This document shows positions 1 to 64,000 of a DNA stretch of 64,000 bases, one piece after another. The stretch covers positions 1-64,000 of the forward strand of contig PNNF01000001.1 of the NCBI GenBank assembly GCA_013824085.1. The letters are read 5' to 3'. Below the pieces are notes generated by a model. The model had not been told where the DNA came from, did not search any database, and saw only the letters and a list, made by a program, of their open reading frames with translations. The stretch is from Chlorobiaceae bacterium. GTDB taxonomy: Bacteria; Bacteroidota; Ignavibacteria; Ignavibacteriales; Ignavibacteriaceae. The translations under genes and the position numbers were made by a program. The number at the start of each line of letters is the position of its first letter. Position 1 is the stretch's first letter.

Positions 1-36
1 TTTATTATTGTAACCAATGAGTGACACGAAAAATCA

Positions 37-53
37 GATCCTCGTAGAGGATC
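37..53. repeat. Palindrome, left member of an inverted pair
   Basis: The bases GATCCTCGTAGAGGATC form a 7-bp stem with a GTA loop. The inner 15 bases (38-52) are the exact reverse complement of the 15 bases at 122-136. AATCA stands just to the left (32-36) and again directly right of the second palindrome (137-141), which could be a short target duplication or chance. Confidence 0.7.
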
Positions 54-121
54 AATAAAGATTATCAGATTAAGGAAAATTTAATGTTTGGCTGATATCC
101 TTTAATTAAATTTTTTTATGA

Positions 122-136
122 ATCCTCTACGAGGAT
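122..136. repeat. Palindrome, right member of an inverted pair
   Basis: The bases ATCCTCTACGAGGAT form a 6-bp stem with a TAC loop and match positions 38-52 exactly on the opposite strand. The two palindromes and their spacer of about 69 bases could fold as one long hairpin. This organisation resembles small non-autonomous palindromic elements (REP/MITE-like), but only one copy is seen in the window. Confidence 0.7.
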
Positions 137-190
137 AATCATTATTGGAGTTTTTTTTGTTTATAGTAATTTTTAATTAATTCATTTTTC

Positions 191-2950
191 TCAATGCGCA
201 TCCAACCAATTATCACCAACGCCTGTATCAACAGCTATCGGTACTTCAAGAGGAAGTGCAGTCTCCATTAAATTTTTTATCAATTCTCTCATGTCATTCA
301 ATTCATCTTTGTGAACATCAAAAACTAATTCATCGTGGACTTGTAAAATCATTTTGGTTTTTGTTTTACGTCTCTCAAGTTCTTTATGAATTTTTATCAT
401 AGCAATTTTTATCATATCTGCTGCAGTCCCTTGAATAGGCATATTAACAGCAACGCGTTCTTCAAATTGTCGAACTGCAAAATTTTTGCTATTGATGTTT
501 CTCAAATATCTTCTTCTGCCAATCAATGTTTCTGCATATCCTTTTTCTTTTGCACTCTCGATTGATGATTTTATGAATGCATCAACTTTACTGAAAGTTT
601 TAAAGTAATTGTCGATAATTTCTTTCGCTAAATATTGTGTAATACCTAAACGAGTTTTTAATCCAAATACACCAATGCCATAAAGAATTCCAAAATTTAC
701 TTCTTTCGCTTTTCTTCGCATATCAGAATTTACTTCATCAGGATGAACACCAAAGACAAGTGCAGCAGTGCTTCTGTGAATGTCTTCTCCATTTTTGAAT
801 GCTTTGATTAACGTTTCATCACCACAAATTGAAGCCATTATTCTCAACTCAATTTGACTGTAATCTGCACTTAGCAAAATAAAATTTTTATCGCGTGGAA
901 TAAATGCTTTCCGAATTTCTTTCCCAAGCTCAGTTCTGATAGGAATATTTTGTAGATTCGGATTGTTGCTTGAAAGGCGTCCCGTGGATGCAATCGTCTG
1001 ATTAAAAGAAGTGTGAACTCTTCCCGTTTTCGAATGAATCAAATTTGGAAGTGAATCGGAATAAGTCGATTTAAGTTTTGCAACTTGACGATACTCGAGC
1101 ATGAAATCGATTATTTCGTGAGTTCCTTTTAGTGCTTCCAGCGAGCGTGCATCAGTTGAAAATCCTGTTTTAATTTTTTTTCCACTTTGTAGTTTTAGTT
1201 TATCGTACAATATTTTTTGCAACTGTTGAGTAGAATTGATATTAAAAGTTTCGCCAGCAGTTTCATAAATTTTCTTAGTCAAAGATTCCATCGTTACTTC
1301 GAGTTCTTTACTAAGTTGATTAAGACTCGCTTTATCAATGTTTACGCCCGCTCGTTCCATATCCTCCAGAATTGATGCAAGTGGAACTTCGACTTCATAA
1401 AAAACTTTTTCTAATTTGTTAGATTCAATTTCTTTTTTTAGGAGATTAAAAAGTTTAAGCGTAACGTCGGCATCTTCGGCGGAATAGTCGGAAAGTTTTT
1501 GCAAATCAACATCAAAAATTTTTGTTGGATCTTTTTTGCTTCCGATTAATTCTGAAAGTGGAATAGGGGAGTAAGCAAGATATTTTTTTGAAAGTTCATC
1601 CATTCCGTGCTTCTGGTCTGGGTCAATGCAATAACTTGCAAGCATCGTATCGAAATAGAAATTCTTTACGTTGATACCAAAGCTTCTCAAAACACCAATA
1701 TCAAATTTTCCATTTTGACAAACTTTTTTTATCGATTCATTTTCAAAAATTTGTTTAAATATTTTTACGAAATCATTGCTCGAAATTCTATCTGAAAGAT
1801 CCAGCGAAAATAAATTATTCTGTTCCACGAAAGGATTTATCGGTATAAAGTAGGCTTCATTTTCTTTAACTGCAAAAGAAACTCCCGCGAGCTTTAACTC
1901 AAATACATCAAGCGAATCTGTTTCTGTATCGAATACAAATAGATCAGATTTAGAAAGTAATGCTGCAAGTTTTTCTGCTTCAGCGATTGTGTTTACTAAG
2001 TGATAAATTGATTTTGACTTATCAAAAAATGTATGCTCGACTTCTTTAATTTCTTCAATTAAATCTTCACTATGTTCAAATAGTCTTAATACTCGGTTAT
2101 AACTTTTTATTTCTAAATGAATGAAAAGATTTTTTAATTTTTCAAAATCTGGTTTTAATAATTTCGATTCTAAAATATTAAAGTCTAAAGGGACTGAAGT
2201 GTGGATAGTTGCAAGCTCTTTGGAGATAAATGCGTTTTCTTTTCCCGCAATTAATTTTTGCTTAGTCGAATTCGATTCAACTTTATCAATGTTATTATAA
2301 ATTTCTTCAATCGAACCAAAAAGTTGAATTAATGGGACAGCAGATTTTTCGCCAATTCCTTTCACACCGGGAATATCATCGCTTTGGTCACCAACTAATG
2401 CGAGATAGTCAATCATCATTTCAGGAGAAAAACCTAAATCAGTTAAAACTTTTTCTTTGGTAATAAATTCTAATTCGTCAGAAGATTTTCCGGGCTTAAT
2501 AATTTTAGTTTTATCAGTAACGAGTTGGATAAAATCTTTGTCGGGAGTAACAATAACTGTTTCCAAATTTAATTTTTCTGCACGCTTGGCAGCAGTTCCA
2601 ATAATGTCGTCTGCCTCATAACCGGGTAAAATATAAATTGGAATATTGAACGCTGAGATTAAATCTTTTATCAACTGAATTTGTGGAATTAAATCTTCAG
2701 GAATTTCAGCTCTTGAGGATTTATAGAAATCATATTTTTCGTGACGAAAAGTTTTTTCTTTAGAATCAAATGCAACTGCGATGTAGTCAGGTTTTAAGTC
2801 TTCGATAATTTTTATTAATTGATTAGTAAAACCGAACACTGCCGAAGTTGGTATTCCTGTTTGAGTTCTAAGTGGACGAGAGATAAATGCAAAGTATGCT
2901 TTGTACGCAAGCGCCATCGCATCGAGAATAACGAATTTATTGGATGTCAT
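191..2950 (-). CDS. polA: DNA polymerase I
   Basis: A full-length family A polymerase of 919 residues that fills gaps in repair and removes RNA primers. Three domains are visible in order. The 5'-3' flap nuclease (about 1-290) has the acidic YEADDIIGT segment. The 3'-5' proofreading domain (about 320-510) keeps its motifs: the DTET segment, NGKFD, and YSAEDAD. The polymerase (about 540-919) has motif A (DYSQIELR), motif B (RRKAKEVNFGILYG) and motif C (QVHDELVF). Proofreading therefore looks intact, unlike Taq polymerase. It starts at an ATG 21 bases after the stop of the upstream permease on the same strand, so the two may be cotranscribed although their functions are unrelated. Confidence 0.98.
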   Translation of the reverse strand: MTSNKFVILDAMALAYKAYFAFISRPLRTQTGIPTSAVFGFTNQLIKIIEDLKPDYIAVAFDSKEKTFRHEKYDFYKSSRAEIPEDLIPQIQLIKDLISAFNIPIYILPGYEADDIIGTAAKRAEKLNLETVIVTPDKDFIQLVTDKTKIIKPGKSSDELEFITKEKVLTDLGFSPEMMIDYLALVGDQSDDIPGVKGIGEKSAVPLIQLFGSIEEIYNNIDKVESNSTKQKLIAGKENAFISKELATIHTSVPLDFNILESKLLKPDFEKLKNLFIHLEIKSYNRVLRLFEHSEDLIEEIKEVEHTFFDKSKSIYHLVNTIAEAEKLAALLSKSDLFVFDTETDSLDVFELKLAGVSFAVKENEAYFIPINPFVEQNNLFSLDLSDRISSNDFVKIFKQIFENESIKKVCQNGKFDIGVLRSFGINVKNFYFDTMLASYCIDPDQKHGMDELSKKYLAYSPIPLSELIGSKKDPTKIFDVDLQKLSDYSAEDADVTLKLFNLLKKEIESNKLEKVFYEVEVPLASILEDMERAGVNIDKASLNQLSKELEVTMESLTKKIYETAGETFNINSTQQLQKILYDKLKLQSGKKIKTGFSTDARSLEALKGTHEIIDFMLEYRQVAKLKSTYSDSLPNLIHSKTGRVHTSFNQTIASTGRLSSNNPNLQNIPIRTELGKEIRKAFIPRDKNFILLSADYSQIELRIMASICGDETLIKAFKNGEDIHRSTAALVFGVHPDEVNSDMRRKAKEVNFGILYGIGVFGLKTRLGITQYLAKEIIDNYFKTFSKVDAFIKSSIESAKEKGYAETLIGRRRYLRNINSKNFAVRQFEERVAVNMPIQGTAADMIKIAMIKIHKELERRKTKTKMILQVHDELVFDVHKDELNDMRELIKNLMETALPLEVPIAVDTGVGDNWLDAH

Positions 2951-2971
2951 TTTTTTATCAATAGTTAAAAA

Positions 2972-4402
2972 TTATAGTTTATCTTTTTTATTAAAAATTT
3001 TGTCGTGCAAATATTTGTGATAGAAATAAATTGGTAATCCTAACAAGATCAAATAGATTCCCATCATTGCATTTTTTGTATCTGAAATTAATGTGTTCAT
3101 CAAAAACAAAAGTGAAAAAATAATAAAGCCATATGTCGTGTATGGATAACCCCAAGTTTTGTAAGGTCGATGAGCATCTGGCATTTTCTTTCTGAGTATC
3201 ACAACACCATAAGCTCCAAGCATATAAAATAACCACGCAGCAAAAACCACATAATTTGATATCGTATCAAACGAACCTGACATTACGAGCATCGATGACC
3301 AAAAACTTAAAAGCAAAAGTGATAAATGTGGAGTTGCATACTTTGGGTGAACTTTTCCCAACGACTTAAAAAATAATCCACTTCTTCCCATTGCATAAGG
3401 AACACGAGCAGTTGAAAGAATGCTTCCATTAAGAGCACCGAAAGCAGAAATTATAACAGCAATTGAAATGATTGAAGCTCCTGCAAATCCAAATATTTTT
3501 TCAGCAGCGGTTGCAGCAACTAATTCGCTATGCTGCATCTCTTCTACAGGAATGACGTATAAATATGCAAGATTGATTAGCACATAAACACCAATAACAA
3601 TAAGTGTCCCAAGAAATAGTGCTTTAGGAACATTGTGTTGTGGATTTTTTACTTCGCCCGAAACATAAGTGACGTTAATCCAACCATCATAAGCCCAAAA
3701 CGCACCTGCAAGTGCTAATCCAAACAAAACAAAAATGTTGCTTGAAACTTCTGGAGGCACTGCAAAACCTGTGTAGATATTTGATGCTGAACCTGAACCA
3801 AACATAAATATCAATACCGTCAGCAAAAGTATTGTGAAAATTTTTATGAATGTAATTAGTGATTGTACAAATCCGCCAAACACAACTCCGATATAATTTA
3901 CAAATGTGAGAAAAAAGATACACGAGATTGCGACGGCTTTTGTTCCGAAATCTGCAAATGGATTTATATTGCCAACGAAAGGCATATAGACTACAATATC
4001 TTGCAAAAATTTTGGAGCATCAGGAAGTTTGAAAAAGAATCCAACATACTCAGCAAATACAAATGCAATTGCAGCTTGACTACCAGTTTGAACAACGGCT
4101 ATAACAGACCAGCCGTAAGCGTATGCAGTAAAATCTCCATAGCTTTCCTTGAAGTAGATGTATTGCCCACCAGTTGAGCTGAACATTCCCGACAGCTCTG
4201 CGATTGAAAGCGCACCAATTAAGGTTGCAATGCCTGCCACAATCCAAACTAGAATTATCAATTCAGGCGACATCAACTGTTCAGCCATCGATGCAGGTTT
4301 TCTAAAAATTCCTGAACCAATCATTGAGCCCGATACAATCATTATCGCAGCTATTAAAGAGAGTCCCCTTACAAGTTCTTTAGACGATTTTGTTTTTATC
4401 AT
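2972..4402 (-). CDS. APC family amino acid permease
   Basis: A 476-residue inner-membrane protein with about twelve hydrophobic segments. The N-terminal GSMIGSGIFRKPASM stretch is the glycine-rich first-helix motif of amino acid/polyamine/organocation (APC) transporters, and the next conserved block (SIAELSGMFSSTGGQYIYFKE) also matches. By family it should move an amino acid by antiport or proton symport. The closest resemblance is to LAT/SteT-like exchangers, but substrate cannot be read from sequence. It is the first gene of a probable two-gene unit with polA and is transcribed divergently from the folate gene at 4474, leaving about 70 bases for both promoters. Confidence 0.9.
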   Translation of the reverse strand: MIKTKSSKELVRGLSLIAAIMIVSGSMIGSGIFRKPASMAEQLMSPELIILVWIVAGIATLIGALSIAELSGMFSSTGGQYIYFKESYGDFTAYAYGWSVIAVVQTGSQAAIAFVFAEYVGFFFKLPDAPKFLQDIVVYMPFVGNINPFADFGTKAVAISCIFFLTFVNYIGVVFGGFVQSLITFIKIFTILLLTVLIFMFGSGSASNIYTGFAVPPEVSSNIFVLFGLALAGAFWAYDGWINVTYVSGEVKNPQHNVPKALFLGTLIVIGVYVLINLAYLYVIPVEEMQHSELVAATAAEKIFGFAGASIISIAVIISAFGALNGSILSTARVPYAMGRSGLFFKSLGKVHPKYATPHLSLLLLSFWSSMLVMSGSFDTISNYVVFAAWLFYMLGAYGVVILRKKMPDAHRPYKTWGYPYTTYGFIIFSLLFLMNTLISDTKNAMMGIYLILLGLPIYFYHKYLHDKIFNKKDKL

Positions 4403-4473
4403 GTATTACTAATATTTTTTTTTCTAATTTAAGTCAATGCTTAATAATACCAAAATATGAATTAAATTTTACT

Positions 4474-6363
4474 ATGAAAATTGAAACAATATTAAATTTT
4501 GTATTAGAGAAGAAACATTCGGCATTTTTTTATACACCTTCTTTTTATCCGAAGAGTTATTCTTATTTTTTTAAACAAGTAAAGTTTGTAGAAAATATAA
4601 AATTAATTGATTCAAACGCCGTAACTATTGACTTAAATGAATTATGGAGGGGAATCGATTCAAATTCAAAAAAATATTTTGGATACGGAATTGTTCCTTA
4701 TGAATTTGGATTTTTACTCGAGAAAAAATTAAGCACGCTCTTGTCTAATGAACAACGAAGTGCAATAACTGAAAATTTTATTTTTGCATTTTTTGACAAA
4801 AATAATTTTAGTCAGATTAATTCCAACAAAATTGATTTTGGAGATTTTGCTCCAGCAGCAAAATTAGTAAATGAGATAGAGCTTGAAATTCCTTTCTCTG
4901 ATTACAGCACAAATATAAAAAAAATAAAAAATTATATTTCAGCGGGCGATACTTATCAAATAAATTATACGTTAAAAAATAAATTCAGTTTGGCAAATGA
5001 GATAACAACGCTATTCAAAAAACTTATTTTTAATCAAAGCTCAAAATATTCGGCGATTATAAATCTTGGTGAGAGGCTAATAATTTCAATTTCTCCCGAA
5101 CTCTTTTTCAATTTAGAAGAAAATAAAATTACAATAAAACCGATGAAGGGAACAATAAGAAGAGGATGCAATATTGATGAGGACAAAAAGAAAAATGAGG
5201 CACTAAAAACGAGTGAAAAAAATCTTGCAGAAAATTTAATGATTGTTGATTTGATTAGAAATGATTTAGGCAAGATTTGCGAATTTAATTCTGTGAGAAC
5301 TAAAAAATTATTTGAAGTTGAAAAATATGAATCAATATATCAGATGGTTTCAACTATTGATGGAAGGCTAAAGAAGGACTTAAAATTAAGCGATGTTCTT
5401 AAAAATATTTTTCCGTGTGGATCAATTACAGGTGCACCAAAAATAAGAACGATGGAAATTATTTCTGAAATTGAAAAAAGTGAAAGAGGAATCTACACCG
5501 GTGCAATCGGAATTATTACTCCGAAAAAATCTGTATTTAGTGTTGCAATACGAACTTTGGAAATTGACAAAAAAACATCGACAGGAAAGATTGGATTAGG
5601 TAGCGGAATTGTTTGGGACTCAGTCGCCCGTGATGAATTTAATGAAGTGAAATTGAAAGCTAATTTTTTAACTCAAGCAAATAATTACTTTGATCTATTT
5701 GAATCAATGTTGATAGAGAGAAATGAAATCTTTTTACTCAATGAACATTTAGAAAGATTGAAAAACGCTGCTGACTTTTTCTTGTTCAAATTTAACTTAA
5801 AAAAAATATCCAATTTGATTTCAAAAATTATTAGTGGAGTCGAGTTTAAAAAAAAATACAAATTAAAACTAATCTTAAATAAATGGGGAAAAATAAATTA
5901 CGAATTAAATGAACTGAATCCATTGCCTTCATTGATTAGGATAAATGTTTCTTCAAAAAAAATTAATACACAAAATAAATTTCAATATTTTAAGACAACG
6001 AATAGAAATTTTTACAATTCATTTCTAAATTATAATCGGGATAACAATTTTTTCGAGACAATTTTCTTGAATGAAAAAAATGAGTTGGCTGAAGGAACAA
6101 TCACAAATATTTTCTTAAAAAAAAATAATATTTTTGTTACTCCTCCAATTGATTCAGGAATATTAAATGGTCTTTACAGAGCAGATAAAATTAAAAATGA
6201 AAATGTAGAAGAGAGAAAATTATTTCTTGAGGACTTGCTAAATTGTTCGGAAGCAATTTTAACTAATTCAGTCAGAAAAGAAATTTGTGTTGATGAAATT
6301 TATCTTGACAAAAAATTAATAAAAGATTTTAACAAAAGTGATAACTTTAGGAAAAAAAATTAA
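4474..6363 (+). CDS. pabB/pabC: Fused aminodeoxychorismate synthase component I / 4-amino-4-deoxychorismate lyase
   Basis: A 629-residue fusion making the p-aminobenzoate moiety of folate. Residues about 1-400 are a chorismate-binding enzyme of the PabB type. The catalytic lysine motif reads PMKGT (K225), and DLIRNDLGK and CGSITGAPKIRTME follow. Residues about 405-629 are a class IV PLP aminotransferase-fold lyase (PabC), with a likely PLP lysine in FKTTNR (K507) and the family signature ELAEGTITNIF. The ATG at 4474 was preferred to one 84 bases upstream, because the extra residues are low-complexity and would run into the permease promoter region. No glutamine amidotransferase (PabA) gene is in the window; it must be elsewhere, or ammonia is used. 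Confidence 0.93.
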   Translation: MKIETILNFVLEKKHSAFFYTPSFYPKSYSYFFKQVKFVENIKLIDSNAVTIDLNELWRGIDSNSKKYFGYGIVPYEFGFLLEKKLSTLLSNEQRSAITENFIFAFFDKNNFSQINSNKIDFGDFAPAAKLVNEIELEIPFSDYSTNIKKIKNYISAGDTYQINYTLKNKFSLANEITTLFKKLIFNQSSKYSAIINLGERLIISISPELFFNLEENKITIKPMKGTIRRGCNIDEDKKKNEALKTSEKNLAENLMIVDLIRNDLGKICEFNSVRTKKLFEVEKYESIYQMVSTIDGRLKKDLKLSDVLKNIFPCGSITGAPKIRTMEIISEIEKSERGIYTGAIGIITPKKSVFSVAIRTLEIDKKTSTGKIGLGSGIVWDSVARDEFNEVKLKANFLTQANNYFDLFESMLIERNEIFLLNEHLERLKNAADFFLFKFNLKKISNLISKIISGVEFKKKYKLKLILNKWGKINYELNELNPLPSLIRINVSSKKINTQNKFQYFKTTNRNFYNSFLNYNRDNNFFETIFLNEKNELAEGTITNIFLKKNNIFVTPPIDSGILNGLYRADKIKNENVEERKLFLEDLLNCSEAILTNSVRKEICVDEIYLDKKLIKDFNKSDNFRKKN

Positions 6364-6364
6364 A

Positions 6365-7411
6365 ATGTCTGAAAATCAGAAAATAATTTTACAAAGAAAA
6401 AAAGAGCATCTTGAGTTGTGTGCAACAGACAAAGTTGCTTTTAAGAATAAGTCAACAGGTTTTGAAAACTATGAATTTATTCACAGCGCAATTACTGAAG
6501 TCGATTTGAACAAAATTGATTTGCAAACAAATTTTTTTGATAAAATAATTTCATTCCCATTTTTAATTTCATGTATGACTGGAGGCACATCTGAAGCGGA
6601 CAATATCAATTTAGAGTTGGCAATTGCGGCAAAAGAATTGAACGTTCCAATTGGTCTGGGAAGTTTGAGATATGCAATCGGAAAAAATGACTACGATGAA
6701 ATTTTTAAGGAAATTAAATCGAGTAGCGGCAATGTTCCCATTCTTGCTAACATTGGCGCTGCACAAGTATGCAACAGTGAAAGTTTTTTTGATTTACAAA
6801 AATTACGAGATAAAACATTTGCGGATATTTTTGTTATTCATTTAAATCCATTGCAAGAACTATTGCAACCAAATGGAGAGCCTCATTTTCCGAAATTGAT
6901 TTCTCAAATTGAAAAATTTGTCAAAGAAATTTCCATTCCCGTAATTGTAAAGGAAGTCGGTTCTGGAATTTCTGCGAAGGATGCGAGAATTATATTAGAA
7001 ACAGGTGTTAAAGGGATCGACACGGCTGGTGCAGGCGGAACGAGTTGGGCAGGAGTTGAGATGCTAAGAAACGAAAAAGAGATGAATGATTATTTTTGGG
7101 ATTGGGGCTTACCGACTTCGCATTGTATTAAAAATATTTTTAAATTGAAGAAGAGATATCAATTTTTATTAATCGGTTCGGGTGGAATTAACAATTCTAT
7201 TGATGTGGCTAAAGCATTGGCGCTTGGAGCAGATTTAACAGCCTCTGCGAGAATAATTTTGCAAGAATTAAATAAAAATAATATCGATGGCGTTGTTAAA
7301 TTTGTAAAAAATATTTTTGAAGATGTAAAGAAAATTATGTTTTTGACAAACTCTCAAAATTTAGATGAGCTAAGAAATAAAAAATTGATAAAGAAGAAGG
7401 ACTTAATTTGA
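6365..7411 (+). CDS. fni: Type 2 isopentenyl-diphosphate delta-isomerase
   Basis: A flavin (FMN) and NADPH-dependent TIM-barrel enzyme that interconverts IPP and DMAPP, the C5 units for isoprenoids. The 348-residue protein shows the family signatures in order: RKKEHLELC near the N-terminus, the SCMTGGT loop, IGLGSLR, NIGAAQ, HLNPLQE, KEVGSGIS, and the flavin phosphate-binding TAGAGGTSWAGVE followed by GSGGI. The ATG at 6365 is two bases after the stop of the folate fusion; a longer reading from 6338 would overlap that gene by 26 bases. The next gene, a prenyl synthase, uses its product. No mevalonate or MEP pathway genes are in the window. Confidence 0.96.
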   Translation: MSENQKIILQRKKEHLELCATDKVAFKNKSTGFENYEFIHSAITEVDLNKIDLQTNFFDKIISFPFLISCMTGGTSEADNINLELAIAAKELNVPIGLGSLRYAIGKNDYDEIFKEIKSSSGNVPILANIGAAQVCNSESFFDLQKLRDKTFADIFVIHLNPLQELLQPNGEPHFPKLISQIEKFVKEISIPVIVKEVGSGISAKDARIILETGVKGIDTAGAGGTSWAGVEMLRNEKEMNDYFWDWGLPTSHCIKNIFKLKKRYQFLLIGSGGINNSIDVAKALALGADLTASARIILQELNKNNIDGVVKFVKNIFEDVKKIMFLTNSQNLDELRNKKLIKKKDLI

Positions 7412-8388
7412 AATCGTTCCTCAAAATATACACTGAACAAAAAAGTCAAGTTGATAAAAAACTTTCAGTCATTCTAAAAAAACGAGAACCTAAAAGTCTT
7501 TATGGTCCTGCAGATTATATTATTCAAAGTCCCGGAAAAAGACTCCGTCCAATTTTAGTTTTATTTTCAGCAAAAGCAGTTGGCTTAAATTTTAAAGATG
7601 CGTATAATACAGCATTATCAGTAGAACTTTTGCATGATTTCACACTCGTTCACGATGACATAATGGATAACGCAGATACTCGAAGGAATCGTCTCACAGT
7701 TCACAAAAAATGGGATACGAACACGGCTATTTTGGTTGGCGATGTGTTGCTTGCAGTTGCTTACGAGCTACTGACAAAAGATATTAAAAAAAATGAAAAA
7801 AAAATTGTTTCTGCTTTCACAAAAGGTTTAGTTGAAGTTTGCGAAGGGCAGAGTCTTGATAAAGATTATGAACTCAGAAAAGATGTTTCGTTATCGGAAT
7901 ATATTTTTATGATTCAGAAAAAAACTGCAGCGATGTCAGAGATGTGTTGTAAAATTGGTGCTCTGCTTGGTGATGGTAAAAAAGAAGAAGTTAAAGCTCT
8001 CTCAAATTATGGAAAGTATCTTGGAATTGCTTTTCAAATACAGGACGATTTGCTTGATATTGTTGGCGATGAAAACGAATTTGGTAAAAAAATTGGTGGC
8101 GATTTAATAGAAGGAAAAAAAACTTTTCTTTTTATTAATGCGTTAGAAAAATCAAAAGGTATTAGTAAGAAGAAACTTTTGGAAGTAATAAAGAATAAAG
8201 GAATTAAAGAACACGAACTTGAATTCTATAAAAAAATCTACACTGATTTAGGTGTTCTTGAATCAGCAAAAAATGAGATCGAACATTACACAAATAAAGC
8301 TTTGTTAGGATTAAAAATCTTGAAGAAAAAAGAAGACAGAGATTTTTTTACATGGCTGGCATATTCACTAATTAAGAGAACTAATTGA
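7408..8388 (+). CDS. Polyprenyl diphosphate synthase (trans-type)
   Basis: Trans-isoprenyl diphosphate synthase that condenses IPP with allylic diphosphates. The first aspartate-rich motif is DDIMDNADTRR (D83, D84, D87) and the second is DDLLD (D213-D217), followed by GKKIGGDLIEGKKT. The chain length cannot be set with confidence; geranylgeranyl or longer (quinone side chain) products are both possible. Length (326 residues) is normal. The start is TTG in a four-base TTGA overlap with the preceding isomerase stop, with a purine-rich AAGAAGG stretch just upstream, so translation is probably coupled. Confidence 0.94.
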   Translation: MKSFLKIYTEQKSQVDKKLSVILKKREPKSLYGPADYIIQSPGKRLRPILVLFSAKAVGLNFKDAYNTALSVELLHDFTLVHDDIMDNADTRRNRLTVHKKWDTNTAILVGDVLLAVAYELLTKDIKKNEKKIVSAFTKGLVEVCEGQSLDKDYELRKDVSLSEYIFMIQKKTAAMSEMCCKIGALLGDGKKEEVKALSNYGKYLGIAFQIQDDLLDIVGDENEFGKKIGGDLIEGKKTFLFINALEKSKGISKKKLLEVIKNKGIKEHELEFYKKIYTDLGVLESAKNEIEHYTNKALLGLKILKKKEDRDFFTWLAYSLIKRTN

Positions 8389-8654
8389 TGATAGAAAAAA
8401 AAGTAAAAATTGTGAACAGAGCTGGCTTGCATACAAGACCCGCTGCAACAATAGTAAAAATTGCCGCAAAGTATAAATCAGAATTTTATATTTCTAAAGA
8501 TGGATTTAGAATAAATGGAAAAAGTATTATTGGAGTTATGACATTAGCTGCAGAAATAGGAAGCGAACTATTACTAACATTTGATGGAGAGGATGAAATC
8601 TTTATGGCTGAAGAAATTAGCAGTTACATTAGCAGAGGATTTGACGAACCATGA
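8388..8654 (+). CDS. ptsH: Phosphocarrier protein HPr
   Basis: Small 88-residue phosphorelay carrier. The active-site histidine is H15 in AGLHTRPAAT, phosphorylated by enzyme I. S46 in NGKSIIGVM is the site that HPr kinase modifies in Firmicutes and many Gram-negatives. Both canonical residues being present fits with the HPr kinase gene at 55071. The ATG at 8388 overlaps the previous TGA by one base; a TTG one codon earlier is possible. It sits immediately before enzyme I with a four-base overlap. No EIIA/B/C sugar permease component is in the window, so the phosphorelay may be regulatory. Confidence 0.96.
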   Translation: MIEKKVKIVNRAGLHTRPAATIVKIAAKYKSEFYISKDGFRINGKSIIGVMTLAAEIGSELLLTFDGEDEIFMAEEISSYISRGFDEP

Positions 8655-10417
8655 AAGGGTTTAAAGAATTACTTAAATCGTCAAAAAATGTTTTGCAAGG
8701 AATCGCTGCAGCTCCCGGTATGGTTATCGGAAAAGCTTATGTGATTTCTAAAGAAACTATTCACGTCAGTCACGATTCTATTGATGATCCTGAAGAGGGA
8801 ATTAAGAATCTGAATGATGCGATTTCAAAATCCAAGAAAGAACTAAATAAAGTTTTTGGATTTGCTAAAGAAAAAATGGGAACGACTCGTGCAGCTATTT
8901 TTGAAGCTCAACTTATGATTCTCGATGATCCAATTTTAATTGGTCACATAAAAAAAAGAATCAGAGAAGAAAAAAAATTACCCGAGTTTATTGTTGATGA
9001 CGAAATTTCTAAATACCAAAGATTAATGATTGACTCGCATGAACATTATATGCGTGAACGTGCGACTGACATCGAGGATATAAAAAATCGAATAATAAAA
9101 AATCTTCAACAAAAAAGATGGGAATCTAAAATTAGCAAGGACGTGATTGTTGTTAGCGACAATCTTACTCCTGCAGATACAATCCTATTTACAAAAAGCA
9201 ATGTCAAAGCTTATTTAACTGATCATGGTGGATTAACTTCTCACGCCGCAATTATTGCAAGAGCGCTTAATGTGCCTGCTATTGTTGGGCTTCATACTGC
9301 ATCTCAAGTTATCAAGAGCGGTGACACATTAATTGTCAATGGTTTTCACGGATATGTTTTTGTTAATCCATCTCAAAAACAAATCGAATATTTTGAAAAT
9401 AAAATTTCTCACTTAACAGAAATAAATTCTAAATTAAACGAGATTATTGATAAGCCCTCAGAGACACTCGACAACAAACATATTCAATTGCTTTCTAACG
9501 TTGATGTTACTGGCGAAATTGATATGGTGATTGCAAACAGAGCTGAAGGCATTGGTTTATTTAGAACTGAACAAGTGATTGAGGAGCTTGGAGAATTTCC
9601 AGATGAAAATGAACAGACAAGAATTTATACAAATTTAGCCAACAGAATTTATCCCGACTCTGTTACGATTAGAGTTTTCGATATTGGCGGCGATAAAGTA
9701 AAACAACTTCAACTGAAAGAGCAAAATCCCTTTTTGGGACTTCGTGGAATAAGATTCTTGTTGGAGAATCAATCTCTTTTTAAAACTCAAATTAGAGCAA
9801 TATTAAAAGCAAGCATTCATAAAAATATTTTGATAATGATTCCGATGGTTTCGACTATCCAAGAAATTAATCAGAGTAAAGAAATTATTGAATCGTGTAA
9901 ACTTGAATTGATGAAAGAGAACATTCCATTTGACAAGGAGATTAAAATTGGAATAATGATCGAAGTTCCATCAGCGGCAGTAATGACAAGGGAATATGCA
10001 TCTATAGTTGATTTTATTAGCGTCGGAACGAATGACTTGATTCAATATTTAATGGCAGTGGATCGTGGTAATGATATTGTTGCGCCACTCTATCAAGAAT
10101 TTCATCCTGCAGTTTTAAGAACATTAAGTCACATCTTTAAGGAAGCAAAAAGCGTTGGAACAAAAGTTAGTCTTTGTGGCGAAATGGCTTCAGATACACT
10201 TGCCGTTCCTGTTTTAATTGGCTTGGGTTTGGATTCATTTAGTATTTCGCCCTCAACTATTCCTTACATAAAAAAAATAATTAGATCTATCACTTATAAA
10301 AAAGCAAAGGCACTTGCTGAAGAATGCCTTACAATGAGCTCTGAAGAAGAGATTGTTAAATTAATTGAAAAATTCTTCAAAGTGAATTCAATACAAAGAA
10401 CAAGAAATATTTTATGA
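8651..10417 (+). CDS. ptsI: Phosphoenolpyruvate-protein phosphotransferase (PTS enzyme I)
   Basis: Enzyme I (588 residues) transfers phosphate from PEP to HPr. The N-terminal HPr-binding/phosphohistidine part carries the active histidine H198 in GGLTSHAAIIAR. The C-terminal PEP-binding TIM barrel shows GIGLFRTEQ, FDIGGDK, the SVGTNDLIQY block and the active-site cysteine in LCGEMASD. Length is in the usual 570-590 range and nothing is missing. It overlaps ptsH by four bases (ATGA) and is followed by another ATGA overlap with the isomerase gene, so this is one tightly coupled operon. Confidence 0.97.
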   Translation: MKGFKELLKSSKNVLQGIAAAPGMVIGKAYVISKETIHVSHDSIDDPEEGIKNLNDAISKSKKELNKVFGFAKEKMGTTRAAIFEAQLMILDDPILIGHIKKRIREEKKLPEFIVDDEISKYQRLMIDSHEHYMRERATDIEDIKNRIIKNLQQKRWESKISKDVIVVSDNLTPADTILFTKSNVKAYLTDHGGLTSHAAIIARALNVPAIVGLHTASQVIKSGDTLIVNGFHGYVFVNPSQKQIEYFENKISHLTEINSKLNEIIDKPSETLDNKHIQLLSNVDVTGEIDMVIANRAEGIGLFRTEQVIEELGEFPDENEQTRIYTNLANRIYPDSVTIRVFDIGGDKVKQLQLKEQNPFLGLRGIRFLLENQSLFKTQIRAILKASIHKNILIMIPMVSTIQEINQSKEIIESCKLELMKENIPFDKEIKIGIMIEVPSAAVMTREYASIVDFISVGTNDLIQYLMAVDRGNDIVAPLYQEFHPAVLRTLSHIFKEAKSVGTKVSLCGEMASDTLAVPVLIGLGLDSFSISPSTIPYIKKIIRSITYKKAKALAEECLTMSSEEEIVKLIEKFFKVNSIQRTRNIL

Positions 10418-11451
10418 CAAACAAAAACTTTATTAATAAATATGATCTATTAAATCAATTTGATGTGCTAAAAAATTCTTACGAACAAATTGATTATGCA
10501 GCACAAAACAATTATGAAATAAAAAATATTAACACAAAAATAATTTCTAACATTGTTATTTCTGGGCTTGGTGGCTCTGCAATTGCTGGTGAATTTCTAC
10601 AAAATTTTTTGAGAGATGACTTAAAAATAAATTTAATCGTTAATAGAAATTATAATTTGCCCAAGTTTATCGATAAAAATAGCTTGGTGATAATTTCATC
10701 TTATAGTGGAAACACTGAAGAAACGATTTCAGTTTTTAAAGAAGCAATTGAAAAAAAATGTCAGGTTATTGTTCTTTCAACTGGCGGAGTTGTAAAAGAA
10801 AATGCTGAGAAGAATCAACTTGATTTTATTTTACTCAAATCTGGTTATCAACCCCGATACGCTTTTTTTGTGAGCTTTTTCTCATTGCTAAAAATTTTTC
10901 AAACTTTAGAACTCATTGATAATCACGACCAGCTTATAAAATGGGCTTCTGAGTTTATCAAGCTAAAAGGTGATGAGTATTCATCTGAAGAAAATATTGC
11001 GACTTTAAATGCGAAAGAACTAATCGGTTTTCTTCCGATAATTTATTCAGTTGCTGATGTTACAAATTCTGTCGGGAATAGATATAAATGTCAACTTAAT
11101 GAAAACGCAAAAGTACATGCGTTCTGCAATCTTTTTCCGGAATTAAATCACAACGAAATAATTGGCTGGGAAACAGTAACAGAAAATAATTTCAAATCTA
11201 AAGTTGTTAATATTATTGATGATTCATACAACGCACAGATAAAAAAACGTTTCGTAATTACTACGGAATTAATTTCGCAAAGTGGAATTCAAGTTCTCGA
11301 ATTAAAAAGTAAACTTGGCAATTTTAAGGAAAGATTAATTGACTTGATTTATTTGTGTGATTGGATAAGTTTCTACTTAGCAATTTATCGTTCCAAAGAT
11401 CCGAGCGAAATAAATTTTATACATATACTAAAAAATCGATTATCACAATAA
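10414..11451 (+). CDS. Bifunctional phosphoglucose/phosphomannose isomerase
   Basis: A 345-residue protein with two SIS (sugar isomerase) domains of the PGI/PMI family described in archaea and some bacteria, which interconverts glucose-6-P or mannose-6-P with fructose-6-P. The first SIS domain has VISGLGGSAIAGEFL and the sugar-phosphate loop SSYSGNTEETIS. Later blocks include NRYKCQLNENAKVHAFCNLFPELNHNE, split here only to show family character: the conserved asparagine/histidine-rich region before the C-terminal domain. Its ATGA overlap with ptsI links hexose phosphate metabolism and the PTS phosphorelay in one transcript. Confidence 0.88.
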   Translation: MTNKNFINKYDLLNQFDVLKNSYEQIDYAAQNNYEIKNINTKIISNIVISGLGGSAIAGEFLQNFLRDDLKINLIVNRNYNLPKFIDKNSLVIISSYSGNTEETISVFKEAIEKKCQVIVLSTGGVVKENAEKNQLDFILLKSGYQPRYAFFVSFFSLLKIFQTLELIDNHDQLIKWASEFIKLKGDEYSSEENIATLNAKELIGFLPIIYSVADVTNSVGNRYKCQLNENAKVHAFCNLFPELNHNEIIGWETVTENNFKSKVVNIIDDSYNAQIKKRFVITTELISQSGIQVLELKSKLGNFKERLIDLIYLCDWISFYLAIYRSKDPSEINFIHILKNRLSQ

Positions 11452-11460
11452 TATCTTTTT

Positions 11461-14286
11461 ATGAAGAAGTATTTAACTTCAAAAACATTTTTATTTTTTT
11501 TACTTCTTCTTTCTTTTGTCTCTTCGACAAATGCCCAATTATATTTTTTTGGAAGAAATAAAGTTCAATACGAAAAGTTTGAATGGAAAATTTTAAGAAC
11601 AGAAAATTTTGATATTTATTATTACGATGACCTTGATGAAATTGCCCGCATTGGTGCTTATCATGCAGAAGAAGCATACAAAAAACTTCAAGTAGATTTT
11701 AATAATGTAATCACTCGCCGCATCCCGCTCATATTTTACAATACTCATCTGCATTTTCAACAAACTAATGTTACTCCCGGTTTCATTCCCGAAGGTGTTG
11801 GTGGATTTTTTGAATTTATGAAAGGGAGAGTTGTAATTCCTTTCGCGGGAGATTTATCGCAGTTCAGACACGTCATTAGACACGAGATGGTTCACGTTGC
11901 AATGATGAATAAATTATTCCGCATTAAAACTGATCATCGGTTACCAGCAGAAGCTCAGCCTCCACTTTGGTTCATTGAGGGAATAGCAGAATTTCTTTCT
12001 ACTGAATGGGACGCACAAGCTGAAATGGTTTTGCGTGACGCAGTGTTGAATAATTATTTTGTCGGCATTCAGGAGATGTATAAAATTCACGGCACTTTCT
12101 TGATGTATAAAGTTGGGCAAGCTTTTCTTGAATACGTAGCCGAGAAATATGGAGAACAAAAAGTTACACAAATGATTGACAATGTTTGGATGTTTACTTC
12201 GTTCAACAAAGTTATTGAATTTACACTTGGAAAAACTCTTGAAGAGATTGATAAAGAATGGATGGAATATGTTAAGAAAAAATATTATCCTCTGTTAAAA
12301 GATTTCTCAATGATTTCTGCAGAATCAGAAATGATAACTGAAGATGGATTTAATTTTAGTCCTGCATTTTATAAAAAAGATGAAAAAGAATTTATCTATT
12401 ATATCGCCAATAGAAACGGTTATGCTTCTTTGTATCGAGTGGAGATTATAGAAAATGGAAAAAAATTTTCTTCACCAGAAATTGTAGTCCAAGGAGAAAA
12501 AACTGAAGACTTAGAATCGTTTCATCTACTTCAAAAATCTTTAGCAATTTCAAAAGAAGGAATTGCTGCTTTTGTTTCTAAATCAGGACCGACTAATGTA
12601 ATCCATTTTTATTCTATTGAAGAGGATGAGATTATTTCAACTTTTAGAAAAGATTATTTGATTAGTATTAAATCCCCAAGTTTTTCTTCCGATGGAAAAC
12701 GCTTAGTCTTTGAAGCTATTGATAATAAAGGCTTTAGTGACTTGTTTGTTTTGAATATTGAGACAATGAACGAAGAGCGATTAACGAATGATTACTTCAA
12801 TGATAAAGATCCAATCTTTGGAAGAAACGATTTAGAAATTATTTTCTCTTCTGATAGAACCGCTGGAACTAACAAAGGAGTTTACAATTTATTTAACTTC
12901 AATCTTGCCGATTATCGAATTGGCTATATCACAAATTTAAGTTTTAATACAACTGCACCTCAATTAAATCCTGATAAAACAAGTTTAATTTTTTGTTCAG
13001 AGATTGACGGAGTTGATAATGTATGGAAATTATCTATTACCGAAACGGGATTTGAAAATATAATTTATCGCGTAACAAAATTTGTAACAGCTCCATTCTA
13101 TCCACAATTCATCGATTCGTCACGAATAGTTTTTTCTGGATTTGAAAAATTTTCATTCAAGCTTTATTCACATGAAATAAAAAATTATAGCGATTCAATC
13201 GACATAAAATATTTTAACTTTGAAAATACAGAAGGGAAGTGGCTCGCAGATTTTCTTCCTGCTGCATCGCACAAAGAAGAAGTCGAATATGAAAAAGAAT
13301 TTTCTCTCGACTATGCACAGAGCCAAGTTTCCACTGATCCCGTCTTTGGAACCAGAGGCGGCGCAGTTTTTTCATTGAGTGATATGTTGAGCGATGATAA
13401 TTACCTCTTTTTAATCTACAACACCGCAGAAGTTCAAGATGATTTTTTACAGAGCTTCAATGTTTCAGTTACTCGTTTGTCATTGAAAGAACGCTCAAAT
13501 TTTGGATACGGAATTTTTCATTATCGCGGAAGGCGATATGATATTAGAGATTCTGATGAATATTTTTTTGAAAGAAGTTTTGGTGGATTCTTCGTCTTAA
13601 ATTTTCCCCTCTCGACATTTGCAAGATTAGAAGCATCAATGACAGTTTCAAATTCAGATAAGCAAATCTTAACTGGAGTGCTCGAACGAAAAGCTCTGTT
13701 ATGGAGCAACAATGTTTCTTATGTTTTTGATAATTCAATTTGGGCTTCAACGGGACCTATCGATGGGAGAAGATTCAGATTACTTTTAGGATACACAACC
13801 GATGTAAAATTTAGTAACGTAAATTATTATAGCGTCATTGCTGATTACAGAGAATACATCCGACTTGGATTGCGTTCTGCAATTGCTTTCCGAAGTTCAC
13901 TCTATTACAACGAAGGAAAAGAAGCGCGAAGATATTTTATGGGCGGCAGTTGGGATTTAAGAGGATGGCCGCGATGGTCAATAAGAGGCGAGAAACAATG
14001 GGTCTCATCACTCGAAGTTAGATTTCCTCTAATCGATCAGATAAGAATAAAATTTCCATTTATTGATTTAGGATTTTCTGGTTTGCGTGGTGCGCTCTTT
14101 GTTGATGGCGGTGGTTCTTGGGATAGAAAATATACTGAGTCGATCGGTAGCATTGGTGGTGGCTTGCGATTTAATATCTTTGGTGTCCTCGTGCTTCGAT
14201 ATGATATTGGAAAAACTATTCAAGAAGATTTTTCAAAATTACAAGAAGGACTTTTTTATCAATTTTTCTTTGGGTGGGATTTCTGA
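11461..14286 (+). CDS. Outer-membrane protein with peptidase MA-like, beta-propeller and surface-antigen barrel domains
   Basis: A 941-residue exported protein. Residues 1-25 are a signal peptide ending ...TNAQ. Residues about 35-290 resemble the peptidase MA (gluzincin) family, with the zinc motif H141-E142-M-V-H145 and a downstream WFIEGIAEFLS carrying the likely third ligand (E173 or E177). About 310-610 contains TolB/WD40-like propeller repeats (SPSFSSDGKRLVFEA is typical). From about 640 to the end is a BamA/Omp85-like surface-antigen barrel, with GGSWDLRGWPRWSIRG and a final aromatic residue. The natural reading is a cell-surface or periplasm-facing protease tethered to a barrel. Substrate is unknown. 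It heads a three-gene envelope unit. Confidence 0.8.
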   Translation: MKKYLTSKTFLFFLLLLSFVSSTNAQLYFFGRNKVQYEKFEWKILRTENFDIYYYDDLDEIARIGAYHAEEAYKKLQVDFNNVITRRIPLIFYNTHLHFQQTNVTPGFIPEGVGGFFEFMKGRVVIPFAGDLSQFRHVIRHEMVHVAMMNKLFRIKTDHRLPAEAQPPLWFIEGIAEFLSTEWDAQAEMVLRDAVLNNYFVGIQEMYKIHGTFLMYKVGQAFLEYVAEKYGEQKVTQMIDNVWMFTSFNKVIEFTLGKTLEEIDKEWMEYVKKKYYPLLKDFSMISAESEMITEDGFNFSPAFYKKDEKEFIYYIANRNGYASLYRVEIIENGKKFSSPEIVVQGEKTEDLESFHLLQKSLAISKEGIAAFVSKSGPTNVIHFYSIEEDEIISTFRKDYLISIKSPSFSSDGKRLVFEAIDNKGFSDLFVLNIETMNEERLTNDYFNDKDPIFGRNDLEIIFSSDRTAGTNKGVYNLFNFNLADYRIGYITNLSFNTTAPQLNPDKTSLIFCSEIDGVDNVWKLSITETGFENIIYRVTKFVTAPFYPQFIDSSRIVFSGFEKFSFKLYSHEIKNYSDSIDIKYFNFENTEGKWLADFLPAASHKEEVEYEKEFSLDYAQSQVSTDPVFGTRGGAVFSLSDMLSDDNYLFLIYNTAEVQDDFLQSFNVSVTRLSLKERSNFGYGIFHYRGRRYDIRDSDEYFFERSFGGFFVLNFPLSTFARLEASMTVSNSDKQILTGVLERKALLWSNNVSYVFDNSIWASTGPIDGRRFRLLLGYTTDVKFSNVNYYSVIADYREYIRLGLRSAIAFRSSLYYNEGKEARRYFMGGSWDLRGWPRWSIRGEKQWVSSLEVRFPLIDQIRIKFPFIDLGFSGLRGALFVDGGGSWDRKYTESIGSIGGGLRFNIFGVLVLRYDIGKTIQEDFSKLQEGLFYQFFFGWDF

Positions 14287-15419
14287 AAAAAAATATAACC
14301 ATATTATTTTTCTTTGCTTTATTTATAGTTGGTTGTGCAATTCCAAAACTTACTATTCAAGAATCGCTTTTGAAAAATTCAGACAATGATACTTTAGTTA
14401 TTAATGAAAGAATTTTTTTTGTTAATGAATTTACTGGCGATAGCTTGATTAAGAAATGGGAGAATAGAATTAATGGTGGATTTAATTTTAATTCCTTTCT
14501 CGGAATTGATTCTCTAATTTTTGTAAATGATCTTTCGGGAAGAATTTATTGCTTCAACATTTTTACAGGAAAATTGATTGGTGGAATAAAATTAAAAGGT
14601 TCTGTCTATTCAAAACCAATTATTAGAAATTTTGACATTATTTTTCCACTGATAAATAAAGGCGCAGAGACAAGTAGTCTAGTTTTTTATGATTTATACA
14701 ATTCTAAAATTAATCAAGAAGTAGAAATAAAAGATCTTATCACCAATGAGATATTACTGCATAAGAATGGAATTGTTTCTGTTGGAAAAAATGGATCTAT
14801 TTTTCAGCATGATTTTAGAGGAAACGTAATTCTGGGAATTAATTCAAATTCAAGAATCAACTCAAATCCAGTTTTAATAAAGAATAATTTATTTGTTGCA
14901 AATGAATTTGGAGAAATTTTAATAATAGATCTTGGTGCAAAAAAAATAATTGAAAGAATAAAAATTTCTGATCATCCATTAAATCATTTGTCAGCTGATA
15001 ACCATTTGATATTTGTTGGTGATTCAAATGGGGAATTATTCAGTTTTGATACTCAAAAAATGAAAATACGTTGGACATTTAAAACAAACTCAAATATTAT
15101 TATGAGTCCCGTTACTGACGAAAAATTTGTTTACTTCGGAAATCTTTCTGGAATGTTCTACGCATTGTATAAAAAAACTGGATTTGTAAAATGGAGTATG
15201 CAATTAGGAACTTTGTTTAACGTCTCTCCATTAGTTACTGCAGATAATATTTTTATCCCAGATCTCGATAAAAGACTCTTCGTTGTTGATAAATATTCAG
15301 GTGAAAAAGTAAATGAAATTGCCATTGATGGAAGATTAAAGATTACGCCTTACTTAAAATCAAATATATTGGTAATTGGTTTTGATGAAGCCGAACTGGT
15401 GGGTTATGAAATTTATTAG
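14274..15419 (+). CDS. PQQ-type beta-propeller lipoprotein (BamB-like)
   Basis: A 381-residue predicted lipoprotein: an N-terminal hydrophobic stretch ends in a lipobox IVGC (cysteine about 20). The rest is built of repeats such as RIYCFNIFTGKLIG, ELFSFDTQKMKIRWTFKTNSN and MFYALYKKTGFVKWSMQLG, the W/F-rich blades of PQQ-like quinoprotein propellers. BamB of the outer-membrane assembly machine has this fold, and the gene follows a barrel protein, but orthology is not shown. The start is a GTG giving a 13-base overlap; a CTG at 14283 overlapping the upstream TGA is an alternative. Confidence 0.75.
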   Translation: MGFLKKNITILFFFALFIVGCAIPKLTIQESLLKNSDNDTLVINERIFFVNEFTGDSLIKKWENRINGGFNFNSFLGIDSLIFVNDLSGRIYCFNIFTGKLIGGIKLKGSVYSKPIIRNFDIIFPLINKGAETSSLVFYDLYNSKINQEVEIKDLITNEILLHKNGIVSVGKNGSIFQHDFRGNVILGINSNSRINSNPVLIKNNLFVANEFGEILIIDLGAKKIIERIKISDHPLNHLSADNHLIFVGDSNGELFSFDTQKMKIRWTFKTNSNIIMSPVTDEKFVYFGNLSGMFYALYKKTGFVKWSMQLGTLFNVSPLVTADNIFIPDLDKRLFVVDKYSGEKVNEIAIDGRLKITPYLKSNILVIGFDEAELVGYEIY

Positions 15420-16089
15420 TCTCTTTTTTTTAATAATTTTTTTTTCGTCGTCAACTCGAGCAATAGTTTTAGAAAATATTTTTCTCAACAAGGCTGAAAA
15501 AAGATTAGATGCAGATACTACGAAAAAATATGAAGATGAAAATTTTCTTAATCAAAAAAAAATAATTTTTAACGAGTGGGGAAGAGTAGCCGCATTTGAT
15601 ACTCTCCAAAAACCGATGGAAGAATCCTTCAGAACTGAAAATTTAGAGTTTGATTATTTTATTATTAATTCAATTCCAGCCGATGCAACTGTTTTCTATC
15701 GAGATCAGATTTTGGGAATGACGCCATTAAGAATTCCTAAAACGATAGACGAAGTAGATTTAAGAAAAAATAATTTTCGTAACACAAAATTGGAATTAAT
15801 TCCAGAGGAGAAAATTAAATTAGTTACTTTAGTTAATTATAATCAGAATGAAGAAAAAGAATTTTATCAAACTACTGCTTTTAAAATATTAACAAGTTCA
15901 ATGATTGTTCTCGGTGCTACAGCTGCTTACTTAAAACTCGAAGCAGATGATTATTATGAACGATTTCAGGCTACGAATGATAGATCTTATTTGGATGAGA
16001 CGAAAAAATTTGATATTTACAGCGGAATTTCATTCGGATTATTGCAAATTAATTTTGGTTATATTATTTACAAATTCTTGATTGAATAA
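15406..16089 (+). CDS. PEGA-domain-like membrane protein
   Basis: A 227-residue protein with an N-terminal signal or anchor (residues 1-about 20), then a segment FIINSIPADATVFYRDQI followed by LGMTPLRIP, which matches the PEGA repeat found in surface and envelope proteins. Two hydrophobic stretches near the C-terminus (about 155-175 and 205-225) look membrane-spanning. The ATG at 15406 was chosen over 15376 because it directly precedes the hydrophobic signal; it overlaps the propeller lipoprotein gene by 14 bases. Function is unknown; the context suggests a partner of the two envelope proteins before it. Confidence 0.6.
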   Translation: MKFISLFFLIIFFSSSTRAIVLENIFLNKAEKRLDADTTKKYEDENFLNQKKIIFNEWGRVAAFDTLQKPMEESFRTENLEFDYFIINSIPADATVFYRDQILGMTPLRIPKTIDEVDLRKNNFRNTKLELIPEEKIKLVTLVNYNQNEEKEFYQTTAFKILTSSMIVLGATAAYLKLEADDYYERFQATNDRSYLDETKKFDIYSGISFGLLQINFGYIIYKFLIE

Positions 16090-16191
16090 AATTTTCGCTT
16101 TTATAAAATATTATTATAGAATTAAAAAAATTTTAAGTTCGACTTTTTAAGATTATTTTTCAGAAACAATTTTCACAATTTAAGGTATTAG

Positions 16192-18204
16192 TTGGACGAT
16201 AAATCACAGACGGGATTATTTCACAGAGTTAAAAAAGTGATAATCGGGGGTTCACGAAATTTAAATGATCCAAAAATTTATCATAAAATATCGCTCACTG
16301 CATTACTAGCCTGGGTTGGTTTAGGTGCAGATGGATTATCTTCTGCGAGTTATGGACCCGAAGAAGCATTTCTTGCTTTAGGTACGCATCATTTTTTAAG
16401 TTTATTTATAGCCGTTGCAACAGCAATAACTATTTTTATCATCGCTACAAGTTACATTCAAATAATTGAATTGTTTCCTTACGGCGGCGGTGGATATATG
16501 GTTGCGAGTAAATTGTTGCATCCTAAAGTTGGTATGGTCTCTGGAAGTGCTTTGTTAATCGACTACGCTTTGACAATTACAATCTCCGTGGCTGCTGGTG
16601 TTGATGCTCTGTTCAGCTTTTTTCCTTTTGCGTGGCAAATCTATAAACTCCCCGCTGCAATATTTGGAGTTCTGCTTCTGATAATAATGAACTTGAGAGG
16701 AATTAGAGAATCTGTAGTTCCATTGGTTCCGATTTTTGTAATTTTTATTTTGACACACGTCTTCATTATTATGTATTCGGTCATTTCGCATCTACTCGAT
16801 TTTGGTACAGTCGCCGAAGCAACTATTAACGATATGCATGCGACTCATCAGGAATTAGGACTTTGGGGAATGATTTTCTTGTTGATGAAAGCTTACAGTA
16901 TGGGAGCTGGAACTTATACTGGAATTGAAGCAGTAAGTAATGGCGTGCCAATTCTTGCCGAGCCGAAAGTTAAGACTGCAAAAAAAACTATGAAGTTGAT
17001 GATGTTCTCACTTTCATTCATGGTTGTTGGTCTGATAATCTCTTATCTTTTTTATTCAGTTTCTCATCAACCCGGAAGAACATTAAATGCTACTCTTTAC
17101 AAAGCGATCACCGCCAATTGGGACCCAACGATTGGAATGACTTTCGTTTTTGTTATTCTACTTTCAGAAGCATTGATTCTATTCATCGCGGCTCAAACTG
17201 GATTTATCGACGGACCAAGAGTTCTTGCTAACATGTCAGCCGATAGATGGTTCCCAACAAAATTTTCAATATTATCTGATCGTCTAGTTACTCAAAATGG
17301 AATTTTATTGATGGGCGTATCAGCTTTGATAATAATGGTTCTAACGAATGGATCAGTAAAATATTTAATTGTTCTTTATAGTATTAATGTGTTTATGACG
17401 TTTAGTTTATCTCAACTTGGAATGGTGAGGCATTGGTGGCTTTTCAGAAAAGAAGAAAAAAAATGGAAATGGAAATTAGCAGTTAATGGTGTAGGATTAT
17501 TTTTAACAACTTCAATTTTATTTTCTGTTATTATTATTAAATTTCATGATGGTGGTTGGATTACGCTCATAATAACCGGAAGTTTAGTAATGGTTGCGTT
17601 ATTGATAAAGAAACATTATAACCAAACATCAAAGATGCTTGAAAAATTGGATGAAGATATTTTACCAGCGATTAGTTCTTCTATCTACGAATTAGAACAT
17701 GCTAGTGGTGAAAAAAAACCTACTCCAGAATTTAATCCAAAAAGTAAAACCGCTGTTGTGCTTGTCAATGGTTTTAACGGACTCGGAGTTCATACATTAT
17801 TAAGTGTGATTAGAACATTCCCCGGCGTTTTTAATAATTATGTTTTTGTGCAAGCAGGAATGATTGACGCAGGAAATTTTAAAGGCGCAAGTGAAATAGA
17901 AAATTTCAAAAAACATCTTAAAGAAGATTGCGAAAGATATGTTAGCTTTATTAGAAGTAATGGCTATTCGGCTGAAAGTTTCACTGCTATTGGAACTGAT
18001 ATTGTTGATTTAGTTGTCGAAATGTCGGAAGAGATTTCAAAAAAATATCCAAATGCCGTATATTTCGGAGGACAATTAGTTTTTCCTCATGAAACTTTTT
18101 TCACAAAATTGTTACACAATCAGATAGTTTATAGTGTGCAGAGAAGATTATATCATCTAGGATTTCCATTTGTAATTTTACCAATAAGGGTTTATAGCGT
18201 ATGA
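16192..18204 (+). CDS. KimA/KUP-type potassium importer (APC superfamily)
   Basis: A 670-residue membrane transporter with twelve predicted helices (about 30-490) and a C-terminal cytoplasmic domain (about 500-670). The first-helix block GADGLSSASYGPEEAF has D47 and Y54, seven apart. SGSALLIDYALTITIS has D124, Y125, T128 and S132, the same spacing as the K+ ligands I recall for Bacillus KimA (D36/Y43 and D117/Y118/T121/S125). That match makes proton-coupled K+ uptake more likely than the amino acid transport such proteins are often labelled with. The start is TTG after TAAGG. The 102-base gap upstream is too short for a full ydaO-type c-di-AMP riboswitch. Confidence 0.78.
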   Translation: MDDKSQTGLFHRVKKVIIGGSRNLNDPKIYHKISLTALLAWVGLGADGLSSASYGPEEAFLALGTHHFLSLFIAVATAITIFIIATSYIQIIELFPYGGGGYMVASKLLHPKVGMVSGSALLIDYALTITISVAAGVDALFSFFPFAWQIYKLPAAIFGVLLLIIMNLRGIRESVVPLVPIFVIFILTHVFIIMYSVISHLLDFGTVAEATINDMHATHQELGLWGMIFLLMKAYSMGAGTYTGIEAVSNGVPILAEPKVKTAKKTMKLMMFSLSFMVVGLIISYLFYSVSHQPGRTLNATLYKAITANWDPTIGMTFVFVILLSEALILFIAAQTGFIDGPRVLANMSADRWFPTKFSILSDRLVTQNGILLMGVSALIIMVLTNGSVKYLIVLYSINVFMTFSLSQLGMVRHWWLFRKEEKKWKWKLAVNGVGLFLTTSILFSVIIIKFHDGGWITLIITGSLVMVALLIKKHYNQTSKMLEKLDEDILPAISSSIYELEHASGEKKPTPEFNPKSKTAVVLVNGFNGLGVHTLLSVIRTFPGVFNNYVFVQAGMIDAGNFKGASEIENFKKHLKEDCERYVSFIRSNGYSAESFTAIGTDIVDLVVEMSEEISKKYPNAVYFGGQLVFPHETFFTKLLHNQIVYSVQRRLYHLGFPFVILPIRVYSV

Positions 18205-19232
18205 AAAAATATAATTTAACTTTTTTACTTTTTATCTTTATTGCTTCTGTCTCTTGTGCACAAGTGAATAAAGAAAATTATTATTATGTCGGATTTTATA
18301 ATGTACAAAATCTTTTCGATACAGTAGATGACCCATTAATTGATGATGCTGAATTTTTGCCCGAGAGTGATATTCAATGGACACAAGAGAGACTCGATAA
18401 AAAAATGCACGATATGGCTCGTGTTATTCGATCGATGAATAATAATGAAGGTCCGGATGTGTTAGGTCTATGCGAAATAGAAAACGCTCCTGTTCTTCAA
18501 GAAATGCTCGATAGACATCTCAAAGATTTGAACTACAGAATTGCTCATATCGATTCTCCCGATGGAAGAGGAATTGACGTCTGTTTAATTTATAAATATC
18601 CAAAATTTCAGTTTCTAAAAATGAAAGGCGACACTGTTTTGTTAGGTGGCGATTTTCATACAAGACTTATTTTCAGAGTCGATCTCTTAACTGAAAAAAA
18701 AGATACGCTGCATTTCTTTGTTAATCATTGGCCTTCAAGACGTGGCGGTGAAAAAGAATCTGAGCCTAGAAGAATCAAGTCTGCACAAGTATTAAGAAAT
18801 GCTGTTGATGAAATAGTTGTAGCTAAACCAGCTGCAAAAATTATTCTTATGGGCGATTTTAATGACGAACCAAATAACGCTTCGATTAAAGAAGTTTTAA
18901 AAGCTGCTGCTTTTAATTGCACAACTCACGTTTCGCTAACCAATCAAGATTACTTATTAAATCTTTCTTACTCTGCGACTGCACGAGGTGAAGGAAGTTA
19001 TAAATTTCAAAATCAATGGAATATGATCGACCAAATAATTGTTTCCCAATCACTCTTTGACTCAAAAGGAATTGATTATAAGTGTGAGTCTTATGAAATT
19101 TATAGACCAGATTTTCTCGTTACTCGAAGTGGAAGATTTGAAGGTGCACCTTTCCCAACTTATGGTGGACAAAGATATCTTGGTGGTTACAGTGATCACT
19201 TTGCAATTATAGCTAAGTTTTATACTCGATAA
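18201..19232 (+). CDS. Secreted endonuclease/exonuclease/phosphatase family protein
   Basis: A 343-residue protein with an N-terminal signal (about 1-20; SVSC could be a lipobox). It has the metal-dependent EEP fold: GFYNVQNLFD near the start, catalytic glutamate region LGLCEIEN, DGRGIDVCLIY, the VNHWPSRRGG histidine block, LMGDFNDEPN, and a final SDHF. These match the DNase I/phosphatase catalytic set of His, Asp and Glu. Members act on nucleic acids or phosphoesters; here the export signal suggests an extracytoplasmic substrate such as environmental DNA. The gene overlaps the transporter gene by four bases. Confidence 0.87.
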   Translation: MKKYNLTFLLFIFIASVSCAQVNKENYYYVGFYNVQNLFDTVDDPLIDDAEFLPESDIQWTQERLDKKMHDMARVIRSMNNNEGPDVLGLCEIENAPVLQEMLDRHLKDLNYRIAHIDSPDGRGIDVCLIYKYPKFQFLKMKGDTVLLGGDFHTRLIFRVDLLTEKKDTLHFFVNHWPSRRGGEKESEPRRIKSAQVLRNAVDEIVVAKPAAKIILMGDFNDEPNNASIKEVLKAAAFNCTTHVSLTNQDYLLNLSYSATARGEGSYKFQNQWNMIDQIIVSQSLFDSKGIDYKCESYEIYRPDFLVTRSGRFEGAPFPTYGGQRYLGGYSDHFAIIAKFYTR

Positions 19233-19238
19233 TATTCT

Positions 19239-19916
19239 ATGCAAAAGTTCCTCTTAATATTTGGTGCCGATGGCACTCTTGGAAAAGTTATAGTCTCTCA
19301 TTTTATGAATTGTGATTACGATAAAATCTTTTTGTTTGATCGTAATTATGAGGACAATTTCGAAAATGAAAAAATAAAATATTTCCACTCAAAAGATTTG
19401 TCTGTTGAAATTAATGCCATTGATGCAATGAATAAAATTAGTGTCGATAATAATGTCGAACTATTTTTGATTTCTACAATTGGTGGATATGATGGAGGAA
19501 AATATTTTTGGGAAGAAGACATTGAAACAAATAAAATGATGGAGATAAATTTTAAAACAAATTTTAATCTGCTGAAACATTTTGCGTTGAAAATAAAAGA
19601 ATCAAACTCAGGATCAGCAATATTTATCTCAGCCCTTTCAGGAATTTATCCAACTGAAAAAAGCTTACTCTATTCAACGTCCAAAGCTGCCTTAAATAGT
19701 TTAATAAAAGCAGCGGCAATTGATGGAAGAGAAATTAATTTAACAGTAAACGGAATTGCGCCAAGTATTCTCGATACGCCATCGAATAGAGAAATGTTAT
19801 CGATTGAAGAAATTGGTCAATTAATAAACCTTAATGTGATTGCTGATTTAATTGCGACAGTTTTTAAAAATAAAAATATGTTTAATGGAAATATTTTAGA
19901 ATTAAAAAGTAAATGA
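19239..19916 (+). CDS. Short-chain dehydrogenase/reductase (SDR)
   Basis: A 225-residue NAD(P)-dependent oxidoreductase of the SDR family. The Rossmann glycine motif is GADGTLGK (residues 9-16). A catalytic serine lies in SALSGIYP and the YxxxK pair in YSTSKAAL. Eukaryotic dihydropteridine reductase-like SDRs are about this short, and the GADGTLG motif resembles theirs, but the substrate cannot be assigned. It starts six bases after the EEP gene and ends 34 bases before the P-type ATPase, so it is likely in the same transcript. Confidence 0.85.
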   Translation: MQKFLLIFGADGTLGKVIVSHFMNCDYDKIFLFDRNYEDNFENEKIKYFHSKDLSVEINAIDAMNKISVDNNVELFLISTIGGYDGGKYFWEEDIETNKMMEINFKTNFNLLKHFALKIKESNSGSAIFISALSGIYPTEKSLLYSTSKAALNSLIKAAAIDGREINLTVNGIAPSILDTPSNREMLSIEEIGQLINLNVIADLIATVFKNKNMFNGNILELKSK

Positions 19917-19950
19917 AAAAAAACAAATCAATTCGTATATGGAGAAGTAA

Positions 19951-22629
19951 ATGAGAACATGGCATAATGCTGAAGTAGATAAAGTAATTGATGTATTAAA
20001 GACTACTAACAATGGACTGCAAAGTAACGACGCACAAAATCGTTTAACTGAATATGGATATAATGAACTTGTTGAGAAGAAGAAAAAATCGATGTTTCTC
20101 TTCTTTCTTGATCAATTCAATAATCTTGTAATTATTATTTTAATTATTGCTGCAATCATCTCTGGATTTTTAGGAAAAGATATTGAAGCAATCTCAATTA
20201 TCACAATCGTAATTTTAGCCGCTGTGTTGGGTTTCATACAAGAGTATCAAGCAAGTAAAGCTATTGATTCTCTAAAAAAAATGGCGGCACCCAATGCTAC
20301 TGTCTTGCGTGATGGCGAAACAAAAATAATTCCATCTCGTGAACTTGTTCCGGGTGATGTTGTTCTGCTAAAAGCTGGAGATAAAATTCCCGCCGACTCA
20401 CGCTTGATAGATGTGAGTAACTTAAAAGTCGATGAAGCAGCACTAACAGGCGAATCACTTCCAGTCGAAAAAACTAAAATCATTTTTGAGAATGAAAATC
20501 TCCCAATTGGCGATAGAAAAAATTTAGTCTTTATGGGAACAAGTGTTTCTTATGGTCGCGCAAAAGCCGTTGTTACTGAAACCGGAATGAAATCTGAATT
20601 TGGAAAAATTGCAACTTTGCTACAAGAGACGGGAATCAATAAAACTCCGTTAATGAAAAATCTTGATTCACTCGGAAAAGTTTTAGGAATAATTGCTATT
20701 GCAGTTGCAGCATTGATGAGTATTATTGGTGTCTTAAAAGGTTATGAAATTGTAACGATGTTCGTTTGGGGCGTTGCTATTGCTGTTGCTGTAATTCCAG
20801 AAGCATTGCCAGCAGTAGTAACTATCAGCTTAGCTCTTGGAGTAAAGAGAATGGTCAAGCGTCGTGCACTTATCAGAAAACTCCCTGCTGTTGAAACTCT
20901 TGGTGCGACTCAAATAATTTGCTCAGACAAAACTGGAACGCTCACAAAAGATGAGATGACTATCAGAAAAATTTTCTATCCAAATAAAGTTATTGATGTT
21001 ACCGGAATTGGATACGCTCCCGAAGGTGATTTCTTTGAAGGAACGAACAAACTAAATATCAGAGAAGATGCAAGACTTCAAAGATTATTAGAATATGGGG
21101 CTTTGTGTAATGATGCAAAACTTATTAAAGATGAAGAAAACGTTTGGGATATTTTGGGCGATCCAACTGAAGGGTCAATAACAGTAACTGCTGCAAAAGC
21201 AAAAATTAATATTGATGAAGTTCAAAATCTGCATCCGAGAACAAATGAAATTCCTTTCTCTTCAGAAACAAAAAGGATGACTACAATTCATAAGTACGAT
21301 AAAAATTTTATTTCAATCTCTAAAGGTGCACCGGAAATAATTCTTAATTCGTCAACTCATTACAGAAATAATGGAAATATTTTTGAACTCGATGAGAATA
21401 CGAAAAAACATTTTTATGAAGTATATGATCAATTTGCAACTCAGGCATTAAGAGTAATAGCAATCTCTTCTAAAGAATTAATTTCAGATAGTGAACTCGC
21501 AGTCGCTGAAGTTGGAATGGTGTTTGAAGGTTTGTTTGGTATGATTGACCCGCCTCGTGATGAAGTTAAAGCTGCAATTAAAACGTGTGAAGAAGCGGGA
21601 ATAAAGCCGATAATGATAACGGGCGATCACAAAATTACCGCAGTTGCAATAGCTAAAGAACTTGGTATTATGAAAGATGGATTGGCTTACTCTGGTTCTG
21701 AAGTTGAACAAATGACTGATGCAGAACTTGATATTGCAGTAACTAAAACTGACGTATTCGCAAGAATTGCTCCTGCTCATAAATTGAAAATAGTAAATAG
21801 TTTAATGAATCAAGGAAAAGTTGTAGCGATGACGGGAGACGGTGTGAACGACGCACCCGCTCTGAAGCGCGCAGATATTGGCGTTGCGATGGGTATAACA
21901 GGAACTGACGTTAGCAAAGAAGCTTCAGATATGATTTTAACTGATGATAACTTTGCTTCGATTATTGCTGCTGTTGAAGAGGGAAGAAGCATTTTTGAAA
22001 ATATTAGAAAGTATATCATTTTCCTTCTCAGTGGAAATATGGGAACTGTGCTAAGTTTAATTGTAATCTTATTGTTAGGTTTACCAAAACCACTTCTTGC
22101 AGTTAATATTTTATTCATCAATTTTATTATGGATGGTTTGATTGCTATTGCTATTGGCGTTGCTCCACCTGAACCAGGAATAATGAAACGAAAACCGAGA
22201 AATGTTTCCGAAGGAATTTTTAATAGAGAGTCTTTGATATTTACTCTTATTGCCGGAACTGTAATTGCATCAGCTTGTTTGGCAATATTTATGGTGTTGC
22301 TACCAAGCGACTTTCAAGGGCAAGAAGCAAATTCCTTTATACTTACGATGTTCTTTGTAACCTTAATTTTAGCACGTATTTTCAATTCACTAAACTGTAG
22401 TTCAATCAATGATTCTATTTTCAAAAAAGGTGTCTTAAGTAACAAATATTTATTCTTAGGAATTTCGGCTTCTTTGCTCTTAACGATTTTAATCGTTTAC
22501 GTTCCTTTCCTAAATACAGTATTTTCTACTTCACCTTTAACTTTAGAAAATTGGTTGATGGCAGCTGGTTTTGCTTTTTCTGTAGTTATTGTTATGGAAA
22601 TTAGGAAAGCAATTATAAAAATTAAGTAG
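19951..22629 (+). CDS. P2-type ATPase, probable calcium exporter
   Basis: A full-length (892-residue) P-type ATPase. The actuator TGES motif lies in EAALTGESLPVEK, the phosphorylated aspartate is D326 in DKTGTLT, and the hinge is MTGDGVNDAPALKRADIG. The M4 motif VIPEALP and the M6 motif NILFINFIMDG carry the glutamate, asparagine and aspartate that coordinate Ca2+ in SERCA-like pumps (P2A). Bacterial Ca2+ or Mn2+ export is therefore likely, by comparison with family members; the Na+/K+ alternative is less likely. An ATG after GGAGAAGT is a well-placed start. Confidence 0.9.
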   Translation: MRTWHNAEVDKVIDVLKTTNNGLQSNDAQNRLTEYGYNELVEKKKKSMFLFFLDQFNNLVIIILIIAAIISGFLGKDIEAISIITIVILAAVLGFIQEYQASKAIDSLKKMAAPNATVLRDGETKIIPSRELVPGDVVLLKAGDKIPADSRLIDVSNLKVDEAALTGESLPVEKTKIIFENENLPIGDRKNLVFMGTSVSYGRAKAVVTETGMKSEFGKIATLLQETGINKTPLMKNLDSLGKVLGIIAIAVAALMSIIGVLKGYEIVTMFVWGVAIAVAVIPEALPAVVTISLALGVKRMVKRRALIRKLPAVETLGATQIICSDKTGTLTKDEMTIRKIFYPNKVIDVTGIGYAPEGDFFEGTNKLNIREDARLQRLLEYGALCNDAKLIKDEENVWDILGDPTEGSITVTAAKAKINIDEVQNLHPRTNEIPFSSETKRMTTIHKYDKNFISISKGAPEIILNSSTHYRNNGNIFELDENTKKHFYEVYDQFATQALRVIAISSKELISDSELAVAEVGMVFEGLFGMIDPPRDEVKAAIKTCEEAGIKPIMITGDHKITAVAIAKELGIMKDGLAYSGSEVEQMTDAELDIAVTKTDVFARIAPAHKLKIVNSLMNQGKVVAMTGDGVNDAPALKRADIGVAMGITGTDVSKEASDMILTDDNFASIIAAVEEGRSIFENIRKYIIFLLSGNMGTVLSLIVILLLGLPKPLLAVNILFINFIMDGLIAIAIGVAPPEPGIMKRKPRNVSEGIFNRESLIFTLIAGTVIASACLAIFMVLLPSDFQGQEANSFILTMFFVTLILARIFNSLNCSSINDSIFKKGVLSNKYLFLGISASLLLTILIVYVPFLNTVFSTSPLTLENWLMAAGFAFSVVIVMEIRKAIIKIK

Positions 22630-22664
22630 ATTTGTAATGACGTTTAAAAATTTTATGGAAAGTT

Positions 22665-23117
22665 ATGGCACTAAAAGAAAAAATTAATGAGGATCTAAAA
22701 GTTGCGATGAAGTCAGGTGATAAACTTCGCCTTGAAACTATTCGTTCATTGAGAGCTTTAATATTAGAATTTGAAAAAAGTGGAATCAACAGAGAGTTGA
22801 ATGAAGAAGATGAAATTAAAATGTTGACCACTTCAGTTAAGAAAAGAAAAGATTCGATTGAACAGTTTAGAAATGCAGGTAGAATAGAGCTTGCAGAAAA
22901 AGAAGAAGCTGAGATGAAAATTATTCTTGAGTATCTTCCCGCACAATTAACAGAAGTTGAAATTGAAAATGTTATAAAAAAATTAGCTGAAGAAATTGGG
23001 GCTAATAAGAAAGAAGATTTTTCAAAGCTAATGCCGCTTGCAGCAAAAAATCTGAAAGGTAAAGCTGAAGGAAAGTTAATTAAATCAATCGTTGAAAAGC
23101 TACTTGGAATAAATTGA
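22665..23117 (+). CDS. GatB/YqeY domain protein
   Basis: A 150-residue protein of the YqeY family, related to the C-terminal helical tail domain of the tRNA amidotransferase subunit GatB. Recognisable blocks are DLKVAMKSGDKLRLETIRSL, KKRKDSIEQFRNAGR, EYLPAQLTE, and the final MPLAAKNLKGKAEGK. YqeY proteins are thought to bind tRNA, but no catalytic role is proven. It is four bases overlapped by the CvpA gene. Confidence 0.92.
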   Translation: MALKEKINEDLKVAMKSGDKLRLETIRSLRALILEFEKSGINRELNEEDEIKMLTTSVKKRKDSIEQFRNAGRIELAEKEEAEMKIILEYLPAQLTEVEIENVIKKLAEEIGANKKEDFSKLMPLAAKNLKGKAEGKLIKSIVEKLLGIN

Positions 23118-23626
23118 ATTATCTCGATATTATATTTTTCATCTTAATCGCAATTGCATTTATACTTGGATTTAAAGATGGATTTGTAAGAAAACTAATT
23201 GGGTTAGTTGGATTTGTTTTAGCTGTTTTTCTTTCTATAAAATTTTCGCATCAAGCAGGAATTATTGTCCAAAATATTTTAGGAATAGAAGCTTATCTCT
23301 CCGAAATTATTGGCGGTTTTTCAATTTTTATTTTTATCATCGTTCTCACTTCTGTAATCAAAAGAGTTGTTCATCCTTTCGATAAAGTTAATAATTTGAT
23401 TAACAGAATTGTTGGTGGAGTAACTGGAGTTTTGCAAATAATTTTTTTCATTAGCGCTGTTCTTGCTCTTCTAAATATTTTTGGTTTTCCAGCAGAGAAA
23501 GAGAGAAAGGCGTCTTTATTGTATGAACCGTTTGCAGCAGTTATTCCAAAAGTAGTAAATTATATTCAAGCAGATGCGAGCACTCAACTAAGAAATTTAA
23601 TTCTCGAAAAAGATACGATTAAATGA
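23114..23626 (+). CDS. CvpA family membrane protein
   Basis: A 170-residue inner-membrane protein with four hydrophobic segments and the N-terminal pattern FFILIAIAFILGFKDGFVRK, followed by GLVGFVLAVFLSIKFS, that marks the CvpA/colicin V production family. The family's biochemical role is unresolved; links to envelope stress and septum maintenance are reported. Start is TTG in a TTGA overlap with the YqeY gene. The MutS2 gene overlaps its end by four bases, an order seen in many bacteria. Confidence 0.9.
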   Translation: MNYLDIIFFILIAIAFILGFKDGFVRKLIGLVGFVLAVFLSIKFSHQAGIIVQNILGIEAYLSEIIGGFSIFIFIIVLTSVIKRVVHPFDKVNNLINRIVGGVTGVLQIIFFISAVLALLNIFGFPAEKERKASLLYEPFAAVIPKVVNYIQADASTQLRNLILEKDTIK

Positions 23627-25962
23627 TTTCTAATATTGTCCTTGAAAAACTTGAGTTTTACAAAGTACTAAATTTTATTAGTCGCTATGTCATTACTGAA
23701 AAAGGAAAAGATCTTGTAAAAAATTCTAAACCTTTTCATCAGGTATTTGATGCAATTCAGGAAGGGAATAGAGTTACTGAAGCAAAAGAAATTTTGATAA
23801 AAGCTGGCTCACCTCCAATAGAATATTTGCCCGATTTAACGAACGATATTCTCCTCTCAAAAATTGAAGGTACAGTTTTATCTTCAAAAAAAATATTGCA
23901 AATTTATCAGTTAGCAGTTGTCTCACGCTTGCTATTTCAATTCCTAAATACTAACCGCACTAAAGATGCAAATTTATTTCATCTTGCGTCAGCTTTAATT
24001 GTAAACAAAGTTTTAGAGCACACAATTACTCAAGTCATTAATGACAACGGTGAAATTAAAGACAGTGCAAGTAAAAATCTTTTTCAAATTAGAAGAGACA
24101 TTAGAGACAAATCTGATGAATTAAAAAAAGTTGTTAATAGACTTATTAAAGATTTTTCAGAACAGAATTTTACACGCGAAGAATATTTAACTCTGCGAGA
24201 TGGTAGAGTAGTCATTCCCGTTAAGAGTGAACATAAGAGACACATACGCGGATTCATTCATTCAGAATCTGCAACAGGACAAACAGTTTATATCGAACCA
24301 GAAGAAACTCTAAATCTGAACAATGAAATTGTTTCTCTCTATTTTGCTGAAAGACGCGAGATAGAAAAAATCCTCAAAGAATTGACCGCACGAATAAGTA
24401 ATTACGCCGATGAATTAAGAAACTCAATCGATATTATTGCTCACGTCGATTCCATTTTTGCAAAAGCAAATTACTCAATTGAAATTATTGGAAATTTTCC
24501 ATCGATTGATTTTTCTTCACCAATCAGAATTATTAATGCTAAACATCCTATCTTAATTAACAAGCTCGGAAAAAATAATACTGTCCCACTTTCATTAAAT
24601 ATTGATGATCAAAAAGTAGTTATCATTACTGGTCCAAACGCGGGTGGTAAAACTGTTGTTATCAAAACTATCGGGTTGTTGACGCTACTTGTTCAGAGTG
24701 GAATTCACGTTCCAATAAATGAAAATTCTAATTTCCATTTTTTTGAAAAAGTTTTAGTTGATATTGGTGATCAGCAATCGATTGAAGATGATCTAAGCAC
24801 ATTCTCTTCGCATCTTTCAAACACAAATGAAATTTTATTGGCAGCTGATGAAAATTCTTTGGTTATTCTTGATGAAATTGGAACAGGTACAGAGCCAACA
24901 TCAGGAGCTGCAATTGCTGCTGCTATCTTAATAAATTTAAGAAACAAAAATGCTTTGACATTTGCAACCACACATCACGGCAACTTAAAATTAATTGCAA
25001 ACGATGAACTACACTTCCAAAATGCTTCAATGGAATTTGATTCGATCAATATTGTTCCAACTTACATTTTTAATCAAGGATTGCCGGGCTCGAGTTACGC
25101 ATTTGAAATTGCAAAACGAATTGGCTTGAGTAATGATTTGTTAACGCTCGCTTCAAGTTTTATAAATCCCGAACAAAATAAAATTGATAAAATATTAGTT
25201 GATATAGAATTAAAATCACAAAATTTAAAAGAAAAATTAGCAAAGCTCGAAACTGAAAATATCCGCTTACAAGGACTTTCAAATCTTTATCAACAAAAAC
25301 TACAAAAGCTTGAGACGGAGAAAAATATTATTTTGCAGAAAACTAAAGATGAAGGAGAAAAATTTTTAGCTCAAGCAAATAAGAATGTAGAAAAAGTTAT
25401 TAAGGAATTGAAAGAATCGAATGCCGATAAAGATACGATTAAATATGCTCGGACTGTGATAGCAGAGATCAAAGAGACTACAAATGAGATAGTAAAAGAA
25501 GTAGAAGTTTCTTCTGATTTTACTCTGGGCATAGGAGATTTTGTAAAAATAAAAAACACAACTTCAACTGGAAAAGTTGTAGATGTTTCAAACGATGGAA
25601 AAATATTTTTTATCTTAGTTGGAAAACTAAAGATGCAAGTAAAGAAGGAAGATCTAATTCCAACGAAAGAAAAAGAAGAGAAAAAAACTGATGACTACAG
25701 GGACTATTCAATTCAAGATCTGGACTATAGGATAGATATAAGAGGAGCGAGACCTGAAGAGATTGAATTTGATATAGTTAAATTTATCGACACAGCTTAC
25801 ACAACATCTGTGAACAGGGTTGAGATACTACACGGGAAGGGAACAGGAGCTCTAAAAAAAACGGTTAGAGAACTATTATCTAATCATGATAAAGTCAAAA
25901 ATTTTTATTTTGCCCCAGTTGAATATGGCGGCGAAGGAATTACAATCGTGGAGTTAATGTGA
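23623..25962 (+). CDS. mutS2: MutS2 ATPase/endonuclease
   Basis: A 779-residue MutS2 protein. It lacks the N-terminal mismatch-recognition domain of MutS. The core has clamp helices, then the ABC-type ATPase with Walker A GPNAGGKT (337-344) and Walker B LVILDEIGTGTEP. A coiled-coil stretch lies at about 520-620. The C-terminal Smr nuclease domain has DIRGARPEE and HGKGTGALKK. MutS2 has been linked to suppression of recombination and, in Bacillus, to splitting collided ribosomes; either could apply. It overlaps both neighbours by four bases (ATGA before, GTGA after). Confidence 0.96.
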   Translation: MISNIVLEKLEFYKVLNFISRYVITEKGKDLVKNSKPFHQVFDAIQEGNRVTEAKEILIKAGSPPIEYLPDLTNDILLSKIEGTVLSSKKILQIYQLAVVSRLLFQFLNTNRTKDANLFHLASALIVNKVLEHTITQVINDNGEIKDSASKNLFQIRRDIRDKSDELKKVVNRLIKDFSEQNFTREEYLTLRDGRVVIPVKSEHKRHIRGFIHSESATGQTVYIEPEETLNLNNEIVSLYFAERREIEKILKELTARISNYADELRNSIDIIAHVDSIFAKANYSIEIIGNFPSIDFSSPIRIINAKHPILINKLGKNNTVPLSLNIDDQKVVIITGPNAGGKTVVIKTIGLLTLLVQSGIHVPINENSNFHFFEKVLVDIGDQQSIEDDLSTFSSHLSNTNEILLAADENSLVILDEIGTGTEPTSGAAIAAAILINLRNKNALTFATTHHGNLKLIANDELHFQNASMEFDSINIVPTYIFNQGLPGSSYAFEIAKRIGLSNDLLTLASSFINPEQNKIDKILVDIELKSQNLKEKLAKLETENIRLQGLSNLYQQKLQKLETEKNIILQKTKDEGEKFLAQANKNVEKVIKELKESNADKDTIKYARTVIAEIKETTNEIVKEVEVSSDFTLGIGDFVKIKNTTSTGKVVDVSNDGKIFFILVGKLKMQVKKEDLIPTKEKEEKKTDDYRDYSIQDLDYRIDIRGARPEEIEFDIVKFIDTAYTTSVNRVEILHGKGTGALKKTVRELLSNHDKVKNFYFAPVEYGGEGITIVELM

Positions 25963-27464
25963 AAATAAAAAAAATTCTGATTGCGAACAGAGGCGAAATT
26001 GTCGTTCGCGTTATAAAAGCCTGCAAAGAATTAGGAATAAAAGCTGCTGCTATTTATTCTGATGCTGACAAAACTGCTCTCCATGCACGCTATGCTGATG
26101 AATCATATTGCATCGGAGGAATGTACCCATCTGAATCTTATTTAGACGGAGATAGAATTATTGCTTTAGCAAAAAAAATAGACGCACAAGCAATACATCC
26201 GGGATACGGATTCCTTTCTGAAAATCCGAGATTTATTCAAAAAGTTGAAGAGAGTGGATTGATTTTTATTGGTCCTTCTTACAGATCAGTTGAGATGATG
26301 GGGAGCAAAACTGCCGCTAGAGAATTAATGAAAAGAAATAAAGTTCCTATTGTTCCCGGTACGATTGAACCAATAACAGATATTGAAGTTGGAATGAACG
26401 AAGCCGAAGCAATTGGGTTTCCCGTCTTGTTAAAAGCTTCTGCTGGTGGTGGCGGAAAAGGAATGAAAAAAGTTTATTCAAGAGAGGAATTTATTCCCGC
26501 TTTTGACTCTGCAAAAAGAGAAGCAAAAAAAGCTTTCGGTGATGATGCAGTCTATATCGAAAAACTTATTGAAAATCCAAAGCACATCGAAGTGCAAGTA
26601 ATCGCAGACAAACATGGAAATTATGCACATCTTTTTGAAAGAGAATGTTCAGTTCAAAGAAGACATCAAAAAGTAATCGAAGAAGCTCCTTCGCCTTTCG
26701 TTGATGAAAAAACTCGCTTGAAAATTACTGCAGCCGCTGTTGATGCTGCTAGAGCTTGTAATTATTACAACGCAGGAACTATTGAATTCTTGATGGATAA
26801 AAATAAAGATTTCTACTTCCTTGAAATGAATACTCGTCTGCAAGTAGAACATCCGATAACAGAATTGATAACTGGAATCGATTTAGTAAGAGAACAAATT
26901 CGTATTGCTGAAGGTGAAAAACTTTCATTCAAACAAGAAGACTTAAAAATTCTTTGTCACGCTGTTGAAGCTCGTGTCTATGCTGAAAATCCCGATGATA
27001 ATTTTTTACCAACAACAGGTAAAGTTGAATATCATCGCCTTCCAACTGGACCCGGCATTCGCTCCGATAGAGGAATAGAAGTTGGTTCTGAAGTTTCAGT
27101 CTATTACGATCCTTTGTTGACAAAGCTTGCAACATTTGGAAAGACACGCGAGTCTGCAATTAACAGAATGAAAATTGCTCTCTCATCCTATTTGATTGCG
27201 GGTGTATCAACAAATATTGCATTCTTAAATTGGATATTAGAACAAGAAAAATTTTTGGATGGCTCTTATACAATTAATTTTCTTGATGAAGATTTCACTC
27301 CTTTGATTCCTGATAAATGGAAAGAAGGGTATGGCGAAAAACAGAAAAGAGCAGCTCTTGTTTTCTCAGCTCTGTATGCAGAAAAATTTAAGAATGATTC
27401 TGTAAAAACCACAAAACAAAAATCATGTGAAAATAATCTTTGGGTAAAAAAACTTTATGAATGA
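25959..27464 (+). CDS. Acyl-CoA carboxylase, biotin carboxylase subunit
   Basis: A 501-residue ATP-grasp biotin carboxylase. It has IANRGEIVVRVIKACKELG at the N-terminus, GYGFLSENPRF, the glycine-rich ATP loop KASAGGGGKGMK, FLEMNTRLQVEHPITE with the catalytic arginine, and a biotin carboxylase C-terminal domain with LPTTGKV. It carboxylates biotin on the carrier protein encoded next. The ending resembles the propionyl/methylcrotonyl-CoA type rather than strict AccC, but this is not decisive. Start is GTG overlapping the MutS2 stop, with GGAG upstream. No carboxyltransferase gene is adjacent. Confidence 0.93.
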   Translation: MKIKKILIANRGEIVVRVIKACKELGIKAAAIYSDADKTALHARYADESYCIGGMYPSESYLDGDRIIALAKKIDAQAIHPGYGFLSENPRFIQKVEESGLIFIGPSYRSVEMMGSKTAARELMKRNKVPIVPGTIEPITDIEVGMNEAEAIGFPVLLKASAGGGGKGMKKVYSREEFIPAFDSAKREAKKAFGDDAVYIEKLIENPKHIEVQVIADKHGNYAHLFERECSVQRRHQKVIEEAPSPFVDEKTRLKITAAAVDAARACNYYNAGTIEFLMDKNKDFYFLEMNTRLQVEHPITELITGIDLVREQIRIAEGEKLSFKQEDLKILCHAVEARVYAENPDDNFLPTTGKVEYHRLPTGPGIRSDRGIEVGSEVSVYYDPLLTKLATFGKTRESAINRMKIALSSYLIAGVSTNIAFLNWILEQEKFLDGSYTINFLDEDFTPLIPDKWKEGYGEKQKRAALVFSALYAEKFKNDSVKTTKQKSCENNLWVKKLYE

Positions 27465-27957
27465 ATATTTCACCTCGCTAAATGAAAAAGAATACCAGAT
27501 AAGTTTAATTTCTGAGAATAAAGTAATTCTTAATAACGAAGAATTATCTTGCGAAGTTTTAAAAGAAAAGGCAGCGCATTTCGTTCTAAAAGTTGAAGAT
27601 TCTTTTTTTGACGTAATAAAAGTACGCGAAAAAAATGGACTATTGACTGTTTTTATCGGTGGGCAATATTTTGACTTAGAAACTCAAACTAAACTTCAAA
27701 GAACGGCTTCACAGATTATTGCGAAAAGTGCAAAAGTCTCGAAAGGAGCAACTGTAAAATCACCAATGCCGGGCTTAGTATTGAAAATAAAGAAGAGTGT
27801 CGGTGATACTGTTAAAGAAGGCGAAGCTGTACTTATTCTTGAAGCAATGAAGATGGAAAATGAAATTAAGTCACCAAGAAATGGAACGATAATAGAAATT
27901 CCGGTTTCTGAAAAAAATCCAGTTGACAAAGGCTCAGTACTTTTTAAAGTACAATAA
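27457..27957 (+). CDS. Biotin carboxyl carrier protein subunit
   Basis: A 166-residue protein whose last 70 residues form the biotinyl/lipoyl domain, with biotinylated lysine K132 in EAMKMENEI. The preceding MPGLVLKIKKSVGD and the trailing VDKGSVLF are typical. The N-terminal 90 residues resemble the barrel domain seen in stand-alone carriers of propionyl/acyl-CoA carboxylases from Bacteroidetes. It overlaps the biotin carboxylase by eight bases and is the last gene before a strong hairpin. Which acyl-CoA is used depends on the missing carboxyltransferase subunit. Confidence 0.92.
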   Translation: MNEYFTSLNEKEYQISLISENKVILNNEELSCEVLKEKAAHFVLKVEDSFFDVIKVREKNGLLTVFIGGQYFDLETQTKLQRTASQIIAKSAKVSKGATVKSPMPGLVLKIKKSVGDTVKEGEAVLILEAMKMENEIKSPRNGTIIEIPVSEKNPVDKGSVLFKVQ

Positions 27958-28001
27958 TTTCATTTTATTAAAATTGAACTTTGTTTTATTTATCTAAAAA
28001 A

Positions 28002-28055
28002 ATGCCTTCAAAATGTTCTATCTATTTTCATAAATAGGAATACTTTTGAAGGCAT
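28002..28055 (-). terminator. Compound hairpin between convergent genes; terminator of the FadL gene
   Basis: Outer arms ATGCCTTCAAAA (28002-28013) and TTTTGAAGGCAT (28044-28055) pair perfectly over 12 bp. Inside, CTATTT (28022-28027) and AAATAG (28032-28037) make a second stem with a TCAT loop. Read on the minus strand, the hairpin is followed by a T-run (complement of 27996-28002), so it is a classic intrinsic terminator for the gene at 28106. It may also stop the biotin carrier transcript, though no U-tract follows on the plus strand. Confidence 0.85.
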
Positions 28056-28105
28056 AAAATATTATTGATTGTAAATTGTCTTTACATCAATCTCCAATAA
28101 TTTTC

Positions 28106-29356
28106 TTAGAACGCAAATCCTAAATTAAATCCAAATAAGTTTGTTGTGTTCTTGTAAGTTCCATTAAATCTAATTGCTGAATCATCAACTGTATTTTCAA
28201 AAGAGATGAATTGATAAGCAACATCAGCACGAATATTTGGAGTTATTTGATATCCAAGACCAATAGTAAATTCATGTCTATCATCTCCAGGCAATGAAGG
28301 ATCCATATATCTAGTAGGAATTGGTGAGCCATCATAAACATAACCAGCACGGAATGCAAACGCATCCATTCTATATTCGCCACCAAATCTAAGAGTGAAT
28401 GAATTTTCCCAATTTTTTAATGTTTTTAAGTCTGTCCAAGCAGGAGTATTTTTATCAAAATCGACTGCAAGAGCTTCATAACTTTCCCAGCCAACATATT
28501 GAGCGTCTAAATTTAATGTTAAATCTTCAGTTGCTAAATAAGAGAGACCAACTCTTAAATCATAAGGCATTGTAAGTGATGAAGTTCCTTTGCCTTCTGG
28601 AAAAAGAGCTGCGTGAGTTTTAGGTAAACTTTGGAAAGTTAAATCACCTTCGAAATCAATTTTAGCTTCATGTCTGTATGCAAGCCCGATTGATAATTTA
28701 TCCATTGGTTTATAAAGCAATCCAATGTTGAAAGTATAAGCAGCTTTTCCATCACCTTCAAGATTGACACCAACGTTTGGAGCAGCTGGTAACGTTACGC
28801 CGGGTGCAACAGGAATTGCAGGAATATCAATTACTTGATAGAAAAGTATTGATGAAATTATGTAATTGAATCCAAGACCAATCTGAAAATTATCACTAAA
28901 TTTATAAGCTACGGTTGGGTTGATATAGAAAGTTCTTAATTCAGTCTCTACAGCAAGTGATTTTCCAACCCAAGTTGCAGGCCATTCTGATCCTAATCCG
29001 TAAGGATTAAAAACTGCAACTCCAAATGTGAATCCATTATCTAATGCATAGGTACCATAAAAATTGATTGGAGTGAAAGTTCTTGCTACAGTTTCACTTT
29101 CTATTTCTAATGGTGTAGGTCCAGTAAAATTTACAGTAGGCATAATAAATGTAGTTCCAGCCATAAAATTCATTCCTTTGAGATTAGCGATTCCAGCAGC
29201 GTTGAAATACATTGCTGAAGGATCTGAAGCCAAGCCAACAAAAGCATGTCCCATTCCCATTGCACGAGCACCTTGTGTACCTGTTTGAAAACCACCTGCA
29301 AAAGTGATGTTAAAACTTATCAAAAGAAAAAACATTACTGTGAAAAATTTTTTCAT
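28106..29356 (-). CDS. FadL/TodX/OMPP1 family outer-membrane transporter
   Basis: A 416-residue outer-membrane barrel for hydrophobic compounds such as long-chain fatty acids. A signal peptide (about 1-20, ending TFAG) is followed by GGFQTGTQGARAMGMG and HAFVGLASDPSAMYFNAAGI, the FadL hatch region. Repeated amphipathic strands follow, and the end is a barrel-closing ...FNLGFAF. AAGGAG (complement of 29362-29367) lies just before the ATG. It stands alone on the minus strand, with its own terminator and a 287-base divergent upstream region. Substrate is unknown; a link with the acyl-CoA carboxylase and hydroxyacyl-CoA dehydrogenase genes is only suggestive. Confidence 0.93.
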   Translation of the reverse strand: MKKFFTVMFFLLISFNITFAGGFQTGTQGARAMGMGHAFVGLASDPSAMYFNAAGIANLKGMNFMAGTTFIMPTVNFTGPTPLEIESETVARTFTPINFYGTYALDNGFTFGVAVFNPYGLGSEWPATWVGKSLAVETELRTFYINPTVAYKFSDNFQIGLGFNYIISSILFYQVIDIPAIPVAPGVTLPAAPNVGVNLEGDGKAAYTFNIGLLYKPMDKLSIGLAYRHEAKIDFEGDLTFQSLPKTHAALFPEGKGTSSLTMPYDLRVGLSYLATEDLTLNLDAQYVGWESYEALAVDFDKNTPAWTDLKTLKNWENSFTLRFGGEYRMDAFAFRAGYVYDGSPIPTRYMDPSLPGDDRHEFTIGLGYQITPNIRADVAYQFISFENTVDDSAIRFNGTYKNTTNLFGFNLGFAF

Positions 29357-29643
29357 GCGAACTCCTTCAAATTATTATATTAATTAAACAACTAATAATT
29401 TACTCTCATTCCAATTATTCCTCAAGAACTTACACGCTTTTTCAAGATGAATCTAATAATAAATTCACTCTTAATGAAAATTCAGTCTATTCAAGAAAAT
29501 AAAATTGAATATAAAAGCACATTTATTCACTAAATTAAACAATTCTTTTTTTATTCAAAAGAAATAATTGAAATGAAGAAATTTATTTTTTTATTTCTAA
29601 TCCAAAAAATTTCTAATTTGTAGGAACAAAATTAAAATTTTTT
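29357..29643. other. Divergent AT-rich intergenic region
   Basis: This is the longest gene-free gap inside the window. It should hold the promoters of the FadL gene (minus) and the SPOR lipoprotein (plus). Apart from the FadL Shine-Dalgarno and a CTAATTTGTAGGA stretch near 29615-29628, which resembles a shortened Bacteroidetes -7 box, I see no hairpin, repeat, tRNA or small ORF to report. Confidence 0.5.
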
Positions 29644-30060
29644 ATGAAAAGATTATTTTTTATCCTTTTTCTAATTCTTCCTCTGTTTCTCAACTCATGT
29701 AAATCTGTTCAAGATACTCAAATCGAAAATCAATCGCAGGATAGTGTCTATGTTTTTGATGAAGTAATGAGCGACACAATACAACAAGCTGTTGATCCTG
29801 CAGTCTCTATTCAAGGAACGAAAAATATTTTTGTAATTCAGATTGGGGCTTTCAAATCAAAAGAAAACGCCGATGAATTTTTACGATTTAGTGCTCGAAC
29901 TTTAGATAGAAAGATCAACATTGTTTTTGATGATGCTTCACAATTACATATTCTTGAATTGGATGGATTTCAAACAAGAGGAGAAGCGGAAAAAGTTAGA
30001 AATGAACTTTGGAAGAAGAAAGAATTTTCAGATGCTTTTATAAAAACCGTCACGAAATAA
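29644..30060 (+). CDS. SPOR-domain lipoprotein
   Basis: A 138-residue predicted lipoprotein: hydrophobic signal, then lipobox LNSC (cysteine about 19). Residues about 60-138 match the SPOR domain, with FVIQIGAFKSKENADEFL and LDGFQTRGEAEKVRNEL. SPOR domains bind peptidoglycan stripped of stem peptides, often at the division septum, so a cell wall or division role is likely. It is transcribed alone, divergently from FadL and 64 bases ahead of a T9SS cargo gene that has its own Shine-Dalgarno. Confidence 0.85.
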   Translation: MKRLFFILFLILPLFLNSCKSVQDTQIENQSQDSVYVFDEVMSDTIQQAVDPAVSIQGTKNIFVIQIGAFKSKENADEFLRFSARTLDRKINIVFDDASQLHILELDGFQTRGEAEKVRNELWKKKEFSDAFIKTVTK

Positions 30061-30124
30061 TTTAGATATCTTTAATTAATTTGTTTTCAGTTCTCTTATT
30101 CACATAATTTTTACTGGAGGTAAT

Positions 30125-32317
30125 ATGAAACTAAAATGTTTACTCTTCTTCTCTATTTTTCTTCTGCAAGTTTGTGTTACTGCTCAAACAGTCAGACTTT
30201 GGGAAAGAAATTCTGCAAGTATGGGCTTTGTAGCTGCTGACAATACTACAAGAAGCTTGGCATTAAACATATCAAATAACACTTTGCTACTCGCTACTAG
30301 AACTGGGGGAGTTCCAAACATCTTTATTCTAAATGCTGCAACGGGTGACTCTGTTGGAAGATTGGATATGACGGGAGTTACTGGTGGAACTTTTCTAATA
30401 AATATTGTAAAAGTCACTTCTGATGGCGTAATATATGCCTGCAACTTAACAACCAACGGGGTTGGATTTAAAATTTATCGATGGGCAAATCAATCAGCTA
30501 TTCCAACGGTTGCATTTTCTGGTGACATTGGAACATTAAGAATTGGAGATGCTCTGGGTTTATCTGGGTCAGGCGCTTCAACAGTAATTTATGCTTCAGG
30601 TTCTGCTAATACAAACGTTCTTGTTTTCACAACAACTGATGGACTTACATTTACCAACACGGCAACAATTCCAGTTACCGCTGGGCTTGCTCGTGGTGCA
30701 ATTTCTCCAATTGGTACTGGTCCAACTTCGGATATTTGGGTCAAAGGTGCTGGAACTGCAGCTACAAGAGTTAGTAGCACTGGAACCGTTATTGACGCTA
30801 TTCCAACCACTACTATCGCTACTGGTTGGTCAGGAATTACTTCAATTGTCGGAAGCGATGGAAGAAGAATGCTTGGTTTTGTTGGGATTAATTCAGCAGC
30901 AGATTTATTAAGATTTTTACTCGTTGACGTAACTGCGGGTGGAACTACTGCAAGAATAATCACAAGTGATTCTTTAAGAAATCTTGTAGTTGGAAATACG
31001 AATACAAATGCTACGGGCGAAGTTATTATTAGAGAGAGTGGAACATCAAATTATTATTTTGTTTATTCGTTAATCTCTAACAACGGTGTTGCTGCCTACA
31101 GAACAAACTTCTTAACTATTGCTCAAGCACGTCGCGACTTAGATAACAACGCTATTCCAGATAGATTGAATGATACTGTCTTTGTTACTGGAGTTACATT
31201 TTCTCCGAATTATCAAACTTCAAACAGATCATATTATATTTGGGATGGAACTGCTGGTATTGCTACTTTTAGAACTGGACTAACTTCTCCTGTTTTTAAG
31301 ATGCGAGATAGTGTCGCAGTGCTTGGAACAATTCTTCAGTTTAATGGACTGACACAAATTCAACCTTTGACAGATGCATCCGCAAGAATAATAATGGACA
31401 CGTTAGGAATTTTGCCACGCCCAATTCTTGTTTCGTTGCCTGTGTTGCTTGCTAATGCTGAGTTTTATGAAGGTTCGTTGATTGGTATGATGGCAATGAA
31501 TAAATTTGGTGGCTCACCCGCTTGGCCTGCAACAGGTGCAAGTGCAAATATGTTGTTTCATCAATCCAATGTTCTAACTGATACAATTATTGTTAGAATT
31601 GATTCTGACACTGATATCGATGGAAATCCTGAACCAACTTGGCCTCGCGACCTTGTTGGAGTTTTTTCACAATTCCATTCTACTAATTTGAGAGGTGGCT
31701 ACCAACTTCAACCGCGATTTTTCGCTACAGATTTTCCACCACTCAATACAATTCCAGTTGAGTTAGTTTCTTTCACAGCAAAGTCAGTGGGGAATAATGT
31801 TACATTGAATTGGTCAACTGCAACAGAGACGAACAATATGGGATTTTCAGTTGAGAGAAGTGTTGATCAAAATAATTTTATGGAGATAGGATTTGTTAGC
31901 GGAAAAGGAACTTCAATTGAGAAAAATAATTATTCATTCGTTGATAGAAATCTTAACGTTGGTGAATACTACTATCGATTGAAGCAAGTTGATTTCGACG
32001 GAACAGTTTCTTATTCGAGTATTATAAATATTGATGTAAATCAGATACCGACAACATTTGAGTTATCACAAAATTTTCCGAATCCATTTAATCCTTCGAC
32101 ATCAATAAAATTTTCTGTTGATGAAAATGGTCCAGCAAAATTGTTAATTTATAATTTACTCGGACAAAAAGTTCATACCCTATTTGACGAAGTAGCAGAA
32201 GTAGGAACAATTTATAAAGTTAATTTTAATGCAGTGAACTTGAACAGTGGTGTTTATTTTTATTCTTTAATTCAGAATTCAAAAACATTAACAAAAAAAA
32301 TGACATTGCTTAAATAG
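30125..32317 (+). CDS. Secreted protein with T9SS type A sorting domain
   Basis: A 730-residue exported protein. Residues 1-about 20 are a signal peptide (ending VTAQT). The middle (about 25-540) is rich in Thr, Ser, Gly and Asn, without a recognised catalytic motif; it reads like a beta-rich, propeller-like surface protein. A fibronectin-like segment with VELVSFTAKSVGNNVTLNW and TATETNNMGFSVERS is typical just before T9SS tails. The last 80 residues are the sorting domain, containing ELSQNFPNPFNPSTSIKF and ending KKMTLLK. It should be exported by the Sec and then the type IX system. GGAGG precedes the ATG. A terminator hairpin follows. Confidence 0.9.
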   Translation: MKLKCLLFFSIFLLQVCVTAQTVRLWERNSASMGFVAADNTTRSLALNISNNTLLLATRTGGVPNIFILNAATGDSVGRLDMTGVTGGTFLINIVKVTSDGVIYACNLTTNGVGFKIYRWANQSAIPTVAFSGDIGTLRIGDALGLSGSGASTVIYASGSANTNVLVFTTTDGLTFTNTATIPVTAGLARGAISPIGTGPTSDIWVKGAGTAATRVSSTGTVIDAIPTTTIATGWSGITSIVGSDGRRMLGFVGINSAADLLRFLLVDVTAGGTTARIITSDSLRNLVVGNTNTNATGEVIIRESGTSNYYFVYSLISNNGVAAYRTNFLTIAQARRDLDNNAIPDRLNDTVFVTGVTFSPNYQTSNRSYYIWDGTAGIATFRTGLTSPVFKMRDSVAVLGTILQFNGLTQIQPLTDASARIIMDTLGILPRPILVSLPVLLANAEFYEGSLIGMMAMNKFGGSPAWPATGASANMLFHQSNVLTDTIIVRIDSDTDIDGNPEPTWPRDLVGVFSQFHSTNLRGGYQLQPRFFATDFPPLNTIPVELVSFTAKSVGNNVTLNWSTATETNNMGFSVERSVDQNNFMEIGFVSGKGTSIEKNNYSFVDRNLNVGEYYYRLKQVDFDGTVSYSSIINIDVNQIPTTFELSQNFPNPFNPSTSIKFSVDENGPAKLLIYNLLGQKVHTLFDEVAEVGTIYKVNFNAVNLNSGVYFYSLIQNSKTLTKKMTLLK

Positions 32318-32337
32318 CAAAATTTACATTATTTTAG

Positions 32338-32370
32338 GCGGGTAGAATTTTTCTATCCGCTTATTTTTAT
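32338..32370 (+). terminator. Intrinsic terminator after the T9SS cargo gene
   Basis: GCGGGTAGA (32338-32346) pairs with TCTATCCGC (32352-32360) over nine pairs, one of them G-U, across a five-base loop, and is followed by TTATTTTTATT. It lies 20 bases past the stop of the secreted protein gene and separates it from ssb. Confidence 0.85.
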
Positions 32371-32394
32371 TAAATCAATTTAATGGGAGGTTCC

Positions 32395-32820
32395 ATGGCA
32401 TACTCACTTAACAGAGCACAACTAATCGGAAATCTTGGAAGAGATCCAGAAAATCGTGTAACTAGCAACAATTTGAATATAACTTCTTTTTCGATTGCAA
32501 CTACAAACAGCTACAAAGGCACTGATGGAAATTGGATTAATGAAACTACTTGGCACAACATTGTAGCTTTCAATATTTCTGATTACTTAAAACAGACGCT
32601 TCGCAAAGGATTAAAAGCTTATGTTGAAGGTAGGATTTCGAAAAGAGAATACACGGACAAAGAAGGAGTAAAAAGAACTTCGCTTGAGATAATTGCATCT
32701 CAAATTATTCCGCTTGACTCTCGCGAATCTTCGGCTGGTGACAACAAGGAAGCTTCAACACAAGATCAAGCAGCGAGCTATGAAACTAATGTCGAAAATA
32801 ACGAAGACCTTCCGTTTTAA
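32395..32820 (+). CDS. ssb: Single-stranded DNA-binding protein
   Basis: A 141-residue SSB. The OB fold (about 1-110) has LNRAQLIGNLGRDPE, WHNIVAF, LRKGLKAYVEGRI and a later SLEIIASQI. An acidic/Gln-rich linker leads to the conserved tip EDLPF, which recruits repair and replication proteins. GGGAGG at 32385-32390 sits five bases before this ATG. An ATG at 32383 in the same frame overlaps that ribosome-binding site, so the later start is chosen. The gene follows a terminator and is close to the CNNM gene downstream (24 bases). Confidence 0.97.
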   Translation: MAYSLNRAQLIGNLGRDPENRVTSNNLNITSFSIATTNSYKGTDGNWINETTWHNIVAFNISDYLKQTLRKGLKAYVEGRISKREYTDKEGVKRTSLEIIASQIIPLDSRESSAGDNKEASTQDQAASYETNVENNEDLPF

Positions 32821-32844
32821 TTTTTGAGAGGATGATTTATTTCT

Positions 32845-34140
32845 TTGGACTTTGAGTTTCTATTAAAAATATTCACGATCATTTTTTTTGTTTGCTTAAC
32901 AGCTTTGTTTTCTATTTCGGAAGTTCTCTTTTTCCGATTTTCAAAACATAAGACAAAAGAATTATTAATAAATCGTCCTCTACTTTTTAGATATTATTTT
33001 ACTTTAGTTGAAAATAATCAACGACTATTCGTAACACTTTCTATTGGGAAAATATTTGGTTTTGCAGGAACAACAATTTTTGGATTAGTTCTTCTAAACG
33101 AAATTAATTTATTTTATTTTCTTCCTGAATCGATTATACTATTTGTTCAGATAATTTTTTTAGCTTCACTCTTAATTATTTTCGCTGAAGTCCTTCCAAA
33201 ATTTTTTGCCAATGTTGCTCCACATAAATTATTTAAGATTATCATTCCTCCACTTTATTGGATTAATATTTTTTACTTTCCGATTTCAGAGTTGCTAAAT
33301 GAATTGATAAAATCATTACTGAAAAAAATTAATCTGAAAAACAAAAACATAAATTTGAGTAACGAGGAACTTACTCAATTGGCTGAACTTCAGAAGGAAG
33401 ATGGAACATTAAAAGAAGATGAGCATGAACTTATTGAATCAATAGTTTTATATCAATCTGTAATGGTCAAAGAAATAATGAGACCTCGTGTTGATATTGT
33501 TGCTGTTAATATTAATTCCACTTTTAAGGAAGTGCTTGAAGTGATTACTAATACAGGACATAGTAGAATTCCTGTTTTTAAGAATGAGATAGATTTTATA
33601 GTTGGAATTTTATACGCAAAAGATTTTCTTCCCTACATTGAAAATCCAAAATTAGTTGAGAACTTTAATATTAAAAATAATTTGAGAGAACCCCTTTTTG
33701 TTCCTCAAACTAAATTGATAAATAATTTGATGCGAGAGTTTCAAGATAAAAAAATGCACATGGCTATTGTGGTTGATGAATATGGAGGCACTTCTGGTTT
33801 GATTACTCTTGAAGATATTATTGAAGAGATAATTGGCGAAATTAGAGATGAGTATGAAAAAGATGAACATTTAATTCAAAAAATTTCTTCTAATTCATTC
33901 ATTGTTTCTGGACACGTTACAATTGATGAGCTTAACGATATTTTGAATATTGATCTTCCGACGATAGATGTTGACTATGAAACTATTGGCGGATTCGTTC
34001 TTCACAATGCAGGAATGATTCCAAAAATTAATTTTAGTTTTGTCGAGAATGGATTTAAGTTTACTGTGAAAGAAATTCAAAATAAAAGAATAAAAAAAAT
34101 TCTTCTTGAAAATATAAATGAAAAAAAATTGTCTAATTAA
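32845..34140 (+). CDS. CNNM/CorC (hemolysin C-type) transporter-like protein
   Basis: A 431-residue membrane protein with three parts. The DUF21/CNNM transmembrane domain (about 1-180) has FSISEVLFFRFSKHKTKEL. A pair of CBS domains (about 200-325) includes VMVKEIMRPRVDIVAV and MHMAIVVDEYGGTSGLITLEDI. A CorC/HlyC C-terminal domain (about 345-425) includes GHVTIDELNDIL. Relatives export or sense Mg2+ or Co2+, with CBS domains binding nucleotides; true hemolysin activity is unlikely. Start is TTG with GAGAGG 13 bases upstream. The next small gene overlaps its end by 23 bases. Confidence 0.92.
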   Translation: MDFEFLLKIFTIIFFVCLTALFSISEVLFFRFSKHKTKELLINRPLLFRYYFTLVENNQRLFVTLSIGKIFGFAGTTIFGLVLLNEINLFYFLPESIILFVQIIFLASLLIIFAEVLPKFFANVAPHKLFKIIIPPLYWINIFYFPISELLNELIKSLLKKINLKNKNINLSNEELTQLAELQKEDGTLKEDEHELIESIVLYQSVMVKEIMRPRVDIVAVNINSTFKEVLEVITNTGHSRIPVFKNEIDFIVGILYAKDFLPYIENPKLVENFNIKNNLREPLFVPQTKLINNLMREFQDKKMHMAIVVDEYGGTSGLITLEDIIEEIIGEIRDEYEKDEHLIQKISSNSFIVSGHVTIDELNDILNIDLPTIDVDYETIGGFVLHNAGMIPKINFSFVENGFKFTVKEIQNKRIKKILLENINEKKLSN

Positions 34141-34489
34141 AAGTTTGATCGCTTCAACAATCTTCTTTACAATTATTTTTTATGTTGCTATGAACAAGGG
34201 GAACGAATGGGTTGTAAAACCAGTGAAACATTTTTTTATTAACCAAGGTATAAGCGAATCGAAATTATTAGTAACTGAATTGCCAGCGACACCAGAAAGA
34301 GATTCTTTAGTATTATATTTGGAAAAATATTTGAACCATTTATCAAACTCAATAAATATTTCCTTGAATGAAATTGGTTCTGTTGCTGACACAATAACTT
34401 CGATAACTAAAGACAAAATTATCGACACGAATGAAGTAAAAAGTTTTAAAGAATTAACAAACAATTTGATGAAGAATGAAAGACAATAG
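34118..34489 (+). CDS. Small membrane-anchored protein of unknown function
   Basis: A 123-residue protein I do not recognise. Residues about 8-27 form one hydrophobic segment (ASTIFFTIIFYVAMN), after a short basic start, so it is anchored with its C-terminal 95 residues probably in the periplasm. The soluble part is Asn/Ser-rich and mostly helical-looking, with no motif I can name. It overlaps the CNNM gene by 23 bases and the MCE gene by 14, so translational coupling with the lipid-transport-like protein is probable. Confidence 0.7.
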   Translation: MKKNCLIKSLIASTIFFTIIFYVAMNKGNEWVVKPVKHFFINQGISESKLLVTELPATPERDSLVLYLEKYLNHLSNSINISLNEIGSVADTITSITKDKIIDTNEVKSFKELTNNLMKNERQ

Positions 34490-35390
34490 AAAAACTGAAT
34501 TAAAAGTTGGTGTAACTGTTTTTCTTTCCCTCCTAACTATGATAATAATTTTTGGATGGGCAAAGAATATCTCTTTAACATCGAGTCAACAAGTAATTGA
34601 TATAGAATTTAAAAATGTTGCTGGACTTGAAGATGGTGATAACGTTACAGTCAATGGAGTTCGCTCGGGATTTGTTGAAAGCATTACGGTATATAACGAA
34701 AAAGTTTTAGTAAAGATTTCTCTCAACAAAAATATTAATCTCAAATCAAATGCAAAATTTTCTGTTTCGATGATTGATTTAATGGGCGGAAAAAAAATTG
34801 AAGTTTTTCCCGGCACAACTGAAGAAGAATTAGATTTATCAAAAGTTCAAATTGGTGAATTCTATGCTGACATTCCAACTGTTATGGCAACAATCGGCTC
34901 GCTCGGAGATGACATTCCACTCTTGGTGAAACAGGTAAACTCTTCACTTGAATCAATCCAAATTTTTTTGAAAGATGAAAAATTTTCGAATGAATTAAAA
35001 TCGACTTTATCAAACCTATCTACATTAACGTTTAAACTAAATAAATTGATTGATGTAAATAATGAGAACATAAAACGCTTAGCTGACAACAGCGTTGAGT
35101 TAACAGAAGAAGCAAAAAAAATGCTGGCTGAGAATCGCGAAAACTTAAAATTATCTGTCGAAGCAATAATAAATCTTACTGCTAAATCGGATACGTTGGT
35201 TACAAATCTAAATTCATTAGTTGAAGAAACTAAAGCGCAAAAAAATAATGCTGGCAGAATTTTGTATGATGAAGCGCTAATTAATAATTTGTCTGAAACC
35301 TTAAAGACAACGAAGGAATTAACAAAAATTCTGCTTGAACAACTAAAAGGTGAAGGAATAAACATCGATGCGAAGATTAATCTTTTTTAG
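34476..35390 (+). CDS. MlaD/MCE family protein
   Basis: A 304-residue protein with one N-terminal membrane anchor (about 8-28). The MCE domain (about 40-115) reads DIEFKNVAGLEDGDNVTVNG, then VRSGFVESI and SMIDLMGGKKIEVFPG, as in MlaD. A long helical C-terminal region with Leu/Asn/Ser heptads (about 140-300) could form a coiled-coil tunnel like those of PqiB/LetB or Mce proteins. Such proteins carry lipids between membranes. Permease and ATPase partners (MlaE/MlaF) are not in the window. The gamma-glutamyltransferase gene overlaps its end by 23 bases. Confidence 0.9.
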   Translation: MKDNRKTELKVGVTVFLSLLTMIIIFGWAKNISLTSSQQVIDIEFKNVAGLEDGDNVTVNGVRSGFVESITVYNEKVLVKISLNKNINLKSNAKFSVSMIDLMGGKKIEVFPGTTEEELDLSKVQIGEFYADIPTVMATIGSLGDDIPLLVKQVNSSLESIQIFLKDEKFSNELKSTLSNLSTLTFKLNKLIDVNNENIKRLADNSVELTEEAKKMLAENRENLKLSVEAIINLTAKSDTLVTNLNSLVEETKAQKNNAGRILYDEALINNLSETLKTTKELTKILLEQLKGEGINIDAKINLF

Positions 35391-37065
35391 TTTAATTCTC
35401 TTTTCAAATTTCATTTATTCGCAAAATCTTCTCTTCGCAGAACCAAGAAATCCTATCCGTGCAAAAAATGGAATGGTCGTTTCAGCCAATGAATTAGCGT
35501 CTAAAGTTGGTATTCAAATTCTCAAAAGAGGAGGAAACGCAATTGATGCAGCAGTGGCTGTAGGTTTCGCATTAGCTGTTACTTATCCAGTAGCGGGGAA
35601 TATTGGTGGCGGTGGATTTATGATAATTCACACCAAAGATGGAAAATCAATTGCAATAGATTTTCGCGAAGTCGCTCCAGCAGCAGCTACAAGAAATATG
35701 TTCTTAGATAGTGATGGAAATTTTTTGCCAGACTTAAGTCAAGTTGGAATAAAATCGGCAGGAGTTCCGGGTTCAGTGTCAGGACTATTATACGCTTTAA
35801 AGAAATATGGCACAATGAAAATTGAAGATGTCATTCAACCCGCAATAAATATGGCTGAAATCGGTTTCCCACTCCCTTATTCCACGGCTAATTCAATTAA
35901 ATATACTTTAGATGATTTTTCACAATTTCCTTCTTCGATGAAAATTTTTTCAAAAAATGGCGAAGCTTATCAAGAGGGAGAAATATTCAAACAACCAGAT
36001 CTTGCTTTTGTATTGAATGAAATAAAAAATTTTGGCGTTGATGGTTTTTACAAAGGAAAAGTTGCTGAGCTAATTGTTGACCAACAAAATAAAATGGGTG
36101 GCTTAATTACACTTGATGATCTTGCAAATTATAAAACTATTGAAAGAGAAGTCGTTCGAGGAAGTTATAATAACTTTGAAATTATTTCTATGCCACCATC
36201 TTCATCGGGTGGAGTAGCACTAATTCAATTGCTAAATATTCTTGAAAATTTTTCATTCAAGGAAAATGAATGGGGAAGCAGCAATTACATTCATACTCTT
36301 GTTGAGGCTATGAAATATGTTTATGCCGACAGAGCAGTTCATCTTGGGGATTCTGATTTTTATAATGTCCCAATCGATTGGCTTACATCAAAAGCTTACG
36401 CAAAAAAAATTGCTGACAAAATAAAAAATTCTGCGACTCCTTCTGATTCTATTTTTGCTGGTAGTCCCGACTCTTTTGAAGGCGAAAACACTACTCATTA
36501 TTCTGTTTATGACAAAGATGGAAATGCTGTAAGCGTTACTACAACTATCAACTCTGGCTATGGTTCAAAGCTTGTTGTTGAAGGTGCAGGATTTTTGTTG
36601 AATAATGAGATGGATGATTTTTCATCTAAACCAAATACTCCAAATCAATTTGGACTAATTGGGAGTGAAGCAAATTCAATTGAACCCGGAAAAAGAATGT
36701 TGAGTTCAATGACTCCAACAATTGTGCTTCACAATGAAAAACCATTTTTAATTCTTGGGTCACCCGGAGGTTCAACTATTATAACTGTGGTGTTGCAAGT
36801 GATTCTGAATATCATAGAATTTAATATGGATATTGAGCAAGCTGTTTATTCACCAAGAATTCACCATCAATGGAAACCCGATAAATTGTATTTTGAAAAA
36901 TTTGGGTTGAGCAAAGATGTAATTGAGAATTTAAAAAGTATGGGACACATTATTGGAAATGAAAGAGTTTTGGGAATTGTTGAAGCGATAATGATTGACC
37001 AAAAAAATAAAATTATTTTTGGCGTTACTGATAAGCGTGGCGCAGGAAAAGTGGAAGGATACTAA
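35368..37065 (+). CDS. ggt: Gamma-glutamyltransferase
   Basis: A 565-residue exported proenzyme that hydrolyses or transfers the gamma-glutamyl group of glutathione. A signal peptide (about 1-19, ending IYSQN) precedes the large subunit. Self-cleavage should occur before T375 in ENTTHYSVYDKDG, the equivalent of E. coli T391. Other family marks are GNIGGGGFM, DFREVAPAAA, NNEMDDFS and GSPGGSTIIT. The E. coli lid-loop tyrosine/serine patterns look broadly kept. It starts inside the MCE gene (23-base overlap) and is followed two bases later by acpS. Confidence 0.96.
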   Translation: MRRLIFFSLILFSNFIYSQNLLFAEPRNPIRAKNGMVVSANELASKVGIQILKRGGNAIDAAVAVGFALAVTYPVAGNIGGGGFMIIHTKDGKSIAIDFREVAPAAATRNMFLDSDGNFLPDLSQVGIKSAGVPGSVSGLLYALKKYGTMKIEDVIQPAINMAEIGFPLPYSTANSIKYTLDDFSQFPSSMKIFSKNGEAYQEGEIFKQPDLAFVLNEIKNFGVDGFYKGKVAELIVDQQNKMGGLITLDDLANYKTIEREVVRGSYNNFEIISMPPSSSGGVALIQLLNILENFSFKENEWGSSNYIHTLVEAMKYVYADRAVHLGDSDFYNVPIDWLTSKAYAKKIADKIKNSATPSDSIFAGSPDSFEGENTTHYSVYDKDGNAVSVTTTINSGYGSKLVVEGAGFLLNNEMDDFSSKPNTPNQFGLIGSEANSIEPGKRMLSSMTPTIVLHNEKPFLILGSPGGSTIITVVLQVILNIIEFNMDIEQAVYSPRIHHQWKPDKLYFEKFGLSKDVIENLKSMGHIIGNERVLGIVEAIMIDQKNKIIFGVTDKRGAGKVEGY

Positions 37066-37067
37066 GA

Positions 37068-37445
37068 ATGATTTATGGAATTGGAATCGACATTATTGAG
37101 ATTCAAAGAATAAAGGAGAGCGTTGATAAACTTGGAGATAAATTTCTTAACAAAATTTTTACCGAAAAAGAATTAGATTATAGTCTAAGTAAACCAAATA
37201 AATATCAACATCTTGCAGCAAGATTTGCAGCTAAAGAAGCAGTTACAAAAGCGCTTGGCACTGGTTGGAATGGTGAGTTCAGTTGGAAAAATATTGAAGT
37301 TTCTAATGATGAAAAAGGAAAGCCATTAGTAAATTTAACTGGACCACTTGTTGAAGCTTTGAGCGATGGGAAAAAACTACAAGTTACTATGAGTCACTCA
37401 AGAGAGTACGTCTCTTGTTTTGCAATTATTCATAAAAATGAATAG
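37068..37445 (+). CDS. acpS: Holo-[acyl-carrier-protein] synthase
   Basis: A 125-residue 4'-phosphopantetheinyl transferase that activates acyl carrier protein with the CoA arm. Magnesium ligands are visible as D8 in GIGIDIIEI and E57 in RFAAKEAVTKALGTG, the two AcpS signatures. VTMSHSREYVSCFAI matches the family C-terminus. It lies two bases after ggt and ends about 110 bases before the HNH reading frame. Confidence 0.96.
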   Translation: MIYGIGIDIIEIQRIKESVDKLGDKFLNKIFTEKELDYSLSKPNKYQHLAARFAAKEAVTKALGTGWNGEFSWKNIEVSNDEKGKPLVNLTGPLVEALSDGKKLQVTMSHSREYVSCFAIIHKNE

Positions 37446-37463
37446 TATATTTCAGATTATTTT

Positions 37464-37471
37464 TATATTTG
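37464..37471 (+). promoter_or_regulatory. Perfect Bacteroidetes-type -7 box
   Basis: TATATTTG matches the consensus TAnnTTTG exactly. A start of transcription around 37478 would give a leader of about 30 bases ahead of the AGGAGG site at 37498. No clear TTTG -33 element is found at the expected distance, so the call rests on the -7 box and the context. Confidence 0.5.
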
Positions 37472-37497
37472 TGTAAAGATTTTCAAAAAGGTTATTT

Positions 37498-37503
37498 AGG
37501 AGG
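37498..37503 (+). promoter_or_regulatory. Strong Shine-Dalgarno pointing at a non-canonical start
   Basis: AGGAGG is a perfect Shine-Dalgarno, rare in this window. Six bases downstream, in frame with the HNH gene, stands TTC (37510-37512) and not ATG, GTG or TTG. The frame is open from here into the HNH protein, so the true N-terminus may be here. Confidence 0.6.
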
Positions 37504-37554
37504 TCAGTCTTCGAATCTAATAAACGTTTTATCGGTCGATTAAATGCTAAGGTT

Positions 37555-38043
37555 TTGGTACTGAATCAGAGCTATGAGCCACTTACTTTATGTTGTGCAA
37601 AAAAAGCAATGATTTTGCTTTTGATGAATAAAGCTGAAATTATTTCTATAGACCCAAGAAGAGAAATTCGTACTCCTAAAAAAAGTTTTTCTTGGCCAAC
37701 TGTTATTAGAATAAAAAAATATGTAAGTGTGCCCTATAAAAGAGTTGTTCTGTCAAGAAAAAATATTTTGCGTAGAGATTCATATAAGTGTTCTTATTGT
37801 GGCAGAGGAGATTTGCCATTAACTGTAGATCACGTTATACCAAAGGCAAAGGGCGGGGATGATTCTTGGGAAAATCTTGTGACTGCTTGCACTTATTGTA
37901 ATAATAAAAAAGGGGATAGAACACCTAATGAGTCAGGGTTACATTTACGAATAAAACCCTATACACCAAGTCATATTTTGTTTATCAAAAATGCTGTTGG
38001 TAAGATTGACGAAAATTGGAAACCGTATCTTTATCTTAGTTGA
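37555..38043 (+). CDS. HNH endonuclease family protein
   Basis: A 162-residue HNH protein from the first usual start codon (TTG at 37555). The nuclease core has CSYCGRGDLPLTVDHVIPKAKGGDDSW and, after a short gap, ACTYCNNKKGDRTP: two CxxC zinc pairs around the DH catalytic site, given here as motifs at about residues 80-125. The N-terminal VLNQSYEPLTLC is the family's usual opening, but homologues, as I recall them, carry about 10-15 extra residues before it. The open frame continues upstream to 37510 behind a perfect AGGAGG, so this CDS is probably truncated at its N-terminus. Its biological target is unknown; this is a widespread chromosomal family. Confidence 0.88.
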   Translation: MVLNQSYEPLTLCCAKKAMILLLMNKAEIISIDPRREIRTPKKSFSWPTVIRIKKYVSVPYKRVVLSRKNILRRDSYKCSYCGRGDLPLTVDHVIPKAKGGDDSWENLVTACTYCNNKKGDRTPNESGLHLRIKPYTPSHILFIKNAVGKIDENWKPYLYLS

Positions 38044-38061
38044 TTATATTTATTTTATAAA

Positions 38062-39048
38062 ATGAAAATTAAAAGAATTCTTAGTGGGATGCGTCCCACA
38101 GGTAAACTTCATATAGGGCATTATGTTGGGGCTTTGGAAAACTGGATTAATCTTCAGAACTCTGGGCAATACCAAAACTTCCATCTAATTGCTGACTATC
38201 ACGTTCTAACAACTGGCTTAGATTCATCCAATATCTATAACGATTCTATCGAGATGTTGATTGACTGGCTTGCGTCTGGATTAGACCCAAATAAAAGTCC
38301 AATGTTCAGACAATCTAAAATTAAAGAACATACTGAACTGCATCTAATTTTTTCGATGCTAATTACAACTTCTCGATTGGAAAGAAATCCAACTCTGAAA
38401 GATCAAGTAAGAGATTTGAATCTTGAGAATATGTCTTACGGACATCTTGGATATCCTGTTTTGCAAACGGCTGACATTCTTCTTTACAAAGGTGAAGTTG
38501 TTCCCGTTGGTGAAGATCAAGTTCCACATATCGAAATCTCAAGAGAGATTGCGCGAAAATTTAATGCTCAATATGGCGAAGTGTTCATCGAACCAATTCC
38601 ATTGCTCACAAAATTTTCTCGTTTAGTTGGACTTGATGGAAATGCAAAGATGAGCAAATCACTTGGCAATTCAATTTTATTGAGTGACGAAAAAGAGATT
38701 GTAAAAGCGAAATTAAAAAAAGCAGTTACTGATCCACAAAAACTTCGCAAAGGTGATCCCGGAAGACCTGAAGTATGTTTAGTTTTTTCTTATCACAAAA
38801 AATTTAATTCAGAAGAAATAAATTTAATTGAGACTGATTGTAAATCTGGTCTGCTTGGTTGTTTCGATTGCAAAATGAAGTGCGTCGAAAAAATCTCATC
38901 TTTTCTTGAGCCGATAATTGCTAAACGAAAAGAACTTGAAAGTAATATGAATTATGTTCTTGATGTTTTATCTGATGGAGAACGCAAAGGAAAATTGGAA
39001 GCCGAAAAAACAATTTCAGATGTTAGAGCTAAGATGGGAATTGGGTAA
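38062..39048 (+). CDS. trpS: Tryptophanyl-tRNA synthetase
   Basis: A 328-residue class I synthetase that charges tRNA-Trp. The HIGH motif is at residues 17-20 after GMRPTGKL, and KMSKS is at 196-200. PVGEDQVPHIEISREIARKF is the typical tryptophan/ATP-binding block. A cysteine cluster (GCFDCKMKC) in the C-terminal anticodon domain is notable and could bind a metal. The scpA ATG follows the TAA directly. Confidence 0.97.
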   Translation: MKIKRILSGMRPTGKLHIGHYVGALENWINLQNSGQYQNFHLIADYHVLTTGLDSSNIYNDSIEMLIDWLASGLDPNKSPMFRQSKIKEHTELHLIFSMLITTSRLERNPTLKDQVRDLNLENMSYGHLGYPVLQTADILLYKGEVVPVGEDQVPHIEISREIARKFNAQYGEVFIEPIPLLTKFSRLVGLDGNAKMSKSLGNSILLSDEKEIVKAKLKKAVTDPQKLRKGDPGRPEVCLVFSYHKKFNSEEINLIETDCKSGLLGCFDCKMKCVEKISSFLEPIIAKRKELESNMNYVLDVLSDGERKGKLEAEKTISDVRAKMGIG

Positions 39049-39762
39049 ATGTTCAAAATTAAATTAGAGCATTTTGAAGGACCTTTAGATTTGCTCCTCT
39101 TCTTTATTAAGCGCGATGAGTTGGATATCTATGATATTCCAATTGCAAAAATCACAAAAGAGTTTTTGGATTATGTGAATCTTATAAAAATTATGGATCT
39201 GGAATCTGCTGGCGATTTTATTTTGATGGCGTCAACATTAATGCACATAAAAGTTAGAATGTTATTGCCTAAAGAAGTCGATGATAGAGGAGAGGAAATT
39301 GATCCTCGTGCAGATTTGGTGAAAGCATTACTGGAATATAAAAAATATAAGGAGGTCTCTGAGGAGTTAGCTTTTTTTGAAACTAATCAACGAAAAATAA
39401 ATTATAGAAGTAACTTTGAAGAAGATTATAAAATTGCTCCACCAGAATTTGAAACTCTTTTAAAGAACGTTACAATATTTCATCTTGCAAAAGTTTTTAG
39501 TAAAGCAATACAGAATATTAAACCAGAAACAGTGCATCAAATAATAAAAACTTCTGTTACTATTGACGAACAGATTGATTTTATTAATAAAAAATTAGCA
39601 GAATTTCCTGAGCTACATTTTTTAACGCTTGTAGCAGAGATAAAAGAGAAGATTAGAATTATTGTAACTTTTATTGCTCTACTTGAATTAGTGAAAATGG
39701 GAAAAATTAGATTAAAAACTTCTTTCAATGAAAATGATTTTGTAATATTAAATAAACAATGA
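39049..39762 (+). CDS. scpA: Segregation and condensation protein A
   Basis: A 237-residue kleisin that links the heads of SMC and binds ScpB in the condensin complex. It has the N-terminal FEGPLDLLLFFIKRDELDIY block and then ITKEFLDYV, AGDFILMASTLMHIKVRMLLP and, near the end, a winged-helix segment FIALLELVKMGKIRL. It begins directly after trpS and overlaps scpB by four bases. The smc gene itself is not in the window. Confidence 0.96.
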   Translation: MFKIKLEHFEGPLDLLLFFIKRDELDIYDIPIAKITKEFLDYVNLIKIMDLESAGDFILMASTLMHIKVRMLLPKEVDDRGEEIDPRADLVKALLEYKKYKEVSEELAFFETNQRKINYRSNFEEDYKIAPPEFETLLKNVTIFHLAKVFSKAIQNIKPETVHQIIKTSVTIDEQIDFINKKLAEFPELHFLTLVAEIKEKIRIIVTFIALLELVKMGKIRLKTSFNENDFVILNKQ

Positions 39763-40406
39763 CAGAAAATTTTTACAACTCAATTATTGAAGCATTAATA
39801 TTTTCATCCGATGAACCATTAAAAGCTTCAGAAATTATTCAAGCTATTCGCGGAATTGATGGCGATGATGTTGACATCAATGAAAAAATTATTTTGCAAA
39901 TCGTAGCGGATTTGAATCAAAGATACGATGAACAAAAAAGCGCTTTTAAAATAATGCTGATTGCTGACGGATTTATTTTTGCGACAAGAACAGATTTTGC
40001 AAAATATCTGGGCTATCTCTCAAATGAAAAAAGTAAACGCCGCTTAAGCGCAGCAGCATTGGAAACATTGGCTATCGTAGCTTATAAACAACCAATAACA
40101 AAACCAGAAATTGAAACCATTCGCGGAGTAAATTCAGATTATATCTTAAATACTCTCCTTGAAAAACAGTTGATTACTATTAGCGGAAGAGCCGAAACTA
40201 TTGGGCGACCTTTACTTTATACAACTACAGATGAGTTTCTAAAGTATTTCGGACTCAACAAATTAGCAGATCTTCCGAAACCTCGAGAAATTGAAGAGAT
40301 TATGCAAGATGAAGATTTTTTAGAACAGAGAAGAAAATTATTTGTAACTGAAATAGAAGAAAGTGTTGAACAAGAAATAAGCAGAGAGGAAAATGAATCT
40401 AATTAG
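39759..40406 (+). CDS. scpB: Segregation and condensation protein B
   Basis: A 215-residue ScpB with two winged-helix domains that clasp ScpA. Signature segments are IIEALIFSSDEPLKASEI, RRLSAAALETLAIVAYKQPI followed by TKPEIETIRGVNSDY, and GRPLLYTTTDEFLKYFGL. A Glu-rich tail of about 30 residues follows. It overlaps scpA by four bases and the RluB gene by 14, the scpA-scpB-rluB order common in many bacteria. Confidence 0.96.
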   Translation: MTENFYNSIIEALIFSSDEPLKASEIIQAIRGIDGDDVDINEKIILQIVADLNQRYDEQKSAFKIMLIADGFIFATRTDFAKYLGYLSNEKSKRRLSAAALETLAIVAYKQPITKPEIETIRGVNSDYILNTLLEKQLITISGRAETIGRPLLYTTTDEFLKYFGLNKLADLPKPREIEEIMQDEDFLEQRRKLFVTEIEESVEQEISREENESN

Positions 40407-41208
40407 GCTCAACAAATATTTGGCTGAGTGTGGTGTCGATTCGCGCAGAGGAGTAGAGGAACTTATCACTGGTGGAAGAGTTCTGATAAATGGCGAACCT
40501 CCTGTCTCGATTGCAGCCAAGATTAATAGGGAGACTGACGTTGTTACAGTTGATGGCGAAAAAGTTAAACCGCTTAGAAATATCTATTATCTCTTGAATA
40601 AACCGAGAGGAACTATTTGCGCCTCAAAAGACTTGAAAGGGAAACCAACTGTTGTGGATCTTATCAATTCAAAAATAAGATTGTTCCCCGTTGGACGACT
40701 CGATTTCAATACAACTGGAGCGTTGATTATAACCAACGATGGACAGTTAGCATATTTTTTATTGCATCCAAAATTTAAAGTGCCAAGAGTTTATGAAGTC
40801 AAACTTGATAAGCCTCTCAGAATTGAAGATGAACAAAAATTACTTCAAGGAATTACAATTGAACAAAAACTTGGAAATTTTGAATCAGTTGAATTTCAAT
40901 CTAACAACCGAAGATACTTGGATGTATTGGCAATTGAAGGGCGTAATCATTTTATCAAAAACATGTTTTCATCTTTAGGATACATTGTTACAAGTTTGCA
41001 TCGAAAAAGTTTTGCGGGTTTTAGTGTTCAGAATATTGCCTTAGGACAATATCGACAAATGACTCCAATAGAAATAAAAGAACTTTACAAAAAATATGGA
41101 ACGAAGTATTCCTATAATTCAAATAATGTAAATAAAAGAGACGACAATAAATACAATGAAGATGACTCTGAAAACTTCGATGAAAATTATGAGAATTTCG
41201 ACAAGTAA
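40393..41208 (+). CDS. rluB: 23S rRNA pseudouridine synthase (RluB/RsuA family)
   Basis: A 271-residue enzyme with an N-terminal S4 RNA-binding domain (MNLIRLNKYLAECGVDSRRG, about 1-60) and a pseudouridine synthase domain with the catalytic aspartate in VGRLDFNTTGALIITNDG. RxxxxxGYxV-like and FSSLGYIVTSLHR blocks also match. RluB modifies U2605-equivalent in 23S rRNA in E. coli. The last 35 residues are low-complexity, rich in Asn, Asp and Glu. The PBP4 gene begins inside this tail. Confidence 0.92.
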   Translation: MNLIRLNKYLAECGVDSRRGVEELITGGRVLINGEPPVSIAAKINRETDVVTVDGEKVKPLRNIYYLLNKPRGTICASKDLKGKPTVVDLINSKIRLFPVGRLDFNTTGALIITNDGQLAYFLLHPKFKVPRVYEVKLDKPLRIEDEQKLLQGITIEQKLGNFESVEFQSNNRRYLDVLAIEGRNHFIKNMFSSLGYIVTSLHRKSFAGFSVQNIALGQYRQMTPIEIKELYKKYGTKYSYNSNNVNKRDDNKYNEDDSENFDENYENFDK

Positions 41209-42700
41209 TTTTTTCTCAAAATTTTTTCTACTTTTTATTCTCATCTGTTACACAACAGTTGAAGCTCAAGAAGCTAAGATAGATACTATCCCCAAATATT
41301 CATTCTCTACAGTGCAAGAGTTTTGGGAACAGATGGAAGATATTTTTGACGATCCCAATTTTTCAAATGCGAATTGGGGAGTTGTGCTTCAATCACTTGT
41401 CACAGGCGAATATTTCTATAAACGAAATGAAGATAAATTATTTATTCCTGCTTCAAACTTAAAATTATTTACTTCAGCTGCAGGTTTGATTTCGTTGAAA
41501 CCAGATTTCCGTTATGTTACTGAAATTTATTCTAATGGTCTTTTAGATGGCTCTATTCTAAAAGGCGATTTGATTATTAGAGGTTCAGGAGACCCAACTA
41601 TTTCAGGAAGATTTTATAATGAAGAAGTTACAAAAATTTTTAGCAATTGGGCTGACTCGCTTATTTATCTTGGGATAGATGAAATTGCTGGCAACATTTA
41701 TGGTGATGACAATGTCTTCGACGAAAAAGGTTTGGGCAATGGCTGGTCTTGGGATTACGAAAGTTATTGGTACGCAGCTCCATCTGGGGCTTTATCATTC
41801 AATGATAATTGCGTTGACATTTTTATTACGCCAACAAAAGTTGGAAACAAAGCACAAATTAGAATTTTACCCGAGACAAAATATTCTGTAATAATTAACA
41901 ATGTAACCACAAATGATTCTGCTACAAATATTGAAATCTATAGAGAACGTGGAACTAACATCGTTACAATATTTGGAAATATTAAAGAGGGAAGTGAAAC
42001 ATTCAAAACTTACGTAACAGTTAGCAACCCAACACAATATTTTGTTGTCGTCTTAAAAGATGTTTTGGAAAAAAAAGGAATCAAGGTTCGAGGCTTCGCT
42101 ATTGATGGTGACGAACTATCTGTTCCGATTGATTTAACAAAAAATAATTTATTATTTAGTCATCTTTCAGTTCCATTGCGTGACATTGTAAAAGTAATAA
42201 ATAAGAACAGTCAAAATTTTTATTCGGAACAATTATTAAAAACCATCGGTTGGCAATCAAGCAAAAATGGCAGTGCTGCGGGTGGAATAAAAGAATCAAA
42301 AAAATATTTTACTCGAATGGGAATTAATCCCGAGAATATTGTTTTAGCAGATGGTTCGGGACTCTCGAGATTGAATCTCGTTACACCTTCACAAATAATT
42401 AGTCTCCTAAATTATATGTACAAGAGTGATTACTACACACAATTTTACAATTCACTTCCAATTGCAGGAATAGATGGAACGCTTGCAAATCGTATGCGCA
42501 AAACACGTGCAATAAATAATGTGCGGGCAAAAACTGGCTTCATCGGAAGTGTAAGAAGTCTTTCGGGTTATGTTTATACAGGCGATAAAGAACCTGTCGC
42601 TTTTTCAATTATCGTAAATAATTTTACAGTGCCACTTGTTCTGGCAGAAAATATTCAGGATTTAGTTTGTGTTAGATTAGCAAACTTCAAAAGAAAATAA
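41189..42700 (+). CDS. dacB: D-alanyl-D-alanine carboxypeptidase/endopeptidase (PBP4, S13 family)
   Basis: A 503-residue periplasmic peptidoglycan hydrolase. A signal peptide (about 1-26, ending VEAQ) is followed by the three penicillin-binding motifs: SxxK as S89-N-L-K92, SxN in NKNSQNFYSEQLL, and KTG in RAKTGFIGSVRSLSG. The large insert between the first two motifs is normal for S13 enzymes. The ATG at 41189 directly precedes the signal peptide, so it was chosen over 41156; it overlaps rluB by 20 bases. lysS follows after nine or more bases. Confidence 0.95.
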   Translation: MRISTSNFFSKFFLLFILICYTTVEAQEAKIDTIPKYSFSTVQEFWEQMEDIFDDPNFSNANWGVVLQSLVTGEYFYKRNEDKLFIPASNLKLFTSAAGLISLKPDFRYVTEIYSNGLLDGSILKGDLIIRGSGDPTISGRFYNEEVTKIFSNWADSLIYLGIDEIAGNIYGDDNVFDEKGLGNGWSWDYESYWYAAPSGALSFNDNCVDIFITPTKVGNKAQIRILPETKYSVIINNVTTNDSATNIEIYRERGTNIVTIFGNIKEGSETFKTYVTVSNPTQYFVVVLKDVLEKKGIKVRGFAIDGDELSVPIDLTKNNLLFSHLSVPLRDIVKVINKNSQNFYSEQLLKTIGWQSSKNGSAAGGIKESKKYFTRMGINPENIVLADGSGLSRLNLVTPSQIISLLNYMYKSDYYTQFYNSLPIAGIDGTLANRMRKTRAINNVRAKTGFIGSVRSLSGYVYTGDKEPVAFSIIVNNFTVPLVLAENIQDLVCVRLANFKRK

Positions 42701-42712
42701 AGGAGTTATTTG

Positions 42713-44218
42713 TTGGAAAATATAGTTCATGATGATATTAATGTTTTAATAAAGCGACGACTTGAAGAAATAGAGTTGTTGCGAGAAAAAGGGGTTGAAC
42801 CTTTTGCTTACAGCTTTGATATTGATTCAAACTCTCAGGGGATTAAAAATAATTTTAATGAATTAGAAAGCAAAACTGTTTCTATTGCTGGAAGAATTAT
42901 GGCAATAAGAAAAATGGGTAAAGCTTCATTCGCTCATATTCAAGATAATTTTGGGAGAATTCAAATTTATCTTAAGAAAGATGAAATCAATGATGAGTAT
43001 GAAAACTTTAAGCTGATGGATATTGGCGATATTATTGGTGTTAATGGTTATACTTTTAAAACAAAGACCGGAGAAATTTCTGTTCACGTAACAAAATTAT
43101 CTCTGCTCACTAAATCAATTAGACCGATTCCAATTGCAAAAGAAATAATTGATGAGCAAGGAAACAAAACAATCTTCGATCAGTTTTCTGATAAAGAAAA
43201 TCGATATCGACAAAGATATGTTGACTTAGTTGTGAATCCAGAAATCAAAGATGTTTTTATAAAACGAAGTAAAATAATTTCATACCTACGTTCATTCATG
43301 GACAACAAAGGAATACTTGAAGTTGAGACTCCAGCGTTGCAATCAATTTATGGCGGAGCTTCTGCAAGACCTTTCGTTACTCATCACAACGCACTTGACA
43401 TTCCGCTTTATCTTCGGATAGCTGATGAACTTTATCTGAAAAGATTAATCGTTGGTGGATTCGATGGCGTTTATGAAATTGCTAAAGATTTTAGAAACGA
43501 AGGAATGGACAAGACGCACAATCCAGAATTTACAATGTTAGAAGTTTATGTTGCTTATAAAGATTATGAATGGATGATGAATTTTGTTGAGGAGATGATT
43601 TCATCTCTCTGCTTAAGTGTTTTTGGTACGACGGAATTTAAGTTTGAAAATGAAACCATAAATTTTAAAGCGCCTTGGAATCGTGTTTCGATGACAAATT
43701 CGATTAAAGAAAAAACTGGATTAGAGGTTATAACTTGTACAGATGATGAATTAATTGCTGTCGCAAAGAAATATCATGTTGAGTTAACAGGAAAAGAAAG
43801 TCGTGGAAAAATTATCGATTTATTATTTGAAATTCTTTTTCAGTCTTCATTAATTCAACCAACATTCGTAATCGATTATCCTGTTGAAACATCTCCACTA
43901 GCGAAAAAACATAGAAGCATAAAAGGATTAGTAGAGCGTTTTGAGGGCTTTGTTGTTGGTCGAGAGATATGCAACGCATTTAGCGAATTGAACGATCCGT
44001 TAGAACAAAAAATGAGATTTGAAGAACAATTAAAAGCAAAAGAAGCGGGTGATGATGAAGCACAAGAAATGGATAACGATTTTATCCGTGCTTTAGAATA
44101 TGGAATGCCACCGACTGCTGGTTTAGGAATTGGAATTGATCGATTGGTTATGTTATTGACAAATCAAACTTCTATTCGTGATGTTTTATTTTTTCCACAA
44201 ATGAAACCCGAAAAATAA
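42713..44218 (+). CDS. lysS: Lysyl-tRNA synthetase (class II)
   Basis: A 501-residue class II synthetase. The anticodon-binding OB fold (about 55-150) has [20 protein letters not shown]. Catalytic motif 1 is around [13 protein letters not shown], motif 2 includes [20 protein letters not shown], and motif 3 is [18 protein letters not shown] at 42701-42705 has better spacing (seven bases) to the TTG at 42713 than to the adjacent TTG at 42710. A 40-base gap separates it from the next gene. Confidence 0.96.
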
Positions 44219-44262
44219 ATTTAATTTTTAGCTTTTAAGTAAATCTATATTCAAAATAATTG

Positions 44263-45231
44263 ATGAAAAAATTATTCATTATACTTCATATTTTTTTCTT
44301 GAGTTCAGTTATGCTTTTCTCTCAATCGAAAAATGCTTCACTCGAATCTCTTGGGCTTGATAAATTAGTGCTGAGGACAAATCCCACTTTATCAAGTAAA
44401 AAAAATTTTTTTCAAAATCACATTTTTGAAGTAGAAAAAATTAATCCACTCAGAACAAAAGTAAATGTTCCGATTCTGATTGGAGTTGGTACTTTATATT
44501 TTGGTGCTGGTGTTTATATCAACTCTGAACAGAGAAAAGCTTGGTGGCAAAATCAACGTGGAAAATTTCATTTCGTAAATGATTGGGAATACGCTCTGTG
44601 GATAGACAAAGCGGGACATTTTTTTGGAACGCAACTTTTAGCTCACACATTCACTTCGGCTTTTGATGCAGCGGATGTTCCAACAGAAGAAGGAATAATT
44701 ATTGCATCAACTGCTGCGTTGCTGTTTCAACTCTATATTGAACACGAAGATGGCTACGCAACTAATTGGGGCTTCAGTCCTGGCGATGCTTCTGCAAATG
44801 TTCTCGGTGCGCTCTATCCAATCTTAAGATTTTATTATCCTTACTTAAATAATTTTTCATTCAAGATGAGTTACTGGCCAGCTAACTTAAATAAAGTTGA
44901 TCCTATAAGTGGCCATGAAACAATTTTAACTGATGATCATGAAGGACACAAATTTTGGTTGTCAGCACGAATGAATAATTTACTTCCAAATAAATTAGAA
45001 AAATATTGGCCTGATTTTTTAGCCCTTGCAGTTGGAATGGGTGTTAAAGATCTTGATGGACTTGGTGGAGGAACAAGAGATTTTTACATTGCTTTAGATT
45101 TTGACGCTGAAAAAATTCCTCTCTTCGGAAGAGGTTGGCAATTTGTTAAAAACACTTTAAACTTGGTTCACTTTCCAATGCCAGGCATCAGAATTACAAA
45201 TGGTGTCGCTTTTTTTGCAATTATTTATTGA
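44263..45231 (+). CDS. DUF2279 (YfiM-like) exported protein
   Basis: A 322-residue protein with a signal peptide (about 1-20, ending MLFSQS). The middle has VNDWEYALWIDKAGHFFGTQ and then FSPGDASANVLGALYPILR, the pattern of DUF2279/YfiM proteins, which are poorly characterised and envelope-associated. Hydrophobic segments around residues 70-90 and 140-160 could enter a membrane. The ATG at 44263 is preferred to a TTG one codon earlier. It overlaps the glycosyltransferase gene by four bases (TTGA). Confidence 0.8.
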   Translation: MKKLFIILHIFFLSSVMLFSQSKNASLESLGLDKLVLRTNPTLSSKKNFFQNHIFEVEKINPLRTKVNVPILIGVGTLYFGAGVYINSEQRKAWWQNQRGKFHFVNDWEYALWIDKAGHFFGTQLLAHTFTSAFDAADVPTEEGIIIASTAALLFQLYIEHEDGYATNWGFSPGDASANVLGALYPILRFYYPYLNNFSFKMSYWPANLNKVDPISGHETILTDDHEGHKFWLSARMNNLLPNKLEKYWPDFLALAVGMGVKDLDGLGGGTRDFYIALDFDAEKIPLFGRGWQFVKNTLNLVHFPMPGIRITNGVAFFAIIY

Positions 45232-45968
45232 GAAAAATATTGAAATATAGTATTATCGTCCCGACTTTTAATGAAGAAAAACTTTTACCAAATTTGTTGA
45301 AGCAATTAACAAACCCTGAGTTGAGAAAAAATTTTAATTATGAAATTATTTTGTCAGATGCACATAGCACAGACAAAACAATTGAGATTGCATCTAAACT
45401 CGTTGACAAAATTATTGAAAATAATTCTGGTAGAAAGCAGAACATTGCTATTGGTCGAAACGAAGGTGCTAAAGCTGCAACAGGCGATATTCTCATTTTT
45501 CTTAACGCTGACATTACTATCAATAATCCAATTAATTTTTTTTCTATCATTAAAAATAAATTTGAAAATTCTCAATTCGTTGCTATGACTTGTAAAGTTG
45601 ATGTTGAGCCTAGTGAAGAAAAACTTTCAGATAAAATTTTTCATATCTTCAACAATAACTATTTTCACTTGCTTAATCTCATGGGAGTTGGAATGGCAAG
45701 AGGTGAGTGTCAAATAATTAGAAAAGAAATTTTTTGGAAAGCTGGAGCTAACCAAGAACAGCTTGCCGCAGGTGAAGATTTTGATCTCTTTATGAGAATA
45801 AGAAAACTTGGTAAAGTCCTGTTTGTAAATGATGTAACTATTTATGAATCTCCAAGACGATATAGAAAATATGGTTATTGGAATATCTCGTGTTCATGGT
45901 TTAAAAATTCTGTCTCTGTTGTTTTGAAAAATAAATCTCTCGATCAAGAATGGGAGCAAGTGAGATGA
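45228..45968 (+). CDS. Glycosyltransferase family 2
   Basis: A 246-residue GT-A fold transferase. It opens YSIIVPTFNEEKLLPNLLKQ and has AHSTDKTIEIA. The DxD-like metal motif reads FLNADITI, and GEDFDLFMRIRKLGK fits the catalytic aspartate/acceptor region. No strong membrane segment is seen. The sugar and acceptor are unknown; the envelope context (Wzi-like barrel next) favours a polysaccharide or lipid sugar. Start is TTG in a TTGA overlap with the DUF2279 gene. Confidence 0.88.
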   Translation: MRKILKYSIIVPTFNEEKLLPNLLKQLTNPELRKNFNYEIILSDAHSTDKTIEIASKLVDKIIENNSGRKQNIAIGRNEGAKAATGDILIFLNADITINNPINFFSIIKNKFENSQFVAMTCKVDVEPSEEKLSDKIFHIFNNNYFHLLNLMGVGMARGECQIIRKEIFWKAGANQEQLAAGEDFDLFMRIRKLGKVLFVNDVTIYESPRRYRKYGYWNISCSWFKNSVSVVLKNKSLDQEWEQVR

Positions 45969-47620
45969 TAAAAAAAATACTGCTTACTTTTTTTGTTCTA
46001 AATTTTTTTACTTTTTCTCAAGTAGATGATTTATCAGTCGATCACAAAGCTTATCCATTTTTGGAAAGAATGGCTGCGCTTCATCTTATCACTGATTTTA
46101 ACGCCTTCGAAATTCCATTCTCAAGAAATAAAATTTCCAATTATCTCAGTCAGTTAAACGATAACATTGATAAGCTCAATGAGATCGACAGAAAAATATT
46201 ATCTGATTTACTTTTTGAATTCCAAATCGAATTAAAAAATTCCGATTCAAATTTTGTTTCATTGTTAGGTTCTACAAAAAATTATAATCCTTTTGAAAAT
46301 TCTTCTCGAAGATTTTTTTATTACGAACACTTTGATAAAACATTTCTCGCAGTTAATCTAATTGGCTTTGGAACTGCGCTACAAAATCGAAATAATCTTT
46401 TTAAAGGCAATGCACTCTTAATTGGTTTCGGTGGACAGATAAGAGGTTCTGTGAATGAACATTTCGGGTTTTTTATTGAAGGAACAAATGGCAGATTAAT
46501 TGGCGATAAAAAAAGTGCTCTTGCAAAGAGAGAGTTAGTTTATAATTATAAATTTAACGAAGCTCACAATGTAAATTTTTATGATGAGACTCGCGGTTAC
46601 ATTAGAGCCGATTTTGATTTCGTAAATTTTAAGTTTGGAAGAGACCGCAAATTAATTGGACATGGAATTCAAAAAGAATTTATCTCTGATAATTCACAAA
46701 TGTTTGACTTCATTGAGTTTAATCTGCACTATTCAAATTTAAGCTTCTCTTACTTTCACGGCAAATTGCACGGAAGAAAGTTTACTAAAGTTGATTCCGT
46801 ATCTGGAGGAATAAATACAGTCGAAAATAAATTTATTGGTTATCATAGAATTGGATTTAATCCTTCAAATGATTTTCAACTCGGTGTTGGCGAAATGATT
46901 ATTTATGCAAATCGTTCAATAGATTTAGGTTACTTAAATCCCTTCGTCTTTTACAAAACTATTGAGCACGAAAATCAAGACCGTGACAACTCAATTCTCT
47001 TCTTAGATCTTAAAAACAATTCCATAAAAGGTGTGAATTTTTTCTTAACTCTTTTGATTGATGATTTGAGTGCTGGGAAAATTGGTAAAGGTTGGTGGGG
47101 CAATCAAGTGCTTTGGAATTTTTCAACTTCAGTTTATGAAGCAATTGATTGTGTCCCGATAGATTTTCATTTTGAATATACACGAATTGAGCCATATGTT
47201 TTTACGCATCGCTTGAACTCAAATAATTTTACAAACTCCTCTTTTAATTTGAGTCAATTTAATTTTCCTAACTCTCACACATTTTATTTTCAAGCAGATT
47301 ACAGAATTAGTAATCGAATTAACGGAGCAGTTTCTTATGACTACACCGTTCATGGTGCTAATTTATTGGACGCAAATGGGATTGTGATTAAGAATGTTGG
47401 CGGTGATGTTAATTTGGGACATCGAACTCAAGACGCAACGGAAGTAAAATTTCTGGACGGTGTTAAAAATTATTACAAAAGGTTTGTGGTATATTTAAGG
47501 TATGAGCCTTTTAATGATTTTTTTATTAACTTTCAAATTGAGAACTGGAACCAAAAACCAGAAGTTGTGCTTGAAAATAATAGATGGTTTTTTCAATTAA
47601 ATACGAATATTAAAATATAA
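45965..47620 (+). CDS. Outer-membrane barrel, capsule assembly Wzi-like
   Basis: A 551-residue exported protein: signal peptide (about 1-18, ending FTFSQ), a short helical region, and then many amphipathic strands rich in aromatic residues. GYIRADFDFVNFKFGRDR, LSFSYFHGKLHGRKF and ELGVGEMIIYANRSIDLGYLNP-like blocks (last one approximate) resemble Wzi-family barrels that anchor capsule at the surface. The match is by pattern only. The ATG at 45965 follows GGGAG and overlaps the glycosyltransferase stop by four bases, which supports a role with surface polysaccharide. Confidence 0.6.
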   Translation: MIKKILLTFFVLNFFTFSQVDDLSVDHKAYPFLERMAALHLITDFNAFEIPFSRNKISNYLSQLNDNIDKLNEIDRKILSDLLFEFQIELKNSDSNFVSLLGSTKNYNPFENSSRRFFYYEHFDKTFLAVNLIGFGTALQNRNNLFKGNALLIGFGGQIRGSVNEHFGFFIEGTNGRLIGDKKSALAKRELVYNYKFNEAHNVNFYDETRGYIRADFDFVNFKFGRDRKLIGHGIQKEFISDNSQMFDFIEFNLHYSNLSFSYFHGKLHGRKFTKVDSVSGGINTVENKFIGYHRIGFNPSNDFQLGVGEMIIYANRSIDLGYLNPFVFYKTIEHENQDRDNSILFLDLKNNSIKGVNFFLTLLIDDLSAGKIGKGWWGNQVLWNFSTSVYEAIDCVPIDFHFEYTRIEPYVFTHRLNSNNFTNSSFNLSQFNFPNSHTFYFQADYRISNRINGAVSYDYTVHGANLLDANGIVIKNVGGDVNLGHRTQDATEVKFLDGVKNYYKRFVVYLRYEPFNDFFINFQIENWNQKPEVVLENNRWFFQLNTNIKI

Positions 47621-47625
47621 GGTGT

Positions 47626-49233
47626 ATGATGAATCCAAAAAATATTAGAATTCCGATAATGATAATTATTCTAACCGCAGGAATTCTTTTAGGAACGCAA
47701 ATTCAAAAAGTAATTTCTGGCGACAACCTTTTAGCCAATGTAAATAAGTTTAATGAAGTTTTAACTTTAACTGAAAAATTTTATTTAGAAGAAGTTGATT
47801 TAGACAAGCTCGTAGGATCTGCTATTACTGGTATGCTATCTCAATTAGACCCGCATTCTATCTACATTCCGGCTAAGCAGATGAAATCTGTGGAAGAAGA
47901 TTTTAGAGGCGACTTCGAGGGAATCGGAATTGAGTTCCAAATTGTGAATGATACTTTGACTGTCGTTTCTCCAATTTCTGGCGGACCAAGTGAGATGCTC
48001 GGTATTATGGCTGGAGACAGAATTGTAAAAATTGATGGCGTTACTTCAGTTGGACTTAGTAATGATGATGTCAGAAAAAAATTGCGTGGACCCGCAGGAA
48101 CAAAAGTCAAAGTGCTTATCGTGCGCGTTGGAGTTAAAGAAACTTTTGAATATGAAATTACGAGAGATAAAATTCCACTCTTCTCAGTTGATACAAAATT
48201 AATGCTCGATTCAAAAACTGGATACGTTAGTGTTAATCGATTCGCTGAAAAAACTACTGATGAATTAAGAGAAGCTTTGCTTGAGTTAAAAGGCAAAGGA
48301 ATGAAACAACTTATTTTAGATTTAAGAAATAATCCCGGCGGTTACTTGAATCAAGCTTTCTTAATTGCTGATTTATTTATTGATGGTGAGAAAAAAATTG
48401 TTTATACAAAAGCAAGACGAAGTGAATTCAATGAAGAATTTTTTGCTGCTCAAAGTTCTGAATATGAAGATATTCCATTGATAATATTAGTGAACTCTGG
48501 TAGCGCCTCAGCAAGTGAAATTGTTTCTGGTGCTGTTCAAGATTGGGATCGCGGACTTGTTGTTGGTGAAACTACTTTCGGAAAAGGATTAGTACAAAGA
48601 CAATTTAATTTAAGAGATGGAAGTGCTTTGCGTCTAACAATCTCGCAATACTTTACTCCTTCGGGAAGATTAATTCAAAGAGATTACAAAAATAAAAAAG
48701 ATTACGTCGCTCAAATGGGTGACATTCAAGAACCTGAAGGCGAGAACCTTGATCACTCTGCTGAAAAAGATACAGCGCGTCCCGTTTACAAAACGAACAA
48801 AGGCAGAACTGTTTATGGCGGTGGTGGCATTACTCCAGACTTCATTGTTAAATCAGATCGATTGACAGAATATTCTATTTCATTATTGAGAAAAAATATT
48901 TTTTACTTGTGGGCTTTGCAATATCTTGATCAGAATGGAAAAAACTTAAAAAATATTTACGGTGAAGATCTTAATAAATTTATAAAAGAATTTTCTCTTT
49001 CTAAAAATGATATTAATGCTTTTGTTGAATTTGCAAACAGCCGTGATGTTAAACTAAATGAAGAACAATTTCAAATAGATAAAGATTATATACAAGGCAG
49101 ACTGAAAGCAACCATTGCAAGAAATTTTTGGAAGAATGAAGGTTGGTATTCTGTCCTTTTACCATTAGATAAACAAGTAAATAAAGCAACAACTTTATTT
49201 GAAATTGCGCGAGAACTTGCAAAAAATAAATGA
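47626..49233 (+). CDS. S41 family C-terminal processing peptidase
   Basis: A 535-residue CtpA/Tsp-like protease. An N-terminal membrane anchor (about 8-28) is followed by QLDPHSIYIP, a PDZ domain (about 90-175, GIGIEFQ... GIMAGDRIVKIDG) and the protease core. The serine lies in NSGSASASEIVSGAVQDW and the general-base lysine in FGKGLVQRQF. Such enzymes trim C-termini or degrade periplasmic proteins. Two ATGs stand side by side at 47626 and 47629; AAGG spacing slightly favours the second. The DUF3108 gene overlaps its end by four bases. Confidence 0.94.
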   Translation: MMNPKNIRIPIMIIILTAGILLGTQIQKVISGDNLLANVNKFNEVLTLTEKFYLEEVDLDKLVGSAITGMLSQLDPHSIYIPAKQMKSVEEDFRGDFEGIGIEFQIVNDTLTVVSPISGGPSEMLGIMAGDRIVKIDGVTSVGLSNDDVRKKLRGPAGTKVKVLIVRVGVKETFEYEITRDKIPLFSVDTKLMLDSKTGYVSVNRFAEKTTDELREALLELKGKGMKQLILDLRNNPGGYLNQAFLIADLFIDGEKKIVYTKARRSEFNEEFFAAQSSEYEDIPLIILVNSGSASASEIVSGAVQDWDRGLVVGETTFGKGLVQRQFNLRDGSALRLTISQYFTPSGRLIQRDYKNKKDYVAQMGDIQEPEGENLDHSAEKDTARPVYKTNKGRTVYGGGGITPDFIVKSDRLTEYSISLLRKNIFYLWALQYLDQNGKNLKNIYGEDLNKFIKEFSLSKNDINAFVEFANSRDVKLNEEQFQIDKDYIQGRLKATIARNFWKNEGWYSVLLPLDKQVNKATTLFEIARELAKNK

Positions 49234-50057
49234 AAAAAACTATTAGCATAGTTGTTCTTTTAAGTTCAGTTTATATTTTTGCAGTTACTTTTATTAAACC
49301 TTTTGAGTATCAGATAAATGCTACGATTGTTTCTGATAAAAATATTTTGGTCGGTGAGGAAATAAATTATGTTGTTAAATATTCCTTCATTAGTCTGGGT
49401 GAGGTTAGAATAAGAGTGATAAATCAAAAAGAACGGAATGGAAAATTTTATTACAACACGATAGCTTATATCAATTCATATTCTGGAATTCCTTTTGTTT
49501 CTCTTCATTCAACTTACGAAAGTAAAGTGAGTGAAAATCTTTACTCTCTTTTTTTTAGAGGAATAGATAAGAAAAAAGAATTTACAGTTTATACTGAATA
49601 TTATTTTGATTACACGAATAATAAGCTGCGTGTCTTGAAAGGGAAAGTTAGTCCACCTGAAGTTTGGACAGACTCAACAACAACAACTGAGTTTAAATAC
49701 CAAGATGGACTTTCAATATTTTATTACGCAAGAATGAATTCAGGACAAGATAAATCTGTTTCTGTTCCTTGTTTTGTTTCTGAAGATAAAGTATTTACGG
49801 AGATAAATTTTTATAAAGGAACTCATAATATCTCAATAAATGCAGTTGATTATCAAATAAGTGCAACACGACTTGATGGAAGAACAGATTTTATCAGTAT
49901 TTTTGGATTGACGGGATATTTTGAAGGTTGGTTCTCTGATGACAATGCAGCAGTTCCGATCGTAGCAAATATGAAAGTTATTATTGGAAACATTAGATTA
50001 GAATTAATAAGTTGGAAAAGAAGCGACGGATGGAGACCACCAAAATATATGAATTAA
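49230..50057 (+). CDS. DUF3108 exported protein
   Basis: A 275-residue protein with an N-terminal hydrophobic segment (about 3-20) that is a signal peptide or anchor. The body resembles DUF3108, with ILVGEEINYVVKYSFISLGE, TYESKVSENLYSLFF and QDGLSIFYYARM; these proteins are periplasmic beta-rich domains of unknown function found in Bacteroidetes and Proteobacteria. It follows the S41 protease with a four-base overlap and the gamma carbonic anhydrase-like gene starts inside its end. Confidence 0.78.
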   Translation: MKKTISIVVLLSSVYIFAVTFIKPFEYQINATIVSDKNILVGEEINYVVKYSFISLGEVRIRVINQKERNGKFYYNTIAYINSYSGIPFVSLHSTYESKVSENLYSLFFRGIDKKKEFTVYTEYYFDYTNNKLRVLKGKVSPPEVWTDSTTTTEFKYQDGLSIFYYARMNSGQDKSVSVPCFVSEDKVFTEINFYKGTHNISINAVDYQISATRLDGRTDFISIFGLTGYFEGWFSDDNAAVPIVANMKVIIGNIRLELISWKRSDGWRPPKYMN

Positions 50058-50605
50058 CGAAGGAGATAAATTTATTTCCTTATCAGGATTTTTTTCCAAT
50101 TTTACATGACTCAGTTTTTGTAGCTTCAGGCGCAAAAATTATTGGTGATGTGCAAATCGGAAAAGATTCATCTATTTGGTACAACGTTGTGGTTCGCGGT
50201 GATGTTCATTTCATAAGAATTGGAAGTATGACGAACATTCAGGATTCATCGATGATTCACGTTACGAATAAAAAATTTCCAACAATTATTGGTGACAATG
50301 TTACTGTTGGACATAGCGTTACATTGCATGGTTGTATTTTAAAAAATTTATGTTTAATTGGGATGGGAGCAGTAATTTTAGACGGCGCCGTAGTTGAGAC
50401 TAAATCGATGGTTGCGGCGGGAACTGTAGTGAAGCCCGGATTTGTCTGTCCAACTGGAAAATTAATTGCTGGTGTTCCCGGAAAAGTTATCAGAGATTTG
50501 ACGCAAACTGAAATGGATGATTTTGAAGCCTCAACTATTCGTTATAGAGATTATACTAAAATTACAATTGATTCATTAAAAAAAATTTATCGCGATAAAA
50601 AATAA
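50030..50605 (+). CDS. Gamma carbonic anhydrase family protein
   Basis: A 191-residue left-handed beta-helix hexapeptide protein. DSSIWYNVVVRGDVHFIRIG, NIQDSSMIHVT and TVGHSVTLHGC supply the hexapeptide repeats, and the histidines in the last two are in the positions of the zinc ligands of YrdA/CaiE-type enzymes. GMGAVILDGAVVE and PTGKLIAGVPGKVIRDL are further marks. Whether it hydrates CO2 is uncertain; many relatives are inactive. ATG at 50030 is preferred to an in-frame TTG at 50012 because a purine-rich GGAAAAGAAG stretch precedes it. Confidence 0.88.
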   Translation: METTKIYELTKEINLFPYQDFFPILHDSVFVASGAKIIGDVQIGKDSSIWYNVVVRGDVHFIRIGSMTNIQDSSMIHVTNKKFPTIIGDNVTVGHSVTLHGCILKNLCLIGMGAVILDGAVVETKSMVAAGTVVKPGFVCPTGKLIAGVPGKVIRDLTQTEMDDFEASTIRYRDYTKITIDSLKKIYRDKK

Positions 50606-50628
50606 TTAATTAAAAATAGAATTATATT

Positions 50629-51051
50629 TTGATAAAAAACTCTAAAGTTAGATTTGAAAAAAAAATTGATTTTACTAAAAAAGATTTTGAAAAAATAATT
50701 TTAAATCTTCAAAAAAAATATCAATTTACTATTTCAGTACTTCAAGTAAATTTTGTCGAATCAGATTTTATGATTGAGTTGAATAATAAATTTTTAAAGC
50801 ATAATTATGATACAGATATTTTAACTTTTAATTATTCGAGTGAAGAAAAAAATATTTGTGCAGAAATTTATATCTCAATTGAGATGGCAATGGAGAACGC
50901 AAAAAAATTTAAGGTTACACATAAACATGAATTTTATCGTTTAGTTATTCATGGAATTTTGCACTTACTTGGTTTTAATGATAAAACTCCAAAGCAAAAA
51001 AAAATAATGAAATTAGAAGAAGAAACAGACTTAAAAGAATTTGGATTTTGA
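50629..51051 (+). CDS. ybeY: rRNA maturation endoribonuclease YbeY
   Basis: A 140-residue zinc enzyme for 16S rRNA 3'-end maturation and ribosome quality control. The motif is HGILHLLGFND, with H108 and H112 as ligands, but the third canonical histidine (H124 in E. coli) is replaced by D118. Bacteroidetes/Chlorobi YbeY proteins commonly read GYKDK or similar here, so this is a lineage trait. Upstream, LNNKFLKHNYDTDILTF fits the family. The start is TTG, without a clear Shine-Dalgarno. Confidence 0.92.
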   Translation: MIKNSKVRFEKKIDFTKKDFEKIILNLQKKYQFTISVLQVNFVESDFMIELNNKFLKHNYDTDILTFNYSSEEKNICAEIYISIEMAMENAKKFKVTHKHEFYRLVIHGILHLLGFNDKTPKQKKIMKLEEETDLKEFGF

Positions 51052-51056
51052 TATTT

Positions 51057-51527
51057 ATGAAAAAAAGAAAAAAAGAATACAATAGCATTTTCTCTATCTT
51101 GGCGAAGATGCTTGATGCACTTGCAGAAGAAGAATCACTTGAGGTGATTGAAAAAAAAATGCGATTAAAAAAAGAAATTAATAAATCTCTCTTAAACACA
51201 GCTTACAGCTGGTTCTATGAGAAGTTAAATGCCAATAAAATTAAAAATGATAAAAAAATTCAATCACTTAGTATCAGATATCTTTCAGAAGAGGAGATTG
51301 ATTTAATTGGAATTGAGAATAATAATCGGCTCCTAAAATTATATAATATCGGACTCCTCACAAACAGCGATATTGACTTAATTGTAAATCAGATTCATCT
51401 TTATCCTTATGATCAAATGACAAAAGATGAGATGAATATTCTTGTTCTTTCTTCCTTATTTTTTATGGAAAATTTACCTTTTCCTGAACTCGGAAATTCT
51501 TTTCAATTATCGGAAAAAATAAATTAA
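51057..51527 (+). CDS. DUF494 (Smg family) protein
   Basis: A 156-residue mostly helical protein that resembles the Smg/DUF494 family, named for its place near smf/dprA and topA in proteobacteria. LSIRYLSEEEIDLIGIENNN, then LLKLYNIGLLTNSDIDLIVNQ and FFMENLP are the recognisable parts. The biochemical role is unknown. Here too it precedes topA directly (one-base gap). ATG at 51057 is preferred; an in-frame TTG at 51048 overlaps the ybeY stop. Confidence 0.78.
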   Translation: MKKRKKEYNSIFSILAKMLDALAEEESLEVIEKKMRLKKEINKSLLNTAYSWFYEKLNANKIKNDKKIQSLSIRYLSEEEIDLIGIENNNRLLKLYNIGLLTNSDIDLIVNQIHLYPYDQMTKDEMNILVLSSLFFMENLPFPELGNSFQLSEKIN

Positions 51528-51528
51528 C

Positions 51529-53856
51529 ATGGCAAAAAATTTAGTATTAGTTGAATCTCCTGCGAAAGCGAAAACAATAAACAAATATCTTGGTAGAGAT
51601 TATAGTGTCGAAGCAACTATTGGACACATAAAAAATTTACCAAAATCTAAACTTGGTGTAGATCCGAACGATGGATTCAAAGCACAATTTCTTACGATTA
51701 GAGGAAAAGGAGATTTAGTAAAAAAAATAAAAACTCTCGCCTCAAAAGTTAAGAATATTTACATCGCAACTGACCCTGACCGCGAAGGCGAATCTATTGC
51801 TCAAGACGTTGCTGAAATTCTTGACACAAAAAATGAGACGAAGATTTATCGTGTGCTATTCAATGAAATTACAAAAAGTGGAATTCAAAAAGGGATGAAT
51901 AATCCGCGTCCAATAGATAGTCATTTGGTTTCATCTCAAAGAGCACGACGAGTTATGGATAGACTTATTGGTTATAAGATCAGTCCATTCTTATGGAAAG
52001 CTGCTATTGAAGAAGCTGGAGTAACATTGTCTGCAGGACGTGTTCAAAGCGTGGCGCTTAGATTAGTTTGCGAAAGAGAAGTTGAGATAAATAATTTTAT
52101 CACAACTGAGTATTGGTCAATCTGGGCAATTTTTGAAACTGAAAAAGGTGAACAATTTAAAGCAAAACTTTTTAGGATTAACGAAAGAGAAATAAAAACT
52201 CCTCCAAAACCTGTGATGACAGAAGAGGAATGGAAAAAATTTAATCTCAATAACTATGCTATTCGAAATGCAGAAGAAGCACAGAAAATTTTTGACCAAT
52301 TAAAAAATCAAAATGATTTTATTATTTCAGAAATCACAAAGAAAAAAACTAAAAGAAATCCACCCGTTCCTTTTATCACAAGCACTCTCCAAGCAGAAGC
52401 ATCAAAGGCATTGCGACTAAAAGCAAAGCAGACGATGGGAATTGCACAAAAACTTTATGAAGGTGTTGAACTCGGAAAAGAGGGAAGCGTCGGTTTGATA
52501 ACTTATATGCGAACTGACTCAACTCGACTAAACGCTGATATTGTTTCGGACGCAAGAGATTTCATTAAAAATCAATTTGGTGAAAGTTATCTTCCGCCTT
52601 CTGGAAATTTATACGAAAAGAAAAAAGGCAGCAATGTTCAAGATGCTCACGAAGCAATTAGACCAACATCGCTTAGCTATCCTCCCGAATTTGTAAAACC
52701 ATTTTTAGACAACAATAGTTTTAAGTTGTATCAATTAATTTGGCAAAGATTCATCGCTTCACAAATGGCTCCAGCACAGCTTGAAACGACTGTTGTAGAA
52801 ATTTCTGAAAATGGATTTTTGTTTAAAGCTTATGGAACTGCAGTTCTGTTCGATGGCTTTACCAAACTTTATATCGAAGAAGCTGAACCTCAAAAAGAAG
52901 ATGAAAAAGAGGAAGCAAGAAATGAAAAAATTCCTGCGGGATTAGAAAAAAATCAAGAGTTAAAATTACAACAATTAACAGAGACTCAACATTTTACAAA
53001 ACCTCTTCCAAGATTTTCTGAAAGTACTTTGATTAAAGAATTAGAAAGCAAAGGAATTGGACGTCCAAGTACTTTTTCTCAAATAGTAAGCACTATCGTC
53101 GATAGAAACTACGCCGAACTTCGTGAAAGAAAAATTTTTCCAACTCATCTTGGAATGAAAATAAATGAGATATTAACACTGAATTTTCCAAATATTTTTG
53201 AAGTCGGTTTCACCGCAAGAATGGAAGCAGAACTTGATCAAATTGCTTCGGGAGAAAATGATTACCTTCAAGTTTTACAAGACTTTTATGAACCCTTTGA
53301 CTCAACTCTAAAAAAAGTTGAAGGCAAAGTAGAAAAAATTATTTGCGAAAAATGTGGCGGAATTCTTGATATTAAAATTGGACGATTTGGAAAGTATCTT
53401 GCTTGCACAAATTATCCAGAATGTAAAAATCTAAAATCACTACGCGAGTATAGCCAACAAAGTAAGCCCGTTGAGTTTACTGGTGATACTTGTGAAAAGT
53501 GTGGCGCAAACACTGTTTATCGAAATGGAAAATTTGGGAAATTTATTGGTTGCGAAAAATATCCAGATTGTGATTACATTAAAAATATTACTCTCAACTT
53601 AAAATGTCCTAAATGCAACACTGCCGAAATTGTTGAACGTCAATCTAAAAGAAGAAAAATATTTTATGGTTGCAGCAGTTATCCCAAATGCGATTTCGTG
53701 AGCTGGAGTAAGCCAGTTGCGGAAAATTGCCCTAACGGTGACTCAGCTTATATGGAAGAAAAATTCAACAAGAAAAAAGGAAATTTCTTAAAATGTCCCG
53801 TTTGTGCTGAAGAAGTTATTACAAAAAAAGATGATGACGATTCAGTGGAAGAATGA
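51529..53856 (+). CDS. topA: DNA topoisomerase I
   Basis: A 775-residue type IA topoisomerase that relaxes negative supercoils. The Toprim domain opens LVLVESPAKAKTINKYLG and has ATDPDREGESIA. The active-site tyrosine is Y326 in LITYMRTDSTRL. The C-terminal region has Cys4 zinc ribbons: pairs at CEKCGG...CTNYPEC, CEKCGA...CEKYPDC, CPKCNT...CSSYPKC, and a fourth, degenerate one ending CPVC. Length and layout are normal for TopA. The Xer recombinase gene overlaps its end by four bases. Confidence 0.97.
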   Translation: MAKNLVLVESPAKAKTINKYLGRDYSVEATIGHIKNLPKSKLGVDPNDGFKAQFLTIRGKGDLVKKIKTLASKVKNIYIATDPDREGESIAQDVAEILDTKNETKIYRVLFNEITKSGIQKGMNNPRPIDSHLVSSQRARRVMDRLIGYKISPFLWKAAIEEAGVTLSAGRVQSVALRLVCEREVEINNFITTEYWSIWAIFETEKGEQFKAKLFRINEREIKTPPKPVMTEEEWKKFNLNNYAIRNAEEAQKIFDQLKNQNDFIISEITKKKTKRNPPVPFITSTLQAEASKALRLKAKQTMGIAQKLYEGVELGKEGSVGLITYMRTDSTRLNADIVSDARDFIKNQFGESYLPPSGNLYEKKKGSNVQDAHEAIRPTSLSYPPEFVKPFLDNNSFKLYQLIWQRFIASQMAPAQLETTVVEISENGFLFKAYGTAVLFDGFTKLYIEEAEPQKEDEKEEARNEKIPAGLEKNQELKLQQLTETQHFTKPLPRFSESTLIKELESKGIGRPSTFSQIVSTIVDRNYAELRERKIFPTHLGMKINEILTLNFPNIFEVGFTARMEAELDQIASGENDYLQVLQDFYEPFDSTLKKVEGKVEKIICEKCGGILDIKIGRFGKYLACTNYPECKNLKSLREYSQQSKPVEFTGDTCEKCGANTVYRNGKFGKFIGCEKYPDCDYIKNITLNLKCPKCNTAEIVERQSKRRKIFYGCSSYPKCDFVSWSKPVAENCPNGDSAYMEEKFNKKKGNFLKCPVCAEEVITKKDDDDSVEE

Positions 53857-54755
53857 GTAAATCTATTTCAGATATTATAAATTTATTTTTAGCACAGATT
53901 GAATTTGAAAATCGCTTTTCTGCTCATACACTCAAGGCATACAAAAGTGATCTTGAACAATTTCTAAGATTTTGTAATGATTATGAAAAATTTGACTTAA
54001 ATAAAATTGATATAAAATTTGTGAAAAAATTTTTAATTTCTCAATCAGAGAATAATTTAGAGAAATCTTCTATCTCGAGGAAATTAGCTTCTATCAGAGG
54101 TTTGTTCAAGTTTGCGTTTAATAACGAACATTTAGAGACAAATTATATTTCATTTATTAAAAGTCCTAAAGTTGGCAGAAAGTTACCAGAGATCATCTCA
54201 AAAAATGAATTTGAGTTATTAGAAAAATCTTTAGAAAAAGAAAAAAATATTGACAAGACACTTGACTTAGAACTAATAAAAGTTATATTTGAACTATTGT
54301 ATGGTTGCTCATTAAGAGTATCAGAAGCGTGTAATTTGAAAAAGAACAGTCTTAATATTAAAGAAAATACAATTAGATTAATTGGGAAAGGGAATAAAAT
54401 GAGGATCGTTCCTTTCGGAGAAAAATCTAAAATTGTTATTGAAAATTATCTCTCTTCAGATAGAAGCATTAATACTGAGGGCTATTTATTACATACAAAA
54501 GAAGGAAATAAAATTTACACAAGACTTGTGCATAGAATAGTCAAAAAATATCTTTCGGAAGTAACAGATATTTCGAAAAAAAGTCCACATATTTTACGGC
54601 ACAGTTCTGCAACCCATATGCTCGACAATGGTGCTAGCTTAAATACAATAAAAGAAATTCTTGGTCATTCAGATTTATCAACTACACAGATTTATACTCA
54701 GGTAAGTATTGAAAGGCTTAAAGAAGTTTACAAAAAATCACATCCAAAATCTTAA
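53853..54755 (+). CDS. Tyrosine recombinase XerC/XerD
   Basis: A 300-residue site-specific recombinase. The N-terminal core-binding domain (about 1-95) includes FSAHTLKAYKSDLEQFL. The catalytic residues are all present: R155 in CSLRVSE, the lysine in GKGNKMRIVP, H246 and R249 in HILRHSSATHML, H272 in GHSDLSTT, and the nucleophile Y281. It is probably the chromosome dimer resolvase (acting at dif) rather than a mobile integrase, since it sits in a topA-linked housekeeping cluster. Whether it is XerC or XerD cannot be settled here. No dif site was identified in the window. Confidence 0.94.
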   Translation: MSKSISDIINLFLAQIEFENRFSAHTLKAYKSDLEQFLRFCNDYEKFDLNKIDIKFVKKFLISQSENNLEKSSISRKLASIRGLFKFAFNNEHLETNYISFIKSPKVGRKLPEIISKNEFELLEKSLEKEKNIDKTLDLELIKVIFELLYGCSLRVSEACNLKKNSLNIKENTIRLIGKGNKMRIVPFGEKSKIVIENYLSSDRSINTEGYLLHTKEGNKIYTRLVHRIVKKYLSEVTDISKKSPHILRHSSATHMLDNGASLNTIKEILGHSDLSTTQIYTQVSIERLKEVYKKSHPKS

Positions 54756-54772
54756 TTAATTCTGGAGGCTCT

Positions 54773-55084
54773 ATGAATATCAAAATCACGGCACGAAAAT
54801 TCAGGGCTCACGATTCATTGAGAGAATTCATTAAAGATGAAGTCTCTTCCTTAGAAAAATTTTACGATCAAATTCTCGATGTTGACGTAAAGTTAAGTTT
54901 TGTCGATACTCAAGTAAATATTAAAACAGTAGAAATTATAGTAAAAGTACCAAAGCAAATATTAGTCGCTTCATCTGACACTGATGATTTTAAAAAATCT
55001 GTAAATGAAAGTATAGAAAAAATAATTAGACAATTAGATAAGTTGAAGACTAAAAAAAATAATTATAAAAATGAAATTGATTGA
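54773..55084 (+). CDS. Ribosome hibernation-promoting factor (short HPF/RaiA family)
   Basis: A 103-residue protein with the single S30Ae/HPF fold: MNIKITARKFRAHDSLREFI, VDVKLSF, KTVEIIVKVPKQ and DDFKKSVNESIEKIIRQLDKLK. It binds the decoding centre of idle ribosomes. It lacks the C-terminal dimerisation domain of long HPF. GGAGG stands seven bases before the ATG, one of the few strong Shine-Dalgarno sites here. It overlaps hprK by 14 bases, so ribosome hibernation and HPr kinase are cotranscribed. Confidence 0.92.
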   Translation: MNIKITARKFRAHDSLREFIKDEVSSLEKFYDQILDVDVKLSFVDTQVNIKTVEIIVKVPKQILVASSDTDDFKKSVNESIEKIIRQLDKLKTKKNNYKNEID

Positions 55085-56084
55085 CGAAAAATCAATTTCG
55101 AAAAAAGAATTTATTACCGTTAGATTCTTTTACGAAAAAGTTAGAAATAATTTTAATCTAAAACTTCTCTCTGATGAGTCTGGATTAGAAAAAAAAATAA
55201 CTGATAGAAATATTCATCGACCGGGACTTGCATTAGCGGGCTTCGTTGAACTTTTTACTTTTGCGAGAGTGCAAGTCTTCGGTAATACAGAGATCACGTA
55301 TCTAAAAAACTTATCGGAAGAGGAGAGAGTAAAATCTCTGACAAAAATATTTCGATTCGATATTCCCTGCATAATACTTTCGAATAACATCGATCCATTT
55401 CCTGAAATGCTTGCGTTATCTAATCAATATAATATTCCGATATTCAACACACATTTAGCGACCACTAAGTTAATCTATTTCATAAGCGATTTCTTAGAAG
55501 ATCAGTTTGCATTGAGAGCTGCTGTACACGCTTCCTTTGTTGATGTTTATGGAGTCGGAGTTTTGTTCGTTGGGCGATCGGGCATTGGAAAGAGTGAAGT
55601 AGCCCTCGATTTAATCGAAAGGGGACACCGACTTGTAGCCGATGATGTAATTATCATTACAAAAAAAGGTCCAGGTATTTTAATTGGAACGGGAACTGAA
55701 CTCGTAAAACATTTTATGGAAATTCGTGGATTGGGATTGATCGATATCGCAAAGATGTTTGGTATTCGTGCAATTCGTTTTCAGAAAAGATTGGAAGTAA
55801 TTGTAGAATTAGAAAATTGGGATAAAGATTCTGATTACACACGCACAGGATTGGATGAAAGGAATACTACTATATTAGATGTCGAAATTCCACATGTGAA
55901 ATTGCCAATCATTCCCGGAAAAAATATTACTGTAATTTCTGAGGTGATTGCACTCCATTATTTGTTGAAACATTATGGATACGATGCAGCCAAAGTCTTT
56001 CAAAGGCGATTAGAAGCGAGCATCTCCAATAAATCTAACAACATGGAAAGAGGTGTCGATTATTTTGAACATGATTTTGAATAG
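55071..56084 (+). CDS. hprK: HPr kinase/phosphorylase
   Basis: A 337-residue bifunctional enzyme that phosphorylates or dephosphorylates HPr on S46. The N-terminal domain (about 1-140) is the HPrK regulatory domain. The catalytic part has Walker A GRSGIGKS (168-175), ADDVIII after RGHRLV, and the HprK signature MEIRGLGLIDIAKMFG. Its substrate HPr (8388, S46 intact) is encoded about 47 kb away. The upstream HPF gene overlaps by 14 bases; an intergenic space of about 130 bases follows. Confidence 0.95.
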   Translation: MKLIDEKSISKKEFITVRFFYEKVRNNFNLKLLSDESGLEKKITDRNIHRPGLALAGFVELFTFARVQVFGNTEITYLKNLSEEERVKSLTKIFRFDIPCIILSNNIDPFPEMLALSNQYNIPIFNTHLATTKLIYFISDFLEDQFALRAAVHASFVDVYGVGVLFVGRSGIGKSEVALDLIERGHRLVADDVIIITKKGPGILIGTGTELVKHFMEIRGLGLIDIAKMFGIRAIRFQKRLEVIVELENWDKDSDYTRTGLDERNTTILDVEIPHVKLPIIPGKNITVISEVIALHYLLKHYGYDAAKVFQRRLEASISNKSNNMERGVDYFEHDFE

Positions 56085-56216
56085 CAATTGAGCATTTTTC
56101 TTATAAACCATTATTTTAGAAACTCTTAGATTCAGGAAATCGAATAAAAACTAATTTATTTTTTGAAAGTTTTTGTTTGACTTGTTGAACATTTTTCTTT
56201 ACTTTCGCAATGCAAT
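56085..56216 (+). promoter_or_regulatory. Gap with candidate promoter and near-repeat before the M23 gene
   Basis: TTTG at 56176-56179 and TACTTTCG at 56200-56207 (one mismatch to TAnnTTTG) lie 20 bases apart, as expected for a Bacteroidetes-type promoter. If used, transcription would start about four bases before the ATG, giving an almost leaderless mRNA. TTGAGCATTTTTCTT (56088-56102) and TTGAACATTTTTCTT (56185-56199) form a near-identical direct repeat, the second overlapping the promoter spacer. Confidence 0.35.
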
Positions 56217-57155
56217 ATGAAAAAATTTTACTTTTTCTCACTTAGGAATTTGCAATTTCGGGAAGTCAAGAATTTTCGATTCAAAATAGTTTTAGTTGGA
56301 TTGGGCATTCTTATTTTCTCGGGCTTGCTTACAGCTACAGGTTTTTATCTGTATGACCGTTTTTTAAACGCCGAGTTTGATTTTAAAGCCCTTCATGCTG
56401 AAAATATAGAGCTAAGAAAGCAAGTATTGATGCTTAGTTCTGAATATAAAGCTTTAGGGAATGAATTAGACAGCTTAATCAACAATAACAATGAATTGAG
56501 ACTTGCCGTAAATCTCCCTCCATTAACACCAGAAGAAAGAAAAGTCGGAATTGGTGGAGCTGTGTTTGAAGAATTCTTTGGAGTCTTCAAAGCTGGGAAA
56601 GATAGAGATTTGAACAAGGCATTTAATTATATTGGCGAAGTCAAACGAAAATTTGAATTCGAACGAAATAATTATAACGATATTTCATCGAAATTAATTT
56701 CAAACCAAAAGTTATTTGAAGCACTTCCTGCAATTATCCCTTCGAGCGGAACGATTGCGAGAAATGGTTTTGGAATGAGATTGCATCCAATTTTGCGAGT
56801 CGTAAAAATGCACGAAGGCATTGACATAATTACTGATGTTGGAACTCCAGTCTATGCAACAGGTGCAGGAACCGTAACATTCGTTGGTACGCGTGGAGGA
56901 TTAGGCAGAATCGTTGAAATTGACCACTCTTTTGGTTATAGAACAATTTATGCTCACTTGAACTCTCAATCTGTCCGAGAAGGGCAGCAGGTTAAACGTG
57001 GCGATAAAATTGCTCTCTCAGGAAATTCAGGACTATCATCTGGTCCACATTTACACTATGAAGTAATACATAATGGCGAACATAAAGATCCGGAATTATT
57101 TTTCTTTGATAACTTAGGAATCTTCGCATACAAAAATTTAATGGAGAAACAATAA
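56217..57155 (+). CDS. M23 family metallopeptidase (LytM-like)
   Basis: A 312-residue envelope protein. One membrane anchor (about 25-50) is followed by a coiled-coil region (about 55-85, ENIELRKQVLMLSSEYKALG), then the M23 domain (about 175-290). Zinc-site motifs are RLHPILRVVKMHEGID and GPHLHYEVIHNG (HxH). This set is complete, so an active peptidoglycan endopeptidase is likely, perhaps in division or cell shape. The DUF2795 gene begins directly after its stop. Confidence 0.93.
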   Translation: MKKFYFFSLRNLQFREVKNFRFKIVLVGLGILIFSGLLTATGFYLYDRFLNAEFDFKALHAENIELRKQVLMLSSEYKALGNELDSLINNNNELRLAVNLPPLTPEERKVGIGGAVFEEFFGVFKAGKDRDLNKAFNYIGEVKRKFEFERNNYNDISSKLISNQKLFEALPAIIPSSGTIARNGFGMRLHPILRVVKMHEGIDIITDVGTPVYATGAGTVTFVGTRGGLGRIVEIDHSFGYRTIYAHLNSQSVREGQQVKRGDKIALSGNSGLSSGPHLHYEVIHNGEHKDPELFFFDNLGIFAYKNLMEKQ

Positions 57156-57156
57156 T

Positions 57157-57378
57157 ATGATTTGGACAATCGAATTAGCATCTTATCTTGATGATGCGCC
57201 TTGGCCTGCAACCAAAGATGAACTAATTGATTATGCTGAGAGAATTGGTACGCCATTAGAAGTCATTGAAAATCTAAAAGAACTTGAAGATTCTGAAGAA
57301 CCTTATGAATCTATCGAAGATATTTGGCCTGATTATCCTACTGACGAAGACTTCTTCTACAACGAAGATGAAATGTAA
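57157..57378 (+). CDS. DUF2795 small acidic protein
   Basis: A 73-residue, strongly acidic protein matching DUF2795: IELASYLDDAPWPATKDELIDYAERIG at the N-terminus, positions about 5-31, then VIENLKEL and a Glu/Asp-rich tail. Such proteins are common in FCB genomes and have no known function. It is one base downstream of the M23 peptidase gene and 27 bases before the polymerase delta' gene. Confidence 0.85.
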   Translation: MIWTIELASYLDDAPWPATKDELIDYAERIGTPLEVIENLKELEDSEEPYESIEDIWPDYPTDEDFFYNEDEM

Positions 57379-57405
57379 TTTCTATTTCAGCTCTTTCTAA
57401 ATTGT

Positions 57406-58485
57406 ATGAATAATTTAGATTGGAATGGAATATATGGACAAGCCAGTGCAAAAAATATCTTATCGAAATATCTATCTTCTAAAAAATTTTCGCAAGCGTA
57501 TCTTTTTACTGGAATAGAGGGAGTGGGGAAGGACGCTACAGCTCTTAAATTTGCTAACTTAGCCAACAATATCTCTGATTCTTATATCAATGAATCTTTT
57601 ATAAAATTTGTTACCGCGTTACCGGTTGGTAAAAATGAGACACTAGCAGATGATCCAATTACTAAGCTCTCAAAAAGTGATTTTGAAAATTATTGTTCCG
57701 AATTTAAAAAATTAAAACAAAATTTTTATCACAAAATCTCCTTACCAAATGCAACCGAAATAAGAATTAATAGTATTAGAGCGTTGAATAATTTTTTGGT
57801 TACGAGTATTACTGACAATCATATTCGATTTGTTATTATATCAAATGCTCACTTGCTAAATACATTTGCTCAAAATGCTTTATTAAAAAGTTTGGAAGAG
57901 CCTCAGCCAAATACTATCTACATTTTAACTACCGCTGAACCTAAAATATTAAATGAAACTATTCGTTCGAGATGTACCGAAATAAAATTTTTACCTCTTG
58001 AAGAAGATGAGTTACGCGATATTTTAATAAATAATTTTGATTATAATACGAGTGAAGTATCAAGTGTAGTAAAATTATCTGATGGAAGTTTATCAGTAGC
58101 GCTTTCATACTTGAAGTATGACATAATTAATTTAAAAGAGTTGACGATCAATTTTTTGAGAAACTCTTTTGCGAATAGATTTTTTACGGCTAATAATTTA
58201 TCTCTGAAATATTCCGATGACCAATATTTTCAATTGCTACTAAGTCTTATTTCATTCTGGTTTAGAGATTTAGAAAAACTAAAAAATGGTCAGCGAGAGG
58301 ATTTATATTTTTTTGATCATGTTGAGACATTAGAAAAGTTTTTATCAAAGTATCCGAATTTTGAATCCGTAAAACCACTCGAGAAATTATCCGAATACAA
58401 AAATTTGATAACTAATACAAACGTTAATTCAAAAATATTATTTTTTAATTTAATGCAATCAATACCTAATTTTTTACTAAAATAA
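57406..58485 (+). CDS. holB: DNA polymerase III subunit delta'
   Basis: A 359-residue clamp-loader AAA+ subunit. The Walker A-like loop is GIEGVGKDATALK (about residues 31-43), and the sensor/SRC motif lies in NETIRSRCTEIKF. SNAHLLNTFAQNALLKSLEEP is a typical delta'/DnaX segment. The C-terminal third is helical and divergent, as usual for this subunit. It is probably an assembly subunit of the clamp loader rather than an active ATPase. It ends 11 bases before the dehydrogenase. Confidence 0.9.
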   Translation: MNNLDWNGIYGQASAKNILSKYLSSKKFSQAYLFTGIEGVGKDATALKFANLANNISDSYINESFIKFVTALPVGKNETLADDPITKLSKSDFENYCSEFKKLKQNFYHKISLPNATEIRINSIRALNNFLVTSITDNHIRFVIISNAHLLNTFAQNALLKSLEEPQPNTIYILTTAEPKILNETIRSRCTEIKFLPLEEDELRDILINNFDYNTSEVSSVVKLSDGSLSVALSYLKYDIINLKELTINFLRNSFANRFFTANNLSLKYSDDQYFQLLLSLISFWFRDLEKLKNGQREDLYFFDHVETLEKFLSKYPNFESVKPLEKLSEYKNLITNTNVNSKILFFNLMQSIPNFLLK

Positions 58486-58496
58486 CGGGAGCACAG

Positions 58497-59345
58497 ATGA
58501 GTATCAAAAATATAACAGTAATTGGCGGTGGCACGATGGGAATTGGAATTGCCACTGTTTTTGCTCTGAAAAATTTTAACGTCTCTTTAGTCGAGCTAGA
58601 CGAGATGAAAATTAACTCAGCAATAAAAAATTTGACCAGCAGTTTAGACAGAATGGTAAAAAAAGAGACAATTACTTTAGAAAAAAGAAATGAAGCATTA
58701 TCAAATATAGCTCAAGTTATTGGACTTGATAAAATCGATAAAAATACTGAACTTATTATCGAAGCAGTTTATGAGAACAAAGATGTTAAAATATCGATTT
58801 TTAAGCAATTGGAAAGTTTCGTTAATCCTAATTGTATCTTTGCTTCCAATACTTCATCAATTTCTATTACCGAATTATCTACAGCGTGCCGTCCAGAAAA
58901 ATTTATTGGGATGCACTTTATGAATCCCGTGCCACTTATGAAATTAGTTGAAATTATTCGTGGTTATTCAACAAGCGATGAAACATATAATTTGATAAAA
59001 GATCTAACTTTAATATTAGAAAAAACTCCTGTTGAAGTAAAAGATTATCCCGGATTTATCTCAAATAGAATCTTGCTCCCAATGATAAATGAAGCAATTT
59101 ATTGTCTTTATGAAGGCGTCGCAAAAGCTGACGAAATTGATACTGTGATGAAATTAGGAATGAATCATCCGATGGGACCTCTAACATTAGCAGATTTTAT
59201 CGGACTTGATGTTTGCTTATCGATTATGGAAGTTCTTTACAATGGATTCAACGATTCAAAATATAGACCATGTCCATTGCTAAAGAAAATGGTTGCAGCA
59301 AATAAATTAGGTAGAAAAACGGGAGAAGGATTCTTCAAGTATTAA
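58497..59345 (+). CDS. 3-hydroxyacyl/3-hydroxybutyryl-CoA dehydrogenase
   Basis: A 282-residue NAD-dependent dehydrogenase of the HBDH/HAD family. GGGTMGIGIATVFA is the Rossmann motif, SNTSSISITEL and the catalytic histidine block GMHFMNPVPLMKLVEI follow, then PGFISNRILLPMINEA, NHPMGPLTLADFIGLD and the final GRKTGEGFFKY. It oxidises 3-hydroxybutyryl-CoA in fatty-acid degradation or butyrate metabolism. GGGAGC precedes the ATG. Confidence 0.95.
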   Translation: MSIKNITVIGGGTMGIGIATVFALKNFNVSLVELDEMKINSAIKNLTSSLDRMVKKETITLEKRNEALSNIAQVIGLDKIDKNTELIIEAVYENKDVKISIFKQLESFVNPNCIFASNTSSISITELSTACRPEKFIGMHFMNPVPLMKLVEIIRGYSTSDETYNLIKDLTLILEKTPVEVKDYPGFISNRILLPMINEAIYCLYEGVAKADEIDTVMKLGMNHPMGPLTLADFIGLDVCLSIMEVLYNGFNDSKYRPCPLLKKMVAANKLGRKTGEGFFKY

Positions 59346-59350
59346 TCAAT

Positions 59351-59390
59351 TGATTGCTGCGAAAAGAACGAAATGCAATCATTTATTTGT
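59351..59390. terminator. Weak hairpin between convergent genes
   Basis: TGATTGC (59351-59357) pairs with GCAATCA (59375-59381), and TTTATTTGT follows. It lies just after the dehydrogenase stop and before the convergent lipid kinase gene. The stem is short and the loop is long (17 bases), so the call is tentative. Confidence 0.35.
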
Positions 59391-59414
59391 CCGATAATGT
59401 ATATTATGTAAACT

Positions 59415-60329
59415 TCACAATATTGGAACTTCGAGTCTCTTTGGAATTATATTTATTTCAATTTTGCTATAAGTTCCAATTGTTACTTCCCCATCGGTAT
59501 GAATATATAATTTCGATTTTGGAAATATATTTAGTTTTGTGAATTGATGAGTAGTAATTTTCTTTTCATGAATGTGTGAACCATTAATTGCTTTTGGGAG
59601 CACTCGTAAAATTTCTGGAATTTTCATTCCTTCAGCGATAGTAATATCAAGTATCCCGTCATCAATTTTTGCGAACGGACACAACCTAAATCCGCCGCCA
59701 GAAGTTTTACCATTACCAATTGCAATCAATAATTTTTCACCGGAGCTGCTAAAATTTTCTGATTCAATTTTAACCTCGAAATTTTTATACTTAGCTAAGG
59801 TTTTTACGACTGCAATCAGATACAATAGGATACCCCGAAAATATTTAATTTTTTGACCAAATGCAGCTACTTTTGCATCAAATCCAATCCCACAATTAGT
59901 CAAAAATTTAACATTTTCGATCTTTTGGGAATCTTCTAAATGTAAATGTAACTCGCCAATATCCACAAATTTAGTCTCATAATGATTATTGATATATTTT
60001 ACAATCAGTCGCTGATAATCATAATTTAAGGGAAATCCCAATTCACGAGCAAAATCATTTCCCGAACCAAGCGGGATTGGGAGCAAGGTTATAGTTTGAT
60101 CCGAGCGAAGCCCATTTACGATCTCATTAAAAGTGCCGTCACCTCCAACAACCATCAATTTTGTATCATTCGGAAGTTTGCTGACGTGTTTATTTATGTC
60201 ACCGGGTTTAGGTGAGATAAAAATTGCGTTATCTTCAATTCCATTTGAACGTAAAATTTTTAGGACATTTGGAAGTTGTTTCTTTACTTTGCCTTTTCCT
60301 GAAACAGGATTAATAATAACTTGAATCAT
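59415..60329 (-). CDS. Diacylglycerol/lipid kinase family protein (YegS/DgkB-like)
   Basis: A 304-residue lipid kinase of the DAGK catalytic family. NPVSGKGKVKKQLP opens the protein, the nucleotide loop is VVGGDGTFNEIVNGL, and the substrate region reads PIPLGSGNDFARELGFPL. LIAIGNGKTSGGGFRLCP and DGILDITIAEG mark the second domain. It phosphorylates diacylglycerol or a related lipid with ATP. It is the first in the window's last minus-strand block; a 74-base gap separates it from ftsY. Confidence 0.9.
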   Translation of the reverse strand: MIQVIINPVSGKGKVKKQLPNVLKILRSNGIEDNAIFISPKPGDINKHVSKLPNDTKLMVVGGDGTFNEIVNGLRSDQTITLLPIPLGSGNDFARELGFPLNYDYQRLIVKYINNHYETKFVDIGELHLHLEDSQKIENVKFLTNCGIGFDAKVAAFGQKIKYFRGILLYLIAVVKTLAKYKNFEVKIESENFSSSGEKLLIAIGNGKTSGGGFRLCPFAKIDDGILDITIAEGMKIPEILRVLPKAINGSHIHEKKITTHQFTKLNIFPKSKLYIHTDGEVTIGTYSKIEINIIPKRLEVPIL

Positions 60330-60403
60330 ATGATATAATTTAATTTAGATAGTAACTGATAAAAATTTAATTGCTAAACAGTTAATGAATTTTACTTAAT
60401 TTT

Positions 60404-61339
60404 TTACTTATTAAAAATAGCGTCAACAAATTGATTAATGTCAAAGTCTTGCAAATCTTCGATTCCTTCGCCAACTCCAATGTATTTAATCGGTACATCA
60501 ATTTGAGATGATATTTGAAATACAATTCCACCTTTAGCAGTTCCATCTAACTTAGTTATAATTAGTCCTGAAATATTCACAAATTTTGAAAACTCTTTAG
60601 CTTGTTGCAGTCCATTTTGTCCCGTGTTCCCGTCGATAACCAATAAAGTTTCATTGGGAGCATGCTCAAGCTTTTTCTTTACGACTCTATTAAGTTTATT
60701 AAGTTCTTCCATCAAATTAGTTTTTGTCTGTAATCTTCCTGCAGTGTCAATCAAGACAATATCGTAATTATTATCTATTGCGTATTGAACGGATTCATAT
60801 GCCACAGAAGAAGGGTCAGCGTTCTTCCCTTTCATAATAATTTTAACACCTGCTCGTTCAGCCCAAACATCAAGTTGCTCATTTGCAGCAGCTCTGAAGG
60901 TGTCTGCAGCACAAATCAAAACTTTTAGTCCAGATTTTCGATAGTTCAAAGCCAATTTTCCAATTGTCGTTGTTTTGCCGGCGCCATTTACACCAACAAT
61001 CAAAATGACATATGGTTTTTTAGTGGAATCAAACTCGACTACTTTTTCTTGGCTTCCAATCACATATTTTGAAAGTGATTTTTTGAGTTGATTAATAAAA
61101 ACTTGAGGGCTGCGATCTTTCTCATCCTTAAAATTTTTTTTGGCATCGTCAATTATTTTATCAGTGAGGTCAATTCCAATATCAGACGAAACGAGAATCT
61201 CTTCGACTTGATCAATTAACTCATCATCTACGACCGCTTTGCCCGTGAAGGTTTCCGAAATCTTATCAAATAATTTTTGGCGAGTTTTGGTAAGTCCAGT
61301 TTTTAGTTTATCAAAATTAAAATTCTTAAATAACTTCAT
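60404..61339 (-). CDS. ftsY: Signal recognition particle receptor FtsY
   Basis: A 311-residue SRP receptor GTPase for cotranslational membrane targeting. The N domain (about 1-95) is followed by the G domain with GVNGAGKTTTIGKLA, DTFRAAANEQL, the DTAGRLQTK switch and TKLDGTAKGG. A short basic N-terminus (KLFKNFNFDKLK) may contact lipid, but there is no acidic A domain as in E. coli. The ATG at 61339 is preferred: an earlier start at 61378 would lie deeper inside pgsA, giving a larger overlap than the present 14 bases. Confidence 0.96.
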   Translation of the reverse strand: MKLFKNFNFDKLKTGLTKTRQKLFDKISETFTGKAVVDDELIDQVEEILVSSDIGIDLTDKIIDDAKKNFKDEKDRSPQVFINQLKKSLSKYVIGSQEKVVEFDSTKKPYVILIVGVNGAGKTTTIGKLALNYRKSGLKVLICAADTFRAAANEQLDVWAERAGVKIIMKGKNADPSSVAYESVQYAIDNNYDIVLIDTAGRLQTKTNLMEELNKLNRVVKKKLEHAPNETLLVIDGNTGQNGLQQAKEFSKFVNISGLIITKLDGTAKGGIVFQISSQIDVPIKYIGVGEGIEDLQDFDINQFVDAIFNK

Positions 61340-61904
61340 TCTTCTTTTGTTTAATAAATTCATATACTCTATATCCATAACCGAACAGCGAGAGGAAAAT
61401 CATAATTATAGTTGCAATATAGAAAAATTTATAGAGAAGTGAATAATATGGAATCTGCAAAACAGTCAATAAAATCAAAACTCCAATTATTAGCACAGTA
61501 AATTTTCCGAGATAATTCGATGCTAAGATAATTCCATATTTTTTTGTGAAAAATATTCCTAATGTAAAAATCAAAACATCTCTTCCAATAATAAGTGAAA
61601 ACATTAACGGATCAATCATACCCATTAAGAAAAGTTTGACGATAATAAATCCGACACAGATTTTATCAGACAATGGATCGATTATTTTTCCGAACTCTGT
61701 AATCTGATTATATTTTCTCGCGATGTATCCGTCTAACAAGTCAGTAAAAACTGAAAAGATCGCTAAGCCGACAATTATTAGTGGAACATAAGGTTCGTGA
61801 AAATTATCGAACAAAATCCAGAATGGAATTATAAGAAATAATCTGAACAGACTTAAACTGTTCGGAATATTAAATATCTCTTTTTTTGTAAAAAATTGTT
61901 TCAT
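61326..61904 (-). CDS. pgsA: CDP-diacylglycerol-glycerol-3-phosphate 3-phosphatidyltransferase
   Basis: A 192-residue integral-membrane enzyme for phosphatidylglycerol synthesis. The CDP-alcohol phosphotransferase motif, D-G-x2-A-R-x8-G-x3-D-x3-D, is seen as LLDGYIARKYNQITEFGKII followed by DPLSDK. FNIPNSLSLFRLFLIIPF is the expected N-terminus. Other members of the family cannot be fully excluded from sequence. It overlaps ftsY by 14 bases and the upstream secreted-protein gene by four (ATGA). Confidence 0.88.
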   Translation of the reverse strand: MKQFFTKKEIFNIPNSLSLFRLFLIIPFWILFDNFHEPYVPLIIVGLAIFSVFTDLLDGYIARKYNQITEFGKIIDPLSDKICVGFIIVKLFLMGMIDPLMFSLIIGRDVLIFTLGIFFTKKYGIILASNYLGKFTVLIIGVLILLTVLQIPYYSLLYKFFYIATIIMIFLSLFGYGYRVYEFIKQKKNEVI

Positions 61905-64000
61905 CTTATTATTACAAATTTATCAAATTTTATCTCTTTTTCTTCATTAAAATCATCAAGTATTGCAACTCGATAAAGATAAATTCCACTACTCAATAAA
62001 TTTCCATCATCTGCAATAAGATTCCAATTAATGCCGCCGTCACCATCAGTTTCACGAAGTGTCTTCAGCTTTAGTCCACTTAAATTAAAAACAATTATCT
62101 CAACTCGCTTTGGCAAACCTGCAAAAGTTATGGATGAATTATTTTCACTTATCTTATATGGATTTGGATAGACATAAACATCATCTAAGTTTGAACTAAA
62201 CGCTGTTAAAACAAGCGTACTCCCCGCCCCATCTCGCAGTGATAAATTTCCAGTTGCTATTGATGATCGTATGTTTCGTAATTCTAAACGATACTCTCTA
62301 CCAACGGCTCCAATTGCATTTCCACCTTTTAAATCGACATAAATTATTGTCTTATCAGTTTCATCAATTCTAACGCCACTTATTTTGTTAGCGGGATTAA
62401 AAACAAAATTACTCGCACTATTAATATTTGTTGGATCGACTTCTAAATTAAATTTTATTTTTATTAAATAACTATTTAGAATTTCATGACTCGTAACAAA
62501 TAAATTTTCTTCAATTGCTGTTGGATTGAAGAAGAAAGTTAATGTATCGCTTTTTATTGGAGAGAAATAAAAATCACGAATGTTACTCAAGCTGATTTTA
62601 TTAAAGCCAACATTAAAATTTTTGCTGAACGTAATTAAATAAGAAGTTTGAGTTGCTGGCGAAATAGAATTTGGATACCGACGATCGCCAATAGAATCAA
62701 CTATAAAGAAGGCTTGTAAGTTTTCAATTGTTGTATTAATCTTATCAGAAAAATTTATTTTTATAGAATTCCTACTTTTCACTTCTGCTGAAATCATTTG
62801 TGCGGGTTTGTGATGATAAGCTTTTACTATTTGACTATGATCAGAAAAAATATTTAAGAAATTTCTATTCACTGAACGCACCGAATAAAAATAATTATTG
62901 TTTAGTGCAACATTTGAATCGAGATATGAAAATTGATTTGTTGAATCGTAAAGCGTTAAAGTAGTTGCAGACAAACCACGATAGATATAAAAATTAGATT
63001 GATTACTAAACCAACTAAGTTTTATCTTGCTCTCATCAAGGCTATACGCAATTAAGTTAGATGGAATTTCTGGTGCGTTTACGCTGCCAAATTCATAAAA
63101 ACTAATCTCTTTCTCTTTCGGAAATGCAACTTCAACAACTCCATTTTGATTTAAGTCAGAAACCAAAATTGTACTCGAATTTACATTCTCTTCGTAGTAA
63201 ACATATCGCACTTCATTCCCATCACTCTTTAGAATATACGAATATGGAAATGTGAACAATATCAATTCATCTTTCGAATCATTATCAATATCAGCAAATC
63301 TAATATCTTTCCCAACTCTCTGAAATGTTGAATTGAATTCATCAGAAGGATCAACATAGGCTTGAGTATAAATGATGTTGAGTTTATCATTCACGAAATT
63401 AAAAATTATTAGGAGATTATATGAAGCAATATCAAGCTCATCAACTGATTGCAGCAACACCGCTAATTCTTTTTTTCCATCGCCATTAAAATCGCCGACA
63501 GATAAATTATTTGCTGAGCCAATAAATCCCGTTGAAATTACTTTTGATGGCACAATGCTCATCAATGAATTTACTTCCCAGCTAAGGATATCACCGTCTG
63601 AGTCAATCATCCAAATTTCATTTTTGTTATCATTATTTAAGTCAGTAACGACGGCGTTTGGTGAATCAAATGTATTGTTGAAATATCCTCGCGTAGAAAA
63701 ATTTGAAAATGAATTTTGCAGAGTCAATGAAAGATCATTATTAATTCTAAATACACTGATTGTAGTATCGCCGGTCATAATCAATATTTCTGAATTTCCA
63801 TCTTTGTCAATATCGTCAACTTTAATTGGCCAAAATGTTGAAGCTCTTCTTTGAAACTTAGTTTGAAACTTTGATGAAGAAGGAGAAATCTGTTCGAGAA
63901 TATTTATTGAGTCACGCGACCAGAATGTTAATAAATCTTTTTTTCCATCTTTATTAAAGTCACCAAAATCTTTCACAATCTGTTGATGAATGGAATCGAC
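61901..64000 (-). CDS. T9SS-tailed repeat protein, 5'-truncated by the window
   Basis: A partial gene: the frame is open through the window edge (a GTG at 63976 is merely internal), so the N-terminus and signal peptide lie outside. At least 699 residues are present. The N-terminal third has FG-GAP/VCBS-like calcium-binding repeats (FGDFNKDGKKDLL, DLNNDNKNEIWMID, DFNGDGKKELAVL, DIDNDSKDELILF). A fibronectin-type part follows with IKLSWFSNQSNFYIYRG. The C-terminus has VYVYPNPYKIS and LSSGIYLYRVAI, a T9SS type A/FlgD-like tail. It should be exported to the cell surface. pgsA starts in a four-base overlap with its end, so essential genes share its transcript. Confidence 0.85.
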   Translation of the reverse strand, partial: VDSIHQQIVKDFGDFNKDGKKDLLTFWSRDSINILEQISPSSSKFQTKFQRRASTFWPIKVDDIDKDGNSEILIMTGDTTISVFRINNDLSLTLQNSFSNFSTRGYFNNTFDSPNAVVTDLNNDNKNEIWMIDSDGDILSWEVNSLMSIVPSKVISTGFIGSANNLSVGDFNGDGKKELAVLLQSVDELDIASYNLLIIFNFVNDKLNIIYTQAYVDPSDEFNSTFQRVGKDIRFADIDNDSKDELILFTFPYSYILKSDGNEVRYVYYEENVNSSTILVSDLNQNGVVEVAFPKEKEISFYEFGSVNAPEIPSNLIAYSLDESKIKLSWFSNQSNFYIYRGLSATTLTLYDSTNQFSYLDSNVALNNNYFYSVRSVNRNFLNIFSDHSQIVKAYHHKPAQMISAEVKSRNSIKINFSDKINTTIENLQAFFIVDSIGDRRYPNSISPATQTSYLITFSKNFNVGFNKISLSNIRDFYFSPIKSDTLTFFFNPTAIEENLFVTSHEILNSYLIKIKFNLEVDPTNINSASNFVFNPANKISGVRIDETDKTIIYVDLKGGNAIGAVGREYRLELRNIRSSIATGNLSLRDGAGSTLVLTAFSSNLDDVYVYPNPYKISENNSSITFAGLPKRVEIIVFNLSGLKLKTLRETDGDGGINWNLIADDGNLLSSGIYLYRVAILDDFNEEKEIKFDKFVIIR

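Follow-up and report, generated by a model that had tools for sequence, protein, structure and literature searches.

A 2014 catalogue groups Omp85 proteins in which a TolB-like propeller precedes the barrel, without POTRA domains, into an uncharacterised subfamily named WD40-Omp85 (PMC4104836), and a later introduction counts several Omp85 subfamilies, the WD40-like one included, among those not well characterised (PMC11116518). In the sections of the 2014 survey on WD40-Omp85, 'peptidase' has no match, and neither HExxH nor partner genes are mentioned (PMC4104836). The same survey has already published the idea of joining a protease to Omp85, in the form of a 'Metallo' subfamily described as carrying a metalloprotease at the N-terminus; that domain, however, is PF00149 and not a gluzincin, and the sections on it mention no propeller (PMC4104836). 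In PlpD the enzyme domain fused to Omp85 remains periplasmic, and PL-Omp85 proteins share with the protein described here an N-terminal enzyme and an Omp85 barrel, whereas theirs is a patatin lipase accompanied by POTRA (PMC11116518). A further likeness, that of a periplasmic zinc peptidase role at the outer membrane, would link our protein to BepA (YfgC), an M48 metallopeptidase which takes part in the biogenesis and degradation of outer-membrane proteins at BAM (PMC8423444). The 941-aa protein reported here comes from the window, i.e., the 64,000-nucleotide stretch that opens contig PNNF01000001.1 of an Ignavibacteriaceae genome (GCA_013824085.1), and it has the WD40-Omp85 architecture when compared with the 2014 subfamily by description. 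The family PF00149 is presumably that of the metallophosphoesterases, and BepA is a separate protein of another peptidase family, without a fused barrel. No description of a gluzincin-propeller-Omp85 protein was found among the titles and abstract openings listed in searches of an open-licence library without preprints, and the available text of PMC12611786 has no match to propeller, TolB, metalloprotease or peptidase.

The three open reading frames of the locus follow one another as originally predicted, with overlaps of 13 and 14 bases (Table 1); the longest frame of the third gene opens at TTG 15376. As had also been proposed, profiles and predicted folds indicate that one chain joins a gluzincin domain, a TolB-like propeller and an Omp85-type barrel. 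Upstream of the class-A gene, PtsI is present in 55 and the isomerase-type gene in 44 of the 61 named loci that extend 3 kb or more in this direction. These phosphotransferase-type genes carry no hint of envelope proteolysis, which speaks against the role proposed below.

Table 1. Features of the locus and its upstream neighbours, in positions of the window (A1, alignment of 21 sequences; A3, 63 diverse family members from all paralogue classes).
Feature	Position	Strand	Basis
HPr, upstream neighbour in same gene run	8385..8654	+	Named by sequence resemblance
Conserved upstream gene for PTS enzyme I (PtsI)	8651..10417	+	Pfam
Phosphoglucose/phosphomannose isomerase-type gene, upstream	10414..11451	+	bact-PGI_C match
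Class-A peptidase-propeller-Omp85 protein, 941 aa	11461..14286	+	ORF, homologues, A1
Predicted signal peptide, residues 1-25, cleavage before Gln26	11461..11535	+	Inferred from sequence and A1
Predicted gluzincin peptidase domain, residues 26-285	11536..12315	+	Peptidase_MA_2, AF2 model, fold matches
HExxH, H141-H145	11881..11895	+	Invariant in A1 and A3 (all classes)
W170..E173-G174, putative third zinc-ligand motif	11968..11982	+	Invariant in A3; aligns with collagenase G WFDEG
TolB-type beta-propeller, residues 286-590	12316..13230	+	VIA-align, PD40, profile match to solved TolB chains
Omp85-type barrel, residues about 656-941, C-terminal Phe	13426..14283	+	PF01103 on residues 610-941
GGSWDLRGW	13942..13968	+	G828, G829, S830, W831, D832, R834, G835 invariant in A1
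BamB-like PQQ-type propeller lipoprotein, 381 aa, lipidation Cys21	14274..15419	+	PQQ_2, invariant Cys21, profile match to BamB
PEGA-type protein, 227 aa from ATG 15406	15406..16089	+	Signal peptide, two C-terminal hydrophobic segments

The residue that would begin the mature protein, Q26, is invariant across A1. H141, E142 and H145 are located as previously given, and a reading of the sequence adds W170, E173 and G174 as a third-ligand motif. A paired-motif search found HExxH together with WxxEG in all 148 homologue rows, which belong to four paralogue classes; loss of HExxH among relatives, named beforehand as one of two results that would remove the protease idea, was thus not seen. Ten columns are invariant over the 63 members of A3, including the motif residues H, E, H, W, E and G and Tyr216. 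A class C without an active site was considered and rejected: the profile alignment had misplaced HExxH in all 8 class-C rows, while direct reading restores HE[FT]TH and WFAEG in 7/7 genes (the eighth row, L003, shows the L055 gene in truncated form); the apparent loss of the motif is therefore an alignment error. The suggested comparison with peptidase MA families held for the N-terminal piece alone, which scores 32.5 bits with Peptidase_MA_2 (cut-off 32.4), but not for the whole protein (28.7 bits).

In the full-length model the barrel is weak, and the propeller dominated the fold searches; the peptidase domain was therefore modelled separately (AF2, pLDDT 90.9). Its matches include M9, M30 and M1-type enzymes (Z 13.0-17.4, among 50 matches listed), and the closest solved folds among the matches listed are the M9 collagenases (clostridial and Vibrio) and M30 lugdulysin, with Z 14.5-17.4; in Foldseek, E fell below 0.001 for two collagenases only. 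Two of the 50 listed entries, 7edx (TFIID) and 7vpq (a coronavirus spike together with its receptor), have titles that name no peptidase, the receptor in 7vpq being presumably aminopeptidase N. The HExxH ... WFxEG arrangement of collagenase G can be aligned with our domain, but the collagenases and lugdulysin share only 11-16% identity with it and have neither propeller nor barrel. M9 collagenases and lugdulysin are secreted enzymes. The prediction of a metal-site fold was therefore borne out insofar as the isolated domain, as modelled, resembles gluzincin-type zinc peptidases, and motif and predicted fold together argue for placing it among the gluzincin metallopeptidases.

The propeller superposes on TolB-type chains with Z 26 and 2.3-2.5 A over 242-247 residues (VIA-align) and matches PD40 at 22.3 bits (cut-off 20.9). 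Although it is the part held in common with TolB of Tol-Pal (NCBIfam TolB, E 7.6e-17), the score of 61.3 bits stays below the equivalog cut-off of 343.15. It is also the least conserved domain, mean column identity being 0.60 for the propeller, 0.76 for the peptidase and 0.78 for the barrel, within domain limits set by hand.

By profile the barrel belongs to the Omp85 superfamily: PF01103 scores 40.4 bits on residues 610-941 alone (cut-off 24) and 39.3 bits in the genome search, and is absent from the match list when the whole protein is scanned. The terminal Phe is present in 128/128 class-A rows, of which at least one (L112) ends where its contig is cut, and a GGxxxxRG-type pattern occurs in 123/128. 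We take GGSWDLRGW to resemble the Omp85 L6 (V)RG motif. The barrel strands of the full-length model have low confidence (block pLDDT 24-78), too weak for a strand count to compare with the 16 strands of Omp85 barrels. POTRA matches in the genome number 10 at E<=0.001, all of them on contigs other than that of the window, and a separate BamA-like gene of the same genome combines four such matches with an Omp85 barrel in a single frame of 831 aa; the 941-aa protein is therefore unlikely to be the BamA of the cell.

Of the two partners, the BamB-like lipoprotein was as predicted, with PQQ_2 repeats (49.3 bits, cut-off 27.6), a Cys21 invariant in 18/18 aligned sequences and a profile match to solved BamB (2.7e-30), which is outscored by designed propellers and by further chains of the PQQ type. 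The strict lipobox pattern fits 62/106 lipoproteins, and a more relaxed rule asking for a Cys behind a hydrophobic stretch, devised once the strict result was known, fits 98/101. In common with BamB it is a PQQ-type propeller lipoprotein, known here from sequence; it differs in sitting in a gene trio and in reaching 72.9 bits against the equivalog cut-off of 285.2. The label of the third gene as a PEGA membrane protein fared less evenly: in the window's protein PEGA (PF08308) scores 12.6 bits against a cut-off of 20.8 (E 0.13), whereas in alignment A2, which has 15 proteins and includes one class-C neighbour that is not a true homologue of the partner, 7 match at E<=0.01, so the label rests on the relatives. 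A C-terminal pair of hydrophobic stretches is conserved, and the probable topology is a signal peptide with two C-terminal hydrophobic segments. Kinship with the DUF5683-like protein adjacent to class C (19% identity) was unconvincing.

Each of the 59 genomes searched, 58 from relatives and one that holds the window, contains a family member, and class-A homologues share 49-61% identity over almost their full length. Homologues of similar length in many assemblies led us to reject an assembly artefact or a one-off fusion. The architecture had been called the most unusual in the window, which is difficult to maintain given this distribution and the propeller-Omp85 fusions published since 2014 (PMC4104836). 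Gene order proved to be conserved as well: where the downstream sequence is long enough to tell, 82 of 88 class-A loci, from many families of the phylum, retain both partners. The trio is old and part of a widespread family, not an isolated fusion. Six loci are without one or both partners, three of them (L146, L181, L182) without either, so the class-A protein can apparently exist alone; class A is missing from 11/59 genomes and is thus not indispensable.

We tentatively lean towards the 941-aa protein being an outer-membrane-anchored metalloendopeptidase which, with two dedicated partners, processes or clears outer-membrane or surface-bound proteins. The Omp85-type barrel would anchor it in the outer membrane, the propeller would occupy the periplasmic mouth, where BamA has its POTRA domains, and the gluzincin domain would face the periplasm, bind zinc and cleave its targets during or after their transit to the outer membrane. 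The BamB-like lipoprotein and the PEGA protein might form a complex with it, positioning it and delivering substrates. Such a role would be comparable to that of BepA beside BAM, yet built into an Omp85 barrel of its own. We favour this reading because conservation is highest in the peptidase and the barrel, the motif is kept throughout and the trio is mostly intact, because PlpD offers a precedent for a periplasmic enzyme domain on Omp85 (PMC11116518), and because class C sits in a PorU-PorV cluster, beside an outer-membrane export system.

Omp85 proteins are generally taken to insert or translocate proteins (PMC4104836), and a general role of this kind for the 941-aa barrel, though somewhat unlikely, would suit the neighbourhoods of the other classes: class C is preceded by PorV and a CTD-bearing protein in 7/7 loci and by PorU in 6/7 (type IX secretion cluster), and in 8/8 class-B loci a DUF748 (AsmA-like) gene stands two genes away. 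However, no POTRA domain was found in the 941-aa protein, no cargo gene is fixed beside the class-A trio, the class-B and class-C loci come from one order only, so operon inertia is possible, and the DUF748 match reaches 33.4 bits against a Pfam cut-off of 50. It is improbable that the barrel exports peptidase and propeller to form a surface protease for feeding on, or defence against, external protein: the collagenase-like fold and the surface delivery formerly proposed for PlpD (PMC4104836) point that way, but the PlpD enzyme domain was later placed in the periplasm (PMC11116518). Long-standing conservation beside the same lipoprotein partner would also better suit a housekeeping role in the envelope. 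Most improbable is a peptidase fold serving as a non-catalytic binding platform in a structural or Tol-Pal-like envelope link, as the TolB-like propeller might suggest, since HExxH and WxxEG persist in 148/148 rows and the Tyr in 63/63, while pseudo-enzymes usually lose conserved catalytic residues.

Beyond the anchored peptidase that we favour for class A, a wider and rather doubtful reading is that of a phylum-wide Omp85 family in which a gluzincin domain and a TolB-type propeller replace POTRA; it would have diversified into four or more paralogue classes, of which three serve different outer-membrane routes, with insertion or export of clients coupled to their proteolytic maturation. If this were true, class A would work with a BamB-like lipoprotein and a PEGA protein of its own, class B close to an AsmA-like bridge protein, and class C within the type IX cluster. 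With its conserved active site and its two constant partners, what might pass for 'another BamA-like barrel' becomes a candidate enzyme that can be tested, and the link of class C to PorU and PorV would supply a candidate component for type IX secretion in these bacteria.

The class-A protein joins, in a single chain, a gluzincin-type domain (residues 26-285), a TolB-type propeller (residues ~286-590) and an Omp85-type barrel, as the original prediction had proposed. The motifs H141-E-x-x-H145 and W170-x-x-E173-G174 were invariant in an alignment of 21 class-A proteins, and the HExxH and WxxEG columns were likewise invariant across 63 diverse members of all classes. The paired motif was present in 148/148 homologue rows scanned (200 profile hits minus repeats judged by the C-terminal stretch; a few duplicates persist, where the same gene lies in a truncated locus: L001/L054, L003/L055 and L002/window), so that relatives lacking HExxH, named beforehand as the refuting test of a protease, were not found among them. 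Folded alone with 63 sequences, the domain reached a pLDDT of 90.9. The top Foldseek match of this model was collagenase H (E 9.1e-5), and the only two matches passing 0.001 were both collagenases. VIA-align placed it against Grimontia (Vibrio) collagenase (Z 17.4, 3.4 A, 231 residues) and the M30 peptidase lugdulysin (Z 17.0); ranks 1-16 were collagenases and lugdulysin, and below them, down to Z 13.0, came mostly M1-type aminopeptidases and leukotriene A4 hydrolases. Each of these families belongs to the gluzincins. The domain profile aligned both motifs with collagenase G (E 0.0016). The comparison with peptidase MA-family annotation also agreed, Peptidase_MA_2 being matched at E<=0.001 by 62/63 members, with the window's own domain barely above the cut-off. 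Part of the domain is also similar to flagellinolysin (NCBIfam NF033876, E 1.5e-7), with a score far under that model's cut-off.

The propeller, of the type that has six blades in TolB, superposed on TolB-type chains with Z 26 (2.3-2.5 A, 242-247 residues), and its sequence profile matched solved TolB chains (E 2.1e-8). PF01103 (Omp85) scored 40.4 bits against a cut-off of 24 on the last 332 residues alone and was absent from the Pfam listing of the whole protein; routine annotation may therefore overlook barrels of this protein type. Conserved features of the barrel are the motif GGSWDLRGW and the final Phe; its structure model is weak and does not fix the strand count. Mean conservation was higher in the peptidase domain (0.76) and barrel (0.78) than in the propeller (0.60).

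Coordinates of the trio and other features (on the window unless a fetched locus, L, is named; G000, the window's own genome; C, contig)
Feature	Position	Strand	Remarks
Class-A gene	11461-14286	+	ORF; overlaps next gene
Propeller lipoprotein gene	14274-15419	+	ORF; overlaps both neighbours
PEGA-type gene	15406-16089	+	ORF; overlaps preceding gene
Flagellinolysin-like part	11869-12183		residues 137-241
HPr and enzyme I genes	8385-10417		same gene run as trio, upstream
HPr kinase/phosphatase gene	55071-56084		PF07475, 216 bits
Class-B paralogue locus	L054:2-9813 (G000 C15:28000-43000)		genes tightly packed
Class-C paralogue in type IX secretion cluster	L055:3-10729 (G000 C2:90000-105000)		order: PorU-type C25 peptidase, PorV, CTD-bearing protein, class-C paralogue, DUF5683-like gene

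The second gene's product is a propeller lipoprotein, BamB-like as predicted: Cys21 is invariant (18/18), PQQ_2 scores 49.3 bits and the profile matches solved BamB (2.7e-30, behind designed propellers and other PQQ-type chains); the score lies well below the BamB equivalog cut-off. The third protein combines a signal peptide with a PEGA-like stretch and, in its C-terminal part, two hydrophobic segments; the PEGA match reaches E<=0.01 in 7/15 aligned proteins but is sub-threshold in the window protein itself.

Gene order proved to be conserved. Among 112 class-A loci (120 fetched, 8 repeats removed), 97 extend 1300 bases or more downstream, and in 93 of these the lipoprotein gene followed; 88 extend 2300 bases or more, with the PEGA gene in 83 and both partners in 82. 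The profiles used for this search derive from the window and from up to 20 of the counted loci (L034-L053), which match partly by construction. Six loci lacked PEGA (L120, L144), the lipoprotein (L195) or both (L146, L181, L182). The trio occurred in most of the 20 class- and phylum-level loci, picked for class-A scores, and there in many families. Upstream, the trio is preceded by genes for HPr and enzyme I and by one of the phosphoglucose/phosphomannose isomerase type; where a named locus extended 3 kb or more upstream (61 loci, repeats included), PtsI was found in 55 and the isomerase in 44. With the HPr kinase/phosphatase gene, and with a gene of EIIA type that the genome carries elsewhere, HPr and enzyme I suggest a regulatory phosphotransfer chain.

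In a tree comprising 57 class-A proteins, the window's among them, with 8 B, 7 C and 3 D (75 in all; classes assigned beforehand by score and locus, class A reduced from 128 rows to 56), each class formed one group (support 0.999-1.0). Naming of neighbour families was done on L054 and L055 alone, the other loci being assigned by BLAST grouping. Class B was preceded by RNase R and a DUF748-match gene (8/8 loci; 33.4 bits, under the cut-off of 50), DUF748 being an AsmA-like family. Class C was preceded by PorV and a CTD-bearing protein and followed by a DUF5683-like gene (7/7 loci), with PorU (C25) upstream in 6/7, the L063 stretch starting downstream of the PorU position. No conserved neighbour was found for class D in 3 loci.

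The window has a G+C of ~32%, and the titles of close relatives mostly name Ignavibacteria, Ignavibacteriales or Bacteroidetes MAGs. Family members occurred in 59/59 genomes (own plus 58 relatives). Counted by hand, class A was present in 48, one only as a fragment and some split over contigs, and missing from 11. In the phylum sample, 277/296 genomes matched at E<=0.001, many of them weakly (about 1e-3 to 1e-24) and perhaps through the propeller alone, and about 71/296 (hand count) reached class-A-level scores (at least 558 bits). Among plasmids, 3 records matched, of which one from Salinibacter ruber was the best (55% of the protein covered, 28% identity; annotated 'basic secretory protein-like protein').

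Heinz and Lithgow (2014) describe propeller-Omp85 proteins as one of ten subfamilies and compare them to a BamA-BamB fusion (PMC4104836). The class-A protein is thus a variation on an architecture already in print, and it may belong to their WD40-Omp85 subfamily, which it resembles in the architecture described. Their 'Metallo' subfamily, termed metalloprotease, is defined by PF00149, a different domain from the class-A gluzincin domain (PMC4104836). What is new within the literature searched is the gluzincin domain, together with the set of paralogues and the two fixed partners. The combination of peptidase, propeller and barrel points to a putative outer-membrane-anchored peptidase. To judge from POTRA domains and from PlpD, a patatin lipase-Omp85 fusion (PMC11116518), its peptidase domain would face the periplasm.
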